A stretch of 64,000 bases of DNA, taken from NCBI RefSeq assembly GCF_000807925.1, contig NZ_JRVC01000006.1:1-64000 (forward strand). The letters are read 5' to 3'. Source of the stretch: Novosphingobium subterraneum (GTDB lineage Bacteria; Pseudomonadota; Alphaproteobacteria; Sphingomonadales; Sphingomonadaceae). Below are positions 1 through 64,000 of the stretch, in pieces. Numbering within the stretch: position 1 is the stretch's first letter; each line of letters starts with the position of its first letter. Made by a program: the position numbers and the translations under genes. The notes below the pieces were generated by a model, which saw only the letters and a list, made by a program, of their open reading frames with translations, ran no database searches and had not been told where the DNA came from.

Positions 1-262
1 TCGAAACCGATTCGGGCACGACCACGGAACCGGCAAAATGCATGACCGCGCGCGTACCCTGTTCGGCAAAGATGCGCCCCAGAAGGTCGGCATCCTCGAT
101 ATCGCCTTCGTAGAACGGCACATCATCGGGCACGGCGAAGCGGAAGCCGGTGACGAGATTGTCGATCACCGCGACCGGATGGTCCGCGTCCCTCAGCGCC
201 AGCACGGCGTGGGCGCCGATGTAGCCTGCGCCGCCGGTGACGAGAACGGGAACCTTCGACAT
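1..262 (-). CDS. galE: UDP-glucose 4-epimerase, 5' end only (partial)
   Basis: This is the first 87 codons of an NAD-dependent sugar epimerase; the rest lies outside the window. The translation opens with the Rossmann nucleotide-binding motif TGGAGYIGAH (residues 9-18), followed by a VIDNL strand end near residue 38 that contacts the adenosine ribose and a FYEGDIED segment near residue 55. This order is characteristic of the GalE branch of the extended SDR family, which interconverts UDP-glucose and UDP-galactose for envelope polysaccharides. The start is an ATG whose complement is at 260-262. It is divergent from the next gene. Another UDP-sugar epimerase of the same family is possible because the catalytic YxxxK is not visible here. 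Confidence 0.88.
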   Translation of the reverse strand, partial: MSKVPVLVTGGAGYIGAHAVLALRDADHPVAVIDNLVTGFRFAVPDDVPFYEGDIEDADLLGRIFAEQGTRAVMHFAGSVVVPESVS

Positions 263-381
263 TGGCAATTCGCTCCGCTCTGGCGCAGGTTTCGTTGCTC
301 CCGCGCGTTCATGGTTGCGACAGCGCGGGCGATTTACACGTCCGGCCGGGTCGCGCCTCACCCCTTACGGGAAAATTACGA

Positions 382-1056
382 ATGAAAGCCAAACCGATCT
401 TGTCTGCCGTCGCATTCCTTGCTGCAAGCTCCAGCGCGTTTGCCCAAGCCATGCCGCCGGGCAGACGGTGGGACCAGCCGATGGACCAGCGCATCGGGCG
501 GCAAAACGGGCGGCAGAGTGCCGAGCCTTCGCGCAAGGTCGAGGTGGAGGCATTCCAGGCCGCCGATGCGGCATCTCTTCTGGGCAAGGGGCCGATCACC
601 GTCGCCGCTGCCGAAGGCGCCGAGGCCGAATGGAAGCTGCCGGTCTATGAAGCCGCCGTCGTCGATCAGTTGGCCAAGCTTGGCTACGAAACGGCCGTGA
701 ACGGCGCGGAAGGCGGACAGATCGCGCAGATCGGCATTCGCCACGAGCAGGTCGTGCCCGAGGAAGCCAAGCGCAAGCCGGTTTCGGGCGCGATGGAGGT
801 GGGCGTTTCCAATCGCGGCAACTACACCGCGATGGCGCTCAACATCGACCTGACCAAGGCGAAGAAGGCCATCGTCGCAACCCGGCTCGACGTGCGCATC
901 CGCGACAAGGCGAGCAATCGCGTGCTGTGGGAAGGCCACGCCGAAGCGCAGACGCGCGAGGACGACGATGGCCTGAACAATGGCGCAGTTGCGGCAAGGC
1001 TGGCCTCGGCGCTGTTCGCGAAATTTGCCGATGCGCAGGTGGTTCCGGCGAGCTGA
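382..1056 (+). CDS. Secreted DUF4136-like protein, first of two tandem paralogues
   Basis: A 224-residue exported protein of unknown function. Residues 1-22 form a signal peptide (short basic N-terminus, hydrophobic core, AFAQA cleavage region). I start at ATG 382 because the longer open frame upstream would bury this signal. The C-terminal half contains TRLDVRIRDK and VLWEGHAEAQ, which align closely with [10 protein letters not shown] and [10 protein letters not shown] of the following gene, so the two arose by tandem duplication. The overall pattern resembles the DUF4136 group of envelope proteins. There is no lipobox Cys, so it is probably periplasmic rather than lipidated. No catalytic motif is visible. 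Confidence 0.75.
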   Translation: MKAKPILSAVAFLAASSSAFAQAMPPGRRWDQPMDQRIGRQNGRQSAEPSRKVEVEAFQAADAASLLGKGPITVAAAEGAEAEWKLPVYEAAVVDQLAKLGYETAVNGAEGGQIAQIGIRHEQVVPEEAKRKPVSGAMEVGVSNRGNYTAMALNIDLTKAKKAIVATRLDVRIRDKASNRVLWEGHAEAQTREDDDGLNNGAVAARLASALFAKFADAQVVPAS

Positions 1057-1134
1057 CTGGAGCAGGTGTGCCAATTGGCATTGCGGTGAAATCCGCGGCG
1101 TAGCACCACCTGCGCCATGATCATGGGACGCAGA

Positions 1135-1731
1135 ATGATGAAACGCCTTGTAGCCGCAATTGCCCTTGCTGCCCTGATGGCAACGCCCGTCAAGGCCAAG
1201 CCCGCACCGATCGAGGTCACGCGGTTTCACACCGCGCAGACGCTGCCCCGGCTGAAAGGCGCGGCGGTGATTGTCGAGGCGGCGCCGGGCAGTGACCGAT
1301 CCAGCCTGGAAGATCAGGTCTGGCTTGCCGCGGTACAGAAGGAACTGTTTGCCAGCGGTTTTGGCAGCGCCACGCCGGGCGCCGCCGATGCCGTGGCCGA
1401 AGTGCGCGTCGACCGCGAGGTGCTCAAGCGCGAGAGGCAGCGCGGACCGGTGAGCGTCGGCGTGGGCGGATCGACCGGCAGCTATGGCGGCGGCGTGGGG
1501 CTGGGTGTCGGCATCAATCTGGGCGGAGGGCCGAAGGACTACGTCGTCACGCGCCTGTCGGTGCGCATCCGCGACCGCCGGACCGGCGAGGCGCTGTGGG
1601 AAGGCCGTGCCGAAAACCGCGAGAAGGCCAAGGCGAAGGAAGCCGACCCGGCGCTTGCCGCACCTCGCCTGGCGCATGCCCTGTTCTCGGGCTTCCCCGG
1701 CACGTCAGGGGATACTATCACTGTCAAATGA
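1135..1731 (+). CDS. Secreted DUF4136-like protein, second paralogue
   Basis: About 198 residues with a signal peptide (hydrophobic core, cleavage near VKAKP). Two adjacent ATGs (1135 and 1138) follow a GGGACG stretch; either gives a good signal peptide, whereas the further upstream ATG at 1117 adds a poor leader. A glycine-rich segment (about residues 105-128, [19 protein letters not shown]) precedes the [10 protein letters not shown] and LWEGRAEN block shared with the upstream paralogue. The stop overlaps the start of the carboxypeptidase gene (ATGA), suggesting translational coupling. The role is unknown, probably periplasmic or outer-membrane associated. Confidence 0.75.
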
Positions 1732-2858
1732 CAGATATCCGCATCAATGCCGCGTTCGATTCCGGCAACATCGAAGTGCTCCAGGTTTCGGGCGCGCGTG
1801 CGAAGCTGGCGATCCGCAAGGACCGCGAATCAGAGTTCTTCCAATGGTTCCACTTTCGCGTCGACGGGGCTGCGGGGCGTGAGCTGGAGCTGAAGATCAC
1901 CGGACTTGGCAATTCCGCCTATCCGGGTGGCTGGCCGGGGTATCGGGCAGCCTTCTCTGAAGACCGCGAGTTCTGGGGCCGGACCGAGACCAGCCATGAT
2001 CCGGGCGAGGACGGCGGGACGCTGACCATCCGCCACACGCCCGAGGCTGGCACCTGCTGGTTCGCTTATTTCGCGCCCTATTCGATGGAGCGGCATCACG
2101 ATCTGGTGGCGCAAACGGCGGCGCTGCCGGGTGTGACCCATCGCTGCCTTGGCACCAGCATCGAAGGCCAGCCGATCGACTGCCTCGAGATCGGCGAAGG
2201 CCCGAAGCAGGTCTGGCTCTATGCCCGCCAGCATCCCGGCGAATCGATGGCCGAATGGTGGATGGAAGGCGCGCTCGAACTGCTGACCGACCCTGCCGAC
2301 CCACATGGCCGCAAGCTGCGCCAGCTCTGCCGCTTCCACGTGGTGCCCAACGCCAACCCGGACGGATCGTGCCGGGGGCACTTGCGCACCAATGCCGTGG
2401 GCGTGAACCTCAACCGCGAATGGCACGAGCCGACGCCGGAGCGTTCGCCCGAAGTGCTGGCAATCCGCAATGCCATGGACGAGGCCGGCGTGGACTTTGC
2501 CATGGACGTGCACGGCGACGAGGCGATCCCGCACGTGTTCCTTGCCGGATTCGAAGGCATCCCTTCGTGGACCGACGAGCTTGGCGCCTCCTACGAACGC
2601 TACCGCCGCATCCTGGAACGCCGCACCCCCGATTTCCAGACGCGGCGCGGCTATCCCATCGCCGCGCCGGGCCGCGCCAACCTGACGATGTCGACCAACC
2701 AGGTCGCCCACCGCTTCGGCTGCGTGGCAATGACGCTGGAAATGCCGTTCAAGGACAACGACGACCTGCCCTGCAAGGAACAGGGCTGGAGCCCGGAACG
2801 GTCGAAGCTGCTGGCGCGCGATTGCCTCGCCTCGCTGCTGGAGTGGCTGGAGGGTTAA
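1728..2858 (+). CDS. M14 zinc carboxypeptidase, cytosolic CCP/AGBL-like
   Basis: A 376-residue metallocarboxypeptidase. An N-terminal beta domain with FQWFHFRV (about 34-41) is the signature of the cytosolic carboxypeptidase subgroup, and the catalytic M14 domain follows. Zinc ligands are visible as HPGE (His169, Glu172) and the His of DVHGDE (His262); substrate-binding residues are in NPDG and NLNREW, and the catalytic Glu is in TLEMPF (about residue 338). No signal peptide, so it should act in the cytoplasm. Family members remove C-terminal residues, often acidic ones, from peptides or proteins; the bacterial substrate is unknown. The start overlaps the preceding stop by 4 bp. Confidence 0.93.
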
Positions 2859-2880
2859 GCCCTTTACCCAAAGTTAAGAG

Positions 2881-3033
2881 ATGAGGGCGCATGGCTCGAG
2901 CATGGCCCGCACCATCGCCCTCATCCACGCGCCCCTCGCCGACTTCTCGGCGGCTGAACTGGCGCGCAAGGCGATCGTCCTCGGCTGCGCCGCTGCGCTG
3001 ATCATGGCGGGCAAGCCGTTCCTGTTTTTCTGA
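2881..3033 (+). CDS. Small membrane-type protein, hypothetical (50 aa)
   Basis: A 50-codon frame beginning 22 bp after the carboxypeptidase stop, preceded by TTAAGAG. The product has an N-terminal polar part and a hydrophobic C-terminal helix (AIVLGCAAALIMAGKPFLFF), as expected for a small single-pass membrane protein. Codon use is GC-rich at third positions like its neighbours, which supports coding. No family recognised; it could be a chance frame. Confidence 0.4.
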   Translation: MRAHGSSMARTIALIHAPLADFSAAELARKAIVLGCAAALIMAGKPFLFF

Positions 3034-3086
3034 GCTAGCACTGCCCAATCTAGGTCAAGTGGCAACGCCTGTGACCGCTCGCCGCT

Positions 3087-3743
3087 CTAGTCACGAAGCT
3101 CCAGAACCCGCTTTACCGCAAACCAAGTACCCCAATCGAAGGGTGCATCGCTCAGAGATCCGGACAGAGTCTCCGCAACCAAACTCATCAAATCGGCGTA
3201 GTGGCTCATGCACGCCGCATTTCCGGATCCACCGACGACTGCCCGCTCCCGCCATCGCTCGAACATGAATCCTGTACCGTCGACGCACTGGAATGCTTCG
3301 CCCCTGTACCTACCCACTTTCCGGTCAAACACATCCAAGAACAGTTTTGCCTGGCCTTTGCTAAGCGAGAAGCTTCTCTCGTATGCTGGCCCCGTCCCAT
3401 CATATGCAATCGCGTAGATTGCGCCTTTGGCAGTGCCATCTAAGCGACGGTCCAACGAAATCTTGTACCGCCAGCGAGGCCATTCCGACAGAACCAGCCG
3501 CAAGCCGCCATTCGCTTCCGGGTCGAGACTATGGCGCTTTTCAAACTCACGAATGATCTTCAGATCCGCATCGTGCCATTCATCGCCAAGGACGAACTGG
3601 CGCTGTTGGGTTGTTCGGCTGTATTGGCGGTACGATTCATCCAGAACAAATAGTCCGACACCGTAGAGCACGATTGCGGCGGCCAAGAAGACAGTAGCGA
3701 CGACGACGATCTTGCGAACCGATCTGTCGTTAAACTTGATCAT
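3087..3743 (-). CDS. Membrane-anchored hypothetical protein (218 aa)
   Basis: One N-terminal transmembrane segment (about residues 11-33, IVVVATVFLAAAIVLYGVGLF) followed by a soluble domain of about 180 residues, so probably a periplasmic domain anchored in the inner membrane. No motif recognised. Base composition is noticeably less GC-rich than the surrounding genes (many AT-ending codons), a possible sign of acquired DNA or weaker selection. It is convergent with the small frame at 2881 and is followed upstream by a gene-poor stretch with a REP-like hairpin. Confidence 0.65.
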   Translation of the reverse strand: MIKFNDRSVRKIVVVATVFLAAAIVLYGVGLFVLDESYRQYSRTTQQRQFVLGDEWHDADLKIIREFEKRHSLDPEANGGLRLVLSEWPRWRYKISLDRRLDGTAKGAIYAIAYDGTGPAYERSFSLSKGQAKLFLDVFDRKVGRYRGEAFQCVDGTGFMFERWRERAVVGGSGNAACMSHYADLMSLVAETLSGSLSDAPFDWGTWFAVKRVLELRD

Positions 3744-3961
3744 GGCCGGGAGCTAGCCGCAAGTCAGCCAAGGCGACAATAGGGTTTGTCGAAGCTGGGC
3801 AAGAAGACCTTCAAGGTTGCGACAGGTTCCTTCGGAAGATCGCCGTCGCCCGGTGTTCGACATGGGGCTGCGCTCATTCTGCGATTATGCGCTCGGCATG
3901 ACGGCTCAACAGGCGCGGCAAGATTCGCGGGAGTCTGCGAGGGGCGTCAGAAGGGAGCCAG

Positions 3962-3982
3962 GCCCCGTGTCGAGCACGGGGC
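3962..3982. repeat. REP-like hairpin in the 3744-4033 gap
   Basis: The 290-bp gap between the membrane-anchored unknown and arsC has no convincing gene. It contains a perfect 8-bp stem, GCCCCGTG against CACGGGGC, with a 5-nt loop. A diverged copy of the same phrase (GTGTTCGACATGGGG) lies about 110 bp upstream. Such short GC-rich dyads are scattered in intergenic DNA of sphingomonads. Confidence 0.5.
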
Positions 3983-4033
3983 GACGAGGGGTTTGGGGCT
4001 GGTTGGAGCGGGTAGGCTCAACCGCCGCTCCCC

Positions 4034-4375
4034 CTACAATATCTCCAGCACCTTTTCCTTCGGGCGGCACAGGCGGACGCCCTTTTCCGTCTCCACCAGC
4101 GGACGCTCGATCAGCTTGGGTTCGGCGGCCATGGCGGCCAGCACCGTCGCGTCATCGGCTGAGGGCAGGCCGCGTTCCTCGGCGTCGGTGCCACGCAAGC
4201 GCAGGCCCTGCTGTGGGGTGAGGCCGGCATCGCGGTAGAGCTGGGCGAGCTTTTCGGCACTGGGCGGGGTCTTGAGGTATTCGACCACCGTCACCTCCGC
4301 GCCCGCATCCTGCAGCATCGCCAAGGTGTTGCGCGAGGTGCCGCAGTTGGGGTTGTGCCAGATCGTTGCCTTCAT
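4034..4375 (-). CDS. arsC: Arsenate reductase, glutaredoxin-coupled ArsC family
   Basis: A 113-residue protein of the ArsC/Spx thioredoxin-fold family. The catalytic Cys11 sits in HNPNCGTSRNTL, the classic ArsC active-site context, and an arginine-rich block around LRLRGTD matches the arsenate-binding region. It reduces arsenate to arsenite using glutathione/glutaredoxin in the cytoplasm. ATG at 4375 is preceded by a good GGAGG; the longer frame upstream is not needed. No arsenite pump or ArsR is adjacent, so it may be a housekeeping paralogue (YffB-like) rather than part of an ars operon. It is divergent from the TonB receptor and shares a palindrome-bearing intergenic region with it. Confidence 0.9.
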   Translation of the reverse strand: MKATIWHNPNCGTSRNTLAMLQDAGAEVTVVEYLKTPPSAEKLAQLYRDAGLTPQQGLRLRGTDAEERGLPSADDATVLAAMAAEPKLIERPLVETEKGVRLCRPKEKVLEIL

Positions 4376-4460
4376 CGCTGCCTCCTGCGTGTTCGATGCA
4401 AGCCTCATAACCCCGCGAGCACTGGCTGCAACGCCCGCGTTTTGACGCAGGTCAATGTTA

Positions 4461-4538
4461 TTGCGAAAAATTCGCAAGAAACCCCTTGCAAGTGCGATTG
4501 ACTCGCAATACTCGCCCTCTTGCGAATGATTATCGCAA
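4461..4538. promoter_or_regulatory. Three TGCGA/TCGCA palindromes, probable Fur-type operators
   Basis: Three inverted repeats share arms TGCGA...TCGCA: TTGCGAAAAATTCGCAA at 4461-4477 (7-bp arms), TGCGATTGACTCGCA at 4493-4507, and TTGCGAATGATTATCGCAA at 4520-4538 (6-bp arms). The core of the third, AATGATTATC, resembles half of the classic Fur box. They lie just upstream of a TonB siderophore receptor and within 90 bp of the divergent arsC start. Iron-responsive repression by Fur is inferred; another iron regulator could use these sites. Confidence 0.65.
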
Positions 4539-4563
4539 ACACGTGATCGTTAAGGGGACTACC

Positions 4564-6651
4564 GTGAACCGTCTTTCCAGCCTGCTGCTCGCCGGAACCG
4601 TGCTGATGCCTTCTGCCGCCTTTGCAGAAGATCTGGTGCCCGCAGATGCCGCGCTGGAGGCCGATGGAACCAACACCGTGATCGTCGTGACCGGCACCGC
4701 CGACGGCTATCGCCCGGTCGATGCCAATGCGGTGAAGACGCCGACCCCGCTGGTCAACGTGCCGCAGACCATCACCGTGCTTACCCGCGAGCAGCTTGAC
4801 GACCAGGGCATCACCCAACTGGGCGATGCACTGCGCTATGTTCCGGGCGTGGTGCTCGGCCAGGGCGAGGGCCATCGCGACCAGATCAACCTGCGCGGCC
4901 AGAACACCACTGCCGACTTCTACCTCGACGGCCTGCGCGACGACACGCAGTATTACCGCTCGCTCTACAACATCGAGCGGGTCGAAGTGCTGAAGGGCGC
5001 CAATGCGCTCCTGTTTGGCCGTGGCGGCGGTGGCGGCGTGGTCAATCGCGTCAGCAAGACGCCCGACCTTGACCGAACCAAGGGCGAGGCCAGCGCCAAT
5101 GTCGACAGCTTCGGCGCCTTTGCGCTGGCCGCCGACTGGAACCAGCCCCTCACCGAGACTGTCGGCGCGCGCTTCAACGGCACCTACGAGGAATTCGACA
5201 ACCACCGCCAGGACTTCGAGGGCCGCTTCATCGGCGTGAACCCGACCATGGCCTTCCAGCCCGGCGAGAAGACCCGCATCGAGTTGTCCTACAACTATGA
5301 CGACGACCGCCGTACCACCGACCGCGGCGTGCCCTCGGTAAACGGCAAGCCGCTGACCGGCTATGACGATACCTTCTTCGGCCGCTCGGACGTCAACATT
5401 GCGACGGTTGTAGCGCACATCGCGCAGGCCCGCCTCGATCACGAACTGGCCGATGGCCTCAGCTTCAACGTGCTGGGCCAGTACACCCACACCGACAAGT
5501 ATTACGGCAACGTCTTCGCCGGCAGTGCGGTGAACGCTTCGAACCAGCTGACGCTCTCGGGCTATTCCAGCGCCAACGTGCGCGAAAGCTGGGTCGGGCA
5601 GACCAACCTTGTCTGGGAAGGCCGGACTGGCGGCATCGGCCATACCGTTCTGGCCGGTCTCGAGGTTTCGAGCCAGGACACCTCGAGCCTGCGTTCCGAC
5701 CCGATCTTCAGCGGCTCCACCACCGTGACACTGGCCAAGCGCCTGACCATCCCGGCGGTGACTTTCGCCGCGCCCAGCCGTTCGACCTTCAGCCGGGTCG
5801 ATACCTGGTCAGCCTACTTCCAGGACCAGATCGAGCTGGCCTCGTTCCTGCAGGTCGTGGCAGGGGTGCGCTTCGACGAATTCAGGATCAGCGCTGACAA
5901 CCGCATCGCCACGACCACGGCCGCGCGCACGGACCGCAAGTGGTCGCCGCGCTTCGGCGTGATCGTCAAGCCGCAGGAGAACGTAAGCTTCTATGGCAGC
6001 TTTACCCGCACCTTCCTGCCACAGTCGGGCGACCAGTTCGGCTCGCTGGACGCCACGCAGGCGACGCTGGCACCGGAGGAGTTCGAGAACCTCGAGGCAG
6101 GCGTGAAGTGGGACGTGAACCCGAACCTCGCCTTCACAGCGGCGGCCTACCAGCTTGACCGCGAAAATTCGCGCTTCAACAACCCGGCCACCGGCTTCCC
6201 CGAGCTGTCGGGCAAGACCCGCGCCAAGGGTGTGGAGCTTTCGCTCGCCGGCCGCGTGCTGCCGCAGCTGCAGGTGAGCCTGGGCTATACGCTGCAGGAC
6301 GGCGAAGTGCGTTCGCGGACCACGGCAGCTCTGCCCGGCACGCGGCTGGCACAGCTGCCGCGCCACCAGGCTTCGGCGTGGGCCCGCTACGACGTGAGCG
6401 ACAAGCTGGGCCTTGGCGTGGGTCTGACGCACCAGTCGAAGAGCTTCACGACGATCAGCAACGCGGTAACGCTGCCGGCGTTCACGCGGATCGATGCCGC
6501 GGTATTCTATGACCTGTCGGAGAACCTGTCGGTCCAGCTCAATGTCGAGAACCTCACCGACACCGACTATTTCCCCTCGGCGCATACCGACAACAACATC
6601 TCCACCGGCGAGCCGATCAATGCCCGCCTGACGGTGCGCGCGAAGTTCTGA
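4564..6651 (+). CDS. TonB-dependent siderophore receptor
   Basis: A 695-residue outer-membrane receptor that imports a ferric siderophore with TonB energy. I choose GTG 4564 because it follows AAGGGGA and gives a clean signal peptide ending at AFA (residue 21); the longer frame starts in the operator region. The plug domain (about residues 55-170) carries TPTPLVNVPQTITVLTREQL and the NLRGQ motif; the rest is a 22-strand barrel ending in RLTVRAKF with the C-terminal Phe needed for barrel assembly. The domain order matches the FpvA/FhuA-like siderophore receptor group. No siderophore synthesis or periplasmic uptake genes are adjacent, so the ligand is unknown and may be a xenosiderophore. Confidence 0.93.
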   Translation: MNRLSSLLLAGTVLMPSAAFAEDLVPADAALEADGTNTVIVVTGTADGYRPVDANAVKTPTPLVNVPQTITVLTREQLDDQGITQLGDALRYVPGVVLGQGEGHRDQINLRGQNTTADFYLDGLRDDTQYYRSLYNIERVEVLKGANALLFGRGGGGGVVNRVSKTPDLDRTKGEASANVDSFGAFALAADWNQPLTETVGARFNGTYEEFDNHRQDFEGRFIGVNPTMAFQPGEKTRIELSYNYDDDRRTTDRGVPSVNGKPLTGYDDTFFGRSDVNIATVVAHIAQARLDHELADGLSFNVLGQYTHTDKYYGNVFAGSAVNASNQLTLSGYSSANVRESWVGQTNLVWEGRTGGIGHTVLAGLEVSSQDTSSLRSDPIFSGSTTVTLAKRLTIPAVTFAAPSRSTFSRVDTWSAYFQDQIELASFLQVVAGVRFDEFRISADNRIATTTAARTDRKWSPRFGVIVKPQENVSFYGSFTRTFLPQSGDQFGSLDATQATLAPEEFENLEAGVKWDVNPNLAFTAAAYQLDRENSRFNNPATGFPELSGKTRAKGVELSLAGRVLPQLQVSLGYTLQDGEVRSRTTAALPGTRLAQLPRHQASAWARYDVSDKLGLGVGLTHQSKSFTTISNAVTLPAFTRIDAAVFYDLSENLSVQLNVENLTDTDYFPSAHTDNNISTGEPINARLTVRAKF

Positions 6652-6660
6652 AACACCCCA

Positions 6661-6698
6661 GGCGCTCTCCCATTCCCCCCTCGCGAGGGGAGGGCGCC
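6661..6698. terminator. Nested GC-rich hairpin between convergent genes
   Basis: GGCGCTCTCCC (6661-6671) pairs with GGGAGGGCGCC (6688-6698), 10 of 11 positions, and encloses a CCCCTCGCGAGGGG palindrome. It lies between the TonB receptor stop and the stop of the convergent [2Fe-2S] gene. There is no T-tract, so it may act as a bidirectional barrier or mRNA 3' stabiliser rather than a textbook intrinsic terminator. Confidence 0.5.
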
Positions 6699-6704
6699 AC
6701 CCCT

Positions 6705-7214
6705 TCAGCCTGCGCCGGGCGCCACGATCGCCGGTGGCGGAGCGGCGCTGATCGTCTCCTCGCCGCGCATCACGCGGGCGGCGCGCTGGATCGCGCGGGT
6801 CAAGCGCGGATAGACGCCGCAGCGGCAGATGTTGGTGATGGCGCGGCCGATATCCTCGTCGGTCGGGCTGGCGCTGGTGGTGAGCAGCGCGGCCGCAGCC
6901 ATGACGATGCCCGGCGTGCAGAAGCCGCACTGGATTGCCTGCTCGGCCACCAGCGCCTGCTGCACCGGGTGCGAGCGGTCACCCGACAGGCCTTCGATGG
7001 TGGTGACGCTGCGGCCCTCGGCCTCGCCCAGCGAGAGGGTGCAGCTGGGCATTGCCTGTCCATCGACGATGACCATGCAGGCGCCGCATTCGCCGGTGCC
7101 GCAGCCGTACTTGGTGCCAGTGAGATTGGCCGCATCACGCAGCGCCCAGAGCAGCGGGGTATCGTCCTCGAGACGGTACTGCACGGGCTGGTTGTTGACG
7201 GTGAGGCGGGCCAT
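6705..7214 (-). CDS. [2Fe-2S] small subunit of a xanthine-oxidase-family hydroxylase
   Basis: A 169-residue electron-transfer subunit of the IorA/CoxS type. The plant-type ferredoxin cluster ligands are Cys38, Cys43, Cys46 and Cys58 (CGTGECGACMV), and the helical second cluster is bound by Cys96, Cys99, Cys130 and Cys132 (QCGFC and ICRCG). In known enzymes (isoquinoline 1-oxidoreductase, aldehyde or nicotinate dehydrogenases) it passes electrons from a molybdopterin large subunit to an acceptor. No large subunit is adjacent: upstream on the same strand is a class II aldolase. The partner must be elsewhere, or it was lost. Molybdate uptake genes occur at the far end of the window. Confidence 0.92.
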   Translation of the reverse strand: MARLTVNNQPVQYRLEDDTPLLWALRDAANLTGTKYGCGTGECGACMVIVDGQAMPSCTLSLGEAEGRSVTTIEGLSGDRSHPVQQALVAEQAIQCGFCTPGIVMAAAALLTTSASPTDEDIGRAITNICRCGVYPRLTRAIQRAARVMRGEETISAAPPPAIVAPGAG

Positions 7215-7246
7215 GGCCTCCGCTTAGCGCGCCGCCACCGCTTCAA

Positions 7247-8011
7247 TCAATCCCGCCAGCTGCGGTCGATCCTGTCGATGCGGCGGGTCCATGCGGCGAA
7301 GTCCGCCTCGCCGACGCGGCCGCCGGCATTGACCTGGCCGAGATCGCGCTGGTGGACCTTGATCACGTCCTCACCGACGTGGATCGGCGGGCGGCCCATC
7401 GAAAGCGTCGCCATCTGGATCTCGCAGGCGCGCTGCAGGCTCCACTGCGTGATGAACATCTGCTGCAGTGTCTGGGCCAGCACCACCGGGCCGTGGTTGC
7501 GCAGCATCAGCACGCGCTTGTCGCCAAGGTTGGCCAGCAGGCGCTCGCCCTCTTCGGCGCGGACGGTGACGCCCTCGAAATCGTGGTAGGCGAGCTGCCC
7601 AATGAAGTTGCAGGCGTAGAAGTTGATCGGCATCAGCCCTTCTTCGAGGCTGCACACCGCCATCGTCTCGGTCGTGTGGACGTGGCTGATCGCGTGGGCC
7701 CAGGGCAGGTGGCGGTGGAAATAGGCGTGCTGGGTGAAGCCCGCCTGGTTGACCGGATAGGTGCTGTCATCCAGCTTGTTGCCGTCGATGTCGATCTTGA
7801 CGAGGTTCGAGGCAGTGACCTCGCTGTAGAGCAGGCCGAACGGGTTGATCAGGAACGCGCCTTCCTGATCCGGCACTTTCAGCGAGATGTGGTTGTAGAT
7901 CGATTCGGACCAGCCCAGGTGGTCATAGATGCGATAGCAGGCGGCGAGTTCCTGCCGGGCATGCCATTCAGCGTCGCTGCATTCGATATTCGGCCGCAAA
8001 TGGGTGGCCAT
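7247..8011 (-). CDS. Class II aldolase/adducin family protein
   Basis: A 254-residue aldolase-fold protein. Metal ligands typical of the family are visible: HVH at 110-112 and His173 in RNHGPVV. The family includes fuculose- and ribulose-phosphate aldolases and decarboxylases; the substrate cannot be told from sequence. ATG at 8011 is preceded by GGGAGAG, and the longer upstream extension would run through the divergent SRAP gene. It sits 32 bp upstream of the [2Fe-2S] subunit on the same strand, so the two may be co-transcribed. No phosphosugar-binding motif is obvious, and the pairing with an oxidoreductase subunit hints at aromatic or heterocyclic catabolism (inference). Confidence 0.88.
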   Translation of the reverse strand: MATHLRPNIECSDAEWHARQELAACYRIYDHLGWSESIYNHISLKVPDQEGAFLINPFGLLYSEVTASNLVKIDIDGNKLDDSTYPVNQAGFTQHAYFHRHLPWAHAISHVHTTETMAVCSLEEGLMPINFYACNFIGQLAYHDFEGVTVRAEEGERLLANLGDKRVLMLRNHGPVVLAQTLQQMFITQWSLQRACEIQMATLSMGRPPIHVGEDVIKVHQRDLGQVNAGGRVGEADFAAWTRRIDRIDRSWRD

Positions 8012-8039
8012 GGCGCTCTCCCGCACATATCTGGTTGTT

Positions 8040-8690
8040 ATGTGCAACTTGTATCGCATGACCAGCAACGTGCAAGCCATCGCGCAGATGTTCGCGCCGG
8101 TGGCCAATGCGCAGGTCAATCTGCCCGCCTTTTCCGAAATCTACCCCGATGCCGAAGCGCCCGTGCTGATTGCGCGGGGGCCGACGCGCAGGCTGGGCAC
8201 GATGCGCTGGGGCTGGCCGCCGTTCGGCGAAGTGAAGCGCCCGGTGACCAATATCCGCAACCTCGCTTCGCCAATGTGGCGGGCAGCGCTGGAGGACCCG
8301 AACCGGCGCTGCCTCGTACCCGTCACGGCCTTCTCGGAGTGGTCGCAGACGCCGGACCCGGACACGGGACGCAAGCGCAAGCACTGGTTCGCCCTGAAGG
8401 AGCAGGAGTTGTTCGCCTTCGCAGGGCTGTGGCGTCCGACAGCGGAGGGGCCGCACTTTGCCTTCCTTACCTGCGGGGCCAATGCCGTGGTCGGGCGGGT
8501 CCATCCCAAGGCGATGCCCGTCATCCTCGGCACGGCGGAAGCCGCGCACCAGTGGCTGACCGCCCAAGGCGATGCGGCGGTGGCGATGCAGCGGCCCTAT
8601 GCCGACGCGGCGATGGTGGAAATAGAGGTAGAGGAGAACGCGCCCGCTCCGTCGGCGCCGCGCAAGCCGGAACAGCCCAGCCTGTTCTGA
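8040..8690 (+). CDS. SRAP (HMCES/YedK) abasic-site DNA-protein crosslinking protein
   Basis: A 216-residue SOS-response-associated peptidase family protein. Cys2 (MCNLY) becomes the N-terminus after Met removal and forms a thiazolidine link with abasic sites in single-stranded DNA, so the start at 8040 is fixed by function although no strong ribosome-binding site is visible. Conserved Asn71/Asn74 (TNIRNLAS), Glu100 (FSEW) and His155 (HPKAMPVI) complete the active site. The protein ends in QPSLF, which resembles a beta-sliding-clamp-binding motif. Its start is only 28 bp from the divergent aldolase start, and its stop is 3 bp from the convergent HPP gene. Confidence 0.94.
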   Translation: MCNLYRMTSNVQAIAQMFAPVANAQVNLPAFSEIYPDAEAPVLIARGPTRRLGTMRWGWPPFGEVKRPVTNIRNLASPMWRAALEDPNRRCLVPVTAFSEWSQTPDPDTGRKRKHWFALKEQELFAFAGLWRPTAEGPHFAFLTCGANAVVGRVHPKAMPVILGTAEAAHQWLTAQGDAAVAMQRPYADAAMVEIEVEENAPAPSAPRKPEQPSLF

Positions 8691-8693
8691 CGC

Positions 8694-9389
8694 CTACTTG
8701 TGATCATCCTCCCAGCGTCGCAGCACGCGGCGTTCGACCGCGCGGAACAGCGCGTCGAGATCTTCCGGAGCGACGTCGAGCACTTCGTCCCAATCTTCCA
8801 GGACGGCATCGAGGTCCGCACGCTCGTATGTGCCTGCCCATGTGCCCTTTGGCATGGGTGGTGCCTGAAGCGGAATGTGCGGCCATGGGTGGCCAGTGAA
8901 GTTGTTATAGAGCCACCCTGCGAAGACCAGTCCCAGCAGATTGGCGAGGAGCGGCAGAAGAAGCCCGATTGCGCTACTGGCAGGGTTAGTTGCCGCAAGC
9001 GCGCCGAGGATGGCACAGGCGCCGCCGGGTGGATGAAGGCAACGGGCCAGTGTCATCGTGGCGATCGCCATGCCCACCGCGAGGCCTACCGCAGTCAGCT
9101 GATCGCCGACCAGATGGCCTGCGGCAAGGCCGGTTAGCACAGCAACCATGCTTCCGCCGAGGACTGACCATGGCTGCGCGAGAGGGCTGGCAGGAACCGC
9201 GAAGACCAGCACCGCCGATGCACCGACAGGCGCGACGATCCATGGCGACTGCGGAGTGCCGGGGAGAAGTTTGCCGGCCACTGCTGCCAGCGCCACGCCG
9301 AAGAGCGCACCCACAGCGCCACGCGCCCAGCCGAGGCGTCCGCCGAAGCGCAACTGCCCCCATGCTGCGGGGCGCGGCAGCCTGATCAT
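8694..9389 (-). CDS. HPP family integral membrane protein
   Basis: A 231-residue protein with about four to five transmembrane helices and the family hallmark HPPGGA (near residue 119), followed by a cytoplasmic acidic tail of about 60 residues (DLDAVLEDWDEVLDV). ATG 9389 follows a GAGGGGA element. HPP proteins are found in bacteria and plant plastids and some have been linked to nitrite transport; here no nitrogen genes are adjacent, so the substrate is open. The tail lacks CBS domains found in some relatives. Confidence 0.85.
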   Translation of the reverse strand: MIRLPRPAAWGQLRFGGRLGWARGAVGALFGVALAAVAGKLLPGTPQSPWIVAPVGASAVLVFAVPASPLAQPWSVLGGSMVAVLTGLAAGHLVGDQLTAVGLAVGMAIATMTLARCLHPPGGACAILGALAATNPASSAIGLLLPLLANLLGLVFAGWLYNNFTGHPWPHIPLQAPPMPKGTWAGTYERADLDAVLEDWDEVLDVAPEDLDALFRAVERRVLRRWEDDHK

Positions 9390-9446
9390 CGCGCAAGGTC
9401 CCCTCTCGTCCGCGCATGCGATGCGACGGTGGAATGCTGCAGGCAA

Positions 9447-9480
9447 GAAAAAAGGGGCTGGCCCGGAAGCCAACCCCTTG
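9447..9480 (-). terminator. Rho-independent terminator of rplM-rpsI
   Basis: Reading on the minus strand, AAGGGGTTGGC and GCCAGCCCCTT form a stem with a TTCCGG-type loop, followed by a run of T (the A-run at 9447-9453 on the plus strand). Position just after rpsI fits a transcription terminator for the ribosomal operon. Confidence 0.85.
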
Positions 9481-9499
9481 TTTCTGTTCTGCCTTGCAG

Positions 9500-9561
9500 C
9501 CGAAGCGCGATCGGCGCTTCGAGAACTGCCCGCCGAAGCGCGATTAGCGCTTCGAGAACTG
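9500..9561. repeat. Tandem duplication of the rpsI 3' end
   Basis: Two 29-nt copies, 9500-9528 and 9533-9561, are offset by 33 bp and differ only at two adjacent bases (CG in the outer copy, TA in the inner copy). The TA pair makes the TAA stop of rpsI; the outer copy reads through as CGA. Each copy is itself a hairpin (GAAGCGC...GCGCTTC). It looks like a recent slippage duplication just after the stop codon. Confidence 0.9.
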
Positions 9562-10083
9562 GAAGCTGCGGCGGGCCTTGGCCTTGCCGTACTTCTTACG
9601 CTCGACGACGCGCGGGTCGCGGGTCAGGAAGCCGGCAGCCTTCACGGCGCTGCGCAGTTCGGGTTCGAACTTCGACAGGGCCTGGGCGATGCCGTGCTTG
9701 ACCGCGCCGGCCTGGCCCGAGAGGCCACCGCCCTTGACGGTGCAGACGATGTCGTACTGGCCTTCGCGACCGGCGACTTCGAACGGCTGGTTGATCACCA
9801 GACGCAGAGTCGGACGGGCGAAGTAGACTTCCTGGTCACGGCCGTTGACAGTGACCTTGCCCGAGCCGGGCTTGAGCCACACGCGGGCCACGGCGTCCTT
9901 GCGGCGGCCGGTGGCATACGAACGGCCCTGCGCATCGACTTCGCGAGCGCGGATCACGGCAGCGGGGCCGGTGCGGACAGGAGCGGCTTCACCAGCCTCG
10001 GCCGGAGCGGCAGCCACGGGAGCAGCAGCGGTCAGGTCCTTGAGGTCGGCGAGGCTCGACACGGTGTTTTCGGTTTCGGCCAT
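9544..10083 (-). CDS. rpsI: 30S ribosomal protein S9
   Basis: A 179-residue S9. The conserved core begins about residue 50 ([20 protein letters not shown]) and ends with the canonical SKR tail that reaches the P-site tRNA. Residues 1-48 are an extra Ala/Pro/Glu-rich extension absent from E. coli S9 (about 130 residues). It follows rplM by 2 bp in the conserved rplM-rpsI operon. The 3' end including the stop is duplicated in the downstream spacer, before the intrinsic terminator. Confidence 0.98.
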
Positions 10084-10085
10084 GA

Positions 10086-10565
10086 TTATGCACCCACCTT
10101 GTTCTTGCGGTTCATCGAGGCGACGTCGAGCGCCACCGGCTGGGTGCCGCCATGCGGGTGCTCGGCACCGGCATAGAGGTGAAGGGCGCGCATCTGCGCA
10201 CGGCCGAGCGGGCCGCGGGGGATCATGCGCTCAACCGCCTTTTCAAGCACGCGCTCGGGGAAGCGACCACCGAGGACCTTGTCCGCGGTGACTTCCTTGA
10301 TGCCGCCGGCATAGCCGGTGTGCTTGTAGTAGGTCTTGTTCTTCAGCTTGTTGCCGGTGAACTTGACCTTGTCGGCGTTGATCACGACAACGTGATCGCC
10401 GCAATCGACGTGCGGGGTGTAGCTCGGCTTGTGCTTGCCGCGCAGATGGTTGGCAATGACGACGGCGAGACGGCCGACAACCATGCCTTCGGCATCGATC
10501 AGATGCCAGTTCTTCTCCACCTCGGCCGGCTTGATCGACCGGGTGACCTTGCTGAGAGCCTTCAT
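10086..10565 (-). CDS. rplM: 50S ribosomal protein L13
   Basis: A 159-residue L13, slightly longer than the usual 140-150. Recognised by [15 protein letters not shown] near the N-terminus, [16 protein letters not shown], the [11 protein letters not shown] block and [21 protein letters not shown]. It is an early assembly protein of the large subunit and heads the rplM-rpsI operon. The roughly 165-bp upstream region contains an AGAGGTA/TACCTCT dyad at 10687-10706 whose role is unclear. Confidence 0.98.
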
Positions 10566-10732
10566 GGCTACGGGTTCCCTGGATATTCGGTGCGTCGATC
10601 CGGGCGAGAATCCGCTACTTCACGACGAAGGAAGCGCGCCTTTGTTGCAAATGCCCGCGAGAGTCAAGCAAACTGCGGGTTTTCCGAGAGGTAAAATAAT
10701 ACCTCTTCCAATCTGCTGCTTTGCGACGCGCC

Positions 10733-11089
10733 TTATTGATCACCAAACTTTAGTACCAACCTGAAGGCAAGCGGCGCAAAGATCGCAGGAATGACGCTCG
10801 GCAGTCCGATGGCGCTGCTTGTGAGGAACCAGAGTGCAAGGGTGCTCGCCAGTACGGCAATGGCCGAAGCACTTACGCTCCATGGCCAAGGATGCACCCG
10901 GATTGGATCTGCAAATACTACCCCGAACACCGTCGCCAATGCGAGAAAAGGCAAACCCGAGAGAAACAGAAGCTTGGCGAGCCAAAGTCCTTCCCGACCC
11001 ATGACAAGGATTGGAAGAAACGCAGCTGCATATGCGGCCATCACAGCGAGCAAGACGAGAACTCGATTGCGCATTGTCGCAGATAACAT
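10733..11089 (-). CDS. Small four-helix membrane protein, hypothetical
   Basis: About 118 residues with four predicted transmembrane helices (VLVLLAVMAAYAAAFLPILV, LLFLSGLPFLALATVFGVVF, AIAVLASTLALWFLTSSAIG and VIPAIFAPLAFRLVL). The start is ATG 11089, with a second ATG at 11074; longer frames would overlap cutA. The region is less GC-rich than its neighbours. No family recognised. It lies between cutA and rplM on the same strand. Confidence 0.6.
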   Translation of the reverse strand: MLSATMRNRVLVLLAVMAAYAAAFLPILVMGREGLWLAKLLFLSGLPFLALATVFGVVFADPIRVHPWPWSVSASAIAVLASTLALWFLTSSAIGLPSVIPAIFAPLAFRLVLKFGDQ

Positions 11090-11117
11090 CGTCTTGCGGC
11101 GACGACACAACGAATAT

Positions 11118-11444
11118 TCATGGCAGAAGAGGCCCGCACTCTGCCCCCAGCCAGCCCAGCGTGGCCACTCCTGCCGCATCGCAGCGCCACCCGGAGATCG
11201 CGGGCGCATCGTAGGGATGGAGCGCTTCGAGGCGCGCCACGGCGGCATCCAGCAGGTCGGCGCGGGTCTTGAACAGGACGGCAACTTCGCTGCCCTTCCC
11301 CCGCTCGCCGTTCCAGCGATAGAGCGAGCGGATGGCGGGGAGGATGTTGGCGCAGGCGATCAGGCGCTCTTCGAGTAACTGACCTGCCGCCGCCTCGGCG
11401 CTCTCGACGTCGCCGAAGGGGCACCAGATCAGCGCGGCGGTCAT
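11118..11444 (-). CDS. cutA: Divalent-cation tolerance protein CutA
   Basis: A 108-residue protein matching the small trimeric CutA family: ALIWCPFGDVESAE near the start, LIACANILPAIRSLYRW in the middle, and the hallmark HPYDAP near residue 80. The family binds copper and is linked to metal tolerance, though its true role is debated. Its ATG overlaps the ctaA stop by 4 bp, so the two are translationally coupled; pairing with haem A synthase, which supplies a copper oxidase, fits a copper-related context. Confidence 0.94.
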   Translation of the reverse strand: MTAALIWCPFGDVESAEAAAGQLLEERLIACANILPAIRSLYRWNGERGKGSEVAVLFKTRADLLDAAVARLEALHPYDAPAISGWRCDAAGVATLGWLGAECGPLLP

Positions 11445-12505
11445 TGCGCGCCTTGTTTCGGGCGGCCGAGGATGTGGGCGCACCATACTGTGGTGGCGAC
11501 GAGCAGCGCGCCGACCAGCTGGTGCAGCACACCGAGCCACAGGGCGACGCCGCTCCATACGGTGAAGATGCCGAGCAGGACCTGTGTGCCAAAGACCGAG
11601 TGGAGGACGACAGAAGCCTTGCGGTCCGTTTTGCGCAGCTTCCGGGCGACAACGACCAGCATGGCGACCAGGCCCCAAGCCCACCAGCGGTGGATGAAGT
11701 GGACGAGGAATGGATCGGACAACAGCGCGTGGCCTGCGCCCAGTGCCCAGTCGATGCCATCGGGATAGACCTTGCCCTGCATCAGCGGCCAGGCGTCCCA
11801 GTTGAACCAGCCGCCGCCGGCCGAAGTGCCTGCGCGCAGGCCCGCTACCAGCGCGCCGTAGAACAGTTGCAGCACCAGCATGATGAGCGCGAGCAGACCT
11901 ATGCCATGCAGGCGTGAGCGACCCTCGCCCTTGCCGAGCGCGATCAGATCAAGCGCGGTCCACACGAGGCCTGCAAGCGTGAACAGCGCGACCAGCAGGT
12001 GCGTGGCGAGGCGGAAGTGGCTAACCTTGACGTCGTTGACGATGCCCGACTTGACCATCCACCAGCCGACCGCACCCTGCAGTGCGCCCAGTGCCAGCAG
12101 CGCGAGCAGCCGGGGCTTGTAGCCTTCAGGGATGCGCCGCTTGATCCAGAACCACGCGAGCGGCGCTGCAAACACGAGGCCGATGGTGCGGGCGAGCAGG
12201 CGGTGGACCCATTCCCAGAAGAAGATGAACTTGTAGGTCTCGAGCGTCATGCCCGCCGGACCGTTGACCAGCTGGTACTGCGGCGTGGCGCGATAGGCGT
12301 CGAATTCGGCCTGCCACTGCGCCTCGGTGATCGGAGGGAGCGTGCCGCTGACCGGCTTCCACTCGGTGATCGAGACGCCCGATTCGGTGAGGCGGGTGAT
12401 GCCGCCGACCACGACGATGGCGAGGACCATGAAGGCGACGATGAACAGCCAGCGCGAGAGCGCAGTGGCATCGTTTCGCAGCTTGGGCGTGACGCTGTTA
12501 GTCAT
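11441..12505 (-). CDS. ctaA: Haem A synthase (COX15/CtaA)
   Basis: A 354-residue inner-membrane protein with eight predicted helices that oxidises the haem O methyl group to the formyl of haem A for cytochrome c oxidase. Recognised by GGITRLTESGVSITEWKP near residue 34, WEWVHRLLARTIGL, HFRLATHLLVALF, and the C-terminal VHFIHRWWAWGL and VLHQLVGA, which provide the four haem-ligating histidines. I start at ATG 12505, giving the usual family length; the much longer frame is spurious. It is followed by cutA with a 4-bp overlap and is divergent from the MerC protein gene. Confidence 0.96.
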   Translation of the reverse strand: MTNSVTPKLRNDATALSRWLFIVAFMVLAIVVVGGITRLTESGVSITEWKPVSGTLPPITEAQWQAEFDAYRATPQYQLVNGPAGMTLETYKFIFFWEWVHRLLARTIGLVFAAPLAWFWIKRRIPEGYKPRLLALLALGALQGAVGWWMVKSGIVNDVKVSHFRLATHLLVALFTLAGLVWTALDLIALGKGEGRSRLHGIGLLALIMLVLQLFYGALVAGLRAGTSAGGGWFNWDAWPLMQGKVYPDGIDWALGAGHALLSDPFLVHFIHRWWAWGLVAMLVVVARKLRKTDRKASVVLHSVFGTQVLLGIFTVWSGVALWLGVLHQLVGALLVATTVWCAHILGRPKQGAQ

Positions 12506-12609
12506 GGCTCCCGCCCCTGCTCCCGCCCTCCTCGAATCGCAAGAGCGATTGTCGGGCAGTACCGTAGACATTCGGACAGGAGAGAATTTCGCCACATCGC
12601 CTTGTGTGA

Positions 12610-12625
12610 TGTAACATTGTAACAT
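12610..12625. promoter_or_regulatory. Tandem TGTAACAT direct repeat, putative metalloregulator site
   Basis: Two adjacent perfect copies of TGTAACAT (12610-12617, 12618-12625) end 12 bp before the MerC-protein ATG, in an AT-rich island within the ctaA/merC divergent spacer. The half-site TGTWAC resembles Zur- or Fur-family boxes of alphaproteobacteria (GTTAC/GTAAC arms), but the binding protein is inferred only. Confidence 0.45.
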
Positions 12626-12637
12626 ATATGAGGCTGC

Positions 12638-13009
12638 ATGAGTGATGCCCTGCTTGCCTTGCGTGCCCGGCTTGACCGGATCGGCGTGCTCCTTTCGGGG
12701 CTGTGCCTGATTCACTGCGTGGCGGGGCTGTTCCTGGTCGGGATGCTGGGCATCGGCGGCGGGGTGCTGCTGAACCCGGACATACACCGCTGGGGCCTCG
12801 CCTTCGCGCTGGTCATCGGCGCGGCGACGATCGGGATCGGCGCGCTGCGTCATGGACGCTTGCTGCCATTGGCCATTGGCGGGTCGGGGCTGGCGCTGAT
12901 GGGCGCAGCCGTTGCAGTTGGCCATGGCGATGCCGAAGTGGCGCTGACGGTGGGCGGCGTGATCCTCGTGGCAGTGGCGCACGTGATCAACATGCGCGCC
13001 TCTCACTAA
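12638..13009 (+). CDS. MerC-domain membrane protein
   Basis: A 123-residue protein with four predicted transmembrane helices. The first helix contains CLIHC (Cys23, His26, Cys27), which matches the metal-binding position of MerC mercury importers and their wider family. There is no mer operon here, so the physiological metal may not be mercury; in related bacteria such proteins occur with zinc or iron regulators. The TGTAACAT repeat just upstream suggests metal-dependent control. It is divergent from ctaA and precedes the thiamine gene. Confidence 0.82.
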
Positions 13010-13052
13010 GGCCATACTTGCACCCTGCCCCCGCGTCGCTAAAGCGGGCCGC

Positions 13053-14048
13053 ATGACTGGAATGCTCTCCCTTGTCGTCAACGGCGAACCCCGCCGGGCC
13101 GCGCCCGGATCGATCGCCGATCTGGTGCGCAGCCTCGAACTCGAGCCGACCAAGGTTGCGGTCGAGCGCAATGGTGAGATCGTGCCTCGCTCCACGCTGG
13201 GCGACGTGGCGATTGCCGAGGGCGACGTTCTGGAAATCGTGCATTTCGTAGGTGGAGGACAAAGCGACGTGACGGATTCAAGCGATACCTGGACCGTTGC
13301 CGGCCGCACCTTCCGCTCGCGCCTGATTGTCGGCACCGGCAAGTACAAGGACTTCGAGCAGAACGCCGCCGCAGTCGAGGCCTCGGGCGCGGAGATCGTC
13401 ACCGTGGCGGTGCGCCGCGTCAACGTGTCGGACCCCAAGGCGCCGATGCTGACAGACTATATCGATCCCAAGAAGATCACCTACCTCCCCAACACTGCCG
13501 GGTGCTTCGATGCCGAAAGTGCGATCCGCACGCTGCGCCTGGCGCGCGAGGCGGGTGGCTGGGATCTGGTGAAGCTCGAAGTGCTGGGCGAGGCACGCAC
13601 GCTCTATCCCAACATGATCGAGACGATCCGCGCCACCGAAGTGCTGGCCAAGGAAGGCTTCCTGCCGATGGTCTACTGCGTGGACGATCCGATTGCGGCC
13701 AAGCAGCTCGAGGATGCGGGCGCCGTGGCGGTCATGCCGCTGGGCGCGCCGATCGGTTCAGGCCTCGGCATCCAGAACAAGGTGACGGTGCGGCTGATCG
13801 TCGAAGGGGCCAAGGTGCCGGTGCTGGTCGATGCCGGCGTGGGCACGGCTTCGGAAGCGGCCGTGGCGATGGAACTCGGCTGCGACGGCGTGCTGATGAA
13901 CACCGCGATTGCCGAAGCCAAGGACCCGATCCGCATGGCCCGGGCGATGAAGCTGGCAGTGCAGGCCGGGCGCGATGCCTATCTTGCCGGACGCATGCCA
14001 ACGCGCAAGTATGCCGATCCAAGCAGTCCGCTGGCGGGATTGATCTAG
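13053..14048 (+). CDS. thiSG: ThiS-ThiG fusion: sulfur carrier and thiazole synthase
   Basis: A 331-residue fusion. Residues 1-69 are a ThiS ubiquitin-like domain ([12 protein letters not shown]) ending in the diagnostic Gly-Gly at VGGG (66-69). Residues from about 75 are ThiG ([52 protein letters not shown]), which builds the thiazole phosphate of thiamine. ThiS normally needs a free C-terminal Gly for thiocarboxylation, and here it is internal. A GGAGG and an in-frame GTG at the junction could allow separate ThiG synthesis. Such fusions are known in some alphaproteobacteria. No other thi genes are adjacent. Confidence 0.95.
13254..13271 (+). promoter_or_regulatory. Internal Shine-Dalgarno and GTG start within thiSG
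   Basis: GGAGG at 13254-13258 is encoded by the Gly-Gly codons of the ThiS tail, and an in-frame GTG follows at 13269-13271 with 10-nt spacing. Initiation here would give a free-standing ThiG of about 259 residues. It looks like the remnant, or still-working, start of an ancestral separate thiG. Confidence 0.5.
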
Positions 14049-14061
14049 GTTCCGAGGCACT

Positions 14062-14085
14062 GCGCCCCAGCCTTCGCGGGGGCGC
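14062..14085. repeat. REP-like hairpin after thiSG
   Basis: GCGCCCC pairs with GGGGCGC around an AGCCTTCGCG loop in the 49-bp gap between the convergent thiSG and malic enzyme genes. There is no T-tract. The phrase GCGCCCCAGCCTTCGCGGGG is of the short dyad type scattered in sphingomonad spacers and may also help end transcription. Confidence 0.5.
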
Positions 14086-14097
14086 AAGTCCGAAAAC

Positions 14098-16362
14098 TTA
14101 ACCCACAACCCCTGCAGCCGCCAGCACCGCCAGCGTCAGGATATCGGGCGCCAGCGAGGTCATCGGTGCGATCTGGACGGGCTTCTCCATGCCCAGCAGC
14201 ATCGGGCCGATCACGGCATTGCCAGCCAGTTCGCGCAGCAGCTTGGCCGAGATGTTGGCCGATTGCAGGCCCGGCATGATCAGCACGTTGGCCGGAGCGG
14301 AAAGGCGGCTGAACGGATAGTTGGCCATGACCTTGGGGTTCAAGGCAGCATCCGGGGCCATTTCGCCTTCGTATTCGAAGCCCGGGTCTTCGGCATCGAG
14401 AATGGCCACCGCACCGCGGATCGATTCCAGCCAGCGGCCATAGGGATTGCCGAAGGTCGAGTACGACAGGAACGCAACGCGCGGTTCGTGGCCCATGCGC
14501 CGTGCGACGGCGGCCGTTTCCTTGGCGATATGCGCCAGGTCCTCGGCCGAAGGACGCTCGTTCACGGTCGTATCTGCCAGGAACACCGTATAGTTCTTGG
14601 CGACCATGAGATGGATGCCAAAGGGCAGGTGGCCGGGCTTGGGATCGAGAACGCGGCGCACTTCCTTCATCGACTGCGCGAAAGTACGCGTCATGCCGGT
14701 GATCAGTGCATCGCCATGGCCGAGCGCGACGAGCAGCGAGGCAAAGACGTTGCGGTCCTGGTTGACCATGCGCTTGACGTCACGCTCAAGATAGCCGCGG
14801 CGCTTGAGGCGTTCATAGAGGTAGGCAACCATCTCGGGCACCAGCGGCGAGACCGCGGAATTGTGGATTTCATAGGACGAAGGATCGCTGACGCCGAGTT
14901 CGGTCAGCAGATCGAGCACGCCCTGGGTGCGTCCGACCAGCACCGGGGTGCCATAGCCGAAGTCCTTGAACTGGATCGCGGCACGCAGCACCACCTCGTT
15001 CTCGGCCTCGGCAAAGACGACGCGCTTGGGATTGTCCTTGGCCTGGGCGAACACGTTGGTCAGCACCGAGGTTGTCGGGTTGAGGCGCGCCTTGAGACTG
15101 GTGCGATAGGCGTCCATGTCCTCGATCGGCTTCTGCGCCACGCCCGAATCCATCGCTGCCTGCGCCACTGCCGACGACACGACTTCCATGAGGCGCGGAT
15201 CGAACGGTGCGGGAATGATGTAGTCGAGACCGAAGGTGTGGTTGATGCCGTAGGCGGCAGCGACTTCCTCGGGGACAGGCTCGCGAGCGAGCTGGGCAAT
15301 CGCCTCGGCTGCCGCGATCTTCATTTCTTCGTTGATCGCGGTCGCCTGAACGTCGAGCGCGCCGCGGAAGATGAAGGGGAAGCCAAGGACGTTGTTGACC
15401 TGGTTCGGATAGTCCGACCGGCCCGTGGCGATGATGCAATCCGGGCGCACCGCCTTTGCTTCGGGCGGAGTGATTTCCGGGTCCGGGTTGGCCATTGCGA
15501 AGATGATCGGCTGCGGCGCCATCTTGGCCATCCAGTCCGATTTCAAGGCCCCGGCTGCCGAAAGGCCAAGGAAGATGTCTGCGCCGACCAGAGCATCCTC
15601 GAGGCTCCGGGCCGAAGTATCGACCGCGTGCGCGCTCTTCCACTGGTCCATGCTGTTCTCGCGGCCGCGGTAGATCACGCCAGAACGGTCGCACATGATG
15701 ACGTTGTTGTGGCGCACGCCCATCGCCTTGATCAACGCGGTACAGGCAATGGCCGCAGCGCCCGCGCCGTTGACGACAACCTTGACGTCCTCGAGCTTGC
15801 GTCCGGTCAGGTGGCAGGCATTGAGCAGACCTGCGGCGGAAATGATTGCCGTGCCGTGCTGGTCGTCGTGCATCACCGGTATCTTCAGGCGGTCCTTCAG
15901 GGCCTGTTCGATGATGAAGCATTCGGGCGCCTTGATATCTTCAAGGTTGATGCCACCGAACGAGGGCTCCATCAGCGCAACAGCTTCGATGAAAGCGTCG
16001 GGATCTTCGGTGGCGAGCTCGATGTCGATCGAATCGACGTCGGCAAAGCGCTTGAAAAGCACGGCCTTGCCTTCCATCACCGGCTTGGAGGCCAGCGCGC
16101 CAAGGTTGCCAAGCCCAAGGATGGCAGTGCCATTGGAAATCACGGCAACAAGGTTGCCCTTGGCGGTGTAGTCATAGGCGGTGGCGGGATCTTCGGCGAT
16201 AGCGCGGACCGGGACCGCGACGCCGGGAGAATAAGCCAGCGACAGATCACGCTGGGTCGCCATCGGCTTGCTGGCGATGATCTCGATCTTACCGGGGCGA
16301 ATCGTGTTGTGGTAGAAAAGCGCCTCGCGTTCGGTGAAGCGGACGTTGCTTTCCTCGGACAT
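14098..16362 (-). CDS. maeB: NADP-dependent malic enzyme with C-terminal PTA domain
   Basis: A 754-residue two-domain enzyme that oxidatively decarboxylates malate to pyruvate, making NADPH. Residues 1 to about 425 are the malic enzyme (SLAYSPGVAVPVRAI, MHDDQHGTAII, VVVNGAGAAAIA, FAMANPDPEITP); residues about 430-754 resemble phosphate acetyltransferase (VFAEAENEVVLRAA, AFLSYSTFGNP, NVLIMPGLQSANI), which in the MaeB class is regulatory and binds acetyl-CoA. The length is standard for the class. The upstream region carries a striking nested palindrome (16397-16441). It is convergent with thiSG. Confidence 0.97.
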   Translation of the reverse strand: MSEESNVRFTEREALFYHNTIRPGKIEIIASKPMATQRDLSLAYSPGVAVPVRAIAEDPATAYDYTAKGNLVAVISNGTAILGLGNLGALASKPVMEGKAVLFKRFADVDSIDIELATEDPDAFIEAVALMEPSFGGINLEDIKAPECFIIEQALKDRLKIPVMHDDQHGTAIISAAGLLNACHLTGRKLEDVKVVVNGAGAAAIACTALIKAMGVRHNNVIMCDRSGVIYRGRENSMDQWKSAHAVDTSARSLEDALVGADIFLGLSAAGALKSDWMAKMAPQPIIFAMANPDPEITPPEAKAVRPDCIIATGRSDYPNQVNNVLGFPFIFRGALDVQATAINEEMKIAAAEAIAQLAREPVPEEVAAAYGINHTFGLDYIIPAPFDPRLMEVVSSAVAQAAMDSGVAQKPIEDMDAYRTSLKARLNPTTSVLTNVFAQAKDNPKRVVFAEAENEVVLRAAIQFKDFGYGTPVLVGRTQGVLDLLTELGVSDPSSYEIHNSAVSPLVPEMVAYLYERLKRRGYLERDVKRMVNQDRNVFASLLVALGHGDALITGMTRTFAQSMKEVRRVLDPKPGHLPFGIHLMVAKNYTVFLADTTVNERPSAEDLAHIAKETAAVARRMGHEPRVAFLSYSTFGNPYGRWLESIRGAVAILDAEDPGFEYEGEMAPDAALNPKVMANYPFSRLSAPANVLIMPGLQSANISAKLLRELAGNAVIGPMLLGMEKPVQIAPMTSLAPDILTLAVLAAAGVVG

Positions 16363-16396
16363 GGTTCCCCCGTATCTGACCGGACTTGTTGTGATG

Positions 16397-16441
16397 GCAG
16401 TGTCCGACCTTTGACGTTACGTCAAGGCGCGCGGACACTGC
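16397..16441. promoter_or_regulatory. Nested palindrome upstream of malic enzyme
   Basis: Ten-base arms GCAGTGTCCG (16397-16406) and CGGACACTGC (16432-16441) are perfect inverted repeats. Centred between them is a second perfect dyad, TTGACGTTACGTCAA (16411-16425). The element lies 35 bp upstream of the maeB ATG and about 50 bp past the stop of the preceding membrane-protein gene. It may be an operator, a cruciform, or an RNA hairpin at the transcript end; there is no T-tract. Confidence 0.6.
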
Positions 16442-16493
16442 AGAGTCGATGCAAATCTATCGAAAATGCCGGATGCGGAATCGGACTGCCGGT

Positions 16494-18140
16494 TTAGAGG
16501 TCCTTCGGCTGCCACGTCGGGATGCCGAGCCGCCTTACCTTGAACAACAGGCTGCGGCCCTCCTGCCAGACCAGTTGCAAGCGAGGATCGGCGCGTCGCG
16601 GCAAGCCGGTATCGATCAGCCAGACATAGTCCACGCGCTCGATCGGGGCGTACTTCAGCGCGGTATCGACGCTGCGACGCCAGCCACCGGCGCAACCGCG
16701 CGACCAGACGAACTCTGAAGGGTCCGCCGTGAAGTTGCGACCCGGACGAAAGCGCGGCACGACCATGTGCAGGCCGGGGACCGCCCAGTTGTCGTTGACC
16801 CAGGCCTGCCGGTAGAGGCTCGCGAGGCTGGCGAGGTGATCGCGGCGGGTGTTGCGCCAGGATTCGTCGAGGCACGAATGCTCCACGAAAGCGAGGACGC
16901 GGCTGCCGGGTTCGACATGGGTCAGCGCGGAAAGCTGCTTGTTGTAGTCTTCGGCATAGCCGTTGAAGCTCCATGCCGTCACGGTGAGGCGCACGGCAAG
17001 CAGGGCCATGCCGGCATAAGCGACCGCGCGCGCCCACTGCGGGCGGCGGGCGCCGCTCCAGTCCTGCAGGCCGAGGCCGAGCATGGCCGCGACCGGAAGG
17101 ATGCGGATGTCGACGAAGGCCGAACCGTTGATGTCGCTCGGGATCGCAAGGAACAGCAGGAACACCATCAGCGCGGGCATGCCCTGCCGGAAGCGCCACT
17201 TTGCGCCGAGGAACGGCCCGACCAGCACCAGCAGGCAGGCGATGATCGTGGTCCCGGCATCGAGCAGCTTGGACTGGTCGCGCAAGGTCAGCACGAAGGA
17301 CCACGCCTTCTGGTCCCAGCGCCAGATGTTCATCGACTGGACGGGCGGCGAAAACGCCTTCCACAGCACGATCGTGATCACCGTGGCCAGCAGCGGCCAG
17401 CAAGCTTGCCAGAGGCGCAAGCCAATCGCCTTCCAGTCAAGCGTGCGCAGCCACTGGCGGTTGGTCAGGTCGCGCCAGCGCCAACCTTCGGGCAGTTCGT
17501 CCATCGCGCGGCCGAAAGCATGGGCGCCTACCAGCAACGCCAGCAGCAAGCCGCCGATCGCGTGGCAGAGCATTGCCACCGGCTGCGCGACCACGAGCAT
17601 CGCGGCGCGCGCCTTTGGGTTGCGTTGTTCAAGCCAGAGCGAGGCGCCGAACGCGGTCAGCGAAAGGCCGGTGGCAAGGATGTAGTTGAGGAAGCCCGTC
17701 AGCAGCGGGAAACTGAACACGAACATCAGCGACCATGCCGCGGCGTGCCCACCCTTGGGATTGAGCATGCGGATGGTCCACAAGCAGCCGCCTGCAAACA
17801 GGCCCGTGGCAAGCACCGTGCTCCACCAGCCTGCAGCGAGGATGCCGAACTGCGCTCCGAGCACCTTCATCAGCACGCCGCCGCCGATGTTCAGGGTGAA
17901 CACCCACTTCCAGGTGAAGTACTGTTCGAGCGGATTGCCGGGGCCGGCAGCCTCGATCGCGGCGGCGCCCATGTGGCCGGGCACGTCGATCAGTGGCGGC
18001 ACTTCGACCAGCGCGAAGGGGGCGCAAACGAGCAGCACTGCAATGAGGATGCCGGGGCCCGAAAGCCACGGCAGCGCTCCTGCGCGCGCCCAAGCGGCCT
18101 TCAGACCCTGGAGCCAATCCTTTTCGCGGACTTGCGTCAA
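16494..18140 (-). CDS. Large polytopic membrane protein of unknown function
   Basis: About 548 residues with roughly ten hydrophobic helices and a C-terminal soluble domain of about 150 residues. The opening PPLIDVPGHMGAAAI motif after the first helix resembles the acidic first periplasmic loop of GT-C-like glycosyltransferases and of an uncharacterised proteobacterial membrane family, but this is weak evidence. The start is uncertain: TTG 18140 follows GGGGGT, while a GTG at 18245 would add 35 residues. No operon partner; upstream is the divergent mutS and downstream is maeB with the nested palindrome. Confidence 0.65.
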   Translation of the reverse strand: MTQVREKDWLQGLKAAWARAGALPWLSGPGILIAVLLVCAPFALVEVPPLIDVPGHMGAAAIEAAGPGNPLEQYFTWKWVFTLNIGGGVLMKVLGAQFGILAAGWWSTVLATGLFAGGCLWTIRMLNPKGGHAAAWSLMFVFSFPLLTGFLNYILATGLSLTAFGASLWLEQRNPKARAAMLVVAQPVAMLCHAIGGLLLALLVGAHAFGRAMDELPEGWRWRDLTNRQWLRTLDWKAIGLRLWQACWPLLATVITIVLWKAFSPPVQSMNIWRWDQKAWSFVLTLRDQSKLLDAGTTIIACLLVLVGPFLGAKWRFRQGMPALMVFLLFLAIPSDINGSAFVDIRILPVAAMLGLGLQDWSGARRPQWARAVAYAGMALLAVRLTVTAWSFNGYAEDYNKQLSALTHVEPGSRVLAFVEHSCLDESWRNTRRDHLASLASLYRQAWVNDNWAVPGLHMVVPRFRPGRNFTADPSEFVWSRGCAGGWRRSVDTALKYAPIERVDYVWLIDTGLPRRADPRLQLVWQEGRSLLFKVRRLGIPTWQPKDL

Positions 18141-18270
18141 ACCGTAAGTACCCCCACAAGACCGGAACCGTCCCCATGCTGCCTGCTCTGCACAGGCTGT
18201 GCGCTGGAGTTGCGGATATCCCGGTGTCGATGGTTTGAGAAACACGTCGCGCTCGTCTAGCCACGTGCGC

Positions 18271-20871
18271 GTGACGCCTAATGCCCCAACTCCGATGATG
18301 GCGCAATATCTTGCGCTTAAACAGCAGGCTGGCGACTGCCTGCTGTTCTACCGCATGGGCGACTTCTTCGAGCTGTTCTTCGACGACGCCAAGATCGCCA
18401 CGCAAGTCCTCGACATCGCGCTGACCAGCCGCGGCGAACACGGCGGCGCGCCGATTCCGATGTGCGGCGTGCCGGTCCATTCCGCCGAGGGCTACCTTGC
18501 CCGGCTGATCAAGGCGGGCTGCCGCGTGGCCATCGCCGAACAGGTCGAAACGCCCGAGGAAGCGAAGAAACGCGGTGGTTCGAAGGCGCTGGTGGCGCGC
18601 GACATCGTCCGATTCGTGACAGCGGGCACGTTGACCGAGGAAGCACTGCTCGAACCGCGCCGGGCGAACGTGCTGGCCGCGGTGTGCGAGGTGCGCGGCG
18701 CGATCGGCATTGCCGCCTGCGACATCTCCACGGGCCGCATGGAGCTTGAGGAATGCACGCCCGATGAGATGGGCGCGGCGCTGGCCCGGCTTGGCGCGAG
18801 CGAGGTGGTCGCGCCCGAATCATGGGAGAACGCGCCGATTGATTGCGTTTCGCGTCCGAATCGGTCGTTCGGCAGCGACGAAGGCGAGGTGCGGCTGAAG
18901 ACCGTGCATGGGGTCTCCACACTCGACGGATTCGGGCAGTTCAGCCGCGCCATGCTGGCTGCGGCGGGCGGTCTCGTCGCCTACCTCGATCATGTCGGCC
19001 GTGGCGCGCTGCCCCTGATCCTGCCGCCGGTGGCGCGCGAGGCCGGCACGCACATGGCGATGGACGAAGCCACGCGCAGCAGCCTTGAGATACTGGTCAG
19101 TTCGAGCGGTACCCGGCGAGGCTCGCTGGTCGAGGCGATTGATCGCTGCGTAACGGGGGCCGGGGCGCGTCTCCTGGCCGAGGACCTGTCAGCCCCGCTG
19201 ACCGATACGCGCGCGATCAACCGGCGGCTGGAACTGGTCAGCTGGCTCCACGACGATCCGCTGCTGCGGGGCGACATCCGCGGCATAATGCGCAGCCTGC
19301 CCGACGTCGGCCGTGCGCTGGGCCGGGTCGTGGCTGGGCGTGGCTCTCCACGCGATCTTGGCCAGTTGCGCGACGGGCTTTCCGAGGCACGCCGCCTGCA
19401 CGACGTGCTGCGCGCGCGCTCCGACCGGCCCGGCCCGCTCGACGAGATGCTGCCCTCGCTATCGGGCCATGGCGCGTTGTGCGATCTCTACGCCCGTGCG
19501 CTGGTGCCAGCGCCGCCGACCGAACGGTCGCAGGGTGGCTATATCGCCGAGGGCTACGACGCCGCGCTCGACGAGTTGCGCCGGGTTTCCGGCAACGCCC
19601 GCCGCGCCATTGCGGCGCTGGAGGCGAAGTACCGCAACGATACCGGGGTCGCCGCGCTGAAGATCCGCCACAACGGCGTGCTGGGCTACTTCATCGAGGT
19701 TCCGGCGCGCCACGCCGACCGGCTGATGGCGCCCGAATCAGGCTTTACTCATCGCCAGACCATGGCGGGCGCAGTGCGCTTCAATGCGCTGGCCCTGCAT
19801 GAGGAAGCCAGCCGGATTGCAGAAAGCGGTGGCCATGCGCTGGCAGCGGAAGAAGCGCATTTCGAGGACCTCGTCGGTCACGCCGTGCGCGCCAGGGAAG
19901 CGATCGCTGCCACGGCGGCAGCACTTGCCCGCATCGACGTGGCCGCGGGACAGGCCGAGCGGGCAGCCGAAGGCGGCTGGGCGCTCCCCCGCGTGGTGGA
20001 CGAGCCCTGTCTTGAGATCACCGGCGGGCGGCATCCGGTGGTCGAGGCAGCGCTGGCGGCCAAGGGCGAGCGTTTTGTCGCCAACGACTGCTGCCTGCAT
20101 CCGCAGGATCGGCTCTGGCTGGTCGGCGGGCCGAACATGGGCGGTAAATCCACCTTCCTGCGCCAGAACGCACTGATCGTGCTGCTGGCACAGGCCGGCG
20201 GCTTCGTGCCCGCGCAAGCCGCGACGATCGGCCTGGTCGATCGCCTGTTCAGCCGCGTCGGCGCATCGGACAATCTGGCGCGCGGCCGCTCGACGTTCAT
20301 GGTCGAAATGGTCGAGACGGCGGCGATCCTGTCTCAGGCGACCGAGCGCAGTTTCGTCATCCTCGACGAAGTGGGCCGGGGTACATCGACCTACGACGGC
20401 CTGTCGTTGGCCTGGGCGGTGGCAGAGGCAATCCATTCGATCAACCGCTGCCGCTGCCTGTTCGCCACGCACTACCACGAGCTCTCGCGTCTTGCCGAAG
20501 CTTGCGATTCGCTCTCGCTCCACCACGTCCGCGCGCGGGAATGGAAGGGCGATCTGGTGCTGCTGCACGAACTGGCGGAAGGGCCGGCAGACAAGTCCTA
20601 TGGCCTTGCCGTGGCGCGGCTGGCAGGCGTGCCGGCGCCGGTGATCAAGCGCGCCAAGTCGGTGCTGGAAAAGCTCGAGAAAGGCCGCGCCGCCACCGGT
20701 GGCCTTGCCGCAGGGCTCGACGACCTGCCCCTGTTCGCCGCCGCGATCGAAGCGGCAGAGGAAAAGGTCGATGCCCTGCGCGCGCGCCTGAACGGCCTCG
20801 ACATCGATGCGCTGTCGCCCCGCGAGGCTTTGGATCTGCTCTATCAGCTGAAAGCCCAAGCCAATGGTTGA
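18271..20871 (+). CDS. mutS: DNA mismatch repair protein MutS
   Basis: An 866-residue MutS, the mismatch sensor of methyl-independent repair. Domain I carries the mismatch-contacting FYRMGDFFELF motif (Phe and Glu); domain V carries Walker A GGPNMGGKST, the DEVGRGTSTYDG Walker B/signature block and FATHYHEL. GTG 18271 is chosen because homologues have a few residues before TPMMAQYL; the ATG pair at 18295/18298 would cut this. Length is normal. The stop overlaps the next gene by 8 bp. No mutL is adjacent. Confidence 0.97.
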   Translation: MTPNAPTPMMAQYLALKQQAGDCLLFYRMGDFFELFFDDAKIATQVLDIALTSRGEHGGAPIPMCGVPVHSAEGYLARLIKAGCRVAIAEQVETPEEAKKRGGSKALVARDIVRFVTAGTLTEEALLEPRRANVLAAVCEVRGAIGIAACDISTGRMELEECTPDEMGAALARLGASEVVAPESWENAPIDCVSRPNRSFGSDEGEVRLKTVHGVSTLDGFGQFSRAMLAAAGGLVAYLDHVGRGALPLILPPVAREAGTHMAMDEATRSSLEILVSSSGTRRGSLVEAIDRCVTGAGARLLAEDLSAPLTDTRAINRRLELVSWLHDDPLLRGDIRGIMRSLPDVGRALGRVVAGRGSPRDLGQLRDGLSEARRLHDVLRARSDRPGPLDEMLPSLSGHGALCDLYARALVPAPPTERSQGGYIAEGYDAALDELRRVSGNARRAIAALEAKYRNDTGVAALKIRHNGVLGYFIEVPARHADRLMAPESGFTHRQTMAGAVRFNALALHEEASRIAESGGHALAAEEAHFEDLVGHAVRAREAIAATAAALARIDVAAGQAERAAEGGWALPRVVDEPCLEITGGRHPVVEAALAAKGERFVANDCCLHPQDRLWLVGGPNMGGKSTFLRQNALIVLLAQAGGFVPAQAATIGLVDRLFSRVGASDNLARGRSTFMVEMVETAAILSQATERSFVILDEVGRGTSTYDGLSLAWAVAEAIHSINRCRCLFATHYHELSRLAEACDSLSLHHVRAREWKGDLVLLHELAEGPADKSYGLAVARLAGVPAPVIKRAKSVLEKLEKGRAATGGLAAGLDDLPLFAAAIEAAEEKVDALRARLNGLDIDALSPREALDLLYQLKAQANG

Positions 20872-21478
20872 ACTGACGCAGCTCGGCACCAAGCGTGCGC
20901 TGTTCGTGATGGCAGCAGAGCCTGAATATGGCCCGCACCTGCGCGCGCGGTTCGTGCCGCTGATTACCGGAATCGGCCCGGTGGAGGCCGCACTGCACAC
21001 AGGCATTGCGCTGGCGCGACTGGAGGCGGCGGGCACCCTGCCCGACCTGATCGTCTGCCTCGGCTCGGCCGGATCGCGGCGCTGCGCTCTGGGCTCGATC
21101 CACCAGATCGGCAGCGTTTCGTGGCGCGACATGGACGCCTCGGCGCTAGGCGTGGAGCCGGGCGTGGTGCCCTATCTCGATGAGCCCAAGGACCTGCCGC
21201 TGGACACGCCGCTGGACCTGCCCATCGCCACGCTATCGAGCGGCGGCGACGTTGTCAGCGGCGATCACTGGAACCGGGTGAGCGCCGACATGGTCGACAT
21301 GGAAACCTACGCCGTCGCCCGCGCCGCCCGCACCTTTGGCGTGCCGCTGATGGGCCTGCGCGGCGTGTCAGACGGCCCCGGCGAACTGGCCGGCGCGCAC
21401 GACTGGCACAAGCTGCTGGGCTACCTCGACGGCGAACTCGCCAAGGCGGTAGACCTTCTTGCAGCGCATTACTGCTGA
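20864..21478 (+). CDS. MTA/SAH nucleosidase-type phosphorylase family protein
   Basis: A 204-residue member of the PNP/UDP phosphorylase superfamily. The family motifs are LITGIGPVEAAL near residue 30, CLGSAGSRR, the purine-binding DMVDMETYAVARAA (Glu in ETY) and the GVSDGPGEL block with the catalytic Asp. This pattern fits 5'-methylthioadenosine/S-adenosylhomocysteine nucleosidase, which recycles by-products of SAM-dependent reactions, though it is shorter than the E. coli enzyme (232). It overlaps the mutS 3' end by 8 bp, so it is probably co-transcribed with it. Confidence 0.85.
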   Translation: MVELTQLGTKRALFVMAAEPEYGPHLRARFVPLITGIGPVEAALHTGIALARLEAAGTLPDLIVCLGSAGSRRCALGSIHQIGSVSWRDMDASALGVEPGVVPYLDEPKDLPLDTPLDLPIATLSSGGDVVSGDHWNRVSADMVDMETYAVARAARTFGVPLMGLRGVSDGPGELAGAHDWHKLLGYLDGELAKAVDLLAAHYC

Positions 21479-21479
21479 T

Positions 21480-22124
21480 CTACTCGGCCCGGTTGTACTT
21501 GCCGGTTTCTAAATCGCGCATGAAAGCGCTGCCGATTGGCGCATCCAGCAGGGCAAGGAAGCTGTCATCCCTGTTCAGCAGAGCGCCCAGAGCGACGTAG
21601 CTGGCAGTGCGGTCATCGAGAGGATCGGCATCTGGATGGCCATCCGTCCCCCGTATTCGCCAACCGCTGTCGGGGTCTTTGTCGTCCTCGCCAGCCATGT
21701 CCGGCTCTTCGCGATAGATGTACTCGACCGGCACGCTTCCATCCAGCACGCAATCGTCGACAAGGCACCGCTCCCAGTACGTCTGATGCCGATGGAATGG
21801 CGGATGTGCTTCAGGATTGTCCCATTCGATATCGAGGATGTGCCCGACACCGAACGCCACCTCCAAGCCGATCTCCAGTCCCGGCTCCCACGGCTGATTG
21901 TCCAATGTTCCTGTGAAATCGAGCCCAGACTTGCGGGTGACTTTCGCCCACATGCGCTCTCCACTGTACTGCTGCGTCTCCCACTCATACTCGAAACCAA
22001 GCTTCACCAGATCGCCGACCGACACCTGCACCCGCTCCTCAAGCAGCGGGATGAAGAAGGTATAGGGAGATTCGGCAACAGCGGCATCGGCGTCGCGCAG
22101 ATGGAAGGGGAAGCTGTCCGTCAC
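21480..22124 (-). CDS. DUF2314 domain protein
   Basis: A 214-residue cytoplasmic protein. Residues about 15-100 carry YTFFIPLLEERVQVSVGDLVK and ERMWAKVTRKSGLDFTGTLD, which match the DUF2314 pattern (ERMWV.V...GTLDN) seen in many bacterial proteins of unknown role. The C-terminal half is acidic (EEPDMAGEDDKDPDSG). GTG 22124 overlaps the transporter stop by 4 bp (GTGA), implying translational coupling. Function unknown. Confidence 0.8.
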   Translation of the reverse strand: MTDSFPFHLRDADAAVAESPYTFFIPLLEERVQVSVGDLVKLGFEYEWETQQYSGERMWAKVTRKSGLDFTGTLDNQPWEPGLEIGLEVAFGVGHILDIEWDNPEAHPPFHRHQTYWERCLVDDCVLDGSVPVEYIYREEPDMAGEDDKDPDSGWRIRGTDGHPDADPLDDRTASYVALGALLNRDDSFLALLDAPIGSAFMRDLETGKYNRAE

Positions 22125-23377
22125 AGAGACAGAAACAGCCCCGCCAATGCGGCGCTCATCAGATTGCTGAGCGCGCCTGCTACCAGCGCGCGGATGCCGA
22201 GTTTGGCGATGATCGGGCGCTGGTTGGGGGCAAGGCCGCCGGTTACCGCCATCTGGATCGCGATCGAGCTGAAGTTGGCAAAGCCGCACAATGCGAAGGT
22301 GACGATGGCAACGGTGTGGGCCGACAGCGCGGTGTCCTTGCCGAGTTCGATGAAGGCGACAAATTCGTTGAGCACGATCTTGCTGCCGAACAGGCCACCG
22401 GCCTGCATCGCCTCGCTCCAGCCGTCGGCACCCAGCAGGTAGAACACCGGCGCAAAGACATAGCCCAGCACCATCTGGAACGAGAGGTCGGGCGTGCCGA
22501 ACCAGCCGCCGATCCAGCCGAGCACGCCGTTGGCGAGCGCGACCAGCGCGACGAACGCCAGCACCATGGCGCCCACGGCAACGGCGAGCTTCACCCCGGT
22601 CTGCGCACCCTGGCTTGCCGCCATGATGATGTTGGCGGGGCGCTCTTCCTCGTCCGAGGCGAGGCTGGGTTTGACGTGCGGGTTGGGCAGGGCCTCGTCG
22701 GCAACTTCGGCGGGCACCGGCGGCTCGTCGGGCATCATCAGCTTGGCCATCAGAATCCCGCCCGGCGCGGACATGAAGGCAGCCGCCACCAGATAGTCGA
22801 TGCGGATGCCCATGCTGGCATAGGCCGCCAGGATGGTCCCCGCCACGCCTGCCATGCCCACCGTCATCACGGTGAAGAGCTGGCTGGGGTTGAGCGCGGC
22901 AAGATAGGGCCGGATCACCAGCGGCGATTCACTCTGGCCGACGAAGATGTTGCTGGCAGCGCAGAGCGATTCAACCTTGCTGATGCCGGTGACCTTTTCA
23001 AGCGCGCCTCCGATCCAGCGGATCACCAGCTGCATCACGCCAAGGTAGTAGAGGATCGAAATCAGCGCGGCGAAGAACACGATCACCGGCAGGGCCGAGA
23101 TGGCAAAGCTGGTGCCGCCGATCGCCGGGTCCGCCAAGGGGCCGAAAAGGAAGGCCACACCGGCGCGGGCGAAGCCTAGCAGGCTTTCGACCCCGCCCGC
23201 TGCGCCCTGCAGCAGGCGATTGCCGACCGGCACGTACAGCACCAGCGCGGCGAAACCCGCCTGCAGGGCAAAGGCCGCGGCTACCACGCGCAGGCGGATC
23301 GCCCGGCGGTTCGACGAGAGCAGGAAGGCGAGGGCAAGGATGAGCACCATCCCGAGAAGACTTGAAGCGACACGCAT
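22121..23377 (-). CDS. Concentrative nucleoside transporter (NupC/CNT family)
   Basis: A 418-residue polytopic transporter that takes up nucleosides with a cation gradient. Family signatures are ISALPVIVFFAALISILYYLG, the GQSESPL motif, EVLCAASNIF-like SKVESLCAASNIFVGQSES, FMSAPGGILMAKLM, GSKIVLNEFVAF and CGFANFSSIAIQ. I use ATG 23377; a GTG 21 bp upstream is less likely. It is divergent from yhhQ, another transporter for a nucleoside-type base, across an 88-bp spacer. Confidence 0.95.
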   Translation of the reverse strand: MRVASSLLGMVLILALAFLLSSNRRAIRLRVVAAAFALQAGFAALVLYVPVGNRLLQGAAGGVESLLGFARAGVAFLFGPLADPAIGGTSFAISALPVIVFFAALISILYYLGVMQLVIRWIGGALEKVTGISKVESLCAASNIFVGQSESPLVIRPYLAALNPSQLFTVMTVGMAGVAGTILAAYASMGIRIDYLVAAAFMSAPGGILMAKLMMPDEPPVPAEVADEALPNPHVKPSLASDEEERPANIIMAASQGAQTGVKLAVAVGAMVLAFVALVALANGVLGWIGGWFGTPDLSFQMVLGYVFAPVFYLLGADGWSEAMQAGGLFGSKIVLNEFVAFIELGKDTALSAHTVAIVTFALCGFANFSSIAIQMAVTGGLAPNQRPIIAKLGIRALVAGALSNLMSAALAGLFLSL

Positions 23378-23465
23378 CGGGAAGGATCTGCTCCGCACGC
23401 AAATTGGTTTCAGCCGAATCTAATAGCGAATTGGCGGGAGGTTAAAAGCGCGCTATCGGCCCGAA

Positions 23466-24113
23466 ATGCACGATACCACCGCGCCCGCCATCGCAATCCC
23501 CCGTTCGCTGTTCCTCTTCGCGCTGTTCTATGGCGGCATGGTGACGTTGGGCGGTGTGCTGGGAGCAAAGCAGGTTGCGCTTGGTCCGCTGGCGGTGGAG
23601 GCCGGGATATTTCCCTTCCTCACTCTCGTCGCCATTTCCAGCGGGATAGCCGAGCTTCATGGCAAGGACGCCGCAGACCGCCTTGTCCGCTATGGCTTCC
23701 TGCCGCTGGCCTTTGCCATCGCGCTGACGTTGTTCGTGCTGAACCTGCCGACTGACCCGGGCATGTACGAACCGGCCAAGGAAGCCTTCCCGATCATCCT
23801 TGGCCAATCGTGGCGCATGATGCTAGCCGGGATCATGGCCTATGGCGTGTCGGTGACGCTGAACGTGTGGATCTTCAACCGCTTGCGTGGTGCGGCTGGG
23901 CGGTTTCTTGCCGTGCGCGGTTTCATTGCCGCGGCACTTTCGCAGGTTGTCGACACCCTGATCTTCATTTCGGTTTCGTTCTATGGCGTACGGCCTATTG
24001 CCAGCCTGATGGCGGGCCAGATGCTGGCCAAGGTCGTGCTGTCGGCAGTGCTGGTGCCGCTGATCATTGCGCTGGTGATGAAGATCGGTCGCAGGCTCGA
24101 CAGCCCATCCTGA
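23466..24113 (+). CDS. yhhQ: Queuosine precursor transporter (YhhQ/VUT family)
   Basis: A 215-residue membrane protein with six predicted helices. The VUT/DUF165 pattern is visible in LGGVLGAKQVALGPLAVEAGIFPF, GIAELHGKDAADRLV (acidic residue followed by His in the second helix) and the VDTLIFISVSFYG motif. The family imports preQ0 or preQ1 for queuosine tRNA modification, consistent with a queG gene later in the window. A GACGGCA/TGCCGTC hairpin (24117-24135) follows the stop. The spacer upstream shows no preQ1 riboswitch that I can recognise. Confidence 0.9.
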   Translation: MHDTTAPAIAIPRSLFLFALFYGGMVTLGGVLGAKQVALGPLAVEAGIFPFLTLVAISSGIAELHGKDAADRLVRYGFLPLAFAIALTLFVLNLPTDPGMYEPAKEAFPIILGQSWRMMLAGIMAYGVSVTLNVWIFNRLRGAAGRFLAVRGFIAAALSQVVDTLIFISVSFYGVRPIASLMAGQMLAKVVLSAVLVPLIIALVMKIGRRLDSPS

Positions 24114-24189
24114 TTGGACGGCATAAGCTGCCGTCACGCGCGCAACGCCAATATTGGATTCTGCAAGCATTGCGCGTAAGGGCGCGCGC

Positions 24190-25098
24190 ATGAGCCAGAA
24201 CCACGACCCCGCGATGCTTGCCAAGGCAGAGACCCTGACCGAGGCGCTGCCCTATCTCCAGCGCTATGCCGGCAAGACTTTCGTGGTGAAGTATGGCGGC
24301 CACGCGATGGGCGATCCCGAACTGGCGCAGGACTTTGCCGAGGACATCGTGCTGTTGAAGGCCGTGGGCATCAACCCGGTCGTCGTCCACGGCGGCGGGC
24401 CGCAGATCGGGCGAATGCTGAAGGCGCTGGGCATCGAATCGCAGTTCGTCGACGGCCTGCGCGTGACTGACAAACAGACCGCCGAAGTGGCTGAAATGGT
24501 CCTGGCCGGCGCCATCAACAAGGAACTGGTCAGCTGGATCGCCCGCGCGGGCGGCAAGGCCATCGGCATTTCCGGCAAGGATGGCGGCATGGTGGTCGCC
24601 CGCAAGGTCCAGTCGAAGAAGTCGCCCAAGGCCATCGAAGGCGAGGATGGCGATCCGATCGTGGTCGACCTCGGCTTCGTGGGCGAGCCCGACCGCATCG
24701 ACACGACCGTGATCGACACCATCGTCAACGCCGGAATGATCCCCGTGATCGCGCCGATCGGCGTCGGCGAGGATGGCGAGACCTACAACATCAATGCCGA
24801 CACCATGGCAGGTGCGATTGCCGCCGCACTCGGTGCCTCACGCCTGTTCCTGCTGACCGACGTTCCGGGCGTGCTCGACAAGGACAAGAACCTGCTGACC
24901 GACCTCAGGCCCGCCGACATCGCGCGACTGGCCGAAGACGGCACCATCAGCGGCGGCATGATCCCCAAGCTCGAGACATGCGTCCACGCCGTCGAGGCGG
25001 GCTGCGAGGCGACGGTCGTGCTTGATGGCCGCGTGCCCCATGCCATGCTGCTGGAGATCTTCACCGCGCGCGGTGCGGGGACGCTGATCCGCGCCTGA
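24190..25098 (+). CDS. argB: Acetylglutamate kinase
   Basis: A 302-residue amino-acid kinase that phosphorylates N-acetylglutamate, the second step of arginine synthesis. Motifs: [11 protein letters not shown] (ATP phosphate binding), [25 protein letters not shown], and [15 protein letters not shown]. An N-terminal helix of about 20 residues ([18 protein letters not shown]) is typical of the arginine-inhibited hexameric form, suggesting feedback control. The start is ATG 24190 after AAGGGCG; the upstream ATG at 24154 adds a non-homologous leader. No other arg genes are adjacent. Confidence 0.97.
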
Positions 25099-25170
25099 GG
25101 CGCCGATTCGACCGGAGATTATGTTTCCATTAAGCGCGGAACCGGATCGGCCCGCGTTCGTCCCTGCGGC

Positions 25171-25710
25171 ATGATCCGCACCGCTCTTGTCACGGCCGCC
25201 ATGTCGGCGCTGGTCTTTCACCTTGGCGGTTGTCAGCGGGGACCGGCGTCGCCTGCAGAAGACAGCACCGCGATGGCTGCGCCCGCTGCTCAGCCGACAG
25301 CCGGTCCTGCACAGCGATTGGAGCCTGCAGCATCCGGAAAAGTGGCTCAGCCCTCTCTTGCCAAGCGGCCCGAGGACGTGCTCGATGCCTTTGCCGCCGC
25401 CATCGAAGCCCGCGACTGGCGCAGTGTCCGCGCTTTCTGGGCAGACAAGGGGGATCGCAGCGGCATGGACGCGAGGCTTTTCGCCGAGACTTGGGGCAGG
25501 CTCAAGGCTCCTTCGGTAGTGATCGGCGAAGGCCAGCAGGAAGGCGCGGCGGGTTCGATCTATTATACCGCCCCGGTGGTCATAACCGATGGTGACCGCA
25601 CGATAACGGGCGACGTGATCTTGCGAAGGGTCAACAACGTGCCCGGAGCGTCGGCGGAGCAGCTGCGCTGGCATATCGACAGCACGACGCTCAACCCAGG
25701 CAAGCCCTGA
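25171..25710 (+). CDS. Predicted lipoprotein, hypothetical
   Basis: A 179-residue exported protein. The N-terminus is a lipoprotein signal: basic start, hydrophobic core and lipobox LGGC with the acylated Cys at residue 21. Next comes a low-complexity Ala/Pro/Gln linker (about 28-60) and a compact domain (about 65-179) with DVLDAFAAAIEARDWRSVRAFW and a C-terminal WHIDSTTLNPG strand, a shape resembling NTF2-like folds. Probably outer-membrane or inner-membrane lipoprotein; function unknown. Confidence 0.7.
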   Translation: MIRTALVTAAMSALVFHLGGCQRGPASPAEDSTAMAAPAAQPTAGPAQRLEPAASGKVAQPSLAKRPEDVLDAFAAAIEARDWRSVRAFWADKGDRSGMDARLFAETWGRLKAPSVVIGEGQQEGAAGSIYYTAPVVITDGDRTITGDVILRRVNNVPGASAEQLRWHIDSTTLNPGKP

Positions 25711-25763
25711 GGACAACAGCGGCGAAGCTTGCCTAAATTGTAAGTAGCACATACAGAGCCGCG

Positions 25764-25798
25764 CAAGTGTCGCCCCGTAGCGACACTGCGGGCACTTG
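25764..25798 (+). promoter_or_regulatory. Two mutually exclusive hairpins upstream of yggT
   Basis: AGTGTCGC (25766-25773) pairs perfectly with GCGACACT (25780-25787). Alternatively CAAGTG (25764-25769) pairs with CACTTG (25793-25798). The two stems share bases, so only one can form. They sit in a 154-bp spacer about 70 bp before the yggT start. Either could be a terminator-like end of the lipoprotein transcript or part of a leader. Confidence 0.4.
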
Positions 25799-25864
25799 TG
25801 GCCCGGCAAGAGGGTCGGCTAGGAGCATGGCTCGCTCTCAATCTGCCGACGAGGATATGCACCG

Positions 25865-26164
25865 ATGCTGCTTTACACGCTGATCGCCATGATCAACTAC
25901 CTCGTGAACATCCTTGTCGTAGTCGTCATCGTGCAGTTCGTGCTGAGCCTGCTCATCTCGTTCAATGTCGTCAACATGCACAACAACGCGGTTGCCGCAG
26001 TGTGGAAGGCCCTGAACGCTATCCTTGAGCCGATGCTGCGCCCGATCCGCAAGATCCTGCCCGATACCGGCGCGCTCGATTTCTCGCCGATGGTACTGAT
26101 CATCGGCCTTAACCTGCTGACGATCCTGCTGAGCGGCATTGCCGCATCCTCGGCGGGAATGTGA
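25865..26164 (+). CDS. YggT family membrane protein
   Basis: A 99-residue protein with two transmembrane helices separated by a conserved loop: NILVVVVIVQFVLSLLISFN, then EPMLRPIRKILPDTGALDFSPMVLIIGLNLL. The P-x-R-x-ILP and GxxDFSPxV motifs define the YggT family. Members are linked to osmotic stress tolerance and cell division or chloroplast organisation; the molecular role is unresolved. It lies 26 bp before folD on the same strand. Confidence 0.92.
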   Translation: MLLYTLIAMINYLVNILVVVVIVQFVLSLLISFNVVNMHNNAVAAVWKALNAILEPMLRPIRKILPDTGALDFSPMVLIIGLNLLTILLSGIAASSAGM

Positions 26165-26190
26165 CACACAAACTCGCTGGATTATAGACG

Positions 26191-27084
26191 ATGACTGCTG
26201 CCGTGATCGACGGAAAGGCCTTCGCCGCCACCCTGCGCGCCCGCGTGGGCGATCTTGCCGCTGCGTTCGAGGCCCAGGCCGGGCGCAAGGCTGGCCTGGC
26301 CGTGGTGCTGGTGGGCGAGGACCCGGCAAGCAAGGTCTATGTCCGCTCCAAGGGCAAGAGCACGGTGGAAGCGGGCATGAACAGCTTCGAGCACAAGCTG
26401 CCAGCCGAAACGTCCGAGGCCGATCTGCTGGCGATGGTCGAGCAGCTCAACGCTGATCCCGCGGTCGATGGCATTCTCGTGCAGTTGCCGTTGCCCAAGC
26501 ATATCGACGAGCAGAAGGTCATCGCCGCGATCAACCCCGACAAGGACGTCGACGGCTTCCACGTCACCAACGCCGGCCGCCTTGCCGTGGGCCAGCCGGG
26601 TTTCGTGCCCTGCACGCCGCTTGGCTGCCTGATGCTGCTCAAGGACAAACTCGGCAATCTATCGGGCCTCGACGCGGTGGTGATCGGCCGCTCCAACATT
26701 GTCGGCAAGCCGATGGCGCAGTTGCTGATCGCGGAAAGCTGCACGGTGACGGTGGCGCATAGCCGCACGAAGAACCTCGCAGACGTGGTGAAGCGGGCTG
26801 ATATCGTCGTGGCTGCCGTTGGCCGACCAGAGATGGTCAAGGGAGACTGGATCAAGCCCGGCGCGACCGTGATCGACGTAGGCATCAACCGCGTACCCGG
26901 CGCCGAAGCAGGCAAGACCAAGCTGGTGGGCGATGTCGACTATGAAAGCGCCGCGCAAGTCGCCTCGGCCATCACGCCGGTGCCCGGTGGCGTCGGCCCG
27001 ATGACGATCGCGGTGCTGCTGCGCAACGCGCTCGTCGCGGCCTATCGCAACGAGGGTCTGGATCTGGCGGCGGACGCAATCTGA
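26191..27084 (+). CDS. folD: Bifunctional methylenetetrahydrofolate dehydrogenase/cyclohydrolase
   Basis: A 297-residue enzyme that interconverts 5,10-methylene-, methenyl- and 10-formyl-tetrahydrofolate for purine, Met-tRNA and C1 metabolism. Motifs: VYVRSKGKS with the catalytic Lys near residue 56, [25 protein letters not shown], the dinucleotide site [16 protein letters not shown] and the C-terminal [15 protein letters not shown]. Length is normal. It follows yggT closely. Confidence 0.97.
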
Positions 27085-27150
27085 TCTGCCCCTTGGCGGG
27101 ATAGGTTTGGCGGGGTGGGCAGGCTGCAGCGCATCGGCTAGGCTGGTGTG

Positions 27151-27921
27151 ATGAAGCGCCTGATCCCCCTCGCATTCCTCCTTGCAGCCACGCCCGCACT
27201 CTCTCAATCGGCCCCGGATTCGCAAGAGCCTGGCCGCCCGCAGCGCGCCTATGCCAATCCTTCTGCGCTGATCGCCGCGGACATCGGCTTTGCCCGGCTG
27301 GCGCGGGAGAGGGGACAATGGACCGCCTTCCGCGAGACGGCGGACGAGACCGCCGAGATGTTCGAAGACGGACGCCAGCTGGCCAGGACATTGCTCAAGG
27401 ACCGCAAGGACCCGCCCGCGACGGTAAAGTGGGCTCCGCACCTTGCATGGATCAGCTGTGACGGCACCGCAGGGCTGACCTATGGCGCATGGCAGGGACC
27501 GTCGGGAGGGGACGGCGAATACGTCACCGTGTGGCAGCGCCAGTTCAAGGGCAAGGTCGACTGGAAATGGGTGCTCGATGACGGGCAGGACCTCGCCTCG
27601 CCATTGGGCGAGGTGGACTGGGCCGAGGGCAAGGTTGCCGATTGCCCGGCCCGTCCTCGTCCGCCTGGAGACCCAGCGCCGCAGCCCGGCAGCAAGCGCG
27701 AGCGCAAGGAGGGCGGCAAGCTGCCGCCCATGCGTCCGCTTGCCGGAGCCATTCCGGCAGCCGAAGGCGGCGACAGCAAGGACGGCCAATCGCGCGACGG
27801 CAGCCTGGCCTGGCGTTCGACCGTTCTGCCTGACGGCAACCGTCGCTTCACTGCTTGGATCTGGAAAGACGGCGCGATGCGCGAAGTGATCGCGCGCAAC
27901 TTTAAAGCGAACGGAGCCTGA
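27151..27921 (+). CDS. Exported hypothetical protein with Pro-rich linker
   Basis: About 256 residues with a signal peptide (MKRLIPLAFLLAATPALSQS). The first domain (about 30-165) includes ALIAADIGFARLARERGQWTAFRE, reminiscent of an NTF2-like/DUF4440 helix that often begins periplasmic SnoaL-like domains, and WAPHLAWISCDGTAGLTYGAW. A Pro/Arg-rich linker (about 168-200) leads to a short C-terminal segment. GTG 27148 or ATG 27151 both work; I use the ATG. It ends 4 bp before the MarC gene. Function unknown. Confidence 0.75.
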   Translation: MKRLIPLAFLLAATPALSQSAPDSQEPGRPQRAYANPSALIAADIGFARLARERGQWTAFRETADETAEMFEDGRQLARTLLKDRKDPPATVKWAPHLAWISCDGTAGLTYGAWQGPSGGDGEYVTVWQRQFKGKVDWKWVLDDGQDLASPLGEVDWAEGKVADCPARPRPPGDPAPQPGSKRERKEGGKLPPMRPLAGAIPAAEGGDSKDGQSRDGSLAWRSTVLPDGNRRFTAWIWKDGAMREVIARNFKANGA

Positions 27922-27925
27922 GGCG

Positions 27926-28546
27926 ATGCTGCAGCTATTCCTCTCCGCCTTCGTCACGCTGTTCGTGGTCATCGACCCGCCCGGCTGTGCGCCGATCTAT
28001 GCGGGCCTCACCGCCAACGCGACGGCGAAACAGGCGTTCTCCATGGCCTTGCGCGCCTGCCTGATCGCCACCGGCATCCTGCTGGTCTTTGCATTGTTCG
28101 GCGAGGATCTGCTGGGCGCATTGCACATCGAACTCGACAGCTTCCGCATTGCCGGCGGCATCATGCTCTTCCTGATCGCGCTCGACATGGTGTTCGAGAA
28201 GCGCACCGAACGGCGCGAGGAGCGGGCCGAGAAGGTACGTTCCGCCCAGCCGCAGGTGGAGGACGTCTCGGTCTTCCCGATGGCCATGCCGATGCTGGCC
28301 GGCCCCGGCTCGATCGCATCGGTCATGCTGCTGACGGCACGGGCCAACGGGCTGGAGGAAACCGCCGTGATCCTTGGGGCGCTCGCCGTGGTGATGGTGC
28401 TGAGCTTCATCGCGCTGGTCGCGGCGCGACCACTGATCCGGGCGCTGGGTTCGCAGGTGGAGGCGGTGATCACCCGCCTGCTCGGCGTGCTGCTGGCGGC
28501 TCTCGCAGCGCAGTTCGTGATTGACGGAATTCAGGCCCAGTTCTGA
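27926..28546 (+). CDS. MarC family integral membrane protein
   Basis: A 206-residue protein with six predicted helices. The family pattern is seen in FVVIDPPGCAPIYAGLT at the N-terminus, RIAGGIMLFLIALDMVF, FPMAMPMLAGPGSIASVMLL and the RLLGVLLAALAAQFVIDGI end. MarC proteins were once thought to act in multiple antibiotic resistance; the transported substrate is unknown. Located in the inner membrane. It closely follows an exported unknown and is convergent with the Lon-like gene. Confidence 0.93.
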   Translation: MLQLFLSAFVTLFVVIDPPGCAPIYAGLTANATAKQAFSMALRACLIATGILLVFALFGEDLLGALHIELDSFRIAGGIMLFLIALDMVFEKRTERREERAEKVRSAQPQVEDVSVFPMAMPMLAGPGSIASVMLLTARANGLEETAVILGALAVVMVLSFIALVAARPLIRALGSQVEAVITRLLGVLLAALAAQFVIDGIQAQF

Positions 28547-28558
28547 AGTTCGTTGCAA

Positions 28559-29188
28559 CTACTGCAACGTCACCCGCCCGCCATCGTCGCTGTCGCGCTT
28601 GCCGAAGAACTGCATGAGCTGGACCAGCAACTCGCACCGTGCCGCCAGCGAATCGGCTTCGAGCAGGGCCTGCTTGGCCGCTGCGTCGAATGGGGCGATC
28701 TGCGAGACGCCGTTGATCAGCGACATGTCATCCAGCCGTCCGACCGAATCCCAATCGACCGCATAGCCCTGCGCATCGGCGAAGCGGCGGGCTTCCTGTT
28801 CGAAGGAAGCGCGCTCGACCGCGCTGAGCGCTTCTGCCATGTCGTCGGCGAGGAGTTCGGCTTCGATCTGGCGGAACGGGGTGGTCACGTCCAGTTCGCG
28901 GATCATGCGGAACCTGGCGATGCCTTCAAGCACGAGATTGAACCGCCCGTCCTCCAGCGCCTCGACGTCGGCGATCTTGCCGACACAGCCCACGCTGAAC
29001 AGCGGCGCGCCATCGACCGGCGATTGCGGCTGGATCATCGCGATGCGCCGATCACGCGCCAGTGAATCGCTCACCATCGCACGGTAGCGGGGTTCGAAGA
29101 TATGCAGCGGCAGTTGCAGGCCTGGATAGAGCACCGCGCCTGTCAGCGGGAAGATCGACAGGCGCGTCGTGTTTGCGCTCGCGCCCAT
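28559..29188 (-). CDS. LON peptidase N-terminal (substrate-binding) domain protein
   Basis: A 209-residue stand-alone Lon N-domain. FPLTGAVLYPGLQLPLHIFEPRYRAMV near the start is the diagnostic block, followed by GCVGKIADVEALEDGRFNLVLEGIARFRM. There is no AAA+ or protease domain, so it may present substrates to Lon or another protease. ATG 29188 matches the family N-terminus. It directly follows the thioredoxin-TPR gene (5-bp gap) on the same strand, a pairing that suggests a shared protein quality-control role. Confidence 0.93.
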   Translation of the reverse strand: MGASANTTRLSIFPLTGAVLYPGLQLPLHIFEPRYRAMVSDSLARDRRIAMIQPQSPVDGAPLFSVGCVGKIADVEALEDGRFNLVLEGIARFRMIRELDVTTPFRQIEAELLADDMAEALSAVERASFEQEARRFADAQGYAVDWDSVGRLDDMSLINGVSQIAPFDAAAKQALLEADSLAARCELLVQLMQFFGKRDSDDGGRVTLQ

Positions 29189-29193
29189 CACGC

Positions 29194-30099
29194 TCAACCG
29201 AACAGCACGGCGGAGAGCTTGCGCCGCGTGGCCGCAACCCAGGGATCCTCCAGCCCGATCGCTTCGAAAATCTGCAGCAGGCGGGCCTTGGCCGCGCCCT
29301 CGTTCCACTCGCGGTCGGCGGCGATCATGGCAAGGAGCTTGGCGGCAGCCTCGTCTCGCTGGCCGGCGGCATAGAGTCCGTTGGCGAAGGCAAGCTGGGC
29401 GTCCATGTCGGCCGGGCGTTCTGCCGCCGCAGCGCGCAGGGCAGCGAGTTCGCCCTCTTCCGGCGCATCCTCGGCCAGTGCCAGCGCGGAGCGCGCTTGA
29501 GCGAGGGCCGGATCCGCAGCGAGCTTGGGGTCGAGCGAATCGAGTACGGCCTGTGCTTCGTCCTTCTGGCCTGCCGCGATCAATGCGCGCACGAGGCCGG
29601 CGTGGGCCTGAGCATTATCGGGCGCGATCTCGACGATCTGGGCAAAGATGCTGGCAGCGCGTTCGCCATCGCCTTCAGCCAGCACTTCCTCGCCCATGGC
29701 AAGCAGCGGCGTCACGTCCTGCTCGGGCTCGCCCGCCTGCACCGGCAGCTTGGCGAGGATCTGGTCGAGGTACTGCTTCAGCTGTGATTCGGTGCGCGCA
29801 GGTGTCAGGTCCGCCACCGGCTGGCCCTGAAACATCGCATAGACCGTGGGGATCGAGCGTACCTGGAACTGCGCGGCGATGAACTGTTCCTCGTCGACGT
29901 TGACCTTGGCGAGGACCACGCCCTTGTCGGCATATTCTGCGGCGACCTTTTCGAGCACTGGCGTGAGCGCCTTGCACGGCCCGCACCACTCCGCCCAGAA
30001 ATCCAGGATGACGAGCTTGGTCATCGACGGCTCGACCACGTTCTTGCGGAAGCGGTCCACTGCCTTCTGTTCGTCGAGATTGAGCCCCATGCTGGCCAA
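29194..30099 (-). CDS. Thioredoxin-TPR protein (CnoX/YbbN-like)
   Basis: About 301 residues. Residues about 20-115 form a thioredoxin fold with WCGPC (intact redox-active pair) and the cis-Pro of RSIPTVYAMF. The C-terminal part (about 125-300) is a set of helical TPR-like repeats (EEVLAEGDGERAASIFAQIV, AQAHAGLVRALIAAGQ). This is the CnoX architecture, a chaperedoxin that protects proteins and passes them to GroEL under oxidative stress. TTG 30099 has GGAGA at good spacing; ATG 30090 is the alternative. Likely co-transcribed with the Lon-N gene. Confidence 0.9.
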   Translation of the reverse strand: MASMGLNLDEQKAVDRFRKNVVEPSMTKLVILDFWAEWCGPCKALTPVLEKVAAEYADKGVVLAKVNVDEEQFIAAQFQVRSIPTVYAMFQGQPVADLTPARTESQLKQYLDQILAKLPVQAGEPEQDVTPLLAMGEEVLAEGDGERAASIFAQIVEIAPDNAQAHAGLVRALIAAGQKDEAQAVLDSLDPKLAADPALAQARSALALAEDAPEEGELAALRAAAAERPADMDAQLAFANGLYAAGQRDEAAAKLLAMIAADREWNEGAAKARLLQIFEAIGLEDPWVAATRRKLSAVLFG

Positions 30100-30294
30100 G
30101 ATGCGTCTCCGGTCGATGTTTTCAGGTTTGCCGCACAATGTGGGAACGCTTCGCGCTTCGGCAAGGGGAATCGGGGGTTTTGCGAAAGACTTCGCCTTCG
30201 ATGCATTTTTGGTGTTGCGCTCTTTCCGAGTCGCCGTTAGAGGCCCCCACACCCCAGCCGGACGGGGCACTTCCCACCGGCCAGAAACGCACGA

Positions 30295-30369
30295 GCGGGC
30301 GTAGCTCAGGGGTAGAGCACAACCTTGCCAAGGTTGGGGTCGAGGGTTCGAATCCCTTCGCCCGCTCCA
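30295..30369 (+). tRNA. tRNA-Gly (anticodon GCC)
   Basis: A full cloverleaf: acceptor GCGGGCG with CGCCCGC (30359-30365), D-arm GCTCAGGGGTAGAGC, anticodon stem-loop CCTTGCCAAGG with GCC in the loop, and T-arm GAGGGTTCGAATCCCTT. The discriminator is T and CCA is encoded (30367-30369). It reads Gly GGC/GGU codons, abundant in this GC-rich genome. Confidence 0.97.
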
Positions 30370-30762
30370 GTTTCCACTATCACCTCATCGTTGAATTCGG
30401 GCTTGGTTCCTCCCTTCGGGGAAACCTTACTGCTCGATTTGCAAGTGCGGTGCCTTGCCCGTGGGGTTGTGGGCCCGGCCTGCGCCGGGGCGACGATCCT
30501 TGCTGATCGTTGGTTAGCCGGATGCTGGCTCGCAGGTTCTTGGCTTGCGAAGCGACTTCCCACTTCGTGCGTCATCCCGGCAAAGGCCGGGATCCATTCA
30601 CTTGGGTTCGCGCATCTCTCATCGGAACCATTGCTGAATTGCGACAGGATGAACAACCTTCGCGATAACTGTGATAGAACTAACCCGTTGGTCTGCAAAC
30701 ATTGAGCGAATTATCCGATTGCCAGCCCGCTATCGCGCGGGGCAACAGGAGGAGAGAAACTC
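30370..30762. repeat. Gene-free spacer with two REP-like hairpins and the katG leader
   Basis: No convincing gene in this 393-bp stretch. It contains CCCGGC/GCCGGG around a CTGC loop (30474-30489) and ATCCCGGC/GCCGGGAT around AAAG (30574-30593), the latter within a GTCATCCCGGCAAAGGCCGG phrase common in alphaproteobacterial spacers. The last 100 bp are AT-richer and should hold the katG promoter; a strong AGGAGGAGAG ribosome-binding site is at 30747-30756. I see no clear OxyR site. Confidence 0.6.
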
Positions 30763-32982
30763 ATGCAGATCAGCAGGATTGCACTGGCCGCCGTGCTTGT
30801 GGCCGCCTTGCCGCTCGGCAGCGCTGCAATGGCCGAAACCGTTACGCCGACGAGCGAGCCCGCTGCGAAGGAATGGTATCCCAAGACGCTCGACCTGACC
30901 GCGCTGCGCCAGAACGAGGCGACCAAAGCCAATCCCTATGGCCCGGACTTCGACTATGCCAAGGAATTTGCCTCGCTCGATCTCGATGCGGTGAAAGCCG
31001 ATATCCGCAAGGTGCTGACAACGCCGCAGCCGTGGTGGCCCGCCGACTATGGCCACTACGGCCCGTTCTTCATCCGCATGGCCTGGCACAGCGCGGGGAC
31101 ATATCGCACCGGCGACGGGCGCGGTGGTTCGGACGGCGGCGAACTGCGCTTCGAGCCGCTCAATTCCTGGCCGGACAACGTCAACCTCGACAAGGCCCGC
31201 CGCCTCGTCTGGCCGATCAAGCAGAAGTACGGGCGCAAACTTTCGTGGGGCGACCTGATGGTCCTGACCGGCAATGTTGCCATGGAGGACATGGGCTTCA
31301 AGACCTTGGGCTTTGCCGGTGGCCGCGTCGATGCCTGGCAGCCTGACCTCGTGTTCTGGGGACCCGAGACCAAGCTGCTCGACGACAAGCGCCGGGATGG
31401 CAAGGGCAACCTCAAGGGGCCGTTGGGCGCGACGCAGATGGGCCTGATCTACGTGAACCCGGAAGGCCCGAACGGCGTGCCCGATCCTCTTGCGGCTGCG
31501 GCCGACATCCGCCGCGCCTTCGGCGCAATGGCGATGACCGATGAAGAAACCGCGGCGCTGATCGCTGGCGGCCACACCTTCGGCAAGGCGCACGGCGCGC
31601 ACAAGCCCGAGGAATGCGTCGGCAACGATCCGGGGCAGGGCAAGATCGAGCAGCAAGGCCTTGGCTGGGCCAACAAATGCGGCAAGGGCAATGCCGAGGA
31701 CACGGTGACGAGCGGGCTGGAAGGCGCATGGTCGGCCAACCCGATCGCCTTCACCACGCAGTATCTCGACAATCTTTACGGTTTCGAATGGGTCAAGACC
31801 AAGAGCCCGGCCGGGGCGACGCAGTGGATCCCGAAGGACCCGGCGGCGGCAAACCTCGTACCCGACGCGCACCGGCCCGATGTGCGTCACGCACCGATTA
31901 TGTTCACCACCGACATCGCGATGCGCGAGGACCCCGGTTTCCGTAAGATCACGCAGGGCTGGCAGAAGAACCCGCAAGCCTTCAGCGACGCCTTTGCCCG
32001 GGCCTGGTTCAAGCTGACCCACCGCGACATGGGACCGCAAGCGCGCTACCTTGGCAAGGATGCGCCGAAGGTGACGATGACATGGCAGGATCCGCTGCCC
32101 AAGGCGAACTACGCCATGGTCGACGCCGCGGACATTGCCGCACTGAAAGGCAGCATCCTGTCATCCGGCCTGACCACGGCCGAGCTGGTGCGCACGGCCT
32201 GGGCCTCGGCCTCGACCTTCCGCGCGACCGATATGCGCGGCGGGGCCAACGGTGCTCGCGTGCGGCTTGCCCCGCAGAAGGACTGGGCGGTCAACGATCC
32301 GGCAGAGCTGGCGAAGGTGACGGCCAAGCTCGAGGCAATCCGCCTCGGCTTCAACAAGGCGGCCAAGGGTGGCAAGCAGGTGAGCCTGGCTGACCTGATC
32401 GTGCTGGGCGGCAATGCCGCGATCGAGCAGGCAGCCAAGGCCGCAGGGCATGACGTGAGCGTGCCGTTCACGCCGGGCCGGGTCGATGCCACGCAAGCGC
32501 AGACCGACGTCGAATCGTTCAATTACCTCCAGCCAGAGGCCGATGCCTTCCGGAACTACTACGCGGCGGATTCCTTCTACGGGCCGACCGAAGCGCTGGT
32601 CGACAAGGCAGACATGCTGGGGCTGACCGTGCCGGAGACGACCGTGCTGCTGGGCGGAATGCGAGCACTCGGCGCGAATGCCGCTGGATCGAAGGCGGGC
32701 GTGTTCACCGACCGTCCCGGCACGCTGAACAATGACTTCTTCGTCAACCTCCTGTCGATGGACACGGTTTGGACGAAAGCGGCCGCACCCGGCCTCTACG
32801 AGGGCAAGGACCGTGCAAGCGGTGCCCTGAAGTGGACGGCGACGCCGGTCGACCTCGTGTTCGGTTCGAATTCCGAACTGCGCGCGGTAGCGGAAGTCTA
32901 TGCCTCGGATGACGCGAAGGACAAGTTCGTGGCCGACTTCGTGGCGGCCTGGACCAAGGTGATGAACGCCGACCGTTTCTGA
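30763..32982 (+). CDS. katG: Catalase-peroxidase with export signal
   Basis: A 739-residue KatG that disproportionates hydrogen peroxide and has peroxidase activity. The active site has Arg105, Trp108 and His109 ([11 protein letters not shown]) distal to haem and proximal His271 ([10 protein letters not shown]); [10 protein letters not shown] holds the Tyr of the Met-Tyr-Trp adduct needed for catalase activity. The second, haem-free domain begins near residue 450. Residues 1-24 ([19 protein letters not shown]...AMA) form a signal peptide, unlike cytosolic KatG, so it should act in the periplasm. A strong AGGAGGAGAG precedes the ATG. Confidence 0.96.
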
Positions 32983-33019
32983 TCGGTCAACCAATGCAGG
33001 GCGGCGGCGGAGCGATAGG

Positions 33020-33997
33020 CTACGCCGCCGTTTCCTGTTCGGGATCGCGCTGCCCCAGCCGCGGCGCGATCAACGCGCAGGCGATGAGCTGGAGTTGATG
33101 GAACACCATCACCGGCAGGAGCACGATGCCGACCGAAGCGGCCGGGAACAATACACCGGCCATTGGCACACCCGAGGCCAGGCTCTTCTTCGAGCCGCAG
33201 AACAACAGGACAATGGCATCCTCGCGCGGTAGCTTCATCGCCTTGGCGGTCTGCCAGGTTGCAGCAAGGACCAGCGCCAGCATGACGAGGCAGACCAGCG
33301 TGAGCACGAGCAGGCTTAAGGGGGCAACGCGCTGCCACAGTCCCTCGACCACGGCGGCGCCGAACGCGGCATAGACGACGAGCAGGATCGAGCCGCGATC
33401 GACCTTGCCCACCCATGCCTTGTGGCGGGCGATGAAGCCGCCGATCCACGGACGCAGCAGGTGCCCCGCCACGAACGGGAGGAGCAACTGCAGCACGATC
33501 GTTTCGGCAGAGGCCCAGGAGAACCCGCCTGTTGCCCCGCCCATCAACAGCGCAACAAGCGCCGGCGTGACGAAAATCCCGGCGAAGTTCGAGAACGATG
33601 CAGCGCAGACCGCAGCCGCCACGTTCCCGCGGGCGATGGCGGTAAAGGCAATCGAGGACTGGACCGTGGAGGGCAGCAGAGCAAGGAAGAGCAAGCCCGC
33701 ACCGAATTCGACCGGGAGAAACGGCAGGGCGCGAGCGGCAAGCCCCAGCAGCGGGAACAGCGCGAAAGTCATCGCCAGCACGGCCAGGTGCAGTCTCCAG
33801 TTGCGGGCCCCCTCCCAGATCGCTTCACGCGACAGCTTGGCACCGTGGAGAAAGAACAGCAGCACGATCCCCGCATCTGCCGCTCCATCGACCAGCGGCA
33901 CGAATGCGCCGCGCGCCGGCAGCACGCTGGCGAGGACGACCGTTGCAACAAGAGCGAGCAGGAATGGATCGAGCAGGGAGGCGATGCGCCGGAACAT
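33020..33997 (-). CDS. Bile acid:sodium symporter-like transporter (SLC10A7/YfeH type)
   Basis: A 325-residue inner-membrane protein with ten predicted helices. It matches the SBF-like branch: FLLALVATVVLASVLPARG at the start, FLHGAKLSREAI, LLPSTVQSSIAFTAIARGN (helix break motif), FSNFAGIFVTPAL and FCGSKKSLASGVPMAGVLF. Substrate unknown; bacterial relatives carry anions, and the human homologue affects calcium. ATG 33997 follows AGGTCC; the longer frame has no signal. It is convergent with katG (37-bp gap). Confidence 0.9.
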   Translation of the reverse strand: MFRRIASLLDPFLLALVATVVLASVLPARGAFVPLVDGAADAGIVLLFFLHGAKLSREAIWEGARNWRLHLAVLAMTFALFPLLGLAARALPFLPVEFGAGLLFLALLPSTVQSSIAFTAIARGNVAAAVCAASFSNFAGIFVTPALVALLMGGATGGFSWASAETIVLQLLLPFVAGHLLRPWIGGFIARHKAWVGKVDRGSILLVVYAAFGAAVVEGLWQRVAPLSLLVLTLVCLVMLALVLAATWQTAKAMKLPREDAIVLLFCGSKKSLASGVPMAGVLFPAASVGIVLLPVMVFHQLQLIACALIAPRLGQRDPEQETAA

Positions 33998-34134
33998 ATA
34001 AAGGACCTGCTTCAACGAAAAGGGTGCGGACCTCTTGTGCGCTTGCGACAGTGTGTCAAGGCACAGGGTTCTGGCGTTGGAGCAGGGACCTGACACTGGC
34101 GCGCGCAACTGGCGACCGTCTCAGCGAATGGCAA

Positions 34135-34211
34135 TGGCGCACCCGACAGGATTCGAACCTGTGGCCTTTGCCTTCGGAGGGCAACGCTCTATCCAGCTGA
34201 GCTACGGGTGC
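34135..34211 (-). tRNA. tRNA-Arg (anticodon CCG)
   Basis: On the minus strand: acceptor GCACCCG with CGGGTGC, D-arm GCTCAGCTGGATAGAGC, anticodon stem TTGCC/GGCAA with loop CTCCGAA (anticodon CCG), variable loop, and T-arm ACAGGTTCGAATCCTGT. The discriminator is G and CCA is encoded at 34135-34137. It reads the CGG codon. Confidence 0.97.
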
Positions 34212-34315
34212 AGGGCCGAGACGGCACCTAGCAGCGGCTTGGCGGGCATGCCAGCGATTTTGTGTTCCAGTCGCGTTTAGCAATTTGGGAACGGGTTGCG
34301 GGCTAGGCCGAAACC

Positions 34316-34729
34316 ATGAACGGGGTTTCGACGTCATCAGGTGATTCGCGCGCCGCGCTGCCGCAGGCGGGCCGGGCCGAGTTCGGCCATGCCGCTGGCA
34401 ATGCCATGTCGATGAAGTGGTCGGCATTGCACGATGCCGCTGCCGTGGTCTGCACTCTCGCGGGTTTGCAGCAGGAAATGCGCAAGCCCGAAGTGCGCAA
34501 CTTCCCGGCGATCATGCGTGATACCGGTGGATGGCGCTATGACTTGGCGAAGCAGGGCGTTGACGATCTCGCCGCGATCATGGAGCCGGGATTGGCGGCA
34601 TTGCTTGCGGTTTCGGCGCGCGGGCAAAGCCCCGGCCCGGCCGCGACGGCGCTGTGGCATGAATTCCTCGCATCGCGCGCCGCCTTGCTGGCGCTGGTAC
34701 CGCCATTGGGCATCAAGCGGCGGGCCTGA
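34316..34729 (+). CDS. Hypothetical protein (137 aa)
   Basis: A mostly helical, soluble protein with no motif I recognise. Helices WSALHDAAAVVCTLAGLQ and WRYDLAKQGVDDLAAIMEPGLAALLAV are regular and codon use is like the neighbours, which supports coding. No signal peptide. Its stop abuts the stop of the convergent mmcB (TGATCA). Function unknown; it could be a small conserved sphingomonad protein. Confidence 0.65.
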   Translation: MNGVSTSSGDSRAALPQAGRAEFGHAAGNAMSMKWSALHDAAAVVCTLAGLQQEMRKPEVRNFPAIMRDTGGWRYDLAKQGVDDLAAIMEPGLAALLAVSARGQSPGPAATALWHEFLASRAALLALVPPLGIKRRA

Positions 34730-35230
34730 TCAGCTTTCCCAAGCGGCGCAATGGGGATCAATGCCGACAAGCTGACGGCGCAACGAGGCGCGGGCAAGAC
34801 GTTCCACTTCGGCCTTGCGGCGTGCAGCAGCCAGCGGAATGGTGGGCGCAGGGCGCAGAATCTCGGCATCATAACCGTCGGCGACGATTACCCCGCAAGC
34901 ATGCGGCAGGAAATTGTCGGTGTCGAGCACGGCACGGTCAAGATGCGGCGCAAGTCCCCAGTAGAACCGGTCGCAATGATCCAGGTAATCGGTCCACTTG
35001 CCATCGCCCAGCAGGTCGGCCCGGGAGACCTTGATCTCCACGATCACGACCTGCCCCTTGGCGTCGATGCCCATGAGATCGGCGCGCCTGCCGGAACGAA
35101 GCGGCATTTCGGGCAGGCACCAGATGTCGTTGCGCGCGAACAGGCGGCAGATGCCGCGCGCGACGGCGCGTGCTTCGCGTTCGACGACATCCGGGCTTGC
35201 GCCGGGACCAGTGGCAGCTGATTCGATCAT
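34730..35230 (-). CDS. mmcB: MmcB family DNA repair protein
   Basis: A 166-residue protein with a PD-(D/E)xK-like nuclease core: ADLMGIDAKGQVVIVEIKVSRADLL carries the Asp and the ExK catalytic pair (about residues 52-69), and WTDYLDHCDRFYWGL follows. In Caulobacter, MmcB is needed for resistance to DNA crosslinking by mitomycin C and is part of the SOS regulon. That fits a perfect GTTC-N7-GTTC box 12 bp upstream of the start here. It is downstream of the GDT1-type gene on the same strand with a 37-bp gap. Confidence 0.92.
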   Translation of the reverse strand: MIESAATGPGASPDVVEREARAVARGICRLFARNDIWCLPEMPLRSGRRADLMGIDAKGQVVIVEIKVSRADLLGDGKWTDYLDHCDRFYWGLAPHLDRAVLDTDNFLPHACGVIVADGYDAEILRPAPTIPLAAARRKAEVERLARASLRRQLVGIDPHCAAWES

Positions 35231-35242
35231 GCCGCCAGTTTA

Positions 35243-35257
35243 GAACAAATGCCGAAC
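35243..35257 (-). promoter_or_regulatory. LexA (SOS) box upstream of mmcB
   Basis: Minus-strand GTTCGGCATTTGTTC is an exact match to the alphaproteobacterial LexA operator GTTC-N7-GTTC. It ends 13 bases before the mmcB start codon, inside the 37-bp gap to the upstream gene, where LexA would block transcription. It implies that mmcB has its own DNA-damage-inducible promoter. Confidence 0.9.
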
Positions 35258-35267
35258 GCGTAAAGGC

Positions 35268-35843
35268 TTAGAAGAAGCCCAGTGTCTGAACGAACAACCA
35301 CACGCCGGTGGCAACGAGCAGCGCGGCGGCAACCATTCGCACGATGTCGAGCGGAACACGCTTGATCAATTCGTTGCCGAAGATCACGGCTGGGACGTTG
35401 GCAATCATCATGCCAAGCGTCGTACCGGCAGTGACCGCGATGGCATCGTTGAAGCGTGCGCCCAAAGCAATCGTGGCGATCTGCGTCTTGTCGCCCATCT
35501 CGACGATGAAGAATGCCACCAGCGTAGTGAGAAATGCGCCGTAGCGCGAAGGCTTGGGTGCTTCGTCCTCGTCCATCTTGTCCGGCACCAGGGTCCACAG
35601 GCCCATGGCGACGAAACCGATGGCAATGGCGAAGCGGAACCACTGGCCATCGAGGAAGGCGGCGGCGGTCGCACCGAGCAGGGCAGCGAGGAAGTGGTTG
35701 GCAAGCGTTGCGCCAAGGATGCCGAGGACGATCGGCAGCGGCCTTTTGAACCGGGCGGCGAGGATGATTGCGAGCAATTGCGTCTTGTCGCCAATCTCGG
35801 CGAGCGCGACAATCGCGGTGGACGTGCTGAAGGCTTCGAGCAT
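35268..35843 (-). CDS. TMEM165/GDT1 family Mn2+ exporter (UPF0016)
   Basis: A 191-residue protein with six predicted helices and two copies of the family motif E-x-GD-(K/R)-(T/S): ALAEIGDKTQLLAI near residue 14 and FFIVEMGDKTQIATIAL near residue 112, separated by an acidic loop (DKMDEDEAPKP). Relatives move Mn2+ or Ca2+; bacterial members export manganese. An upstream yybP-ykoY riboswitch strongly supports Mn2+ export. ATG 35843 gives the usual N-terminus; TTG 35849 is an alternative. Confidence 0.95.
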   Translation of the reverse strand: MLEAFSTSTAIVALAEIGDKTQLLAIILAARFKRPLPIVLGILGATLANHFLAALLGATAAAFLDGQWFRFAIAIGFVAMGLWTLVPDKMDEDEAPKPSRYGAFLTTLVAFFIVEMGDKTQIATIALGARFNDAIAVTAGTTLGMMIANVPAVIFGNELIKRVPLDIVRMVAAALLVATGVWLFVQTLGFF

Positions 35844-35854
35844 CGACAATTCCG

Positions 35855-35905
35855 GGGCCGGGCGGAGCGATCAGGCCAACGACAGCTTACCCCTCCGCCC
35901 GGCCC
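35855..35905 (-). promoter_or_regulatory. Riboswitch expression-platform hairpin
   Basis: On the minus strand GGGCCGGGCGGAG pairs over 13 bp with CTCCGCCCGGCCC, ending 11 nt before the ATG. Its loop (35876-35886, GCTGTCGTTGG) can instead pair with CCAATGACAGC (35919-35929), which overlaps the 3' strand of aptamer stem P1. That gives a competing-stem switch. There is no T-tract, so control is probably at translation. Confidence 0.65.
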
Positions 35906-35921
35906 GGACGATGGGTTCGCT

Positions 35922-36047
35922 GTCATTGGTCTCGCCCGGTGGACAAAAGTCCTGCCGCCTGCGCCATGGTCTCTCGACCAAGCATGTTGACGCTGAGGGC
36001 CGCGCCAGGCCCGAAAACCTGCCAGCGGTGGCTACTCCCCAAATGAC
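35922..36047 (-). promoter_or_regulatory. yybP-ykoY manganese riboswitch aptamer
   Basis: The minus strand carries the conserved features: GGGGAGTAGCC (from 36040), an internal GCGTCAACATGCTT, and GGGCGAGACC (about 35928-35937). P1 closes the structure by pairing GTCATTTGG (36047-36039) with CCAATGAC (35929-35922), with one bulge. The two conserved internal loops (GGGGAGTA and GGCGAGACC) form the Mn2+ site in known structures. The downstream gene is a GDT1-type exporter, the expected partner. In this class metal binding turns expression on. Confidence 0.92.
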
Positions 36048-36145
36048 GTGGGGTGCCGTTAGCTGCGTATGGCGTGGCATGCAAGTGCAGGCTATGGGCA
36101 GTAGCAACGCTATCCGACCACGGGTGCGCCGGGGAAAGTCAGATC

Positions 36146-37465
36146 GTGAAGCGCATTGCCGTTGCCGTCCTTGCCTGCAGCATTGCGCTGCCCGCGCAGG
36201 CCGAGGAAGGCCCGTGGACGTTGTCAGCCTCGGCGCGGCTGCGTGTGGAATCGATCGGCGGGCAGTTCCGCCCCGCCCCTGCCCCCGCAACCGACACGAT
36301 GGTTTCGCTCAGGACCGAGCTTGCCGCCGGCTATGATGCCGGGCCGGTGCGGTTCAATGCCGAGCTCTGGGACGCGCGGGCTTGGGGACAGGACGCGCGC
36401 TCTTCAGCGAACACTGGCGAGGTCAACGCGCTCGAACTGGTGCAGGCGAACATGGCGGTGAAGCTGGCGGGCAAGAGCACGCTGACGCTGGGGCGCTACA
36501 CCCTCGACCTCGGCAACCGGCGCATGGTGGCGCGTCAGCGATTTCGCAATACGACCAATGCCTTCACGGGCGCGCATCTTGAGCTGGACGGGGGCAAGGG
36601 ACGCAGGCTCGACCTGATGTTCGCCCTGCCCCACCAGCGCCTGCCGGACGACGTTGCGGGCATTCGCGAGGACCGGGTGAAGTGGGACCGCGAGAACTTC
36701 GACGTCATGTTCTTTGGCGCGCATGGTACGCTGCCGCAGGTGCTTGGTGGGACCCTTCAGCCCTATGCCTTCGGACTGATCGAGCGCGACGGCGCGGGGC
36801 TGGCGACAGCGAACCGGCGGATCGGCACGGTGGGCGCGCGCCACTTCGTGAAGGCAAGCGCCGGGGCTTGGGACCACGACGTCGAAGGCGCGGTCCAGTT
36901 CGGCAAGGCACGGCGGACATCGGGGGTGGCGGATGTGACCGATCTCAACGTGTTCGCCTGGTTCGTCCACGCCGATGCCGGCTATACCTTTGCCGGTGGC
37001 TGGAAGCCCCGCGTGGTGGCGATGTTCGACGCCGCGAGTGGCGATAAGGGCAGCGCGCGCAAGTTCACCCGTTTCGACACGCTCTATTCGGCGCGGCGCT
37101 TCGAATTCGGGCCAAACGGGCTTTACGGGCCGTTTCGGCGGAGCAACATCGTCTCGCCCTCGCTGCGTCTGGAAGTGACTCCCTCGAAGCGAACCGACGC
37201 TTTCGCGGCGTGGCGCACGGCCTGGGCCGAGAACCGGCGCGACCAGTTTGCCGCGACCGGGGTGCGTGATGCCAGCGGAGCCTCAGGCAGCCTCGGCGGG
37301 CACCAGATCGAAGGGCGCGTACGGCACTGGATCGTGCCGGGGCTGCTGCAGGTGGATGGCGGAGCGGCAGTGCTGTTCAAGCGGAGCCTGCTGCGCGACG
37401 CGCCGAATGCGCCGCCGACCGGGAATACGACCTACGGCTATTTGGATGTCACGCTGACGCTCTGA
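36146..37465 (+). CDS. Alginate-export-type outer-membrane beta-barrel protein
   Basis: A 439-residue protein with a signal peptide (RIAVAVLACSIALPAQA, cleavage after AQA). The mature part is rich in alternating beta strands (TLSASARLRVESIGGQF, VRFNAELWDARAWG) and has the block TLGRYTLDLGNRRMVARQRFRNT, typical of the alginate-export domain family of porin-like barrels. The C-terminal strand ends YGYLDVTLTL. GTG 36146 follows GGGGAAAG. The substrate is unknown; no exopolysaccharide genes are adjacent. Its upstream region overlaps the divergent riboswitch promoter region, and its last 28 bp overlap the convergent DUF1289 gene. Confidence 0.88.
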   Translation: MKRIAVAVLACSIALPAQAEEGPWTLSASARLRVESIGGQFRPAPAPATDTMVSLRTELAAGYDAGPVRFNAELWDARAWGQDARSSANTGEVNALELVQANMAVKLAGKSTLTLGRYTLDLGNRRMVARQRFRNTTNAFTGAHLELDGGKGRRLDLMFALPHQRLPDDVAGIREDRVKWDRENFDVMFFGAHGTLPQVLGGTLQPYAFGLIERDGAGLATANRRIGTVGARHFVKASAGAWDHDVEGAVQFGKARRTSGVADVTDLNVFAWFVHADAGYTFAGGWKPRVVAMFDAASGDKGSARKFTRFDTLYSARRFEFGPNGLYGPFRRSNIVSPSLRLEVTPSKRTDAFAAWRTAWAENRRDQFAATGVRDASGASGSLGGHQIEGRVRHWIVPGLLQVDGGAAVLFKRSLLRDAPNAPPTGNTTYGYLDVTLTL

Positions 37466-37626
37466 CGCGCAGCGAGGTCGCGCAGGATCGCGTGCTTGTG
37501 CGCAGCCGATGCCGTGAACCATGCCGTGATTTCAGCCAGTGTGCGATGGCAACCGCGGCACTGCGTGCTGACCGGATCGATTTCGCAGACACCGGTGCAT
37601 GGGCTGGGCGGGTGATCGTCGTTCAC
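37438..37626 (-). CDS. DUF1289 small Cys-rich protein
   Basis: A 62-residue protein with SPCTGVCEID and QCRGCHRTLAEI, the four conserved cysteines (C..C then C..C) of DUF1289, likely a small zinc or iron-sulfur binder. Function unknown. Its ATG overlaps the M20 peptidase stop by 4 bp, so it is translated from the same mRNA. Its 3' end overlaps the end of the convergent barrel gene by 28 bp. Confidence 0.9.
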   Translation of the reverse strand: MNDDHPPSPCTGVCEIDPVSTQCRGCHRTLAEITAWFTASAAHKHAILRDLAARQSVSVTSK

Positions 37627-38933
37627 CGGTCGGACTTTTCCGCCGCCAGCCGCGTCATCAGCAGGGCAGCGCGCTTGGCCTGGGTCCAGATGCTGGCGAC
37701 ATCGACAGTCTCGCCGGGCGCATGGTCGCCGGTGGAATGGGGGCCGAGGCCGACGAGACCGTCAATGTATTCGGCAACGAAGCTGATGTCGCCCGCGCCG
37801 CGCTTCATCGGATCGAGCGGCTGCATCTCAGGCAGATCGAGCGTGGCGTTGACCCGATTCAGCTTGGCGAGGAGCGCCTTGTTGCCTGCGGTCGGCGCCA
37901 TCGGCGGGTAGCCTTCGCTGAACGTGATCTTCGCCGAGGTGACGCCTGGGTAACTGCGCGCCACGATCCACTCCATCTTGCGCATCGCGGCAGCGTTCTG
38001 TTCGAGGCTGAGTGTGCGCAGGTCCCCGCGCGCCACGACCTTTCCGGGGATAATATTGGTCTTGCCCTGCGCCGAAACATGAGCGTTGTCATCGGCCACG
38101 TCAGCTTCCGCCCCACCCGCGATCAGGCCCACGTTAAGGGTAAGGTAGGGTTCGGGCAGTTCCTCCCGGAAAGCGCTCAAGATCCTCGACGCAGCATAGA
38201 TGGCGCCATCGCCGGCATTTGCCCCCCAGACACCGCTGGAGTGGCCGGACTTCGCCTCGACCGTCAGCGTCCAGCTTTGCGAGGAGCGGCGGGCGATCGA
38301 TCCCATGTCCTTGCCATTTTCGCGGCTCAGCCCTTCGAAATCGAGCGCGACATCGGCAGCCTTGGCTGCGGTGACAAGATCTGCGCGTGCGACTTCGGTG
38401 GGGGAGCCTGCCTCTTCCTCGTCACCGGTGAGGAATACCTCGATGTTGGCGTTCTTGAGCGTGCCTGCCGTTTGCATGGCACGAACGGCGGCGAGGATCA
38501 CGGCGATACCGCCCTTGTCGTCACCCACGCCGGGACCGGTCGCCTTGTCGCCGTTCAGCACATAGGTCTGGAACGGGGAATCTGGCTCGAACACGGTATC
38601 GAGGTGGCCGATCAGCAGGAGCTTCTTCCCGCCCTTGCGACCCTTGTGCGTGAGCACGAGATGCCCGGCGCGCCCGGTCTGCCCCATCGGAATCCAGCGC
38701 GAAGTGAATCCCAGAGCCGTGAACTCGGGCGCAACGATATCGCGCAACCTTCGTACGCCTTCGAGATTGCGGCTGCCCGAGTTCTGGTTGACCATTGTTT
38801 CAAGGAACTTGAGGGTGCGCGCCTGTTCGGCATCGACGGTGGCGACCATCCTTGCCTCGGCCCCCGTGGGCGCGGCCTGCGCAGAGCTGCCGACAAGGAC
38901 GAAGGCAGAAACCAGACCAATCGTGAAACGCAT
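37623..38933 (-). CDS. Exported M20 metallopeptidase (CPG2-like)
   Basis: A 436-residue dizinc peptidase with a signal peptide (FTIGLVSAFVLVGSSAQA), so it acts in the periplasm. Metal ligands: His of IGHLDTVF, bridging Asp of GPGVGDDKGG, catalytic Glu and ligand of LTGDEEEAGS, Asp of ALDFEG, and C-terminal His of GPHSTGDHAPGE. The order matches glutamate carboxypeptidase (CPG2), which releases C-terminal Glu from folates and peptides; the true substrate is unknown. AAGGAG precedes the ATG. It is followed by the DUF1289 gene. Confidence 0.94.
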   Translation of the reverse strand: MRFTIGLVSAFVLVGSSAQAAPTGAEARMVATVDAEQARTLKFLETMVNQNSGSRNLEGVRRLRDIVAPEFTALGFTSRWIPMGQTGRAGHLVLTHKGRKGGKKLLLIGHLDTVFEPDSPFQTYVLNGDKATGPGVGDDKGGIAVILAAVRAMQTAGTLKNANIEVFLTGDEEEAGSPTEVARADLVTAAKAADVALDFEGLSRENGKDMGSIARRSSQSWTLTVEAKSGHSSGVWGANAGDGAIYAASRILSAFREELPEPYLTLNVGLIAGGAEADVADDNAHVSAQGKTNIIPGKVVARGDLRTLSLEQNAAAMRKMEWIVARSYPGVTSAKITFSEGYPPMAPTAGNKALLAKLNRVNATLDLPEMQPLDPMKRGAGDISFVAEYIDGLVGLGPHSTGDHAPGETVDVASIWTQAKRAALLMTRLAAEKSDR

Positions 38934-39260
38934 CGACCCACTCCTTTTGCGGGCACGTTGGCGAGCTGGACGAAGCCTTGCAACCGCCTTTTGCCCGAAT
39001 TTCCTTGCTTTAACGGGAAGTGCTGCCTATGTGCACCGCAGCAAGACCGGTGGCGGGCAACCCGCTGCAGTCCGGATGCTGGCGTGAGATTTCGCTGAAA
39101 CGGCAGAAATCCGCTCCGGACGAACGGTTGTTGCCCCGCCCGCTTCCCCTTTCACGCATGGGTCGCATGATCGACCCCGCTCGTGCCCTTCAGGCGCGTG
39201 CGCCCAGCGAATTCAACTCGCGCGTCGGCCCTGCGCCGATACGCCCACGAAAGCATATTC
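38934..39260. other. Spacer between M20 peptidase and DEAD-box helicase
   Basis: A 327-bp divergent spacer without a convincing gene; short open frames have no recognisable product or ribosome-binding site. It must hold promoters for both genes and a long leader for the helicase, as is common for cold-inducible RNA helicases. I see no known RNA family and no strong hairpin. The helicase start lacks a clear Shine-Dalgarno. Confidence 0.5.
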
Positions 39261-40793
39261 ATGTCATTCTTCGCCGAACTCGGCCTTGCCGAACCCATTC
39301 TCCGCGCCCTTGAAACCAAGGGCTACAACGATCCCACGCCAATCCAGCGCCAGGCCATCCCGGCCCTGCTGCAGGGCCGTGACCTGCTTGGCATCGCGCA
39401 GACCGGCACCGGCAAGACCGCCGCGTTCTCGCTGCCTTCGCTGCACCGGCTTGCCGCCAACCCGCAGCCGCGCAAGCCGGCCTCGTGCCGCATGCTGGTG
39501 CTTTCGCCGACGCGCGAACTGGCCGCACAGATCGCTGACAACATGAAGGGCTACGCCCGCAACCTCAACATGTCGGTAGACTGCGTGTTCGGCGGCGTGC
39601 CCGTCGGCAAGCAGGCCCGCCGCCTCGTGCCGGGCGTCGACATTCTGGTCGCCACGCCGGGCCGCCTGCTCGACCTGATCGACCAGCGCGCGCTGACGCT
39701 TGGCCGCACCGAAATCTTCGTGCTCGACGAAGCCGACCAGATGATGGACCTCGGCTTCATCCACGCGCTGAAGCGCGTGGCCAACCTGCTGCCCAAGACC
39801 CGCCAGAGCCTGTTCTTCTCGGCCACGATGCCCAAGGCCATCGAAGATCTGGGCAAGCAGTTCATCGTCAATCCGGTGCGCGTCGAAGTCGCCCCGAACT
39901 CGACCACGGCCGAGCGGGTCGAGCAGTACGTGACCTTCATCAACCAGGCCGAGAAGCAGGCCCTGCTGACGCTGCGCATCCGTGCGCTGCTGGCATCGAA
40001 GGAACTGGACCGCGCGCTGGTGTTCACCCGCACCAAGCACGGCGCCGACCGCGTGGTGCGCCACCTTTCGTCCGCAGGGATCGACGCTCGTGCCATCCAC
40101 GGCAACAAGAGCCAGGCGCAGCGCACTGCCGCGCTCGAGGCTTTCCGTCAGGGTTCGTGCCCGGTGCTGGTCGCTACCGACATCGCCGCGCGTGGCATCG
40201 ACGTTTCGGGTGTGAGCCACGTGTTCAACTTCGAACTGCCAAACGTGCCAGAACAGTACGTCCACCGCATCGGCCGCACCGCGCGTGCCGGGGCTGACGG
40301 CATTGCCATCAGCTTCTGTGCGCCGGACGAGAAGCCCTACCTCAAGGACATCGAGAAGCTGACCCGGGTCAAGATCGACACCATGGGCCTGCCCGAGAAT
40401 TTCATGGCCGAAGCCGCCAAGCTGCCTGCACCGAGCCGCAAGCCTGCGGAAATGGAGCAGGATGCCCGCCGTGACGCGCGCGATGCACGCGGCAATGGCG
40501 GTCGTGGTGCCGGCGGTCAGGGTCGCGGCGGCGAAGGTCGTGGTGGGCAGAACCGCAACAGCCAGGCCCACGGGGGCCGCGCGCAAGGCCGGGACGGGCG
40601 CCCGCGCGATGTCTCGCCGCGTCAGGAGCGTCGTGACGGCGGTGCCGCCGATCGTGGTCCGGTGCGCAATCCGGTGCTCGAAGCCACACTCAACGGTGGC
40701 GAGCGCGAGGACGGCAACAAGCCGCGTCGCTTCCGTCCGCGCGGTGCGCCGGGCGTCGGTGCGCACAAGCACAAGGTTCGCCGCGCGAGCTGA
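39261..40793 (+). CDS. DEAD-box RNA helicase with RG-rich tail
   Basis: A 510-residue ATP-dependent RNA helicase. Motifs in order: Q-motif GYNDPTPIQRQAIP, I AQTGTGKT, Ia PTRELAAQ, GG, TPGRLLDL, II DEADQM, III SAT, V ATDIAARGIDV, VI HRIGRTARAG. The core ends about residue 390. The remaining 120 residues are a disordered basic tail with GGRGAGGQGRGGEGRGGQ repeats and RNQ-rich runs, suited to RNA binding and condensation. It resembles RhlE/SrmB-type helicases of ribosome assembly and RNA decay. ATG 39261 is chosen from homology. Confidence 0.96.
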   Translation: MSFFAELGLAEPILRALETKGYNDPTPIQRQAIPALLQGRDLLGIAQTGTGKTAAFSLPSLHRLAANPQPRKPASCRMLVLSPTRELAAQIADNMKGYARNLNMSVDCVFGGVPVGKQARRLVPGVDILVATPGRLLDLIDQRALTLGRTEIFVLDEADQMMDLGFIHALKRVANLLPKTRQSLFFSATMPKAIEDLGKQFIVNPVRVEVAPNSTTAERVEQYVTFINQAEKQALLTLRIRALLASKELDRALVFTRTKHGADRVVRHLSSAGIDARAIHGNKSQAQRTAALEAFRQGSCPVLVATDIAARGIDVSGVSHVFNFELPNVPEQYVHRIGRTARAGADGIAISFCAPDEKPYLKDIEKLTRVKIDTMGLPENFMAEAAKLPAPSRKPAEMEQDARRDARDARGNGGRGAGGQGRGGEGRGGQNRNSQAHGGRAQGRDGRPRDVSPRQERRDGGAADRGPVRNPVLEATLNGGEREDGNKPRRFRPRGAPGVGAHKHKVRRAS

Positions 40794-40865
40794 TCTGCGG
40801 AAGGCTCGGCCCTGCCCCAAGGCAGGGCTGTCCTCCGCCTCAAAAGCTTGGCATAGGGACGCGCA

Positions 40866-41576
40866 ATGGACAGCGTTCTAGCCTCGGCGATTGCCATGAC
40901 CGTGATCGTCGCGGTGCGCTATCTGATCACCAGCGGAATGTTCGCCTGGGCGACGCACAAGGTGCGGCCGGGGCATTATGCTGGCCTTGAAAAGCAGATC
41001 CGTTCGGAGATCACCTGGAGCCTCGCCACCGCCGCAATCTACGGCGTGCCGGCCGGCGTGGTCGCGTGGGGCTGGCAGCAGCGCGGATGGACCAAGATCT
41101 ATGTCGACCCGCTGGCCTATCCGCTGTGGTGGATGCCGGTCTCGCTGCTGCTTTACCTCTTCATCCATGACACCTGGTTCTACTGGACGCATCGCTGGAT
41201 GCATCGTCCGCAGGTGTTCCGGCGCATCCATGCCATCCATCATGCCAGCCGCCCGCCCACGGCATGGGCCGCCATGAACTTCCATCCAATCGAGGCGGCA
41301 ATCGTCTCGCTGCTGATTCCGGCGCTGGTCTTCGTCATCCCGATCCATGTCGGGATGCTCGGGCTGGTGCTGCTGGTGATGACCGTGATGGGCGTGACCA
41401 ATCACATGGGCTGGGAGATGTTCCCCCGCTGGCTCGTTCATTCTGGCGCAGGGAACTGGCTGATAACGGCGAGCCATCACCATCGTCATCATGAACTCTA
41501 TCGCTGCAACTACGGTCTCTATTTCCGTTTCTGGGACCGGCTGTGCGGCACAGACAAGGGACTGTCCGCACCATGA
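40866..41576 (+). CDS. Fatty acid hydroxylase/sterol desaturase superfamily protein
   Basis: A 236-residue di-iron membrane oxygenase. The eight-His pattern is present: HDTWFYWTHRWMH (about 105-117), HAIHH (about 124-128) and HHHRHHELY near the C-terminus. Four or so helices surround the site. Such enzymes hydroxylate or desaturate lipids, sterols or carotenoids; in sphingomonads carotenoid or sphingolipid hydroxylation is plausible but not shown. The stop overlaps the next start by 4 bp, in a four-gene run to the CitE-like gene. Confidence 0.92.
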   Translation: MDSVLASAIAMTVIVAVRYLITSGMFAWATHKVRPGHYAGLEKQIRSEITWSLATAAIYGVPAGVVAWGWQQRGWTKIYVDPLAYPLWWMPVSLLLYLFIHDTWFYWTHRWMHRPQVFRRIHAIHHASRPPTAWAAMNFHPIEAAIVSLLIPALVFVIPIHVGMLGLVLLVMTVMGVTNHMGWEMFPRWLVHSGAGNWLITASHHHRHHELYRCNYGLYFRFWDRLCGTDKGLSAP

Positions 41577-42001
41577 AGCGCGCCTTACTCCTTCTGCCAT
41601 TTCTTCTCGCCGGAAATGCCCCTGCGCCGACAAGCATCACGGTCGACATCAATGGCCTGCGCAATGCCAAGGGCATGATCTGGCTGTGCATGAGCGCAAA
41701 CCCCAAGCTGTTCCCGGAAGGATGCGACAAGGACCCCAATCGCCGCACCGCGTCGATCCGGGCAGACCAGCCCGGCCCGCTGGTGATCCGCGACGTGATG
41801 CCGGGGCGCTATGCCATCGTTCTCCTGCATGACGAGAATGGGAACAAGAAGATGGACAAGACGCTGTTCCTGCCGAAGGAAGGTTTCGGCTTCTCGCGCG
41901 ATGCGCCGGTCAAGATGTCGGCGCCCAAGTTCGAGGCGGCGGCCTTTGACGTTACCGGCGGCGCACCTGTCCGCATGAAGATGAAGGTCCGATACCTGTA
42001 G
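41573..42001 (+). CDS. DUF2141 exported protein
   Basis: A 142-residue protein with a short signal peptide (KRALLLLPFLLAGNAPAP). The mature domain is a beta sandwich with SITVDINGLRNAKGMIWLCMSA, PGRYAIVLLHDENGNKKMDK and FGFSRDAPVKMSAPKFEAAAF, the DUF2141 signature, including the DxNxNxKxD loop that looks like a metal-binding turn. Function unknown; it often accompanies carotenoid or lipid genes. Start and stop overlap both neighbours (ATGA and TAGTG), so the run is translationally coupled. Confidence 0.9.
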   Translation: MKRALLLLPFLLAGNAPAPTSITVDINGLRNAKGMIWLCMSANPKLFPEGCDKDPNRRTASIRADQPGPLVIRDVMPGRYAIVLLHDENGNKKMDKTLFLPKEGFGFSRDAPVKMSAPKFEAAAFDVTGGAPVRMKMKVRYL

Positions 42002-43260
42002 TGCCAGCCGCTTCTGCCAAGCCTGTCCATGGAAGTCCCCTAGCACCGTTCCGTTACCCCGCATTCCGGGCAATCTGGACGGCCAACCTGTTCTCCAACA
42101 TCGGCTCGATGATCCAGTCGGTGGGCGCGGCATGGCTGATGACCGAGCTGACCACCAGCCACGTGCTGGTGGCGCTGGTTCAGGCCTCGGCAACGATCCC
42201 GATCCTCCTGCTGGGCGTATTCGCGGGCGCCATTGCCGACAACTACGATCGCCGCCGGGTGATGCTGGCGGCACAGACCGGCATGCTGATCGTGTCCTCG
42301 GTGCTGGCCGTGCTCGCCTATACCGGCAATGTCGGGCCATTCTCCTTGCTGGCGCTCACGTTGATGGTGGGTATGGGTACGGCGCTGAACGGCCCCGCAT
42401 GGCAAGCGTCGGTGCGGCTGCAGGTGGGGCGGCAAGACCTGCCGCAAGCAATCTCGCTCAATGCGATCTCGTTCAATCTGGCAAGGAGCGTCGGGCCAGC
42501 GCTCGGCGGGATACTCATCTCGCTGTGGGACACGAGCCTTGCCTTTGCGCTCAACGCAATCAGCTATCTCGGCATGATCGTGGTGCTGTCGCGCTGGCGG
42601 CCCGAATCGCTACCGCCGATGCGCGAGCCGATGCTGGCGGCGATCGGCCGGGGCGTGCGGTTCTGCGCCTCGTCCTCGCCGATCCGCAAGGTGCTGCTGC
42701 GCGGTCTGGCCATCGGCTTTGGCGCGGCAGGCCTGCAGGCACTGATGCCGAGCGTGGCGCGCGACATGCTCAAGGGCAGCGAGCTTGATTACGGCCTGAT
42801 GCTGGGCGGGTTCGGCATCGGTTCGATCGTGACGGCACTGTTCGTCTCGAAAGTGCGGCAACGGCTTGGCAGCGAGACCGTGGTGACCGGGGCGACGCTG
42901 ATCTTCGCCTGCGCGCAATTGCTGATGGCTTCGGCCACGGGCATCCCGATGGCCGTGCTCGCCGCCTTCGTGGGTGGCATGGGTTGGGCCAGCGCAATGA
43001 CCAGCCTCAACGTGGCGATGCAGTTGCGCAGTCCGGAAGACATTCTGGGCCGCTGCCTGTCGATCTATCAGGCGGTGACCTTTGGCGGCATGGCGCTGGG
43101 CGCGTGGTGCTGGGGCTCGGTGGCCGATCTTGCCAGCTTGCCGACCGCACTTCATGCCGCAGCGGCGTGGCTGGTGCTTTCACTTGCCATGCACTTTTTT
43201 GCGCCTATGCCGACGCGCGAAGAGGGGCGGCTGGACGCTGTCCCTGCGCCAAAACGCTAG
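42001..43260 (+). CDS. MFS transporter (MFS_3/EntS-like)
   Basis: A 419-residue major-facilitator exporter with 12 predicted helices. The N-terminal APFRYPAFRAIWTANLFSNIGSMIQSVGAAWLM and motif A GAIADNYDRRRVMLAAQ fit the MFS_3 branch that includes the enterobactin exporter EntS and drug pumps. GTG 42001 overlaps the preceding TAG by one base. Substrate unknown; the gene context (lipid hydroxylase, DUF2141) suggests export of a small lipid-like product, which is speculation. Confidence 0.9.
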   Translation: MPAASAKPVHGSPLAPFRYPAFRAIWTANLFSNIGSMIQSVGAAWLMTELTTSHVLVALVQASATIPILLLGVFAGAIADNYDRRRVMLAAQTGMLIVSSVLAVLAYTGNVGPFSLLALTLMVGMGTALNGPAWQASVRLQVGRQDLPQAISLNAISFNLARSVGPALGGILISLWDTSLAFALNAISYLGMIVVLSRWRPESLPPMREPMLAAIGRGVRFCASSSPIRKVLLRGLAIGFGAAGLQALMPSVARDMLKGSELDYGLMLGGFGIGSIVTALFVSKVRQRLGSETVVTGATLIFACAQLLMASATGIPMAVLAAFVGGMGWASAMTSLNVAMQLRSPEDILGRCLSIYQAVTFGGMALGAWCWGSVADLASLPTALHAAAAWLVLSLAMHFFAPMPTREEGRLDAVPAPKR

Positions 43261-43279
43261 AAGTTCGAAGGTTCTCGCC

Positions 43280-44152
43280 ATGACCGACGCCCGCCCCTTG
43301 CGCTCGCTTCTCTACATGCCGGCCAGCAATGCCCGGGCGATGGCCAAAGCGCGCAGCCTCGATTGCGATGCAGTGTGCCTCGATCTGGAAGACGCGGTGG
43401 CGCCCGAAGCCAAGGCCGAAGCACGCGCGGCGCTGGTCGCCGAGGTACAGGCAGGAGGCTTCGGTCATCGACGACTGATCGCGCGGATCAACGGCCTGTC
43501 GACGCCATGGGGGCATGACGATCTCGCTGCGCTCGCACAGGCTCCGGTCGAGGCAGTGCTCGCTCCGAAGGTCGATGACTCTGCCAACGTGCAGGCACTT
43601 TCGGCCGGGATGGACGCTGCCGGCTTCGCGCCCGACGTGAAACTGTGGGTAATGGTCGAGACGCCGCGCGCCGTTTTGGCGCTGGAGCGGATTGCCGATT
43701 GCGCAAGAGTCACGCGGCTTGCAGGCTTCGTGCTGGGGCTCAACGATCTCGCCAAGGATAGCGGCATTGCCCAGTTGCCGGGGCGCATTGCCTTCCTGCC
43801 GGTGCTGACCATGGCCGTCCTGGCGGCGCGGGCCAATGGCCTCGTGATCCTCGACGGCGTGTGCAACGCAATCGAGGATACCGCGCGGCTCGAAGCCGAA
43901 TGCGTGCAGGCGCGCGAGTCGGGATTTGATGGAAAGACGCTGATTCACCCGGCGCAACTTGCCACCTGCAACCGTGTGTTCGCACCGAGCGAAGCCGATA
44001 TCGCCGAAGCGGAGTCCATCGTCGCGGCCTTTGCCGACCCGGCAAATGTCGGCAAGGGCGCGCTGCGCCTCAACGGGAAAATGGTGGAATTACTGCACCT
44101 TGCCCAAGCCGAGAAGGTATTGGCCACCGCCGCCGCCATCGCTGCGCGTTAA
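43280..44152 (+). CDS. HpcH/HpaI aldolase (CitE-like acyl-CoA lyase)
   Basis: A 290-residue TIM-barrel lyase. Recognised by RSLLYMPASNARAMAKA (CoA-binding Arg), CLDLEDAVAPEAK (metal-binding Glu/Asp), RINGLSTPWGHDDL, VMVETPRAVLALE and DGKTLIHPAQL. Stand-alone CitE proteins cleave or hydrolyse (S)-citramalyl-CoA, malyl-CoA or methylmalyl-CoA; the substrate is not fixed here. No citrate lyase alpha or gamma subunits are nearby. ATG 43280 follows the MFS gene by 19 bp; probably the last gene of this run. Confidence 0.93.
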   Translation: MTDARPLRSLLYMPASNARAMAKARSLDCDAVCLDLEDAVAPEAKAEARAALVAEVQAGGFGHRRLIARINGLSTPWGHDDLAALAQAPVEAVLAPKVDDSANVQALSAGMDAAGFAPDVKLWVMVETPRAVLALERIADCARVTRLAGFVLGLNDLAKDSGIAQLPGRIAFLPVLTMAVLAARANGLVILDGVCNAIEDTARLEAECVQARESGFDGKTLIHPAQLATCNRVFAPSEADIAEAESIVAAFADPANVGKGALRLNGKMVELLHLAQAEKVLATAAAIAAR

Positions 44153-44232
44153 CCCCGTATAAGCTCCACTGGCGCAACTTAAGCACTTCTTCACGAAGTT
44201 GCGCCAGACCAGTCCTCAATCAAGGGGACCAG

Positions 44233-45591
44233 GTGAGCCTGATGGATACTTTGCGTGGATTTGATCGTGACGCCGCCGAGGCCGAACTCGACCTCTCCGG
44301 TTTCGAGGACGACGTTCCGAGCGAGCCGCCGCCGCCGGTGGTGGGGCAGGACGAGCGCCGCATGCAGGTGCGCGCCTACAACTACTGGGCCGGCCTGCTC
44401 GGCGAACATTCGTTCCCGCTGGTCACCCCGCTCCTCTCGGGCACTTATCCGGACTTTGCCGACAACCTCGTGCTGCTGCACTTCGACGAGGGGATCGAGG
44501 ACCCGGCGATTGCCTTTCTCGGCGCCAGGCTGGCCGACGAGTGCGGCACGGAAAGCTCGATCACCCGCCTGAGCCAGGTGCCCGGCCGCTCGCTGCTGTC
44601 ACGCATCACCGACCACTACATGCAGATCATCGCCAATCAGGCGCCGATCGGCTTCGAGGCCGAGTTCGTGAACCACTTTGGCCGCACGATCCTCTACCGT
44701 GGCATCCTGCTGCCGTTCTCGTCGGACGGCACGCGCATCGACTACATCATGGGTGCGATCAACTGGAAGGAACTGGCCGACCAGGCGACGACCGACGAGT
44801 TGCTGCTGGAAATCGGGCAAGCGCTCGATTCGGCGCCGATCAAGAGCCAACCGCGCCGTCCGCTGATCGAGCCGACCGATGCCTGGGCCGATGGCCCCAC
44901 CTCGCTTGATGCCGATATCTTCCCTGAGCCCGCCTTCGGGCTCGACGACGATATCCTGCCACTGCCCGCAGGCGCGCCTGCCGATGAACCGGAAGCCCTG
45001 GCCGATTGGCTCGCCTCTGCGCGCGAACTGGCCCTCGTGGCCAATTCGAGCGAAGACCGCACTCGCAGCGCGCTTTATGCCGCGATCGGGCGGGCCTGGG
45101 ACTTCGCCCTTGCAGCGCAGGCAGAACCGGAAGAGTTTGCCGAACTGCTCGAAGACGCAGGGCTGACCATGCAGGAGCGCGCGCCGATGACGCCGGTGGT
45201 CAAGCTGGTGTTCGGCGCCGACTACGACAAGACGCGCCTCACCGAGTACGCCACCGCGCTGACCCATGCGCAGCGCATCGGCCTCGGCCGGGGTGAGCTG
45301 GGCGCCTACCTCTCCGAAGCCGCTGGTGGCCTCAAGGGCGTGATCAATGCCGAGCGCCGCCTGCGCCGCGAGGAAGCCGGCAAGGCGCTCGCCAAGCGCG
45401 GCCCTGAAGCGCTTGCGCAGTCGCTGCGCGCGCTGCCGGCACGCAAGGTCACCGAGATCGCGCCACCCGAAGGCGAGGAATTCGCGCTGGTGGTGGTGCG
45501 TCGCCTCGAGAGCGGCGAGATTGTCGCTCTTGGCGAGGTGCACGATGACGCGGCCCTGTTCGAACGTGCAGCGCGCCATCTGATCGGCTGA
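44233..45591 (+). CDS. PAS-like domain protein of unknown function
   Basis: A 452-residue cytoplasmic protein. Residues about 40-190 look like a PAS_5-type domain (RMQVRAYNYWAGLLGEHSFP, DFADNLVLLHFDE, IDYIMGAINWKEL). A disordered acidic linker (about 195-255) follows, then a helical C-terminal domain (LADWLASARELALVANSSED, TEYATALTHAQRIGL) with no family I know. It could be a sensory regulator, but there is no output domain such as a kinase or GGDEF. GTG 44233 is preceded by AAGGGGACC. Confidence 0.75.
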   Translation: MSLMDTLRGFDRDAAEAELDLSGFEDDVPSEPPPPVVGQDERRMQVRAYNYWAGLLGEHSFPLVTPLLSGTYPDFADNLVLLHFDEGIEDPAIAFLGARLADECGTESSITRLSQVPGRSLLSRITDHYMQIIANQAPIGFEAEFVNHFGRTILYRGILLPFSSDGTRIDYIMGAINWKELADQATTDELLLEIGQALDSAPIKSQPRRPLIEPTDAWADGPTSLDADIFPEPAFGLDDDILPLPAGAPADEPEALADWLASARELALVANSSEDRTRSALYAAIGRAWDFALAAQAEPEEFAELLEDAGLTMQERAPMTPVVKLVFGADYDKTRLTEYATALTHAQRIGLGRGELGAYLSEAAGGLKGVINAERRLRREEAGKALAKRGPEALAQSLRALPARKVTEIAPPEGEEFALVVVRRLESGEIVALGEVHDDAALFERAARHLIG

Positions 45592-45647
45592 CAGACCGCA
45601 CCTGCAGGTGCCTTGCGCAATGGCGGCAGCCTGCTAGCCAGTGCCCC

Positions 45648-46604
45648 ATGGCACGGACGGTGAAGGGCAGGCGGCGCATGGGTTGGATCGGCTGGGCGGC
45701 GCTTTGCTTCGTCCTGCTCGGATTGGTCGGCTATGCCGCCTACAGCCATGCCATGCGGAATAATGCTGTTGCCGTGCTGGACGGTGCCGACAAGCTGCTC
45801 AACGGTGGCGATGGCGCGATCCAGCTGGTCGCGGCCGAGCGCTATGGCAAGAATCCGGCGCAGAAGCTCGAGATGTTCGTGCCGCAAGGCGCCAAGGGCG
45901 CGCTGCCGATCGTGGTGTTCGTGCATGGCGGCAGCTGGGCGAGCGGCGATCCCCACGACTATCGCTTCATTGCGCGGACGCTGTGCGCGCAGGGCTATGC
46001 GCTCGTGCTGGCGGGTTACCGGCTCTATCCGCAGGCGAAGTTTCCCGGCATGCTGGAGGACGGCGCGGCGGCGCTGCGCTGGGTGCAGGACAATGCCGCC
46101 AGGTATGGTGGCGATCCGGCGCGCATGGCGCTGATGGGGCATTCGGCCGGGGCCTACAACGTGGTCATGCTCACGCTTGATCCGCAGTGGCTGAAGGGCG
46201 TGGGGCTGGACACGCAGGCGATCCGCGGGACGGTCTCGCTCGCTGGACCGTTCGATTTCCTGCCCCTCGATTCCCCGGCAACCATCAACAGCTTCGGCGG
46301 TGCGCCTGATCTTTCCAGAACCCAGCCGGTCAACTTCGCGCGCAAGGACGCCCCGCCGCTCCTGCTGGTGACGGGCGATGCTGATACCCGGGTCAAGCCG
46401 CGCAATTCGCAGGCGCTCGCCCAGCGACTGACCGAAGCAGGCGCGCCGAACCAGCCGGTCCTGCTCGAGGGTGTCTCCCATGAAGGCATCATCATGATGT
46501 TCGCGCGCCCGTTCTCGCGCGATACCCGCGCGCTTGACGCAGTGCTGCCGTTCCTCGCCAAGGTCACGGCACCTTCAGTTTCCGTTCAGGCGCCGGGTCG
46601 ATAG
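45648..46604 (+). CDS. Alpha/beta hydrolase with N-terminal membrane anchor
   Basis: A 318-residue esterase/lipase-like enzyme. One transmembrane or signal-anchor helix (about 12-32) precedes an HSL/BD-FAE type hydrolase fold: oxyanion motif HGGSW, nucleophile Ser166 in GHSAGAY, Asp in GDADTRVK and His in GVSHEG. It should act in the periplasm or at the membrane on small esters; the substrate is unknown. ATG 45678 would be an alternative start. It precedes the M48 protease by 10 bp, likely same operon. Confidence 0.9.
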   Translation: MARTVKGRRRMGWIGWAALCFVLLGLVGYAAYSHAMRNNAVAVLDGADKLLNGGDGAIQLVAAERYGKNPAQKLEMFVPQGAKGALPIVVFVHGGSWASGDPHDYRFIARTLCAQGYALVLAGYRLYPQAKFPGMLEDGAAALRWVQDNAARYGGDPARMALMGHSAGAYNVVMLTLDPQWLKGVGLDTQAIRGTVSLAGPFDFLPLDSPATINSFGGAPDLSRTQPVNFARKDAPPLLLVTGDADTRVKPRNSQALAQRLTEAGAPNQPVLLEGVSHEGIIMMFARPFSRDTRALDAVLPFLAKVTAPSVSVQAPGR

Positions 46605-46614
46605 TCCAGGCGTC

Positions 46615-47994
46615 GTGACGGTCCGAATCCCCGCCCTGCTCCTCTCGCGCCTGCTCGCGCTGGTCGCCGCGCTGTCGCTCTGCATCCAGCCAGCGGCTGC
46701 GCAATCGGTGCTGCGCGATGCGGAAACCGAGGCGCTGTTCCGCGATGCCTCTGCCCCGATCTTCAAGGCGGCGGGGTTCAACCCCAAGGCGATCGATCTG
46801 GTCCTGCTCAACGACGGGTCGATCAACGCCTTCGTTGCCGGAGGACAGGCGATCTATATCCATTCGGGGCTGATAAGCGCGGCTGACAACGTCAACGAAC
46901 TGCAGGGCGTGATCGCGCACGAACTGGGCCACATCACCGGCGGCCACATCATCCGGTACAACGAGGGGCTCAAGCCGGCCACCGGCATCACCGTGCTTTC
47001 GCTGCTGCTCGGCGGTCTGGCCGCTGCGGCAGGTTCGCCCGACGCGGCGCTGGGCGTGTTCATGGCCGGGCAGCAGGCCGCGCTTGGCAAGTTCCTCGCC
47101 TTCAGCCGCGCGCAGGAAAGCTCGGCAGACGCAGCGGGCGCAAAGTTCCTTTCCGATGCCGGCATTTCCGGACGCGGTTCGATCGAGTTCTTCAAGAAGC
47201 TGCAGAACCAGGAATTCCGCTATGGCTACAATGCCAGCAAGAATCCGGACGCGGAGTTCTACAGCACGCACCCGATGACGTCCGACCGCCTGACCACGCT
47301 CCAGGATGTCTACGAGAAGGACCCGGCGTGGAACACCCCGCCCCCGGCCGAGCTGCAGGCGCGGTTCCAGCGGGTCAAGGCCAAGCTCAACGGCTATCTT
47401 GCCGAACCGCAGGACACGCTGCGCGCCTACCCCGATTACATGACCGACATTCCCGCGCGCTATGCCCGCGCCTATGCCTTCCACAAGGAGGCCTATGTCG
47501 ACAAGGCTTTGGCGGAGACCAGGGCGCTGATCGCCAGCGATCCGGACAATCCCTATTTTCTCGAGCTGGAAGGACAGATCCTGCTCGAATCCGGTCGCCC
47601 CGCGGATGCCGTGGCGCCGCTGCGCAAGGCTACGCAACTGACCGGCAACGAGCCATTGATCGCCACCACCTTTGGCCACGCCCTGATCGCCACCGAGGAC
47701 AAGGACAATTTCGCCGAAGCCGAAAAGGTGCTGAAGACTTCGGCCTCGCGCGACCGGGACAATCCCTTCACCTGGTACCAGCTCGGCGTGGTCTACGAAG
47801 CCAAGGGCGACATTCCCCGCGCGCGCCTTGCCAGCGCCGAACAGCAGCTTATGAACATGCGGCTGGCCGAAGCCGTACGCAGCGCCGAGGCCGCCGAGGC
47901 CGCACTGCCCAAGGGCACGCCCGACTGGCTACGCGCGCAGGACATTGCGATGTCGGCGCGGGCAATGATGGAACGCCAGAAGAAATCCCGCTAG
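46615..47994 (+). CDS. M48 metalloprotease with TPR domain (BepA-like)
   Basis: A 459-residue periplasmic protease. A signal peptide ends near AAAQS; the zinc site is HELGH (102-106) with the third ligand Glu in AQESSADAAGAKFL. The C-terminal half (about 270-430) contains TPR repeats (ALIASDPDNPYFLELEGQIL, GHALIATEDKDNFAEAEKVL). BepA-type proteins maintain outer-membrane protein assembly with the BAM complex. GTG 46615 is the only start giving a signal peptide. The stop is 10 bp before the DsbA-like gene, and together they form an envelope-quality pair. Confidence 0.93.
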   Translation: MTVRIPALLLSRLLALVAALSLCIQPAAAQSVLRDAETEALFRDASAPIFKAAGFNPKAIDLVLLNDGSINAFVAGGQAIYIHSGLISAADNVNELQGVIAHELGHITGGHIIRYNEGLKPATGITVLSLLLGGLAAAAGSPDAALGVFMAGQQAALGKFLAFSRAQESSADAAGAKFLSDAGISGRGSIEFFKKLQNQEFRYGYNASKNPDAEFYSTHPMTSDRLTTLQDVYEKDPAWNTPPPAELQARFQRVKAKLNGYLAEPQDTLRAYPDYMTDIPARYARAYAFHKEAYVDKALAETRALIASDPDNPYFLELEGQILLESGRPADAVAPLRKATQLTGNEPLIATTFGHALIATEDKDNFAEAEKVLKTSASRDRDNPFTWYQLGVVYEAKGDIPRARLASAEQQLMNMRLAEAVRSAEAAEAALPKGTPDWLRAQDIAMSARAMMERQKKSR

Positions 47995-48004
47995 GCACCA
48001 GACA

Positions 48005-48802
48005 ATGTCAGATACAAAGCCCCGCCGCATAGGCGCCTTCGCCGCCTTCGCCCTGCTCCTTGCCGCAGGCGGGGCAGCTGGAGGATGGTGGTACGCCCAC
48101 CGCGACGCCGATACTGCGTCAGGCGACGACGCGGACCTTGAAGCCTCGCTGGCGAGCGCGGGAATCAATGGCAAGGAACGCGCCGCGATCGAAGGACTGG
48201 TGCGGTCCTATATCCTCGAACACCCCGAAGTCCTGCCCGAGGCGATGGAGCGGCTGCAGCAGCGCGAGGCGGCAGCGCAGATCGGTCCGATGCGCGGCGC
48301 GCTTGAAACACCCTTCCCCGGTGCGGTCATGGGCAATCCCGACGGCAAGGTCACGCTGGTGGAGTTCACCGACTTTGCCTGCACCTATTGCCGGCAGAGC
48401 GTGAAGACCCTGGACGCGCTGATCGCGAAGAACCCCGACTTGCGCGTGGTTGTGCGTGAACTGCCGATCATCGCACCCGAAAGCGCGCCCGCCGCGCGCA
48501 TGGCGCTGGCGGCGGCAGCGCAGGGCAAGTATCCCGCCTATCACAAGGCGATGTTCGAGGGCGCCCGGCCTTCGGATGCCAGCATCACCGCTGCGGCGAC
48601 CGCGGCGGGGCTAGACCTCGCCTCGGCACGCACCTTTGCAGCCCGGCCCGATGTCGAGGAAGAGCTCAAGCGCAACCTTCAGCTGGCCCGCCAGCTTGGC
48701 ATCAACGGGACGCCCGCATGGGTGATCGGCGAACAGCTGGTTCACGGCGCAGTTCCGCAGGAAGACCTGCAGGCTGCCATCGATGCTGCACGCAAGAGCT
48801 GA
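48005..48802 (+). CDS. Membrane-anchored DsbA-family thiol oxidoreductase
   Basis: A 265-residue thiol-disulfide protein of the Com1/ScsC/BdbD group. An N-terminal anchor (about 10-30) is followed by a helical stalk with LVRSYILEHPEVLPEAMERLQ, a trimerisation-like segment in ScsC relatives. The active site CTYC is in FTDFACTYCRQS, and cis-Pro in GTPAWVIG. It oxidises or isomerises disulfides in the periplasm. It follows the M48 protease gene on the same strand and precedes the histidine kinase. Confidence 0.92.
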   Translation: MSDTKPRRIGAFAAFALLLAAGGAAGGWWYAHRDADTASGDDADLEASLASAGINGKERAAIEGLVRSYILEHPEVLPEAMERLQQREAAAQIGPMRGALETPFPGAVMGNPDGKVTLVEFTDFACTYCRQSVKTLDALIAKNPDLRVVVRELPIIAPESAPAARMALAAAAQGKYPAYHKAMFEGARPSDASITAAATAAGLDLASARTFAARPDVEEELKRNLQLARQLGINGTPAWVIGEQLVHGAVPQEDLQAAIDAARKS

Positions 48803-48860
48803 GGCGGAAGTAACAGGGGCGGGCTAGCCTAGCCCGCTCCGAACGGTTACAAACCTTTTC

Positions 48861-50018
48861 ATGGCAGCCTTGCCGTTCAGACCGACGCCGTTCTTCGGCA
48901 ACAAGAACAGAGCCTTCTGGCGCCTGCAGTTCATGGGCTGGGGCGGCGCGATGCTGCTGCGTGCGATGTCGTCCATCGCCAATGCGCAGCCGTGGTCGTT
49001 CCTCGTCATCGTCGTCATCGCCACGATCACCGGCTTCTCGATCTCGCTGATCCTGTCGGTAATCTACCGCGCGCTGATCAACCGGCGGCCGATTGTCACC
49101 TGGGGCGTGACTGCCATCGCGATGTCGGTGGCGGTCGGTCTTTACGCCTTCATCGATTCGTGGGTCATCAGCCTCTACCGGCAAGGCGGCGATGCCAGTT
49201 TCGCGCAGCTGTTCCTCGGGGTGTTCTACCTCGACCTCACGCTCGTGATCTCGTGGACCGGGCTGTATTACGCGATCAACTTCTTCCTGCAGGTGGAAGA
49301 GCAGAACGACCAGCTGATGCGGCTGGAGGCACAGGCAACCTCGGCCCAGCTGGCCATGCTGCGCTACCAGCTCAACCCGCACTTCTTGTTCAACACGCTC
49401 AATTCGATTTCCACGCTGGTCCTGCTCAAGCAGACCGAACCGGCCAACGCGATGCTTTCGCGCCTGTCCTCGTTCCTGCGCTACACGCTGGTCAACGAGC
49501 CGACCGCGCGGGTGACCGTTGCCCAGGAAATCGAGACATTGAAGCTCTACCTCGATATCGAACGCATGCGCTTCGAAGAGCGCCTGCGCACCGAGTTCCG
49601 CATCGATGATGCCGTCCGCAATGGCCTGATGCCTTCGCTGCTGCTGCAACCGCTGGTCGAGAATGCCATCAAGTATGCGGTCAGCCCGATGGAGTACGGC
49701 GCGGAAATCACCGTCGAGGCGCAACTCGTCGGCCCGATGCTGCGGGTCACCGTGTCGGACACCGGGCCGGGCTTGCCACCGGGCACCGATCCTTCAAGCG
49801 TGTTCGGCGTGAGCAGTGACAGCACCGGGATCGGTCTTGCCAACATCCGCGACCGTCTGGTCCAGGCCTATGGCGAGAACCAGCGCTTTGACATCTCAAA
49901 CCGCCCGGAAGGGGGTTTTCAGGTCGTGCTCGAACTGCCGTTCGAAGCAAAGGCAGAGCCCGTACAGGCTATGCCCGTCCGACGCCCGATCGGGGTCGGC
50001 ATGGGGGTTGGTGCATGA
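48861..50018 (+). CDS. LytS-type sensor histidine kinase
   Basis: A 385-residue membrane kinase. About four transmembrane helices in the N-terminal 140 residues (no sensor domain motif) are followed by a linker and the His_kinase module: phosphoacceptor His174 in LNPHFLFNTLNSI, N-box LLQPLVENAIKYA, and G-boxes VSDTGPGLPPG and GIGLANIRDRL. It phosphorylates the LytTR regulator encoded next, separated by 111 bp. The signal is unknown; LytS systems often respond to membrane or cell-wall state. Confidence 0.94.
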   Translation: MAALPFRPTPFFGNKNRAFWRLQFMGWGGAMLLRAMSSIANAQPWSFLVIVVIATITGFSISLILSVIYRALINRRPIVTWGVTAIAMSVAVGLYAFIDSWVISLYRQGGDASFAQLFLGVFYLDLTLVISWTGLYYAINFFLQVEEQNDQLMRLEAQATSAQLAMLRYQLNPHFLFNTLNSISTLVLLKQTEPANAMLSRLSSFLRYTLVNEPTARVTVAQEIETLKLYLDIERMRFEERLRTEFRIDDAVRNGLMPSLLLQPLVENAIKYAVSPMEYGAEITVEAQLVGPMLRVTVSDTGPGLPPGTDPSSVFGVSSDSTGIGLANIRDRLVQAYGENQRFDISNRPEGGFQVVLELPFEAKAEPVQAMPVRRPIGVGMGVGA

Positions 50019-50129
50019 TCTCGGGAACCGACTGCCACTTTACCCGTCCTGCCATCAGGCAGACTCCAACGGGGGACCGTTTCGGGGGCGCAACGTGATC
50101 CAAGTCTGGACAAGACCCAAGGGAACCGC

Positions 50130-50927
50130 ATGACGATCCGCACGATCCTCGTCGACGACGAGAAACTGGCCATTCAGGGGCTGCAGCTCCGGCTTCAGGC
50201 CTTCCCCGATGTCGAAGTGATCGACACCTGTTCGAACGGCCGCGAGGCCATCCGCAAGATCAAGACCGAAAAACCCGACCTCGTCTTCTGCGACATCCAG
50301 ATGCCCGGCTTTGACGGCTTCTCGGTGGTCAAGGGCGTGATGGAAATCGACCCGCCGCTGTTCGTTTTCGTGACCGCTTATTCCGAGCACGCGATCAAGG
50401 CGTTCGAGGCCAATGCCGTCGACTACCTGCTCAAGCCGGTTGAGGAAGACCGCCTTGCCGACGCACTGGACCGGGCACGCACGCGTCTGTCCGAGAAGCG
50501 CGGCCGCGAAGAAGCCGAGAAGCTCAAGACCGTGCTCGCCGAAGTGGCGCCCGATGCCATGCCGGAGATCGAGGACGAGGGCGAGCCCGTTGCCGGCCGG
50601 TTCGAAAAGCTCATCAACATCAAGGACCGTGGCAAGATCTTCCGCGTCGATGTCGACACGATCGAGCGCATCGAGGCTGCGGGCGACTACATGTGCATCT
50701 ACACCGGCGACAATTCGCTGATCCTGCGCGAGACGATGAAGGACTTGGAGCGTCGCCTCGATCCCCGCGTGTTCCAGCGCGTGCACCGCTCCAAGATCGT
50801 CAACCTCGATCAGGTGCGCCAGGTCAAGCCGCATACCAACGGCGAATGCTTCCTTGTCTTGGAAAGTGGTGCCGAGGTGAAGGTATCGCGCTCCTACCGC
50901 GACGTGGTAGCGCGTTTCGTTCACTGA
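50130..50927 (+). CDS. LytTR-family response regulator
   Basis: A 265-residue regulator. The receiver domain (1-120) has acidic DDE near residue 10, phosphorylation Asp55 in LVFCDIQMPG and Lys in LLKPV. The LytTR DNA-binding domain (about 160-265) begins KLINIKDRGKIFRVDVD and includes RVHRSKIVNLDQVRQV and the VKVSRSYRD end. It binds direct repeats upstream of target genes and pairs with the LytS kinase. The gene ends just before a REP-type element. Confidence 0.96.
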   Translation: MTIRTILVDDEKLAIQGLQLRLQAFPDVEVIDTCSNGREAIRKIKTEKPDLVFCDIQMPGFDGFSVVKGVMEIDPPLFVFVTAYSEHAIKAFEANAVDYLLKPVEEDRLADALDRARTRLSEKRGREEAEKLKTVLAEVAPDAMPEIEDEGEPVAGRFEKLINIKDRGKIFRVDVDTIERIEAAGDYMCIYTGDNSLILRETMKDLERRLDPRVFQRVHRSKIVNLDQVRQVKPHTNGECFLVLESGAEVKVSRSYRDVVARFVH

Positions 50928-50941
50928 CCAAATTCGCCTCA

Positions 50942-51042
50942 CACTTCCGCTCATGCTGAGCTTGTCGAAGCATGCCCGAGCCGGTAGCTGCGAAGGACGT
51001 GCCTGCCTCGCGTCCTTCGACAGGCTCAGGACGAGCGGAGTG
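50942..51042. repeat. REPIN-like inverted repeat upstream of nadC
   Basis: Two arms of about 32 bp (50942-50974 and 51011-51042) are imperfect inverted copies: CACTTCCGCTCATGCTGAGC and the complement of GCTCAGGACGAGCGGAGTG. Each arm contains a hairpin phrase (CATGCT...AGCATG and CGTCCT...AGGACG). CGAAGGACG (50991-50999) also pairs with CGTCCTTCG (51011-51019). This CTTCGACAGGCTCAGGAC phrase is a common repetitive element in sphingomonads. Its last GGAG is the nadC ribosome-binding site. Confidence 0.8.
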
Positions 51043-51047
51043 CTTTG

Positions 51048-51914
51048 ATGCAAGAATTTCTCATCCCCGGCTTTGATCTCGAAGCCTTCGTCACCGCAAC
51101 GCTCGCCGAGGACCTTGGCGAAGGCCTGCCTGGCGGCGGGCATGACGTGACCAGCGAAAGCGTGATTCCGGCCGATGCGCGCTTTTCCGGCGTGATGGAC
51201 AGCCGCGACGCGATAACGGTGTGCGGCTTGCCGATTGCCGCCGCATTCTTCCGCGCGCTCGATCCTACCATGAAGATCGAAATTCTCGTCGCAGAAGGCG
51301 CGCAGGTTTTGCCCGGCTCCGACCTGATGCGGCTCGAAGGCAATGCCCGTGCGATGCTGACGGCAGAGCGCAGTGCGCTCAACACCGTCCAGCACCTTTC
51401 GGGCATTGCCACGCTCACCCGCCAGTACGTTGATGCCATGGGCGAGACGAACGCGAAATTGCTCGATACCCGCAAGACCATCCCCGGCCTGCGCCTCCTC
51501 GAAAAGTACGCCGTGCGCACCGGTGGCGGCACCAATCATCGCATGGGCCTGTGGGACGCGGCGATGATCAAGGACAACCACGTACTCGTCGCAGGTGGCG
51601 TGGCCGAAGCCGTGCGCCGCGCGCTGTCTGCAGGGGTCAAGGACGTGATCTGCGAGGTCGATCATATCGACCAGATCGAACCCGCTCTCGATGCCGGCGC
51701 AACCCGCCTGCTGCTCGACAACATGGGACCAGACTGCCTGCGCGAAGCCGTGGCGCTGGTTGCCGGCCGCGTCCCATGCGAGGCTTCGGGCGGGGTGCGG
51801 CTTGACACCATCGGCGCGATTGCCGCCTCGGGCGTGGATTACGTATCGGTCGGCCGCCTGACGCAGAGCGCGCCCGCCGCCGACATCGGCCTCGACTTCA
51901 CGCCAATCGCCTGA
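51048..51914 (+). CDS. nadC: Nicotinate-nucleotide pyrophosphorylase (carboxylating)
   Basis: A 288-residue quinolinate phosphoribosyltransferase that makes nicotinate mononucleotide for NAD. Motifs: AEDLGEGLPGGGHDVTSES, ERSALNTVQHLSGIAT, LLDTRKTIPGLRLLEKYAVRTGGGTNHR, AMIKDNH, and C-terminal EASGGVRLDTIGAIAASGVDYVSVG. ATG 51048 has GGAG at 51037-51040 as its ribosome-binding site, contributed by the repeat element. nadA and nadB are not in the window. The small membrane gene that follows (12 bp) is probably co-transcribed. Confidence 0.97.
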   Translation: MQEFLIPGFDLEAFVTATLAEDLGEGLPGGGHDVTSESVIPADARFSGVMDSRDAITVCGLPIAAAFFRALDPTMKIEILVAEGAQVLPGSDLMRLEGNARAMLTAERSALNTVQHLSGIATLTRQYVDAMGETNAKLLDTRKTIPGLRLLEKYAVRTGGGTNHRMGLWDAAMIKDNHVLVAGGVAEAVRRALSAGVKDVICEVDHIDQIEPALDAGATRLLLDNMGPDCLREAVALVAGRVPCEASGGVRLDTIGAIAASGVDYVSVGRLTQSAPAADIGLDFTPIA

Positions 51915-51926
51915 ACGGAACCCCAG

Positions 51927-52319
51927 ATGCGCCCCGCCACCATCCGCGCCTTTGAAATCAGCGTGATCGCCAGCCAGCTGATCCGTATCGTCAACATCGT
52001 CGCCAATGCCGGCGCGATGGCAGCCGCGCTGGAAGTCGGCCGCAATGAGTTGCTGATCGGACCGTTTGCCAACGCGCTGGTCGCCATCGGTCTTGCGCTC
52101 GCAGTTTCTCGCGGCCGGTTTGCGATAGCGCGCTGGTTTCTCGCCGCCGTGATCGCGCTCGACGTGCTGGGCCTGGGCGGAATTCCGGCCGTGGCGACCA
52201 TGATCGGCGTTCCCTTCGCGATCTTCTCGGTCATCGCCATCCTGCTGATGATTGCCGCAGGCGTGCTGATGTTCCTGCCGGCATCGACGGCGTGGCTGAA
52301 GCAGGACAAGGCTGGCTGA
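51927..52319 (+). CDS. Four-helix membrane protein, hypothetical
   Basis: A 130-residue hydrophobic protein with about four helices (ELLIGPFANALVAIGLALAVS, WFLAAVIALDVLGLGGI, IGVPFAIFSVIAILLMIAAGVLMFLP). It lies between nadC and the RNase T2 gene with tight spacing (12 and 4 bp), suggesting one operon. No family recognised. Confidence 0.75.
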   Translation: MRPATIRAFEISVIASQLIRIVNIVANAGAMAAALEVGRNELLIGPFANALVAIGLALAVSRGRFAIARWFLAAVIALDVLGLGGIPAVATMIGVPFAIFSVIAILLMIAAGVLMFLPASTAWLKQDKAG

Positions 52320-52323
52320 GACA

Positions 52324-53028
52324 ATGCGATCACGCATCGCGGCGATTGCCTTCGGCCTCACCGCCACTCCTGCCCTCGCGCAAGGCTGGCAATGCCAGGT
52401 GCCACCGCAGATCAGCGTACCCGCCCTACCCGAGCCTGACGCGCCGCCGCGCATCGTGCCAACGACCGGCTACACGCTCGCCATAAGCTGGTCGCCCGAG
52501 TTCTGCCGCACACGCAAGCTCGACCCCGCCCATGCCACCCAGTGTTCGGGCAGGCAGGGACGCTTCGGCTTCGTGCTCCACGGACTGTGGCCAGATGGCA
52601 AGGGCGGCAAGTATCCGCAGTACTGCCCCTCGCGCCTGCGGCCGGATGCGCAGGTCCTGCGCCGCAACTTCTGCACCACGCCCTCGGCCGACCTGATGAT
52701 GCACGAGTGGGCCAAGCATGGCACCTGTATGGGGATTACCCCTGCGGAATACTTCAACAAGGGCCGCGCGCTGTTCCAGGGTCTGGAGTTTCCCGACATG
52801 GCCCGTCTCTCGCGCACCGAGGGGCTGGACGTGGGCAAGGTCAAGCAGGCGCTGGTCATCGCCAATCCGCGCCTCCGGCCGGAAATGATCCGCCTGCTGC
52901 TGGGTCGCGACGGCTGGCTGCGCGAGGTGCACCTGTGCCATTCGCGCAAGCTCAAACCGGCGCGCTGCCCGATCGGCAACAGCGGCCCGGCAGATGCCGT
53001 GCCGGTGAAGATCTGGCGCTCTTTCTAG
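52324..53028 (+). CDS. Secreted RNase T2 family ribonuclease
   Basis: A 234-residue RNase with a signal peptide (SRIAAIAFGLTATPALAQ). Catalytic segments CAS1 FVLHGLWPD and CAS2 MHEWAKHGTCMG hold the two active His and the Glu; paired Cys around QCSGRQG, YCPSRL, FCTTP and LCHSRKLKPARC fit the disulfides of the family. It cuts single-stranded RNA through a 2',3'-cyclic intermediate and should act in the periplasm or outside. The stop shares a CTAG with the convergent tadA. Confidence 0.95.
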   Translation: MRSRIAAIAFGLTATPALAQGWQCQVPPQISVPALPEPDAPPRIVPTTGYTLAISWSPEFCRTRKLDPAHATQCSGRQGRFGFVLHGLWPDGKGGKYPQYCPSRLRPDAQVLRRNFCTTPSADLMMHEWAKHGTCMGITPAEYFNKGRALFQGLEFPDMARLSRTEGLDVGKVKQALVIANPRLRPEMIRLLLGRDGWLREVHLCHSRKLKPARCPIGNSGPADAVPVKIWRSF

Positions 53029-53480
53029 CGCCGCTCGCGGAAGAACCGGCGTAGCATCTCGGCCGCTTCATCCTCGCCCATGCCGGAATAGACTTCGGGC
53101 CGGTGCAGGCAGGTGGGCTGTTCGAACACGCGCGGCCCATGCTCCACCGCGCCGCCCTTGGGATCGCTGGCGGCGTAGTAGACCCGTGCGATGCGGGCGT
53201 GGGCAATGGCCCCTGCACACATCGCGCAGGGCTCGAGGCTCACCCACAGGTCACAACCTTCGAGCCGCTCCTGCCCGAGCGCCGCAGCCGCAGCCCGAAT
53301 CGCCAGCACTTCGGCATGGGCGGTGGGGTCGCAGAGTGTGCGCGGCTGGTTATGGGCCGCAGCGATGACCTTGCCGTCCTTGACGACCACCGCACCGATC
53401 GGCACTTCGCCCTCATCGGCAGCAATACGGGCTTCCGCAAAGGCCAGTCGCATCGGTTCAGGCAGGGGCCAGCGGATCAT
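53025..53480 (-). CDS. tadA: tRNA-specific adenosine deaminase
   Basis: A 151-residue zinc deaminase that converts A34 to inosine in tRNA-Arg(ACG). The zinc site is His55 with catalytic Glu57 (HAEV) and PCAMC (Cys85, Cys88); MGEDEAAEMLRRFFRERR is a typical C-terminal helix. ATG 53480 gives the standard N-terminus WPLPEPMRLAFAEARIA; a longer frame exists but is not needed. The stop overlaps the convergent RNase T2 stop by 4 bp. Confidence 0.96.
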   Translation of the reverse strand: MIRWPLPEPMRLAFAEARIAADEGEVPIGAVVVKDGKVIAAAHNQPRTLCDPTAHAEVLAIRAAAAALGQERLEGCDLWVSLEPCAMCAGAIAHARIARVYYAASDPKGGAVEHGPRVFEQPTCLHRPEVYSGMGEDEAAEMLRRFFRERR

Positions 53481-53600
53481 GGTGCGGGGTATAAGGAGCA
53501 GATTGCTGCTTTCAAACTCCGAATCCTTGACTTCGCCCGGTGAATCGATAAGAGCCGCGCCTTCCCGATAGGTATTATCGAACACAAGCGAGTTTTAGCC

Positions 53601-53885
53601 ATGTCGCGTATCTGCGAACTGACCGGTAAGGGCCGCCAAGTCGGTCACAACGTAAGCCACGCCAACAACAAGACCAAGCGTCTGTTCCTGCCCAACCTGC
53701 AGAACGTCACGCTGATGAGCGAGAAGCTGGAGCGCAGCTTCAAGTTCCGCGTTTCGACGCATGGTCTGCGTTCGGTCGAACACAACGGCGGTCTCGACAA
53801 CTGGCTGCTCAAGCAGTCGGACACCAAGCTCTCGACGCGCGCCCTCAAGGTGAAGCGCGAGCTGGTCAAGGCGAACGCCGCCTAA
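53601..53885 (+). CDS. rpmB: 50S ribosomal protein L28
   Basis: A 94-residue L28 of the alphaproteobacterial length. Recognised by [32 protein letters not shown] and the [19 protein letters not shown] block. It follows a 120-bp spacer from the divergent tadA and ends in a strong intrinsic terminator. It is not next to rpmG or other ribosomal genes here. Confidence 0.98.
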
Positions 53886-53917
53886 TCTTTCTGCCCGCAA
53901 GGGTTTGAAAATCGAAG

Positions 53918-53949
53918 GCCCCCTTTCCCTAACCGGATCGGGGGCTTTT
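53918..53949 (+). terminator. Rho-independent terminator of rpmB
   Basis: GCCCCC (53918-53923) pairs with GGGGGC (53940-53945) and is followed by TTTT. The hairpin lies 33 bp past the rpmB stop and just before the stop of the convergent esterase-like gene, so it may act for the plus strand mainly. Confidence 0.8.
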
Positions 53950-53959
53950 GCTGTACCTG

Positions 53960-54958
53960 CTATCGGGCGGAAAGCGTCGCCGGATCGAACCAGAGCCTCA
54001 GCAGCCGTGTCTGCTGGAACGTCGAGGCGTTGGCGTCGGATACCAGCCAGAGTGACAGCCCGTCCGTGCCAGGCGTCAGCGCCATCCCTTCCCAGTTCTC
54101 GCGCATGGCTGGTCCTTCGAGGCGGGCCAGTTCCGTGGTCGGCAGTGGCCGCCGGGGCTCGAGGCGCGAGAGATCGGCCAGCACGATTCGCGCCGAGAAG
54201 CCGGGTGGTGAAAAGCCCAGCTTGCGCACAAGAATGAGCAGCCTGCCATCCGGCAGCGGCACAGCGTCCACCGGATCAAACGCCGCAGGGACGATGAATC
54301 CGAACTTTTGCGCCTTCGACAGTCCCGGACGACCTTTGAACAACAGCCCGAGATGAAGCCCGCCCCGACCGGTGCCGCAGGATTCGCACAGCATGATCCA
54401 GCGGCCATCGGGCAGGCCGGCCATCGCCTCGGCCCCGCCATTGCGGGGCCAGTCCCGCGTTTCGTTCACCGGGATGAGATTGGTGGCACCGGTGCCGGGG
54501 TCCGTCCGGACCACGCGCCAATCGTCTTCCAGCCCGGTCCAGAGGCTGCCATCGGCAGAATCACGCACGACACTTTCGGTATCGAAGCCAACGCTGGTGT
54601 GTCCATCGGGCCAGCGCTGCACCACCATGTTCGGCATCGATGAGGTGAAGGCGCCGGGCGTCAGCGACAAGGGGATCGAAAGCGTGCGGTTGCGGTCGCT
54701 GATGGCAAGCAGTCCGCCATCTTGCGGCACCAGCGCCGAATAGCCGCCGAAGCGGTGGTCCGCCCCTTCCAGCAACCAGGCCTGTTGCAGAACGAAGGGG
54801 CCAAGCTGCTTCCGCTCCGCCGCGGGGATTCCCGGCATGAGGTCAGTGACGACAACCCGTCGGTCGAACGTGAAGGGGTCCTTGCGCTGCGTTGCCCAGA
54901 CCAGCACGGCCAACGGCAGCAGGACGAGGAAGGTGAAGAGTTTGCGACGCACCGGCAT
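53960..54958 (-). CDS. Esterase-like phytase domain protein (exported)
   Basis: A 332-residue protein with an N-terminal anchor (RRKLFTFLVLLPLAVLVWATQ). The mature part is a beta-propeller-like domain with FGGYSALVPQDGGLLAISDRNRTL, GFDTESVVRDSADGSLWTGLE, NGGAEAMAGLPDGRWIMLCE and ENWEGMALTPGTDGLSLWLVSDAN, the pattern of the esterase-like activity of phytase family. Activity in sphingomonads is untested; it may hydrolyse phosphate esters or other small esters in the periplasm. Confidence 0.88.
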   Translation of the reverse strand: MPVRRKLFTFLVLLPLAVLVWATQRKDPFTFDRRVVVTDLMPGIPAAERKQLGPFVLQQAWLLEGADHRFGGYSALVPQDGGLLAISDRNRTLSIPLSLTPGAFTSSMPNMVVQRWPDGHTSVGFDTESVVRDSADGSLWTGLEDDWRVVRTDPGTGATNLIPVNETRDWPRNGGAEAMAGLPDGRWIMLCESCGTGRGGLHLGLLFKGRPGLSKAQKFGFIVPAAFDPVDAVPLPDGRLLILVRKLGFSPPGFSARIVLADLSRLEPRRPLPTTELARLEGPAMRENWEGMALTPGTDGLSLWLVSDANASTFQQTRLLRLWFDPATLSAR

Positions 54959-55013
54959 GCCGTGGGCATCGCGCCCGGCACCGTCAATCGCGAAATATGC
55001 TCAGGTCCTGCAA

Positions 55014-55508
55014 TCAGGCAGGGCGGAACTTCAGCGCATCGCCGTTGATGCAATAGCGCAGCCCCGTGGGCGCAGGGCCGTCGTCAAAGACATGGCCGAG
55101 ATGGCCGCCGCATTGCGTACAGTGGACTTCGGTACGGACCATTCCCAGCGAACGGTCGGAACTGGTCGCCACGCCCTTGGGCAAGGGCTTCCAGAAGCTG
55201 GGCCAGCCGGTCCCGCTATCGAACTTGGTGGCGGACGAGAACAGCGGATGGCCATCGGCCGCGCAGACGAAGGTGCCCTTGCGATGCTCTTTCAGCAGTG
55301 GCGACGTAAAGGGGCGTTCCGTGCCTTCCTCGCGCAGGATGTAGAACTGTTCTGCCGTCAGGACACGGCGCCATTCGGCCTCGCTCTTCATGATCGGGAA
55401 CGTGCCCTTGGCCGCAGGCTTGGCACTGCAGGCGCTGGCAAAGGGCAGGACCGAGCCTGCGGCGAGGAAAGCCATGAAGCTGCGACGTGAGGTTGACTGG
55501 GCGATCAT
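55014..55508 (-). CDS. msrB: Exported peptide-methionine (R)-S-oxide reductase
   Basis: A 164-residue MsrB. A twin-arginine-like signal ([20 protein letters not shown]) ends at Cys27, which may be a lipobox Cys, so the enzyme works in the periplasm or as a lipoprotein. Catalytic Cys153 is in RYCINGDAL. Zinc-site Cys130/Cys133 (HCTQC) are kept, but the first pair is degraded (Cys82 with Asp85, VCAADG). The usual resolving Cys is Thr100 ([10 protein letters not shown]), so recycling must use another thiol. It lies downstream of the P450 on the same strand. Confidence 0.9.
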
Positions 55509-55653
55509 CTGCAAACCTTCCGGTGTCCTGCCGATGGGAGAGAGGGTGTTACCTCGGGGGCGGAGTGCCCACCGGCAGGACTTGGGCCATGCTAGCCTGG
55601 TCCTGCCTGCTCCATCGTGACGCAGGTCATAGCACGACGACCTGTATCCGCGA

Positions 55654-56991
55654 TTACCGCTTTTCGAGCACGACCTCGAGCTTGCGGAAGCCGTGGACGA
55701 AGTTGGCGCGAACGCGCTCCACTGCGCCAGCCACGCGCACCTGCATCCGCCGCTCGTGCATTTCCTCGAGCAGGATGCGCAGTTGCAATTCCGCCAGACG
55801 CGCGCCGACGCAGCGGTGCACGCCATAGCCGAAGGACAGGTGCCGCCGCGCATTGTCGCGATCGACGATCAGCTTGTCGGCGTTCTCGAACACGCTCTCG
55901 TCGCGGTTGGCCGAAATGTACCACAGGATCAGCTTCTCGCCGGCCTTGATCTGCTGGCCAAACAGGTCGGCATCGGCCGTCGCCGTGCGTCGCATGTGCG
56001 CCAGCGGGGTGACATAGCGGATGCATTCCTGCACCGCGTTGGGGATCAGCGAAGGATCGCGGGCGAGCAGGTCACGCTGGTCGGGGAACTGGTCGAGCGC
56101 GTGGACGATGCCTGACATCGTGTTGCGCGTGGTATCGTTGCCGCCGACGATCAGCAGCACGAGGTTGCCCATGAACTCCTGCGGGCTCATGTGGTTCATT
56201 GCCTCGGAATGGATCATCATCGAGATGAGATCGCCAGAGGGCTCGGCGCGCATGCGTTCGCCCCACAGGCGCTGGAAATAGTGCGCCATCTCGCCAAGGA
56301 AGCCGAAACGCATGTCGGACAGGTCGCGGGCGAGGATCAGTTCGACGTCACCGGCCCAGTCCGACCAGAACGTCAGCAATCGGCGATCCTTCCACGGGAA
56401 GCCGAACAGCAGCGCCAGCATGCCGGTGGTCAGTTCGATCGAGACCTTGTCGACCCAGTCGAACTTCTCGCCCCACGGCAGCGAATCGAGCACCTCGCCG
56501 GTGCGCTGGCGGATCTCCCGCTCCATCTCGACCATCTTGGCCGGGGTAAAGGCGGGGGCGACAGTGCGGCGCTGGCCGGTATGCTCGGGCCGGTCCATGG
56601 CGATGAACATCGGCAGCTGCCGTTCGGCCAGCAGCGCAGGATCGGTATCTGCCGGGGGATCGCCGATGGTGATGCCGCCATGCTTCCATGACGAGGAATA
56701 GAGTTCGGGAAGCGATTCGACATGCTGGATCGCCTTGTGGTTCACCACGTTCCAGTAGGCACCGTAGGGCGATTCGGGGATGAAGTTGACCGGTGCTTGC
56801 GCACGCATCTCTGCAAAGATCGGCTGCCAGCGATCCTCGACATAGATGTCCGATCGGCTGACATCCCACTTGTGATTGTGGACCGGGGCGCCTTGCGGGT
56901 TCTCCTTGAGCCAGGCGGTGAACGCCTCGATCGCGGTGGGAGAGCTGCGGTAGGTGAACTGCTGGGCTTCGGGTGCAAGCTGCGTGGCCAT
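55654..56991 (-). CDS. Cytochrome P450, CYP153-like
   Basis: A 445-residue soluble P450. The I-helix oxygen groove is GGNDTTRN, the K-helix ExxR is ECIR, and the haem thiolate is Cys394 in [21 protein letters not shown]. The pattern of conserved blocks ([59 protein letters not shown]) matches the CYP153 family, which hydroxylates the terminal carbon of alkanes and fatty acids. No ferredoxin is adjacent, but an ArR-like reductase lies 3.4 kb away. ATG 56991 gives the family length. Confidence 0.9.
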
Positions 56992-57068
56992 GGCTATCCT
57001 CCGGAACGGCCGCACGTTGCCCGCACGGTCCTCGTCACTTTGGTAGCTTGCCACAACCTACACGGGTG

Positions 57069-58298
57069 TCAATAAGCTTTGCGCCTGAACCGTGCGAACA
57101 CGCCGCGCCTGGCCTTGCCGCGCGCCGGGCCTGACTTCATCACCGTCCGGCGGAACAGCTGTGCCCCGGCCCGCACGATCACGACAACCCAGAACGCCTG
57201 CCACAGCAGCGCAAGGACGTGCGGCCACACCTCGGGCTGTTGCGCGGCGCGCGCCAGCATGGCGTAGGGCGAACTGACCGGGAAGATTATCGAAAGCCAT
57301 TCCACCCACGTGCCCGGCATCGTCAGCGCATAGCTCGAGAAGAAGAACACCATCAGCTGGAACATCGAGACGGGCATCGAAAGCGTCTGCACCTCCCGCA
57401 CCGTGGCTGCCATGCCGCCGATCGACAGGAACAGCGATCCCATCAGCAGATAGGCCATCGCGAAGTAGAGGAAGCCGAGAACCAGGAACAGCGGCCAGCC
57501 GACTGCCGGGGCGGACAGGCTGGGCAGGCTTTCAGAACCGGCCAGCACGATCGCGCCGATGGCCGTACCCCAAACGGCAATGCCGACAAGGCTGACGGCA
57601 AGCATGGCAAAGAGCTTGCCCATGAACAGGGCGTCCATCGGGATGGCCGCAGCCAGCACCTCGATGATCTTGTTGCCCTTTTCCTCGACAAGGTTGGACA
57701 AGACCATGCCCGCCAGCAGCATGGTCAGCAGGAACAGCAGAACCTGAGCGCCCTGTGCCGTGTAGATCTGGCCGGTGCGGACCTTCGCAATCGACGTGTT
57801 GACCTCCTCGACCTGCACGTCCGGATAGGCCGTTGGCGCCTCGGCGCGGGCGCGCGCGGCAAGGTTGGAAACAAGGCCGACCCACTGGCGTGCACGGTCG
57901 GCGGTTGCGGTCAGGGTCGGTCCATCGAGCGTCCCGCCGACCACCGCAGTCACCTCGCGGTTGCCATCGGCAAGGGCGCTCCGGGCATCGAAGGCCTTTC
58001 CTGGCGCGGCGGCGGCAAGTTCGATCATGTCGGGCAGGCCACCGGCCATTCGCCCGTCCAGTTCTTCGCGCGCGGCCATCATGCGCCTGTTGTCCTCCGC
58101 GCTCATGGCAAGGCCGATGGTCGGCCGCTCGACGTTTTGCTGGACCTTGGCGCCAATGTTTCCGGCAAGGCCACCCACGACAAGCGGGAAAGCCGGGCCG
58201 ATCAGGAAGAAGATGAAGGTCTTGGAGAACACCACCGCGACGAAATCGCGCCGGGCGATGACCAGCGCGCAGCGCAGCTTTTCGGCAAATCCGCTCAC
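57069..58298 (-). CDS. ABC-2 exporter permease (NatB type)
   Basis: A 409-residue permease. One helix at the N-terminus (VVFSKTFIFFLIGPAFPLVVG), a large extracytoplasmic domain (about 45-200), then five to six helices including LLFLLTMLLAGMVLSNLVEEKGNKIIEVLAA, a hallmark of the NatB/YhaP group. Partner is the ATPase encoded just upstream with a GTGA overlap. NatAB relatives export Na+ or protect against compounds; the substrate is unknown here. AAGGAGAGG precedes the GTG start. Confidence 0.92.
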   Translation of the reverse strand: MSGFAEKLRCALVIARRDFVAVVFSKTFIFFLIGPAFPLVVGGLAGNIGAKVQQNVERPTIGLAMSAEDNRRMMAAREELDGRMAGGLPDMIELAAAAPGKAFDARSALADGNREVTAVVGGTLDGPTLTATADRARQWVGLVSNLAARARAEAPTAYPDVQVEEVNTSIAKVRTGQIYTAQGAQVLLFLLTMLLAGMVLSNLVEEKGNKIIEVLAAAIPMDALFMGKLFAMLAVSLVGIAVWGTAIGAIVLAGSESLPSLSAPAVGWPLFLVLGFLYFAMAYLLMGSLFLSIGGMAATVREVQTLSMPVSMFQLMVFFFSSYALTMPGTWVEWLSIIFPVSSPYAMLARAAQQPEVWPHVLALLWQAFWVVVIVRAGAQLFRRTVMKSGPARGKARRGVFARFRRKAY

Positions 58299-59284
58299 CG
58301 CGCCTCTCCTTCGCTTTCCTCGAGCGCCTTGGCCGCTGCCTCGCCGGCGATGGCAACGAAGGCATCGTGCAGCCCCGCCCGCTCGATCGACAGGCTGAGA
58401 ATGCCGGCATCGCCTTCGATCAGCGCGCGCAGCAGTGGCTCGACACCGGTTTCGGGCAGTGTGAAATACCAGAACGCGCCTTCGTGCCGCACGTCGACGG
58501 GGAGCGCGGCGCGCCAAGGCCCATCCTGCGCACGCGTTTCGAGCCGGACCTGCGGGCGCAGGCGGTCGCGGGCCAGGTCTACCGGTCCTGCGAAGGGCAC
58601 CTTGCCGCCGGCGATGATCGCAATCCTGTCGCACAGGCGCTCGGCATGGGCGATGACGTGGGTCGAGAAAATCACCGTGGTGCCGCCGGCCGCCAGCGCG
58701 CGAATCATGCGTTCGAGCTTGCCTTGGTTGAGGGCGTCAAGCCCTGAGAAGGGCTCGTCCAGCACGACGAGATCGGGCTTGTGGACGAGCGTGCCGAGCA
58801 GCTGGACGGTCTGCGCCATGCCTTTCGACATCTGCCGGATCTGGCGATCGGCCGCATAGCCAAGACCATGTTCTTCCAGCAATTCGCGCCCGCGGCGGCG
58901 TCCCTCCTTGAGCGGCACGCCGCGCAGGGCGGCGAGGAAGCCGATTGCCTCGTATGCCTTCATCGCGGGATAGAGGCCGCGTTCCTCCGGCAGGTATCCG
59001 ATGCGCCGGGCGACCTCGGTCGGGCGTTCGTGGCCCAGCACGCGGCGATAGCCCGCGTCCGGATCGATGATGCCCAGCAACATGCGCAGCGTCGTGGTCT
59101 TGCCGGCGCCGTTGGGGCCGAGAATGCCATAGATCGCGCCCTTGGGCACGGATATGTCCACGCCATCGACAGCCGTGAAACCGTCGAAGCGCTTGATAAG
59201 ACCCCGCGCCTCGATGGCGAGTTCCTCTCCGGCACTGTCAACCGCGTTGCCAGCCACCGGCCATTCCCCTAGCTCGATCTTCAT
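58295..59284 (-). CDS. ABC exporter ATPase (NatA type)
   Basis: A 329-residue ATP-binding subunit. Walker A GPNGAGKTTTLRMLL, Q-loop YLPEERGLYPAM, signature MSKGMAQTVQLLG (SKGM instead of LSGGQ, typical of this group), Walker B DLVVLDEPFSGLD, and H-loop STHVIAHAE. A C-terminal domain of about 80 residues follows. It energises the NatB-type permease encoded next with a 4-bp overlap. ATG 59284 gives a short unstructured N-terminus. Confidence 0.94.
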   Translation of the reverse strand: MKIELGEWPVAGNAVDSAGEELAIEARGLIKRFDGFTAVDGVDISVPKGAIYGILGPNGAGKTTTLRMLLGIIDPDAGYRRVLGHERPTEVARRIGYLPEERGLYPAMKAYEAIGFLAALRGVPLKEGRRRGRELLEEHGLGYAADRQIRQMSKGMAQTVQLLGTLVHKPDLVVLDEPFSGLDALNQGKLERMIRALAAGGTTVIFSTHVIAHAERLCDRIAIIAGGKVPFAGPVDLARDRLRPQVRLETRAQDGPWRAALPVDVRHEGAFWYFTLPETGVEPLLRALIEGDAGILSLSIERAGLHDAFVAIAGEAAAKALEESEGEAR

Positions 59285-59330
59285 GGGTCATCGCCCTAGC
59301 GATAGGCGATGAACGAGCAGGGCAGCAAGT

Positions 59331-60440
59331 GTGGTTAACTCAAGTCCAACTCTCGAAGGCAGAGAGGCAACTCCCGGGGGCAGAGGGGCAACTCCCGGCA
59401 GCGAACGCCTGACTCTCGAGGGCAAACTGGCAGCGGAAGCCACGCGCCTGGGCTTTGCCGCCTGCGGCATCGCGCCTGCCCATGACGACCCCCTCAGAGC
59501 GGCCCGACTCGAACAGTGGCTGGGCGAGGGATGCCACGGATCGATGGAGTGGATGGAAACCCGGCTCCATCATCGCCGAGGGCCGCAATCCCTGTGGCCC
59601 GATGCGAGAAGCGTGATCGCGCTGGGGATGAGCTACGCCCCGGCGGCGGACCCCCGCGCGCTGGAGGCGCACCCGGAGCGCGGGCGCATTTCGGTCTATG
59701 CCCAGGGCGGCGATTATCATGAAGTTGTGAAGCGCAATCTCAAGGCACTGGCGCGCTGGCTGGTGGCCGAGGTGCCGGGGGCCGAGGTCAAGGTCTTTGT
59801 CGATACCGCGCCGGTGATGGAAAAGCCGCTGGCGCAGGCAGCGGGGATCGGGTGGCAGGGCAAGCATACCAACCTCGTCAGCCGGACCCATGGTTCGTGG
59901 CTGTTCCTGGGCGCGATCTATACCACGCTGGACCTGACGCCCGATGCACCGCATGCCGACCGCTGCGGATCGTGCACGGCGTGCCAGACAGCCTGTCCGA
60001 CGAATGCTTTTCCCAAGCCCTATCAACTGGATGCGCGGCGGTGCATTTCCTACCTGACGATCGAGCACAAGGGGCCGGTGGCGGAGGAATTCCGCGAGGC
60101 GCTGGGCAACCGCATCTATGGCTGTGACGATTGCCTGGCGGCCTGTCCGTGGAACAGCTTTGCGAGGGCCGCGCAGGCCAACCGGGCGTTCCTCCCCCGC
60201 GCCGAACTGACCGCGCCGAAGCTCAAGGAACTGCTGGCGCTGGACGATGCCACGTTCCGGCAGGTGTTCAGCGGCAGTCCGATCAAGCGGATCGGGCGGG
60301 ACCGGATGGTGCGCAATTGCCTTTATGCGGCGGGCAACAGCGGCGAGCGGGCATTGCTCCCTGCGGTGACAGCCCTTGCCGACGATCCCGACCCGGCGGT
60401 GGCAGATGCCGCCCGCTGGGCCGTGGCCCGTTTGGCCTAG
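59331..60440 (+). CDS. queG: Epoxyqueuosine reductase
   Basis: A 369-residue cobalamin/iron-sulfur enzyme for the last step of queuosine synthesis in tRNA. The first catalytic module contains [14 protein letters not shown] (catalytic Asp); two [4Fe-4S] motifs are [12 protein letters not shown] and CDDCLAACP; a C-terminal HEAT-like helical end is [21 protein letters not shown]. The N-terminus carries about 28 extra residues from an in-frame 21-bp repeat before the ancestral start near [14 protein letters not shown] 59331 is the likely start. The stop shares CTAG with the convergent oxidoreductase gene. Confidence 0.94.
59348..59431 (+). repeat. Four 21-bp tandem repeats at the queG 5' end
   Basis: Units at 59348-59368, 59369-59389, 59390-59410 and 59411-59431 are imperfect copies of a phrase like AACTCCCGGGGGCAGAGGGGC. 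Each encodes a heptapeptide in the queG frame, giving [21 protein letters not shown] and LTLEGKL. The last unit runs into the conserved QueG sequence. It appears to be an in-frame minisatellite extending the protein. Confidence 0.8.
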
Positions 60441-61663
60441 AGCATTTCCTTGAGCGGAACGCTGGCGTCGGCGAGCTGTTCAGGTGCGATCTGGGCGCGG
60501 GCTTCGACCAGCTTCTTGCCCTGCACGTAGTCCTTGACCATGTTCACGCAATCGAGCGCGATGACCTTGCCGTTCTTGAGGTAGACCACCGAGAACGAGC
60601 GCGTGGCCGGATCGCCGCGCAGCACGGCGTTGTCATGTCCGGTGGAGAGGCCGACCGTCTGCAGGCGCAGGTCATACTGGTTGGACCAGAACCACGGCGT
60701 CGCCTTGTAGGGCGCTTCGGTGCCGCAGATGCACTTGGCAACGGTGGTGGCCATGTCGTTGGCGTTCTGGACGGATTCGAGGCGGATCACGGCGCCGTCG
60801 GCGAAGTCGTTCGAGTGAGCCGCGCAATCGCCGATCGCATAGACATCGGGCAGCGAGGTGCGGCACAGTTCGTCGACATCGACGCCGTTTCCGCCTGAAG
60901 CGCCAGCGGCCAGCAGCGGGCCCACGCACGGGACGATGCCGATGCCGACAATGACGATATCGGCCGGGATGACCGACCCGTCCTGCATCTTCACGCCGGT
61001 CGCCTTGACGCCATCGCCTTCGATGCAATCCATCGCCGCGCCGGTGCGCAGATCGACGCCATGGGCGCGGTGTTCGGCCTGGTAGAATTCGGACAGCGCT
61101 TCACCGGCGACGCGCGCAAGCACGCGCGGCAGGGCTTCGAGCAGGGTGACCGAAACGTCGAACTTGGTCAGCACGGCGGCAGCTTCGAGGCCGATATAGC
61201 CTCCGCCGACGACCACGGCGCGCTTGGCTCCGGCGTCCAGCTCCGCCATCAGCCGGTCGGCATCTTCCTTGGTGCGGACGGCGTGGACGCCCTTGAGGTC
61301 TGCCCCCATGCAGGACAGGCGGCGCGGATCGCCGCCAGTGGCCCAGATCAGCTTGCCGTAGCCGATCTCGCTGCCATCGCCGAGCTTCACTGTGTGTGCG
61401 GCGGGATCGAGCGAGACGACTTCGGCGCCGAGCTTCATCTCGACGGCCTTGTCCTCCCAGAACTGTGCCGGGCGGATGCAGATGCGCTCGAAGGTCTTTT
61501 CGCGCGCGAGGTATTCCTTGGACAGCGGCGGACGCTCGTAGGGAATTTCCGGCTCGCGCCCGATCACCAGGATGCGGCCTTCAAAGCCGTTCTGGCGCAG
61601 CGCGATCGCGGCCTGCGCGCCGCCGTGCCCGGCACCCACGATGATGACGTCTGCCTGTTCCAT
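60437..61663 (-). CDS. FAD-dependent ferredoxin/rubredoxin reductase, ArR-like
   Basis: A 408-residue flavoprotein. FAD-binding [16 protein letters not shown] at the N-terminus, NAD-binding [15 protein letters not shown] (about residue 150), and the C-terminal FAD motif DVYAIGDCA. The order and [10 protein letters not shown]-type motif ([13 protein letters not shown]) match putidaredoxin reductase-like proteins, especially ArR, the ferredoxin reductase serving P450s of Novosphingobium. It probably supplies electrons via a [2Fe-2S] ferredoxin encoded elsewhere to P450s such as the CYP153-like enzyme. GGGAGG precedes the start. Confidence 0.93.
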
Positions 61664-61763
61664 TGCGAATCCTCCCGGCTGTTGCGAGGGCGTTTGGCCA
61701 AAAGCCCGCGTTCGTCAACTGACAGACGCGGAAAAGTCCGTTTCAGCCAACCGATTGCCCGGA

Positions 61764-62372
61764 TCAGATTTCGACGATCGCCCCGGCGAGCCGTTCGACT
61801 TCTGCGCGATCATGGCTGACGTAGAGGATGGGCAAACCCACTTCGTCGCGCAGGCGCTCGATGGTGCGCATGATCTCTTCGCGGCGGGCGCGGTCAAGCG
61901 AGGCCAACGGTTCGTCCATCAGCAGGAAGCGCGGGTTGGACAGCAGTGCCCGGCCGATGGCAACCCGCTGGGCTTCTCCGCCCGACAGGCTTCGTGGCCA
62001 GCGATCGAGCAGATGGGCAAGCCCGAGGAAGTCGATGACATCGGCTTGTGACATCGGTCCATCGCCACGCGCGCCATAGGCAAGATTGGCACGGACCCGC
62101 ATGTGCGGGAACAGGCGCGCGTCCTGGAAGACATAGCCCGAGTGGCGCTGCTGGACGGGTATGTCGATTCCGGCGGCGCTGTCGAACAGGACTTGGCCGC
62201 CGACTACGATCCGGCCGTGATCGGGCCGCAGCAGACCGGAAACCATGTTGAGCACCGAGCTCTTGCCCGCGCCCGAAGGACCGAACAGTGCGGTCAATCC
62301 ATTGGGGGCAAGGAAATTGCAGGCAACCATCGCCTTGCCCAGCCGACGCGATACCTTCACCTCAAAGGACAT
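61764..62372 (-). CDS. modC: Molybdate ABC transporter ATPase, shortened
   Basis: A 202-residue ATPase: Walker A GPSGAGKSSVL, Q-loop VFQDARLFPHM, signature LSGGEAQRVAIGRAL, Walker B LLMDEPLASLD, H-loop YVSHD. It energises molybdate import with ModB. Full-length ModC is about 350 residues with a C-terminal MOP/TOBE domain that senses molybdate; this protein stops after the ATPase core, with no frame continuation visible. ATG 62372 follows GGGAGAAGC and overlaps modB by 11 bp. Confidence 0.93.
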   Translation of the reverse strand: MSFEVKVSRRLGKAMVACNFLAPNGLTALFGPSGAGKSSVLNMVSGLLRPDHGRIVVGGQVLFDSAAGIDIPVQQRHSGYVFQDARLFPHMRVRANLAYGARGDGPMSQADVIDFLGLAHLLDRWPRSLSGGEAQRVAIGRALLSNPRFLLMDEPLASLDRARREEIMRTIERLRDEVGLPILYVSHDRAEVERLAGAIVEI

Positions 62373-63048
62373 GGGAGCTTCTCCCCATGCGCCGGGCAAG
62401 CATCTCGGACACGACCAGCGCGATCAGCGACAGCGCCACGGACGTGGCCGCCAGCCGGGTCACCGCATCTTCACCGCCGGGTACTTGCAGTGCGCTGTAG
62501 ATGGCCAGCGGCAAGGTCTGCGTTTCGCCGGGAATGTTGCTGACGAAGGTGATCGTTGCGCCGAATTCCCCGAGCGAGCGGGCAAAGCCGAGCACGGTTC
62601 CGGCAATCACGCCGGGCAGCGCGAGCGGAACAGTGATCGTGCGGAACACGCGCCAGCGCGAGGCGCCCAGTGTCATCGCCGCGGCTTCTAGGCGCTGGTC
62701 GACGGCTTCGATCGACAGGCGCATGGCGCGGACCATCAAAGGCAGCGCCATGACGGCAGCGGCAAGCGCGGCCCCGGTCCAGCGGAACATGAAGGTGAGG
62801 CCGAGCGCCTGCTCCACCCACGCGCCGATCGGGCCTTGCGGTCCGAAGGCGAGCAGGAGCAGCCAGCCGGTGACGACCGGGGGCAGGACCAGCGGCAGGT
62901 GGATCAGCGCATCGAGCATGACCTTGCCGGGAAATCGCCCTCGCGCCAGAGCCCATGCCAGAGCGAAAGCGACAGGCAGGCAGGCTGCGACCGCGACGGC
63001 GCCGACCCTGAGCGAAAGCCGGACGATCTCCAACTCTTCGGGAGTCAT
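62362..63048 (-). CDS. modB: Molybdate ABC transporter permease
   Basis: A 228-residue permease with five to six helices and the EAA loop EAAAMTLGASRWRVFRTITVPLALPGVIAG that contacts ModC. IHLPLVLPPVVTGWLLL and GEFGATITFVSNIPGETQTLPLAIY are typical ModB blocks. Start overlaps the modA stop by 4 bp (ATGA), and its 3' end overlaps modC by 11 bp, so modABC is one tightly coupled operon. Confidence 0.96.
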   Translation of the reverse strand: MTPEELEIVRLSLRVGAVAVAACLPVAFALAWALARGRFPGKVMLDALIHLPLVLPPVVTGWLLLLAFGPQGPIGAWVEQALGLTFMFRWTGAALAAAVMALPLMVRAMRLSIEAVDQRLEAAAMTLGASRWRVFRTITVPLALPGVIAGTVLGFARSLGEFGATITFVSNIPGETQTLPLAIYSALQVPGGEDAVTRLAATSVALSLIALVVSEMLARRMGRSSHVL

Positions 63049-63818
63049 CGGCGCTGGCCGAACCCGCGCCGGAGAAAGATGGCGCGACCTTCGCGCGAGA
63101 TCAGGAAGCGACGGAAGGCTTCGGCATCGCCATGGCGCGAGGTTGCAAGCAGGGCGACAGGGTAGGTGATCGGCTGGTGACTTGTTGCGGGGAAAGTCCC
63201 CACCACTCGCACGCGGCGCGAGGCCATGGCATCGGTCGCGTAGACGATACCGAGGGGGGCGGCGCCACGTTCAACCAGCGCGAGGGCTGCGCGGACGTTC
63301 TCGGCGGCGGCGACCTTGCCCGCGACGCCGGTCCAGACGCCCAGCCTGCTGAGCGCTTCGCGTCCGTAACGTCCGGCGGGGACGGCGGCCGGATCGGCCA
63401 TGGCGAGGCGGCGGGTCCCAAGCGCCTTGGCCAGCGGAAAGTTGCGGGTGATCTGCAGGTTCAGGCGGCTTGGCAGCGGGGCAACGAGGACGAGGCGGTT
63501 CTCGGTCAGGCGGGCGCGGGTGCCGGACTTGAGCAGGGACTTGCCCTGAAGGTAGTTCATCCACTCCTCATCGGCAGAGGCGAAGAGATCGGCGCGGGCG
63601 CCCGCTTCGGCCTGACGCGCCAATGCCGATGAAGCGGCGAACGACAGGACGGGGCGCGGGTGACCCTTCCTGGCCCAGGCGGCGGCTGCATCGGTCATCG
63701 CTTCCTGCAGGCTGGCGGCTGCGAGGACCAGCGGCCCCTTCTCCTGCGCAAGCGCCGGAGTGGCACCCGCAAGCGCGATCAGCAGGGCAAAGAGGGCGCG
63801 CAGCAGAATCGGCGGCAT
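63045..63818 (-). CDS. modA: Periplasmic molybdate-binding protein
   Basis: A 257-residue solute-binding protein with a signal peptide ending ALAQE. LVLAAASLQEAMTDAAAAW and SFAASSALARQAEAGARADLF hold the Ser residues that bind molybdate; ENRLVLVAPLPS and DPAAVPAGRYGREAL follow the ModA pattern. It delivers molybdate to ModBC. ATG 63818 or GTG 63821 may start it. A GTATATAC element lies 30 bp upstream (63847-63854), which might be part of a ModE-like site or promoter. Confidence 0.96.
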   Translation of the reverse strand: MPPILLRALFALLIALAGATPALAQEKGPLVLAAASLQEAMTDAAAAWARKGHPRPVLSFAASSALARQAEAGARADLFASADEEWMNYLQGKSLLKSGTRARLTENRLVLVAPLPSRLNLQITRNFPLAKALGTRRLAMADPAAVPAGRYGREALSRLGVWTGVAGKVAAAENVRAALALVERGAAPLGIVYATDAMASRRVRVVGTFPATSHQPITYPVALLATSRHGDAEAFRRFLISREGRAIFLRRGFGQRR

Positions 63819-63891
63819 CACGGTTCCGGAACAAGCTATGTTCGGCTGTATATACCATGATGCCGCTGCGGCAATGTCTTGCTTGGACAGC

Positions 63892-64000
63892 TTACCGGCC
63901 GAGCAATGTCCTTGCCTGGCTGGCCACTTGCGCCAGCATGGCCGGTGACACCACCGGAGCGGCCTGAGCGCGGGCGACGAGGCTGCGGAACTGCCGCACC
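63892..64000 (-). CDS. C-terminal end of an unidentified protein (partial)
   Basis: The last 35 codons and TAA of a gene that begins outside the window. The peptide QFRSLVARAQAAPVVSPA followed by MLAQVASQARTLLGR is helical and has GC-rich third positions like coding DNA. No family can be named from so little. It would lie upstream of modA on the same strand. Confidence 0.45.
   Translation of the reverse strand, partial: VRQFRSLVARAQAAPVVSPAMLAQVASQARTLLGR

Follow-up and report, generated by a model that had tools for sequence, protein, structure and literature searches.

A putative strand-exchange platform in the manganese riboswitch leader of a GDT1-type transporter gene from Novosphingobium subterraneum

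Gene and aptamer at the locus

The window analysed is a 64,000-nucleotide stretch of contig NZ_JRVC01000006.1 from Novosphingobium subterraneum, and all coordinates are those of its forward strand. A GDT1/UPF0016 cation transporter gene encoding 191 aa lies on the minus strand (35268–35843; PF01169, 3.6e-41, 139.8 bits), with an ATG start at 35843 and an in-frame TTG at 35849 as well. The domain match agrees with a preliminary description of this DNA, which had called the gene GDT1-type. The seven best named matches of the protein are all from Novosphingobium, the top one being from N. jiangmenense with 92% identity. An MmcB-like DNA repair gene (PF06319; 34730–35230, minus strand) follows directly downstream and may share the transcript. 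On the other side lies a divergent gene (36053–37465, plus strand) whose product has a porin domain of the alginate-export type (PF13372); its longest reading frame begins at the 5' end of the riboswitch and its true start is probably further in.

The riboswitch lies directly upstream of the GDT1/UPF0016 gene. A covariance-model search of the minus strand matched RF00080 (Mn2+ riboswitch, yybP-ykoY) at 35869–36053, a segment comprising the aptamer and part of the platform and covering model positions 1–177. The score of 47.0 bits exceeds the gathering score (45) by just 2 bits; E was 3.7e-10 when 12 kb were searched and 2e-09 for the whole window. This is the sole RF00080 match in its genome. 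The leader is a further member of the yybP-ykoY family, rather weakly scoring, and we infer that it binds Mn2+; the Mn2+ riboswitch named in the preliminary description is borne out by a match above the curated cut-off. The aptamer hallmarks and P1 stem that it had read from the letters are also present on the minus strand. They comprise the conserved motif GGGGAGTAGC (36031–36040), the conserved core CGTCAACATGCTTGG (35978–35992) and the conserved 3' part GGCGAGACC ('lead'; 35928–35936), each assigned from the sequence and the RF00080 model position. The 5' strand (p) of the switch helix P1.1, GTCATTTGG (36039–36047, minus strand), is complementary to CCAATGAC with one bulge; the role of P1.1 is taken from the available text of two reports on the family (PMC11087558, PMC6754395).

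In a review (PMC7380456, cited from an excerpt), a UPF0016 gene is given as standing under a yybP-ykoY riboswitch in 328 of 333 screened bacterial strains having one. The association is thus already established and common, and the window does not differ from it. The pairing of gene and aptamer was expected here; the platform is the added part.

Pairings of the platform in the window and the genus

The strands of the platform all lie on the minus strand. Strand a, CCAATGACAGC (35919–35929), consists of the 3' strand of P1.1 (its first eight nucleotides, 35922–35929) and an extension, the last three nucleotides (AGC), which belong to the a:a' pairing alone and lie outside P1.1. It is followed by the pyrimidine-rich linker c, CCCATCGTCC (35906–35915), and by b, GGGCCGGGCGGAG (35893–35905), the 5' arm of a 13-bp hairpin whose 3' arm is b', CTCCGCCCGGCCC (35855–35867). 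The loop of this hairpin holds a', GCTGTCGTTGG (35876–35886), the complement of a, which forms 11 bp with it including one T.G wobble. In the open fold the partner of c is the second half of b together with the G's that follow; this helix is termed H2, and its 3' side, GGGCGGAGGGG (35890–35900), is made up of the second half of b and the next four nucleotides. In the other fold c is able to pair with the start region.

Both the 11-bp pairing and the GC-rich hairpin with a' in its loop were found where the preliminary description had placed them, the hairpin ending 11 nt before the ATG at 35843. No obvious Shine-Dalgarno sequence had been seen there. The first five nucleotides after b' are nevertheless a weak one, CGGAA (35850–35854), at a place where many relatives have CGGAG. 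Only two of the 127,980 11-mers on both strands of the window pair fully with a when G–T is allowed, and one of these is a' itself. Tested against 300 dinucleotide-shuffled versions of the downstream 130 nt, a:a' and b:b' each reached p = 0.003, the floor of the test.

Covariation was assessed in Novosphingobium. Of 92 RF00080 matches, 91 were used as loci, a 33-nt partial match being omitted; 83 of the 91 have a GDT1 motif downstream and are referred to as GDT1-linked leaders. The alignment holds 77 distinct platforms, obtained from the 83 leaders by removing four loci by hand as near-duplicates or for misplaced landmarks (L037, L070, L083 and L090) and two duplicates. When the pairing of each strand with its own partner was compared with permuted partners over the 83 leaders, in which L090 and L083/L088 retained misplaced landmarks, z was −16.4 for a:a', −19.1 for b:b', −8.4 for the part of a beyond P1.1 and −10.8 for H2 (0/500 permutations each). 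On 26 representatives of less than 75% identity the values were −9.7 (a:a'), −10.9 (b:b'), −5.5 (a beyond P1.1) and −5.0 (H2), with 0/2000 permutations. P1.1 itself was without covariation in the genus (z +2.9 for the 83 leaders and −0.1 for the 26 representatives), because its 5' strand hardly varies. For the same kind of reason, an almost invariant strand, pairing of the aptamer CGGGCG with b' gave no covariation among the genus leaders (z −0.2). When P1.1 is open, the 'lead' has the L3/b' region as a possible partner; the L3 part of this pairing is missing in the clade of the window.

Among 3397 column pairs of the 77 platforms, the first three ranks of APC-corrected covariation were taken by 19:59 and 18:60 (a:a') and 45:83 (b:b'), and ranks 6 and 7 by the H2 pairs 32:45 and 27:52. 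Column 45, in b, therefore covaries with two partners, 83 in b' and 32 in c; the triple 32/45/83 reads GCG in 61 of 77 platforms, ATA in six and other combinations in ten. The fold with a:a' and H2 was 86.8% paired, with 165 doubly changed cells against 59.9 after shuffling (0/500) and 11 pairs with a double change against 8.5 (15/500). For b:b', 92.0% of the positions were paired and 58 cells were doubly changed against 14.4 (0/500). The register of H2 had been picked after inspection of the alignment. The complementarity of a and a' is accordingly kept in the genus leaders through compensatory change, and the competing-stem switch proposed earlier is strengthened in that a:a', H2 and b:b' each carry such changes and share strands.

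As far as sequence comparison can demonstrate pairing, it does so for a:a', H2 and b:b' and for the two alternative partners of b. With column 45 covarying with both c and b', the helices look like alternatives and a pseudoknot is not needed. A single column with two covarying partners makes swapping strands visible from sequence alone.

Proposed switch and its output

We consider it probable that the leader of the GDT1-type exporter gene joins a yybP-ykoY Mn2+ aptamer to a platform that works by strand exchange. In related riboswitches Mn2+ is reported to stabilize P1.1 against a competing downstream strand (PMC11087558, PMC6754395; excerpts). In the absence of Mn2+, P1.1 would be weak and a would leave it to pair with a', while c would pair with the second half of b; a:a' and H2 would form one long nested hairpin, dismantling the 3' side of the aptamer. 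In the presence of Mn2+ the aptamer would lock P1.1, leaving a unavailable and a' in its loop, and b would pair with b', so that this hairpin ends immediately ahead of the weak Shine-Dalgarno sequence and the start codon. Since b:b' excludes H2, a switch would result in which a is held by P1.1 or a' and b by c or b'. Folding of the isolated platform segment put the combination of a:a' and H2 at the lowest energy for most of the first 15 loci, the window included, with exceptions such as L016 and L020; when each state was forced, a:a' came out below P1.1 with b:b' in 72 of 77 platforms. The unconstrained fold of the 101-nt window platform contained b:b', not a:a'; as this shorter segment yields b:b', the balance between the folds appears close for the window.

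Translation of the exporter gene is the likely output, because b' is separated from the start codon by 11 nt and a purine-rich stretch stands right behind b'. In the genus the start codon is mostly 10–16 nt after b', and the leaders have a purine-rich stretch right after b', CGGAG in many. It is quite probable that Mn2+ turns the gene on, as would be expected from the mntP leader of Escherichia coli, where Mn2+ is reported to switch on translation initiation (PMC9603457, PMC11647493; excerpts). The E. coli K-12 leader (NC_000913, L173) resembles that of the window in the order a, b, a', b', Shine-Dalgarno, start codon (dinucleotide shuffles: a:a' p 0.017, b:b' p 0.007, joint 0.003); it differs in that the gene belongs to the MntP and not the GDT1 family, that the stretch between a and b is longer and that the sequences are different throughout. 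The predicted Mn2+-bound fold does not itself explain switching on, as b:b' is flush against the ribosome site. Two further ideas on the start region were rejected. In the genus, free b' is a poorer anti-Shine-Dalgarno strand than its shuffled versions, its pairing with the site being 0.080 against 0.142 (higher in 12 of 78). A leader peptide from an ATG inside a would run in the GDT1 frame in some relatives and is out of frame in the window, as judged by eye.

Other readings concern the ligand-free form and the level at which the switch acts. The preliminary description had combined a:a' and b:b' in a pseudoknot; both pairings are real and they cross each other in the window. Against a true pseudoknot as the functional ligand-free form stand the covariation of H2, which uses nucleotides of b:b' and excludes its full length, the two covarying partners of one column and the nested fold, which needs no crossing. 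We set it aside as the working form and regard it as most improbable, while a transient or partial pseudoknot of a:a' and b:b' without H2 is possible. A transcriptional switch, with a:a' as an intrinsic terminator and Mn2+ acting to antiterminate as in the members from Lactococcus lactis and Bacillus subtilis, finds some encouragement in L183 and L098, where six and five T follow the a:a' hairpin in a terminator-like manner, as if a terminator had been kept or gained there; in these two the a:a' fold should therefore be OFF. T also makes up 36% of the 8 nt after a' over 74 genus loci. In the window, however, a' is followed by CCTGATCG and a search of the leader gave no terminator-like site; the earlier remark that no T-tract follows either hairpin holds. 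The mean T-score after a' was just 2.36 over the 74 loci, and a score of 4 was reached in only 7 of 180 loci even when the tract was allowed to begin inside a'. Moreover, the richness in T is partly explained by pairing of this stretch with the aptamer CGAGAC, the complementarity being above that of shuffled sequences in 56 of 75 loci and at the 5% level in 27; such pairing would dismantle the 3' side of the aptamer in the open fold and is missing in the clade of the window. The lack of a T-tract and the low T-score in the genus make a terminator unlikely in the window, and it was rejected there and for the genus at large and kept for a few relatives (L183, L098); as an account of the switch studied here it is very unlikely. 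L. lactis yybP and the Xanthomonas oryzae riboswitch (PMC11087558, PMC6754395), as far as the available text describes them, are like the proposed switch in that Mn2+-stabilized P1.1 withholds its 3' strand from a competitor, and unlike it in that the competing hairpin is described as a terminator. An output through Rho or decay, in which the message would go untranslated in the long a:a' hairpin state and be exposed there to Rho or double-strand cleavage, the other state being protective, is not very likely, though less remote. The E. coli mntP leader is reported to be Rho-terminated, with partial relief by Mn2+ (PMC11647493; excerpt), and C outnumbers G within b' for 30 of 31 family representatives (31 of 34 strands, trimmed by eye, with L146, L166 and L185 omitted).

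The direction could also be reversed: with c reaching over the Shine-Dalgarno sequence and start codon as an extension of it, the b:b' fold would block translation, and Mn2+ would turn the gene down. When a was absent, the predicted fold of the window paired c (CAUCG) with CGAUG, which includes the start codon, and TCCGG with CCGGA around b:b', and it looks like an OFF state. The complementarity of c to its own ribosome site was slightly above that to the sites of others (1/500; 30/2000; 19/2000 on 26 representatives). Opening the ribosome site cost 6.61 kcal/mol in the a:a' fold against 7.47 in the b:b' fold, b:b' being the cheaper in just 26 of 77 platforms; a first version of the site-access folding had given no consistent difference (0.41 against 0.37 unpaired; 49/82). 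For E. coli mntP the same measure had the wrong sign (6.48 against 8.19, with P1.1 there held by two pairs only) and may thus be uninformative. Pair counts between c and the ribosome site gave no clear covariation (8/500, 10/500 and 30/500, with 423/500 for further pair types), so that covariation of c with the Shine-Dalgarno sequence is not convincing. The function of the gene also speaks against reversal: GDT1 proteins tested in bacteria are reported to be Mn2+ exporters, for example Vibrio cholerae MneA (PMC7380456; excerpt), and mneA of V. parahaemolyticus to be induced by Mn2+ (PMC13274385; excerpt), so an OFF switch makes little sense. With E. coli mntP, of the same layout, reported as ON, reversal is unlikely, and strand exchange with Mn2+ as the activating ligand is retained as the likelier reading.

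Distribution of the layout

RF00080 was surveyed at E ≤ 0.001. In the genus sample there were 88 positive genomes out of 149, with 40 above the cut-off; the figures were 56 of 149 genomes of the family, 27 of 147 of the order, 39 of 289 of the class and 89 of 299 of the phylum samples.

The layout was tested on one representative per family, the downstream 130 nt being shuffled 300 times at the dinucleotide level; of 35 representatives, L186 was not placeable. Joint complementarity of a:a' and b:b' reached p ≤ 0.05 in 30 of 34 families, namely 18 of the 20 from Alphaproteobacteria and 12 of the 14 from elsewhere in the Pseudomonadota, the failures being L146, L168, L185 and L192; some b' ends were set by duplex folding and are approximate. 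At p ≤ 0.01 the counts were 13/20 and 9/14. Tested singly, a:a' passed in 16/20 and 12/14 and b:b' in 12/20 and 9/14. An earlier version of the test, which took every third genus locus and in which b:b' was weaker, had given p ≤ 0.05 for a:a' in 15 of 25 family-level, 13 of 17 order, 17 of 23 class and 6 of 12 phylum loci, and for b:b' in 7/25, 12/17, 13/23 and 6/12, respectively. The sequences differ outright across families, for example GGGAAGTTGGC/GCCAACTTCCC in L161. Even so, b is G-rich and b' C-rich, which may reflect pairing with the aptamer GGCG or a signal of its own.

The platform, which the preliminary description had called unusual, thus recurs in most of the families tested, E. 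coli mntP included; as far as can be judged from these comparisons, the strand exchange appears widespread rather than unusual and not pseudoknotted. We suggest only tentatively that the order a, c, b, a', b', start codon is a Mn2+ riboswitch platform of the Pseudomonadota as a whole, whose architecture is kept while its sequences change and in which b exchanges c for b'. A GC-rich hairpin would then stand flush with the ribosome site in the Mn2+-bound state, and the output would depart from the rule that a paired site is off, the hairpin being permissive or helpful or the direction being inverted in sphingomonads. The layout extends to a well-used model, E. coli mntP, and the three a:a' pairs outside P1.1 offer a handle on how terminator-less Mn2+ riboswitches act, a point on which the available literature text is vague. 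In the literature searched, to which the founding paper of 2015 on mntP and alx of E. coli did not belong, no publication announcing the layout was found.

The E. coli alx leader (L172) looks different from that of mntP: its fold has one short hairpin at GAGACC and then another, with seven T, ahead of the Shine-Dalgarno sequence. Within the genus, seven loci (L008, L009, L010, L011, L014, L015 and L030) have a gene of the sodium/calcium-exchanger type behind the riboswitch (PF01699 for L008; by eye for the remaining six) and a similar a/b/a'/b' layout; in L030, b:b' seems, by eye, to be kept with changed sequence. In L007 (1501–1680 and downstream) the gene directly behind the RF00080 match, which has the same platform, is purple-acid-phosphatase-like (PF00149, PF16656) and not a transporter gene, and the same genome also has a GDT1-linked copy (L065).
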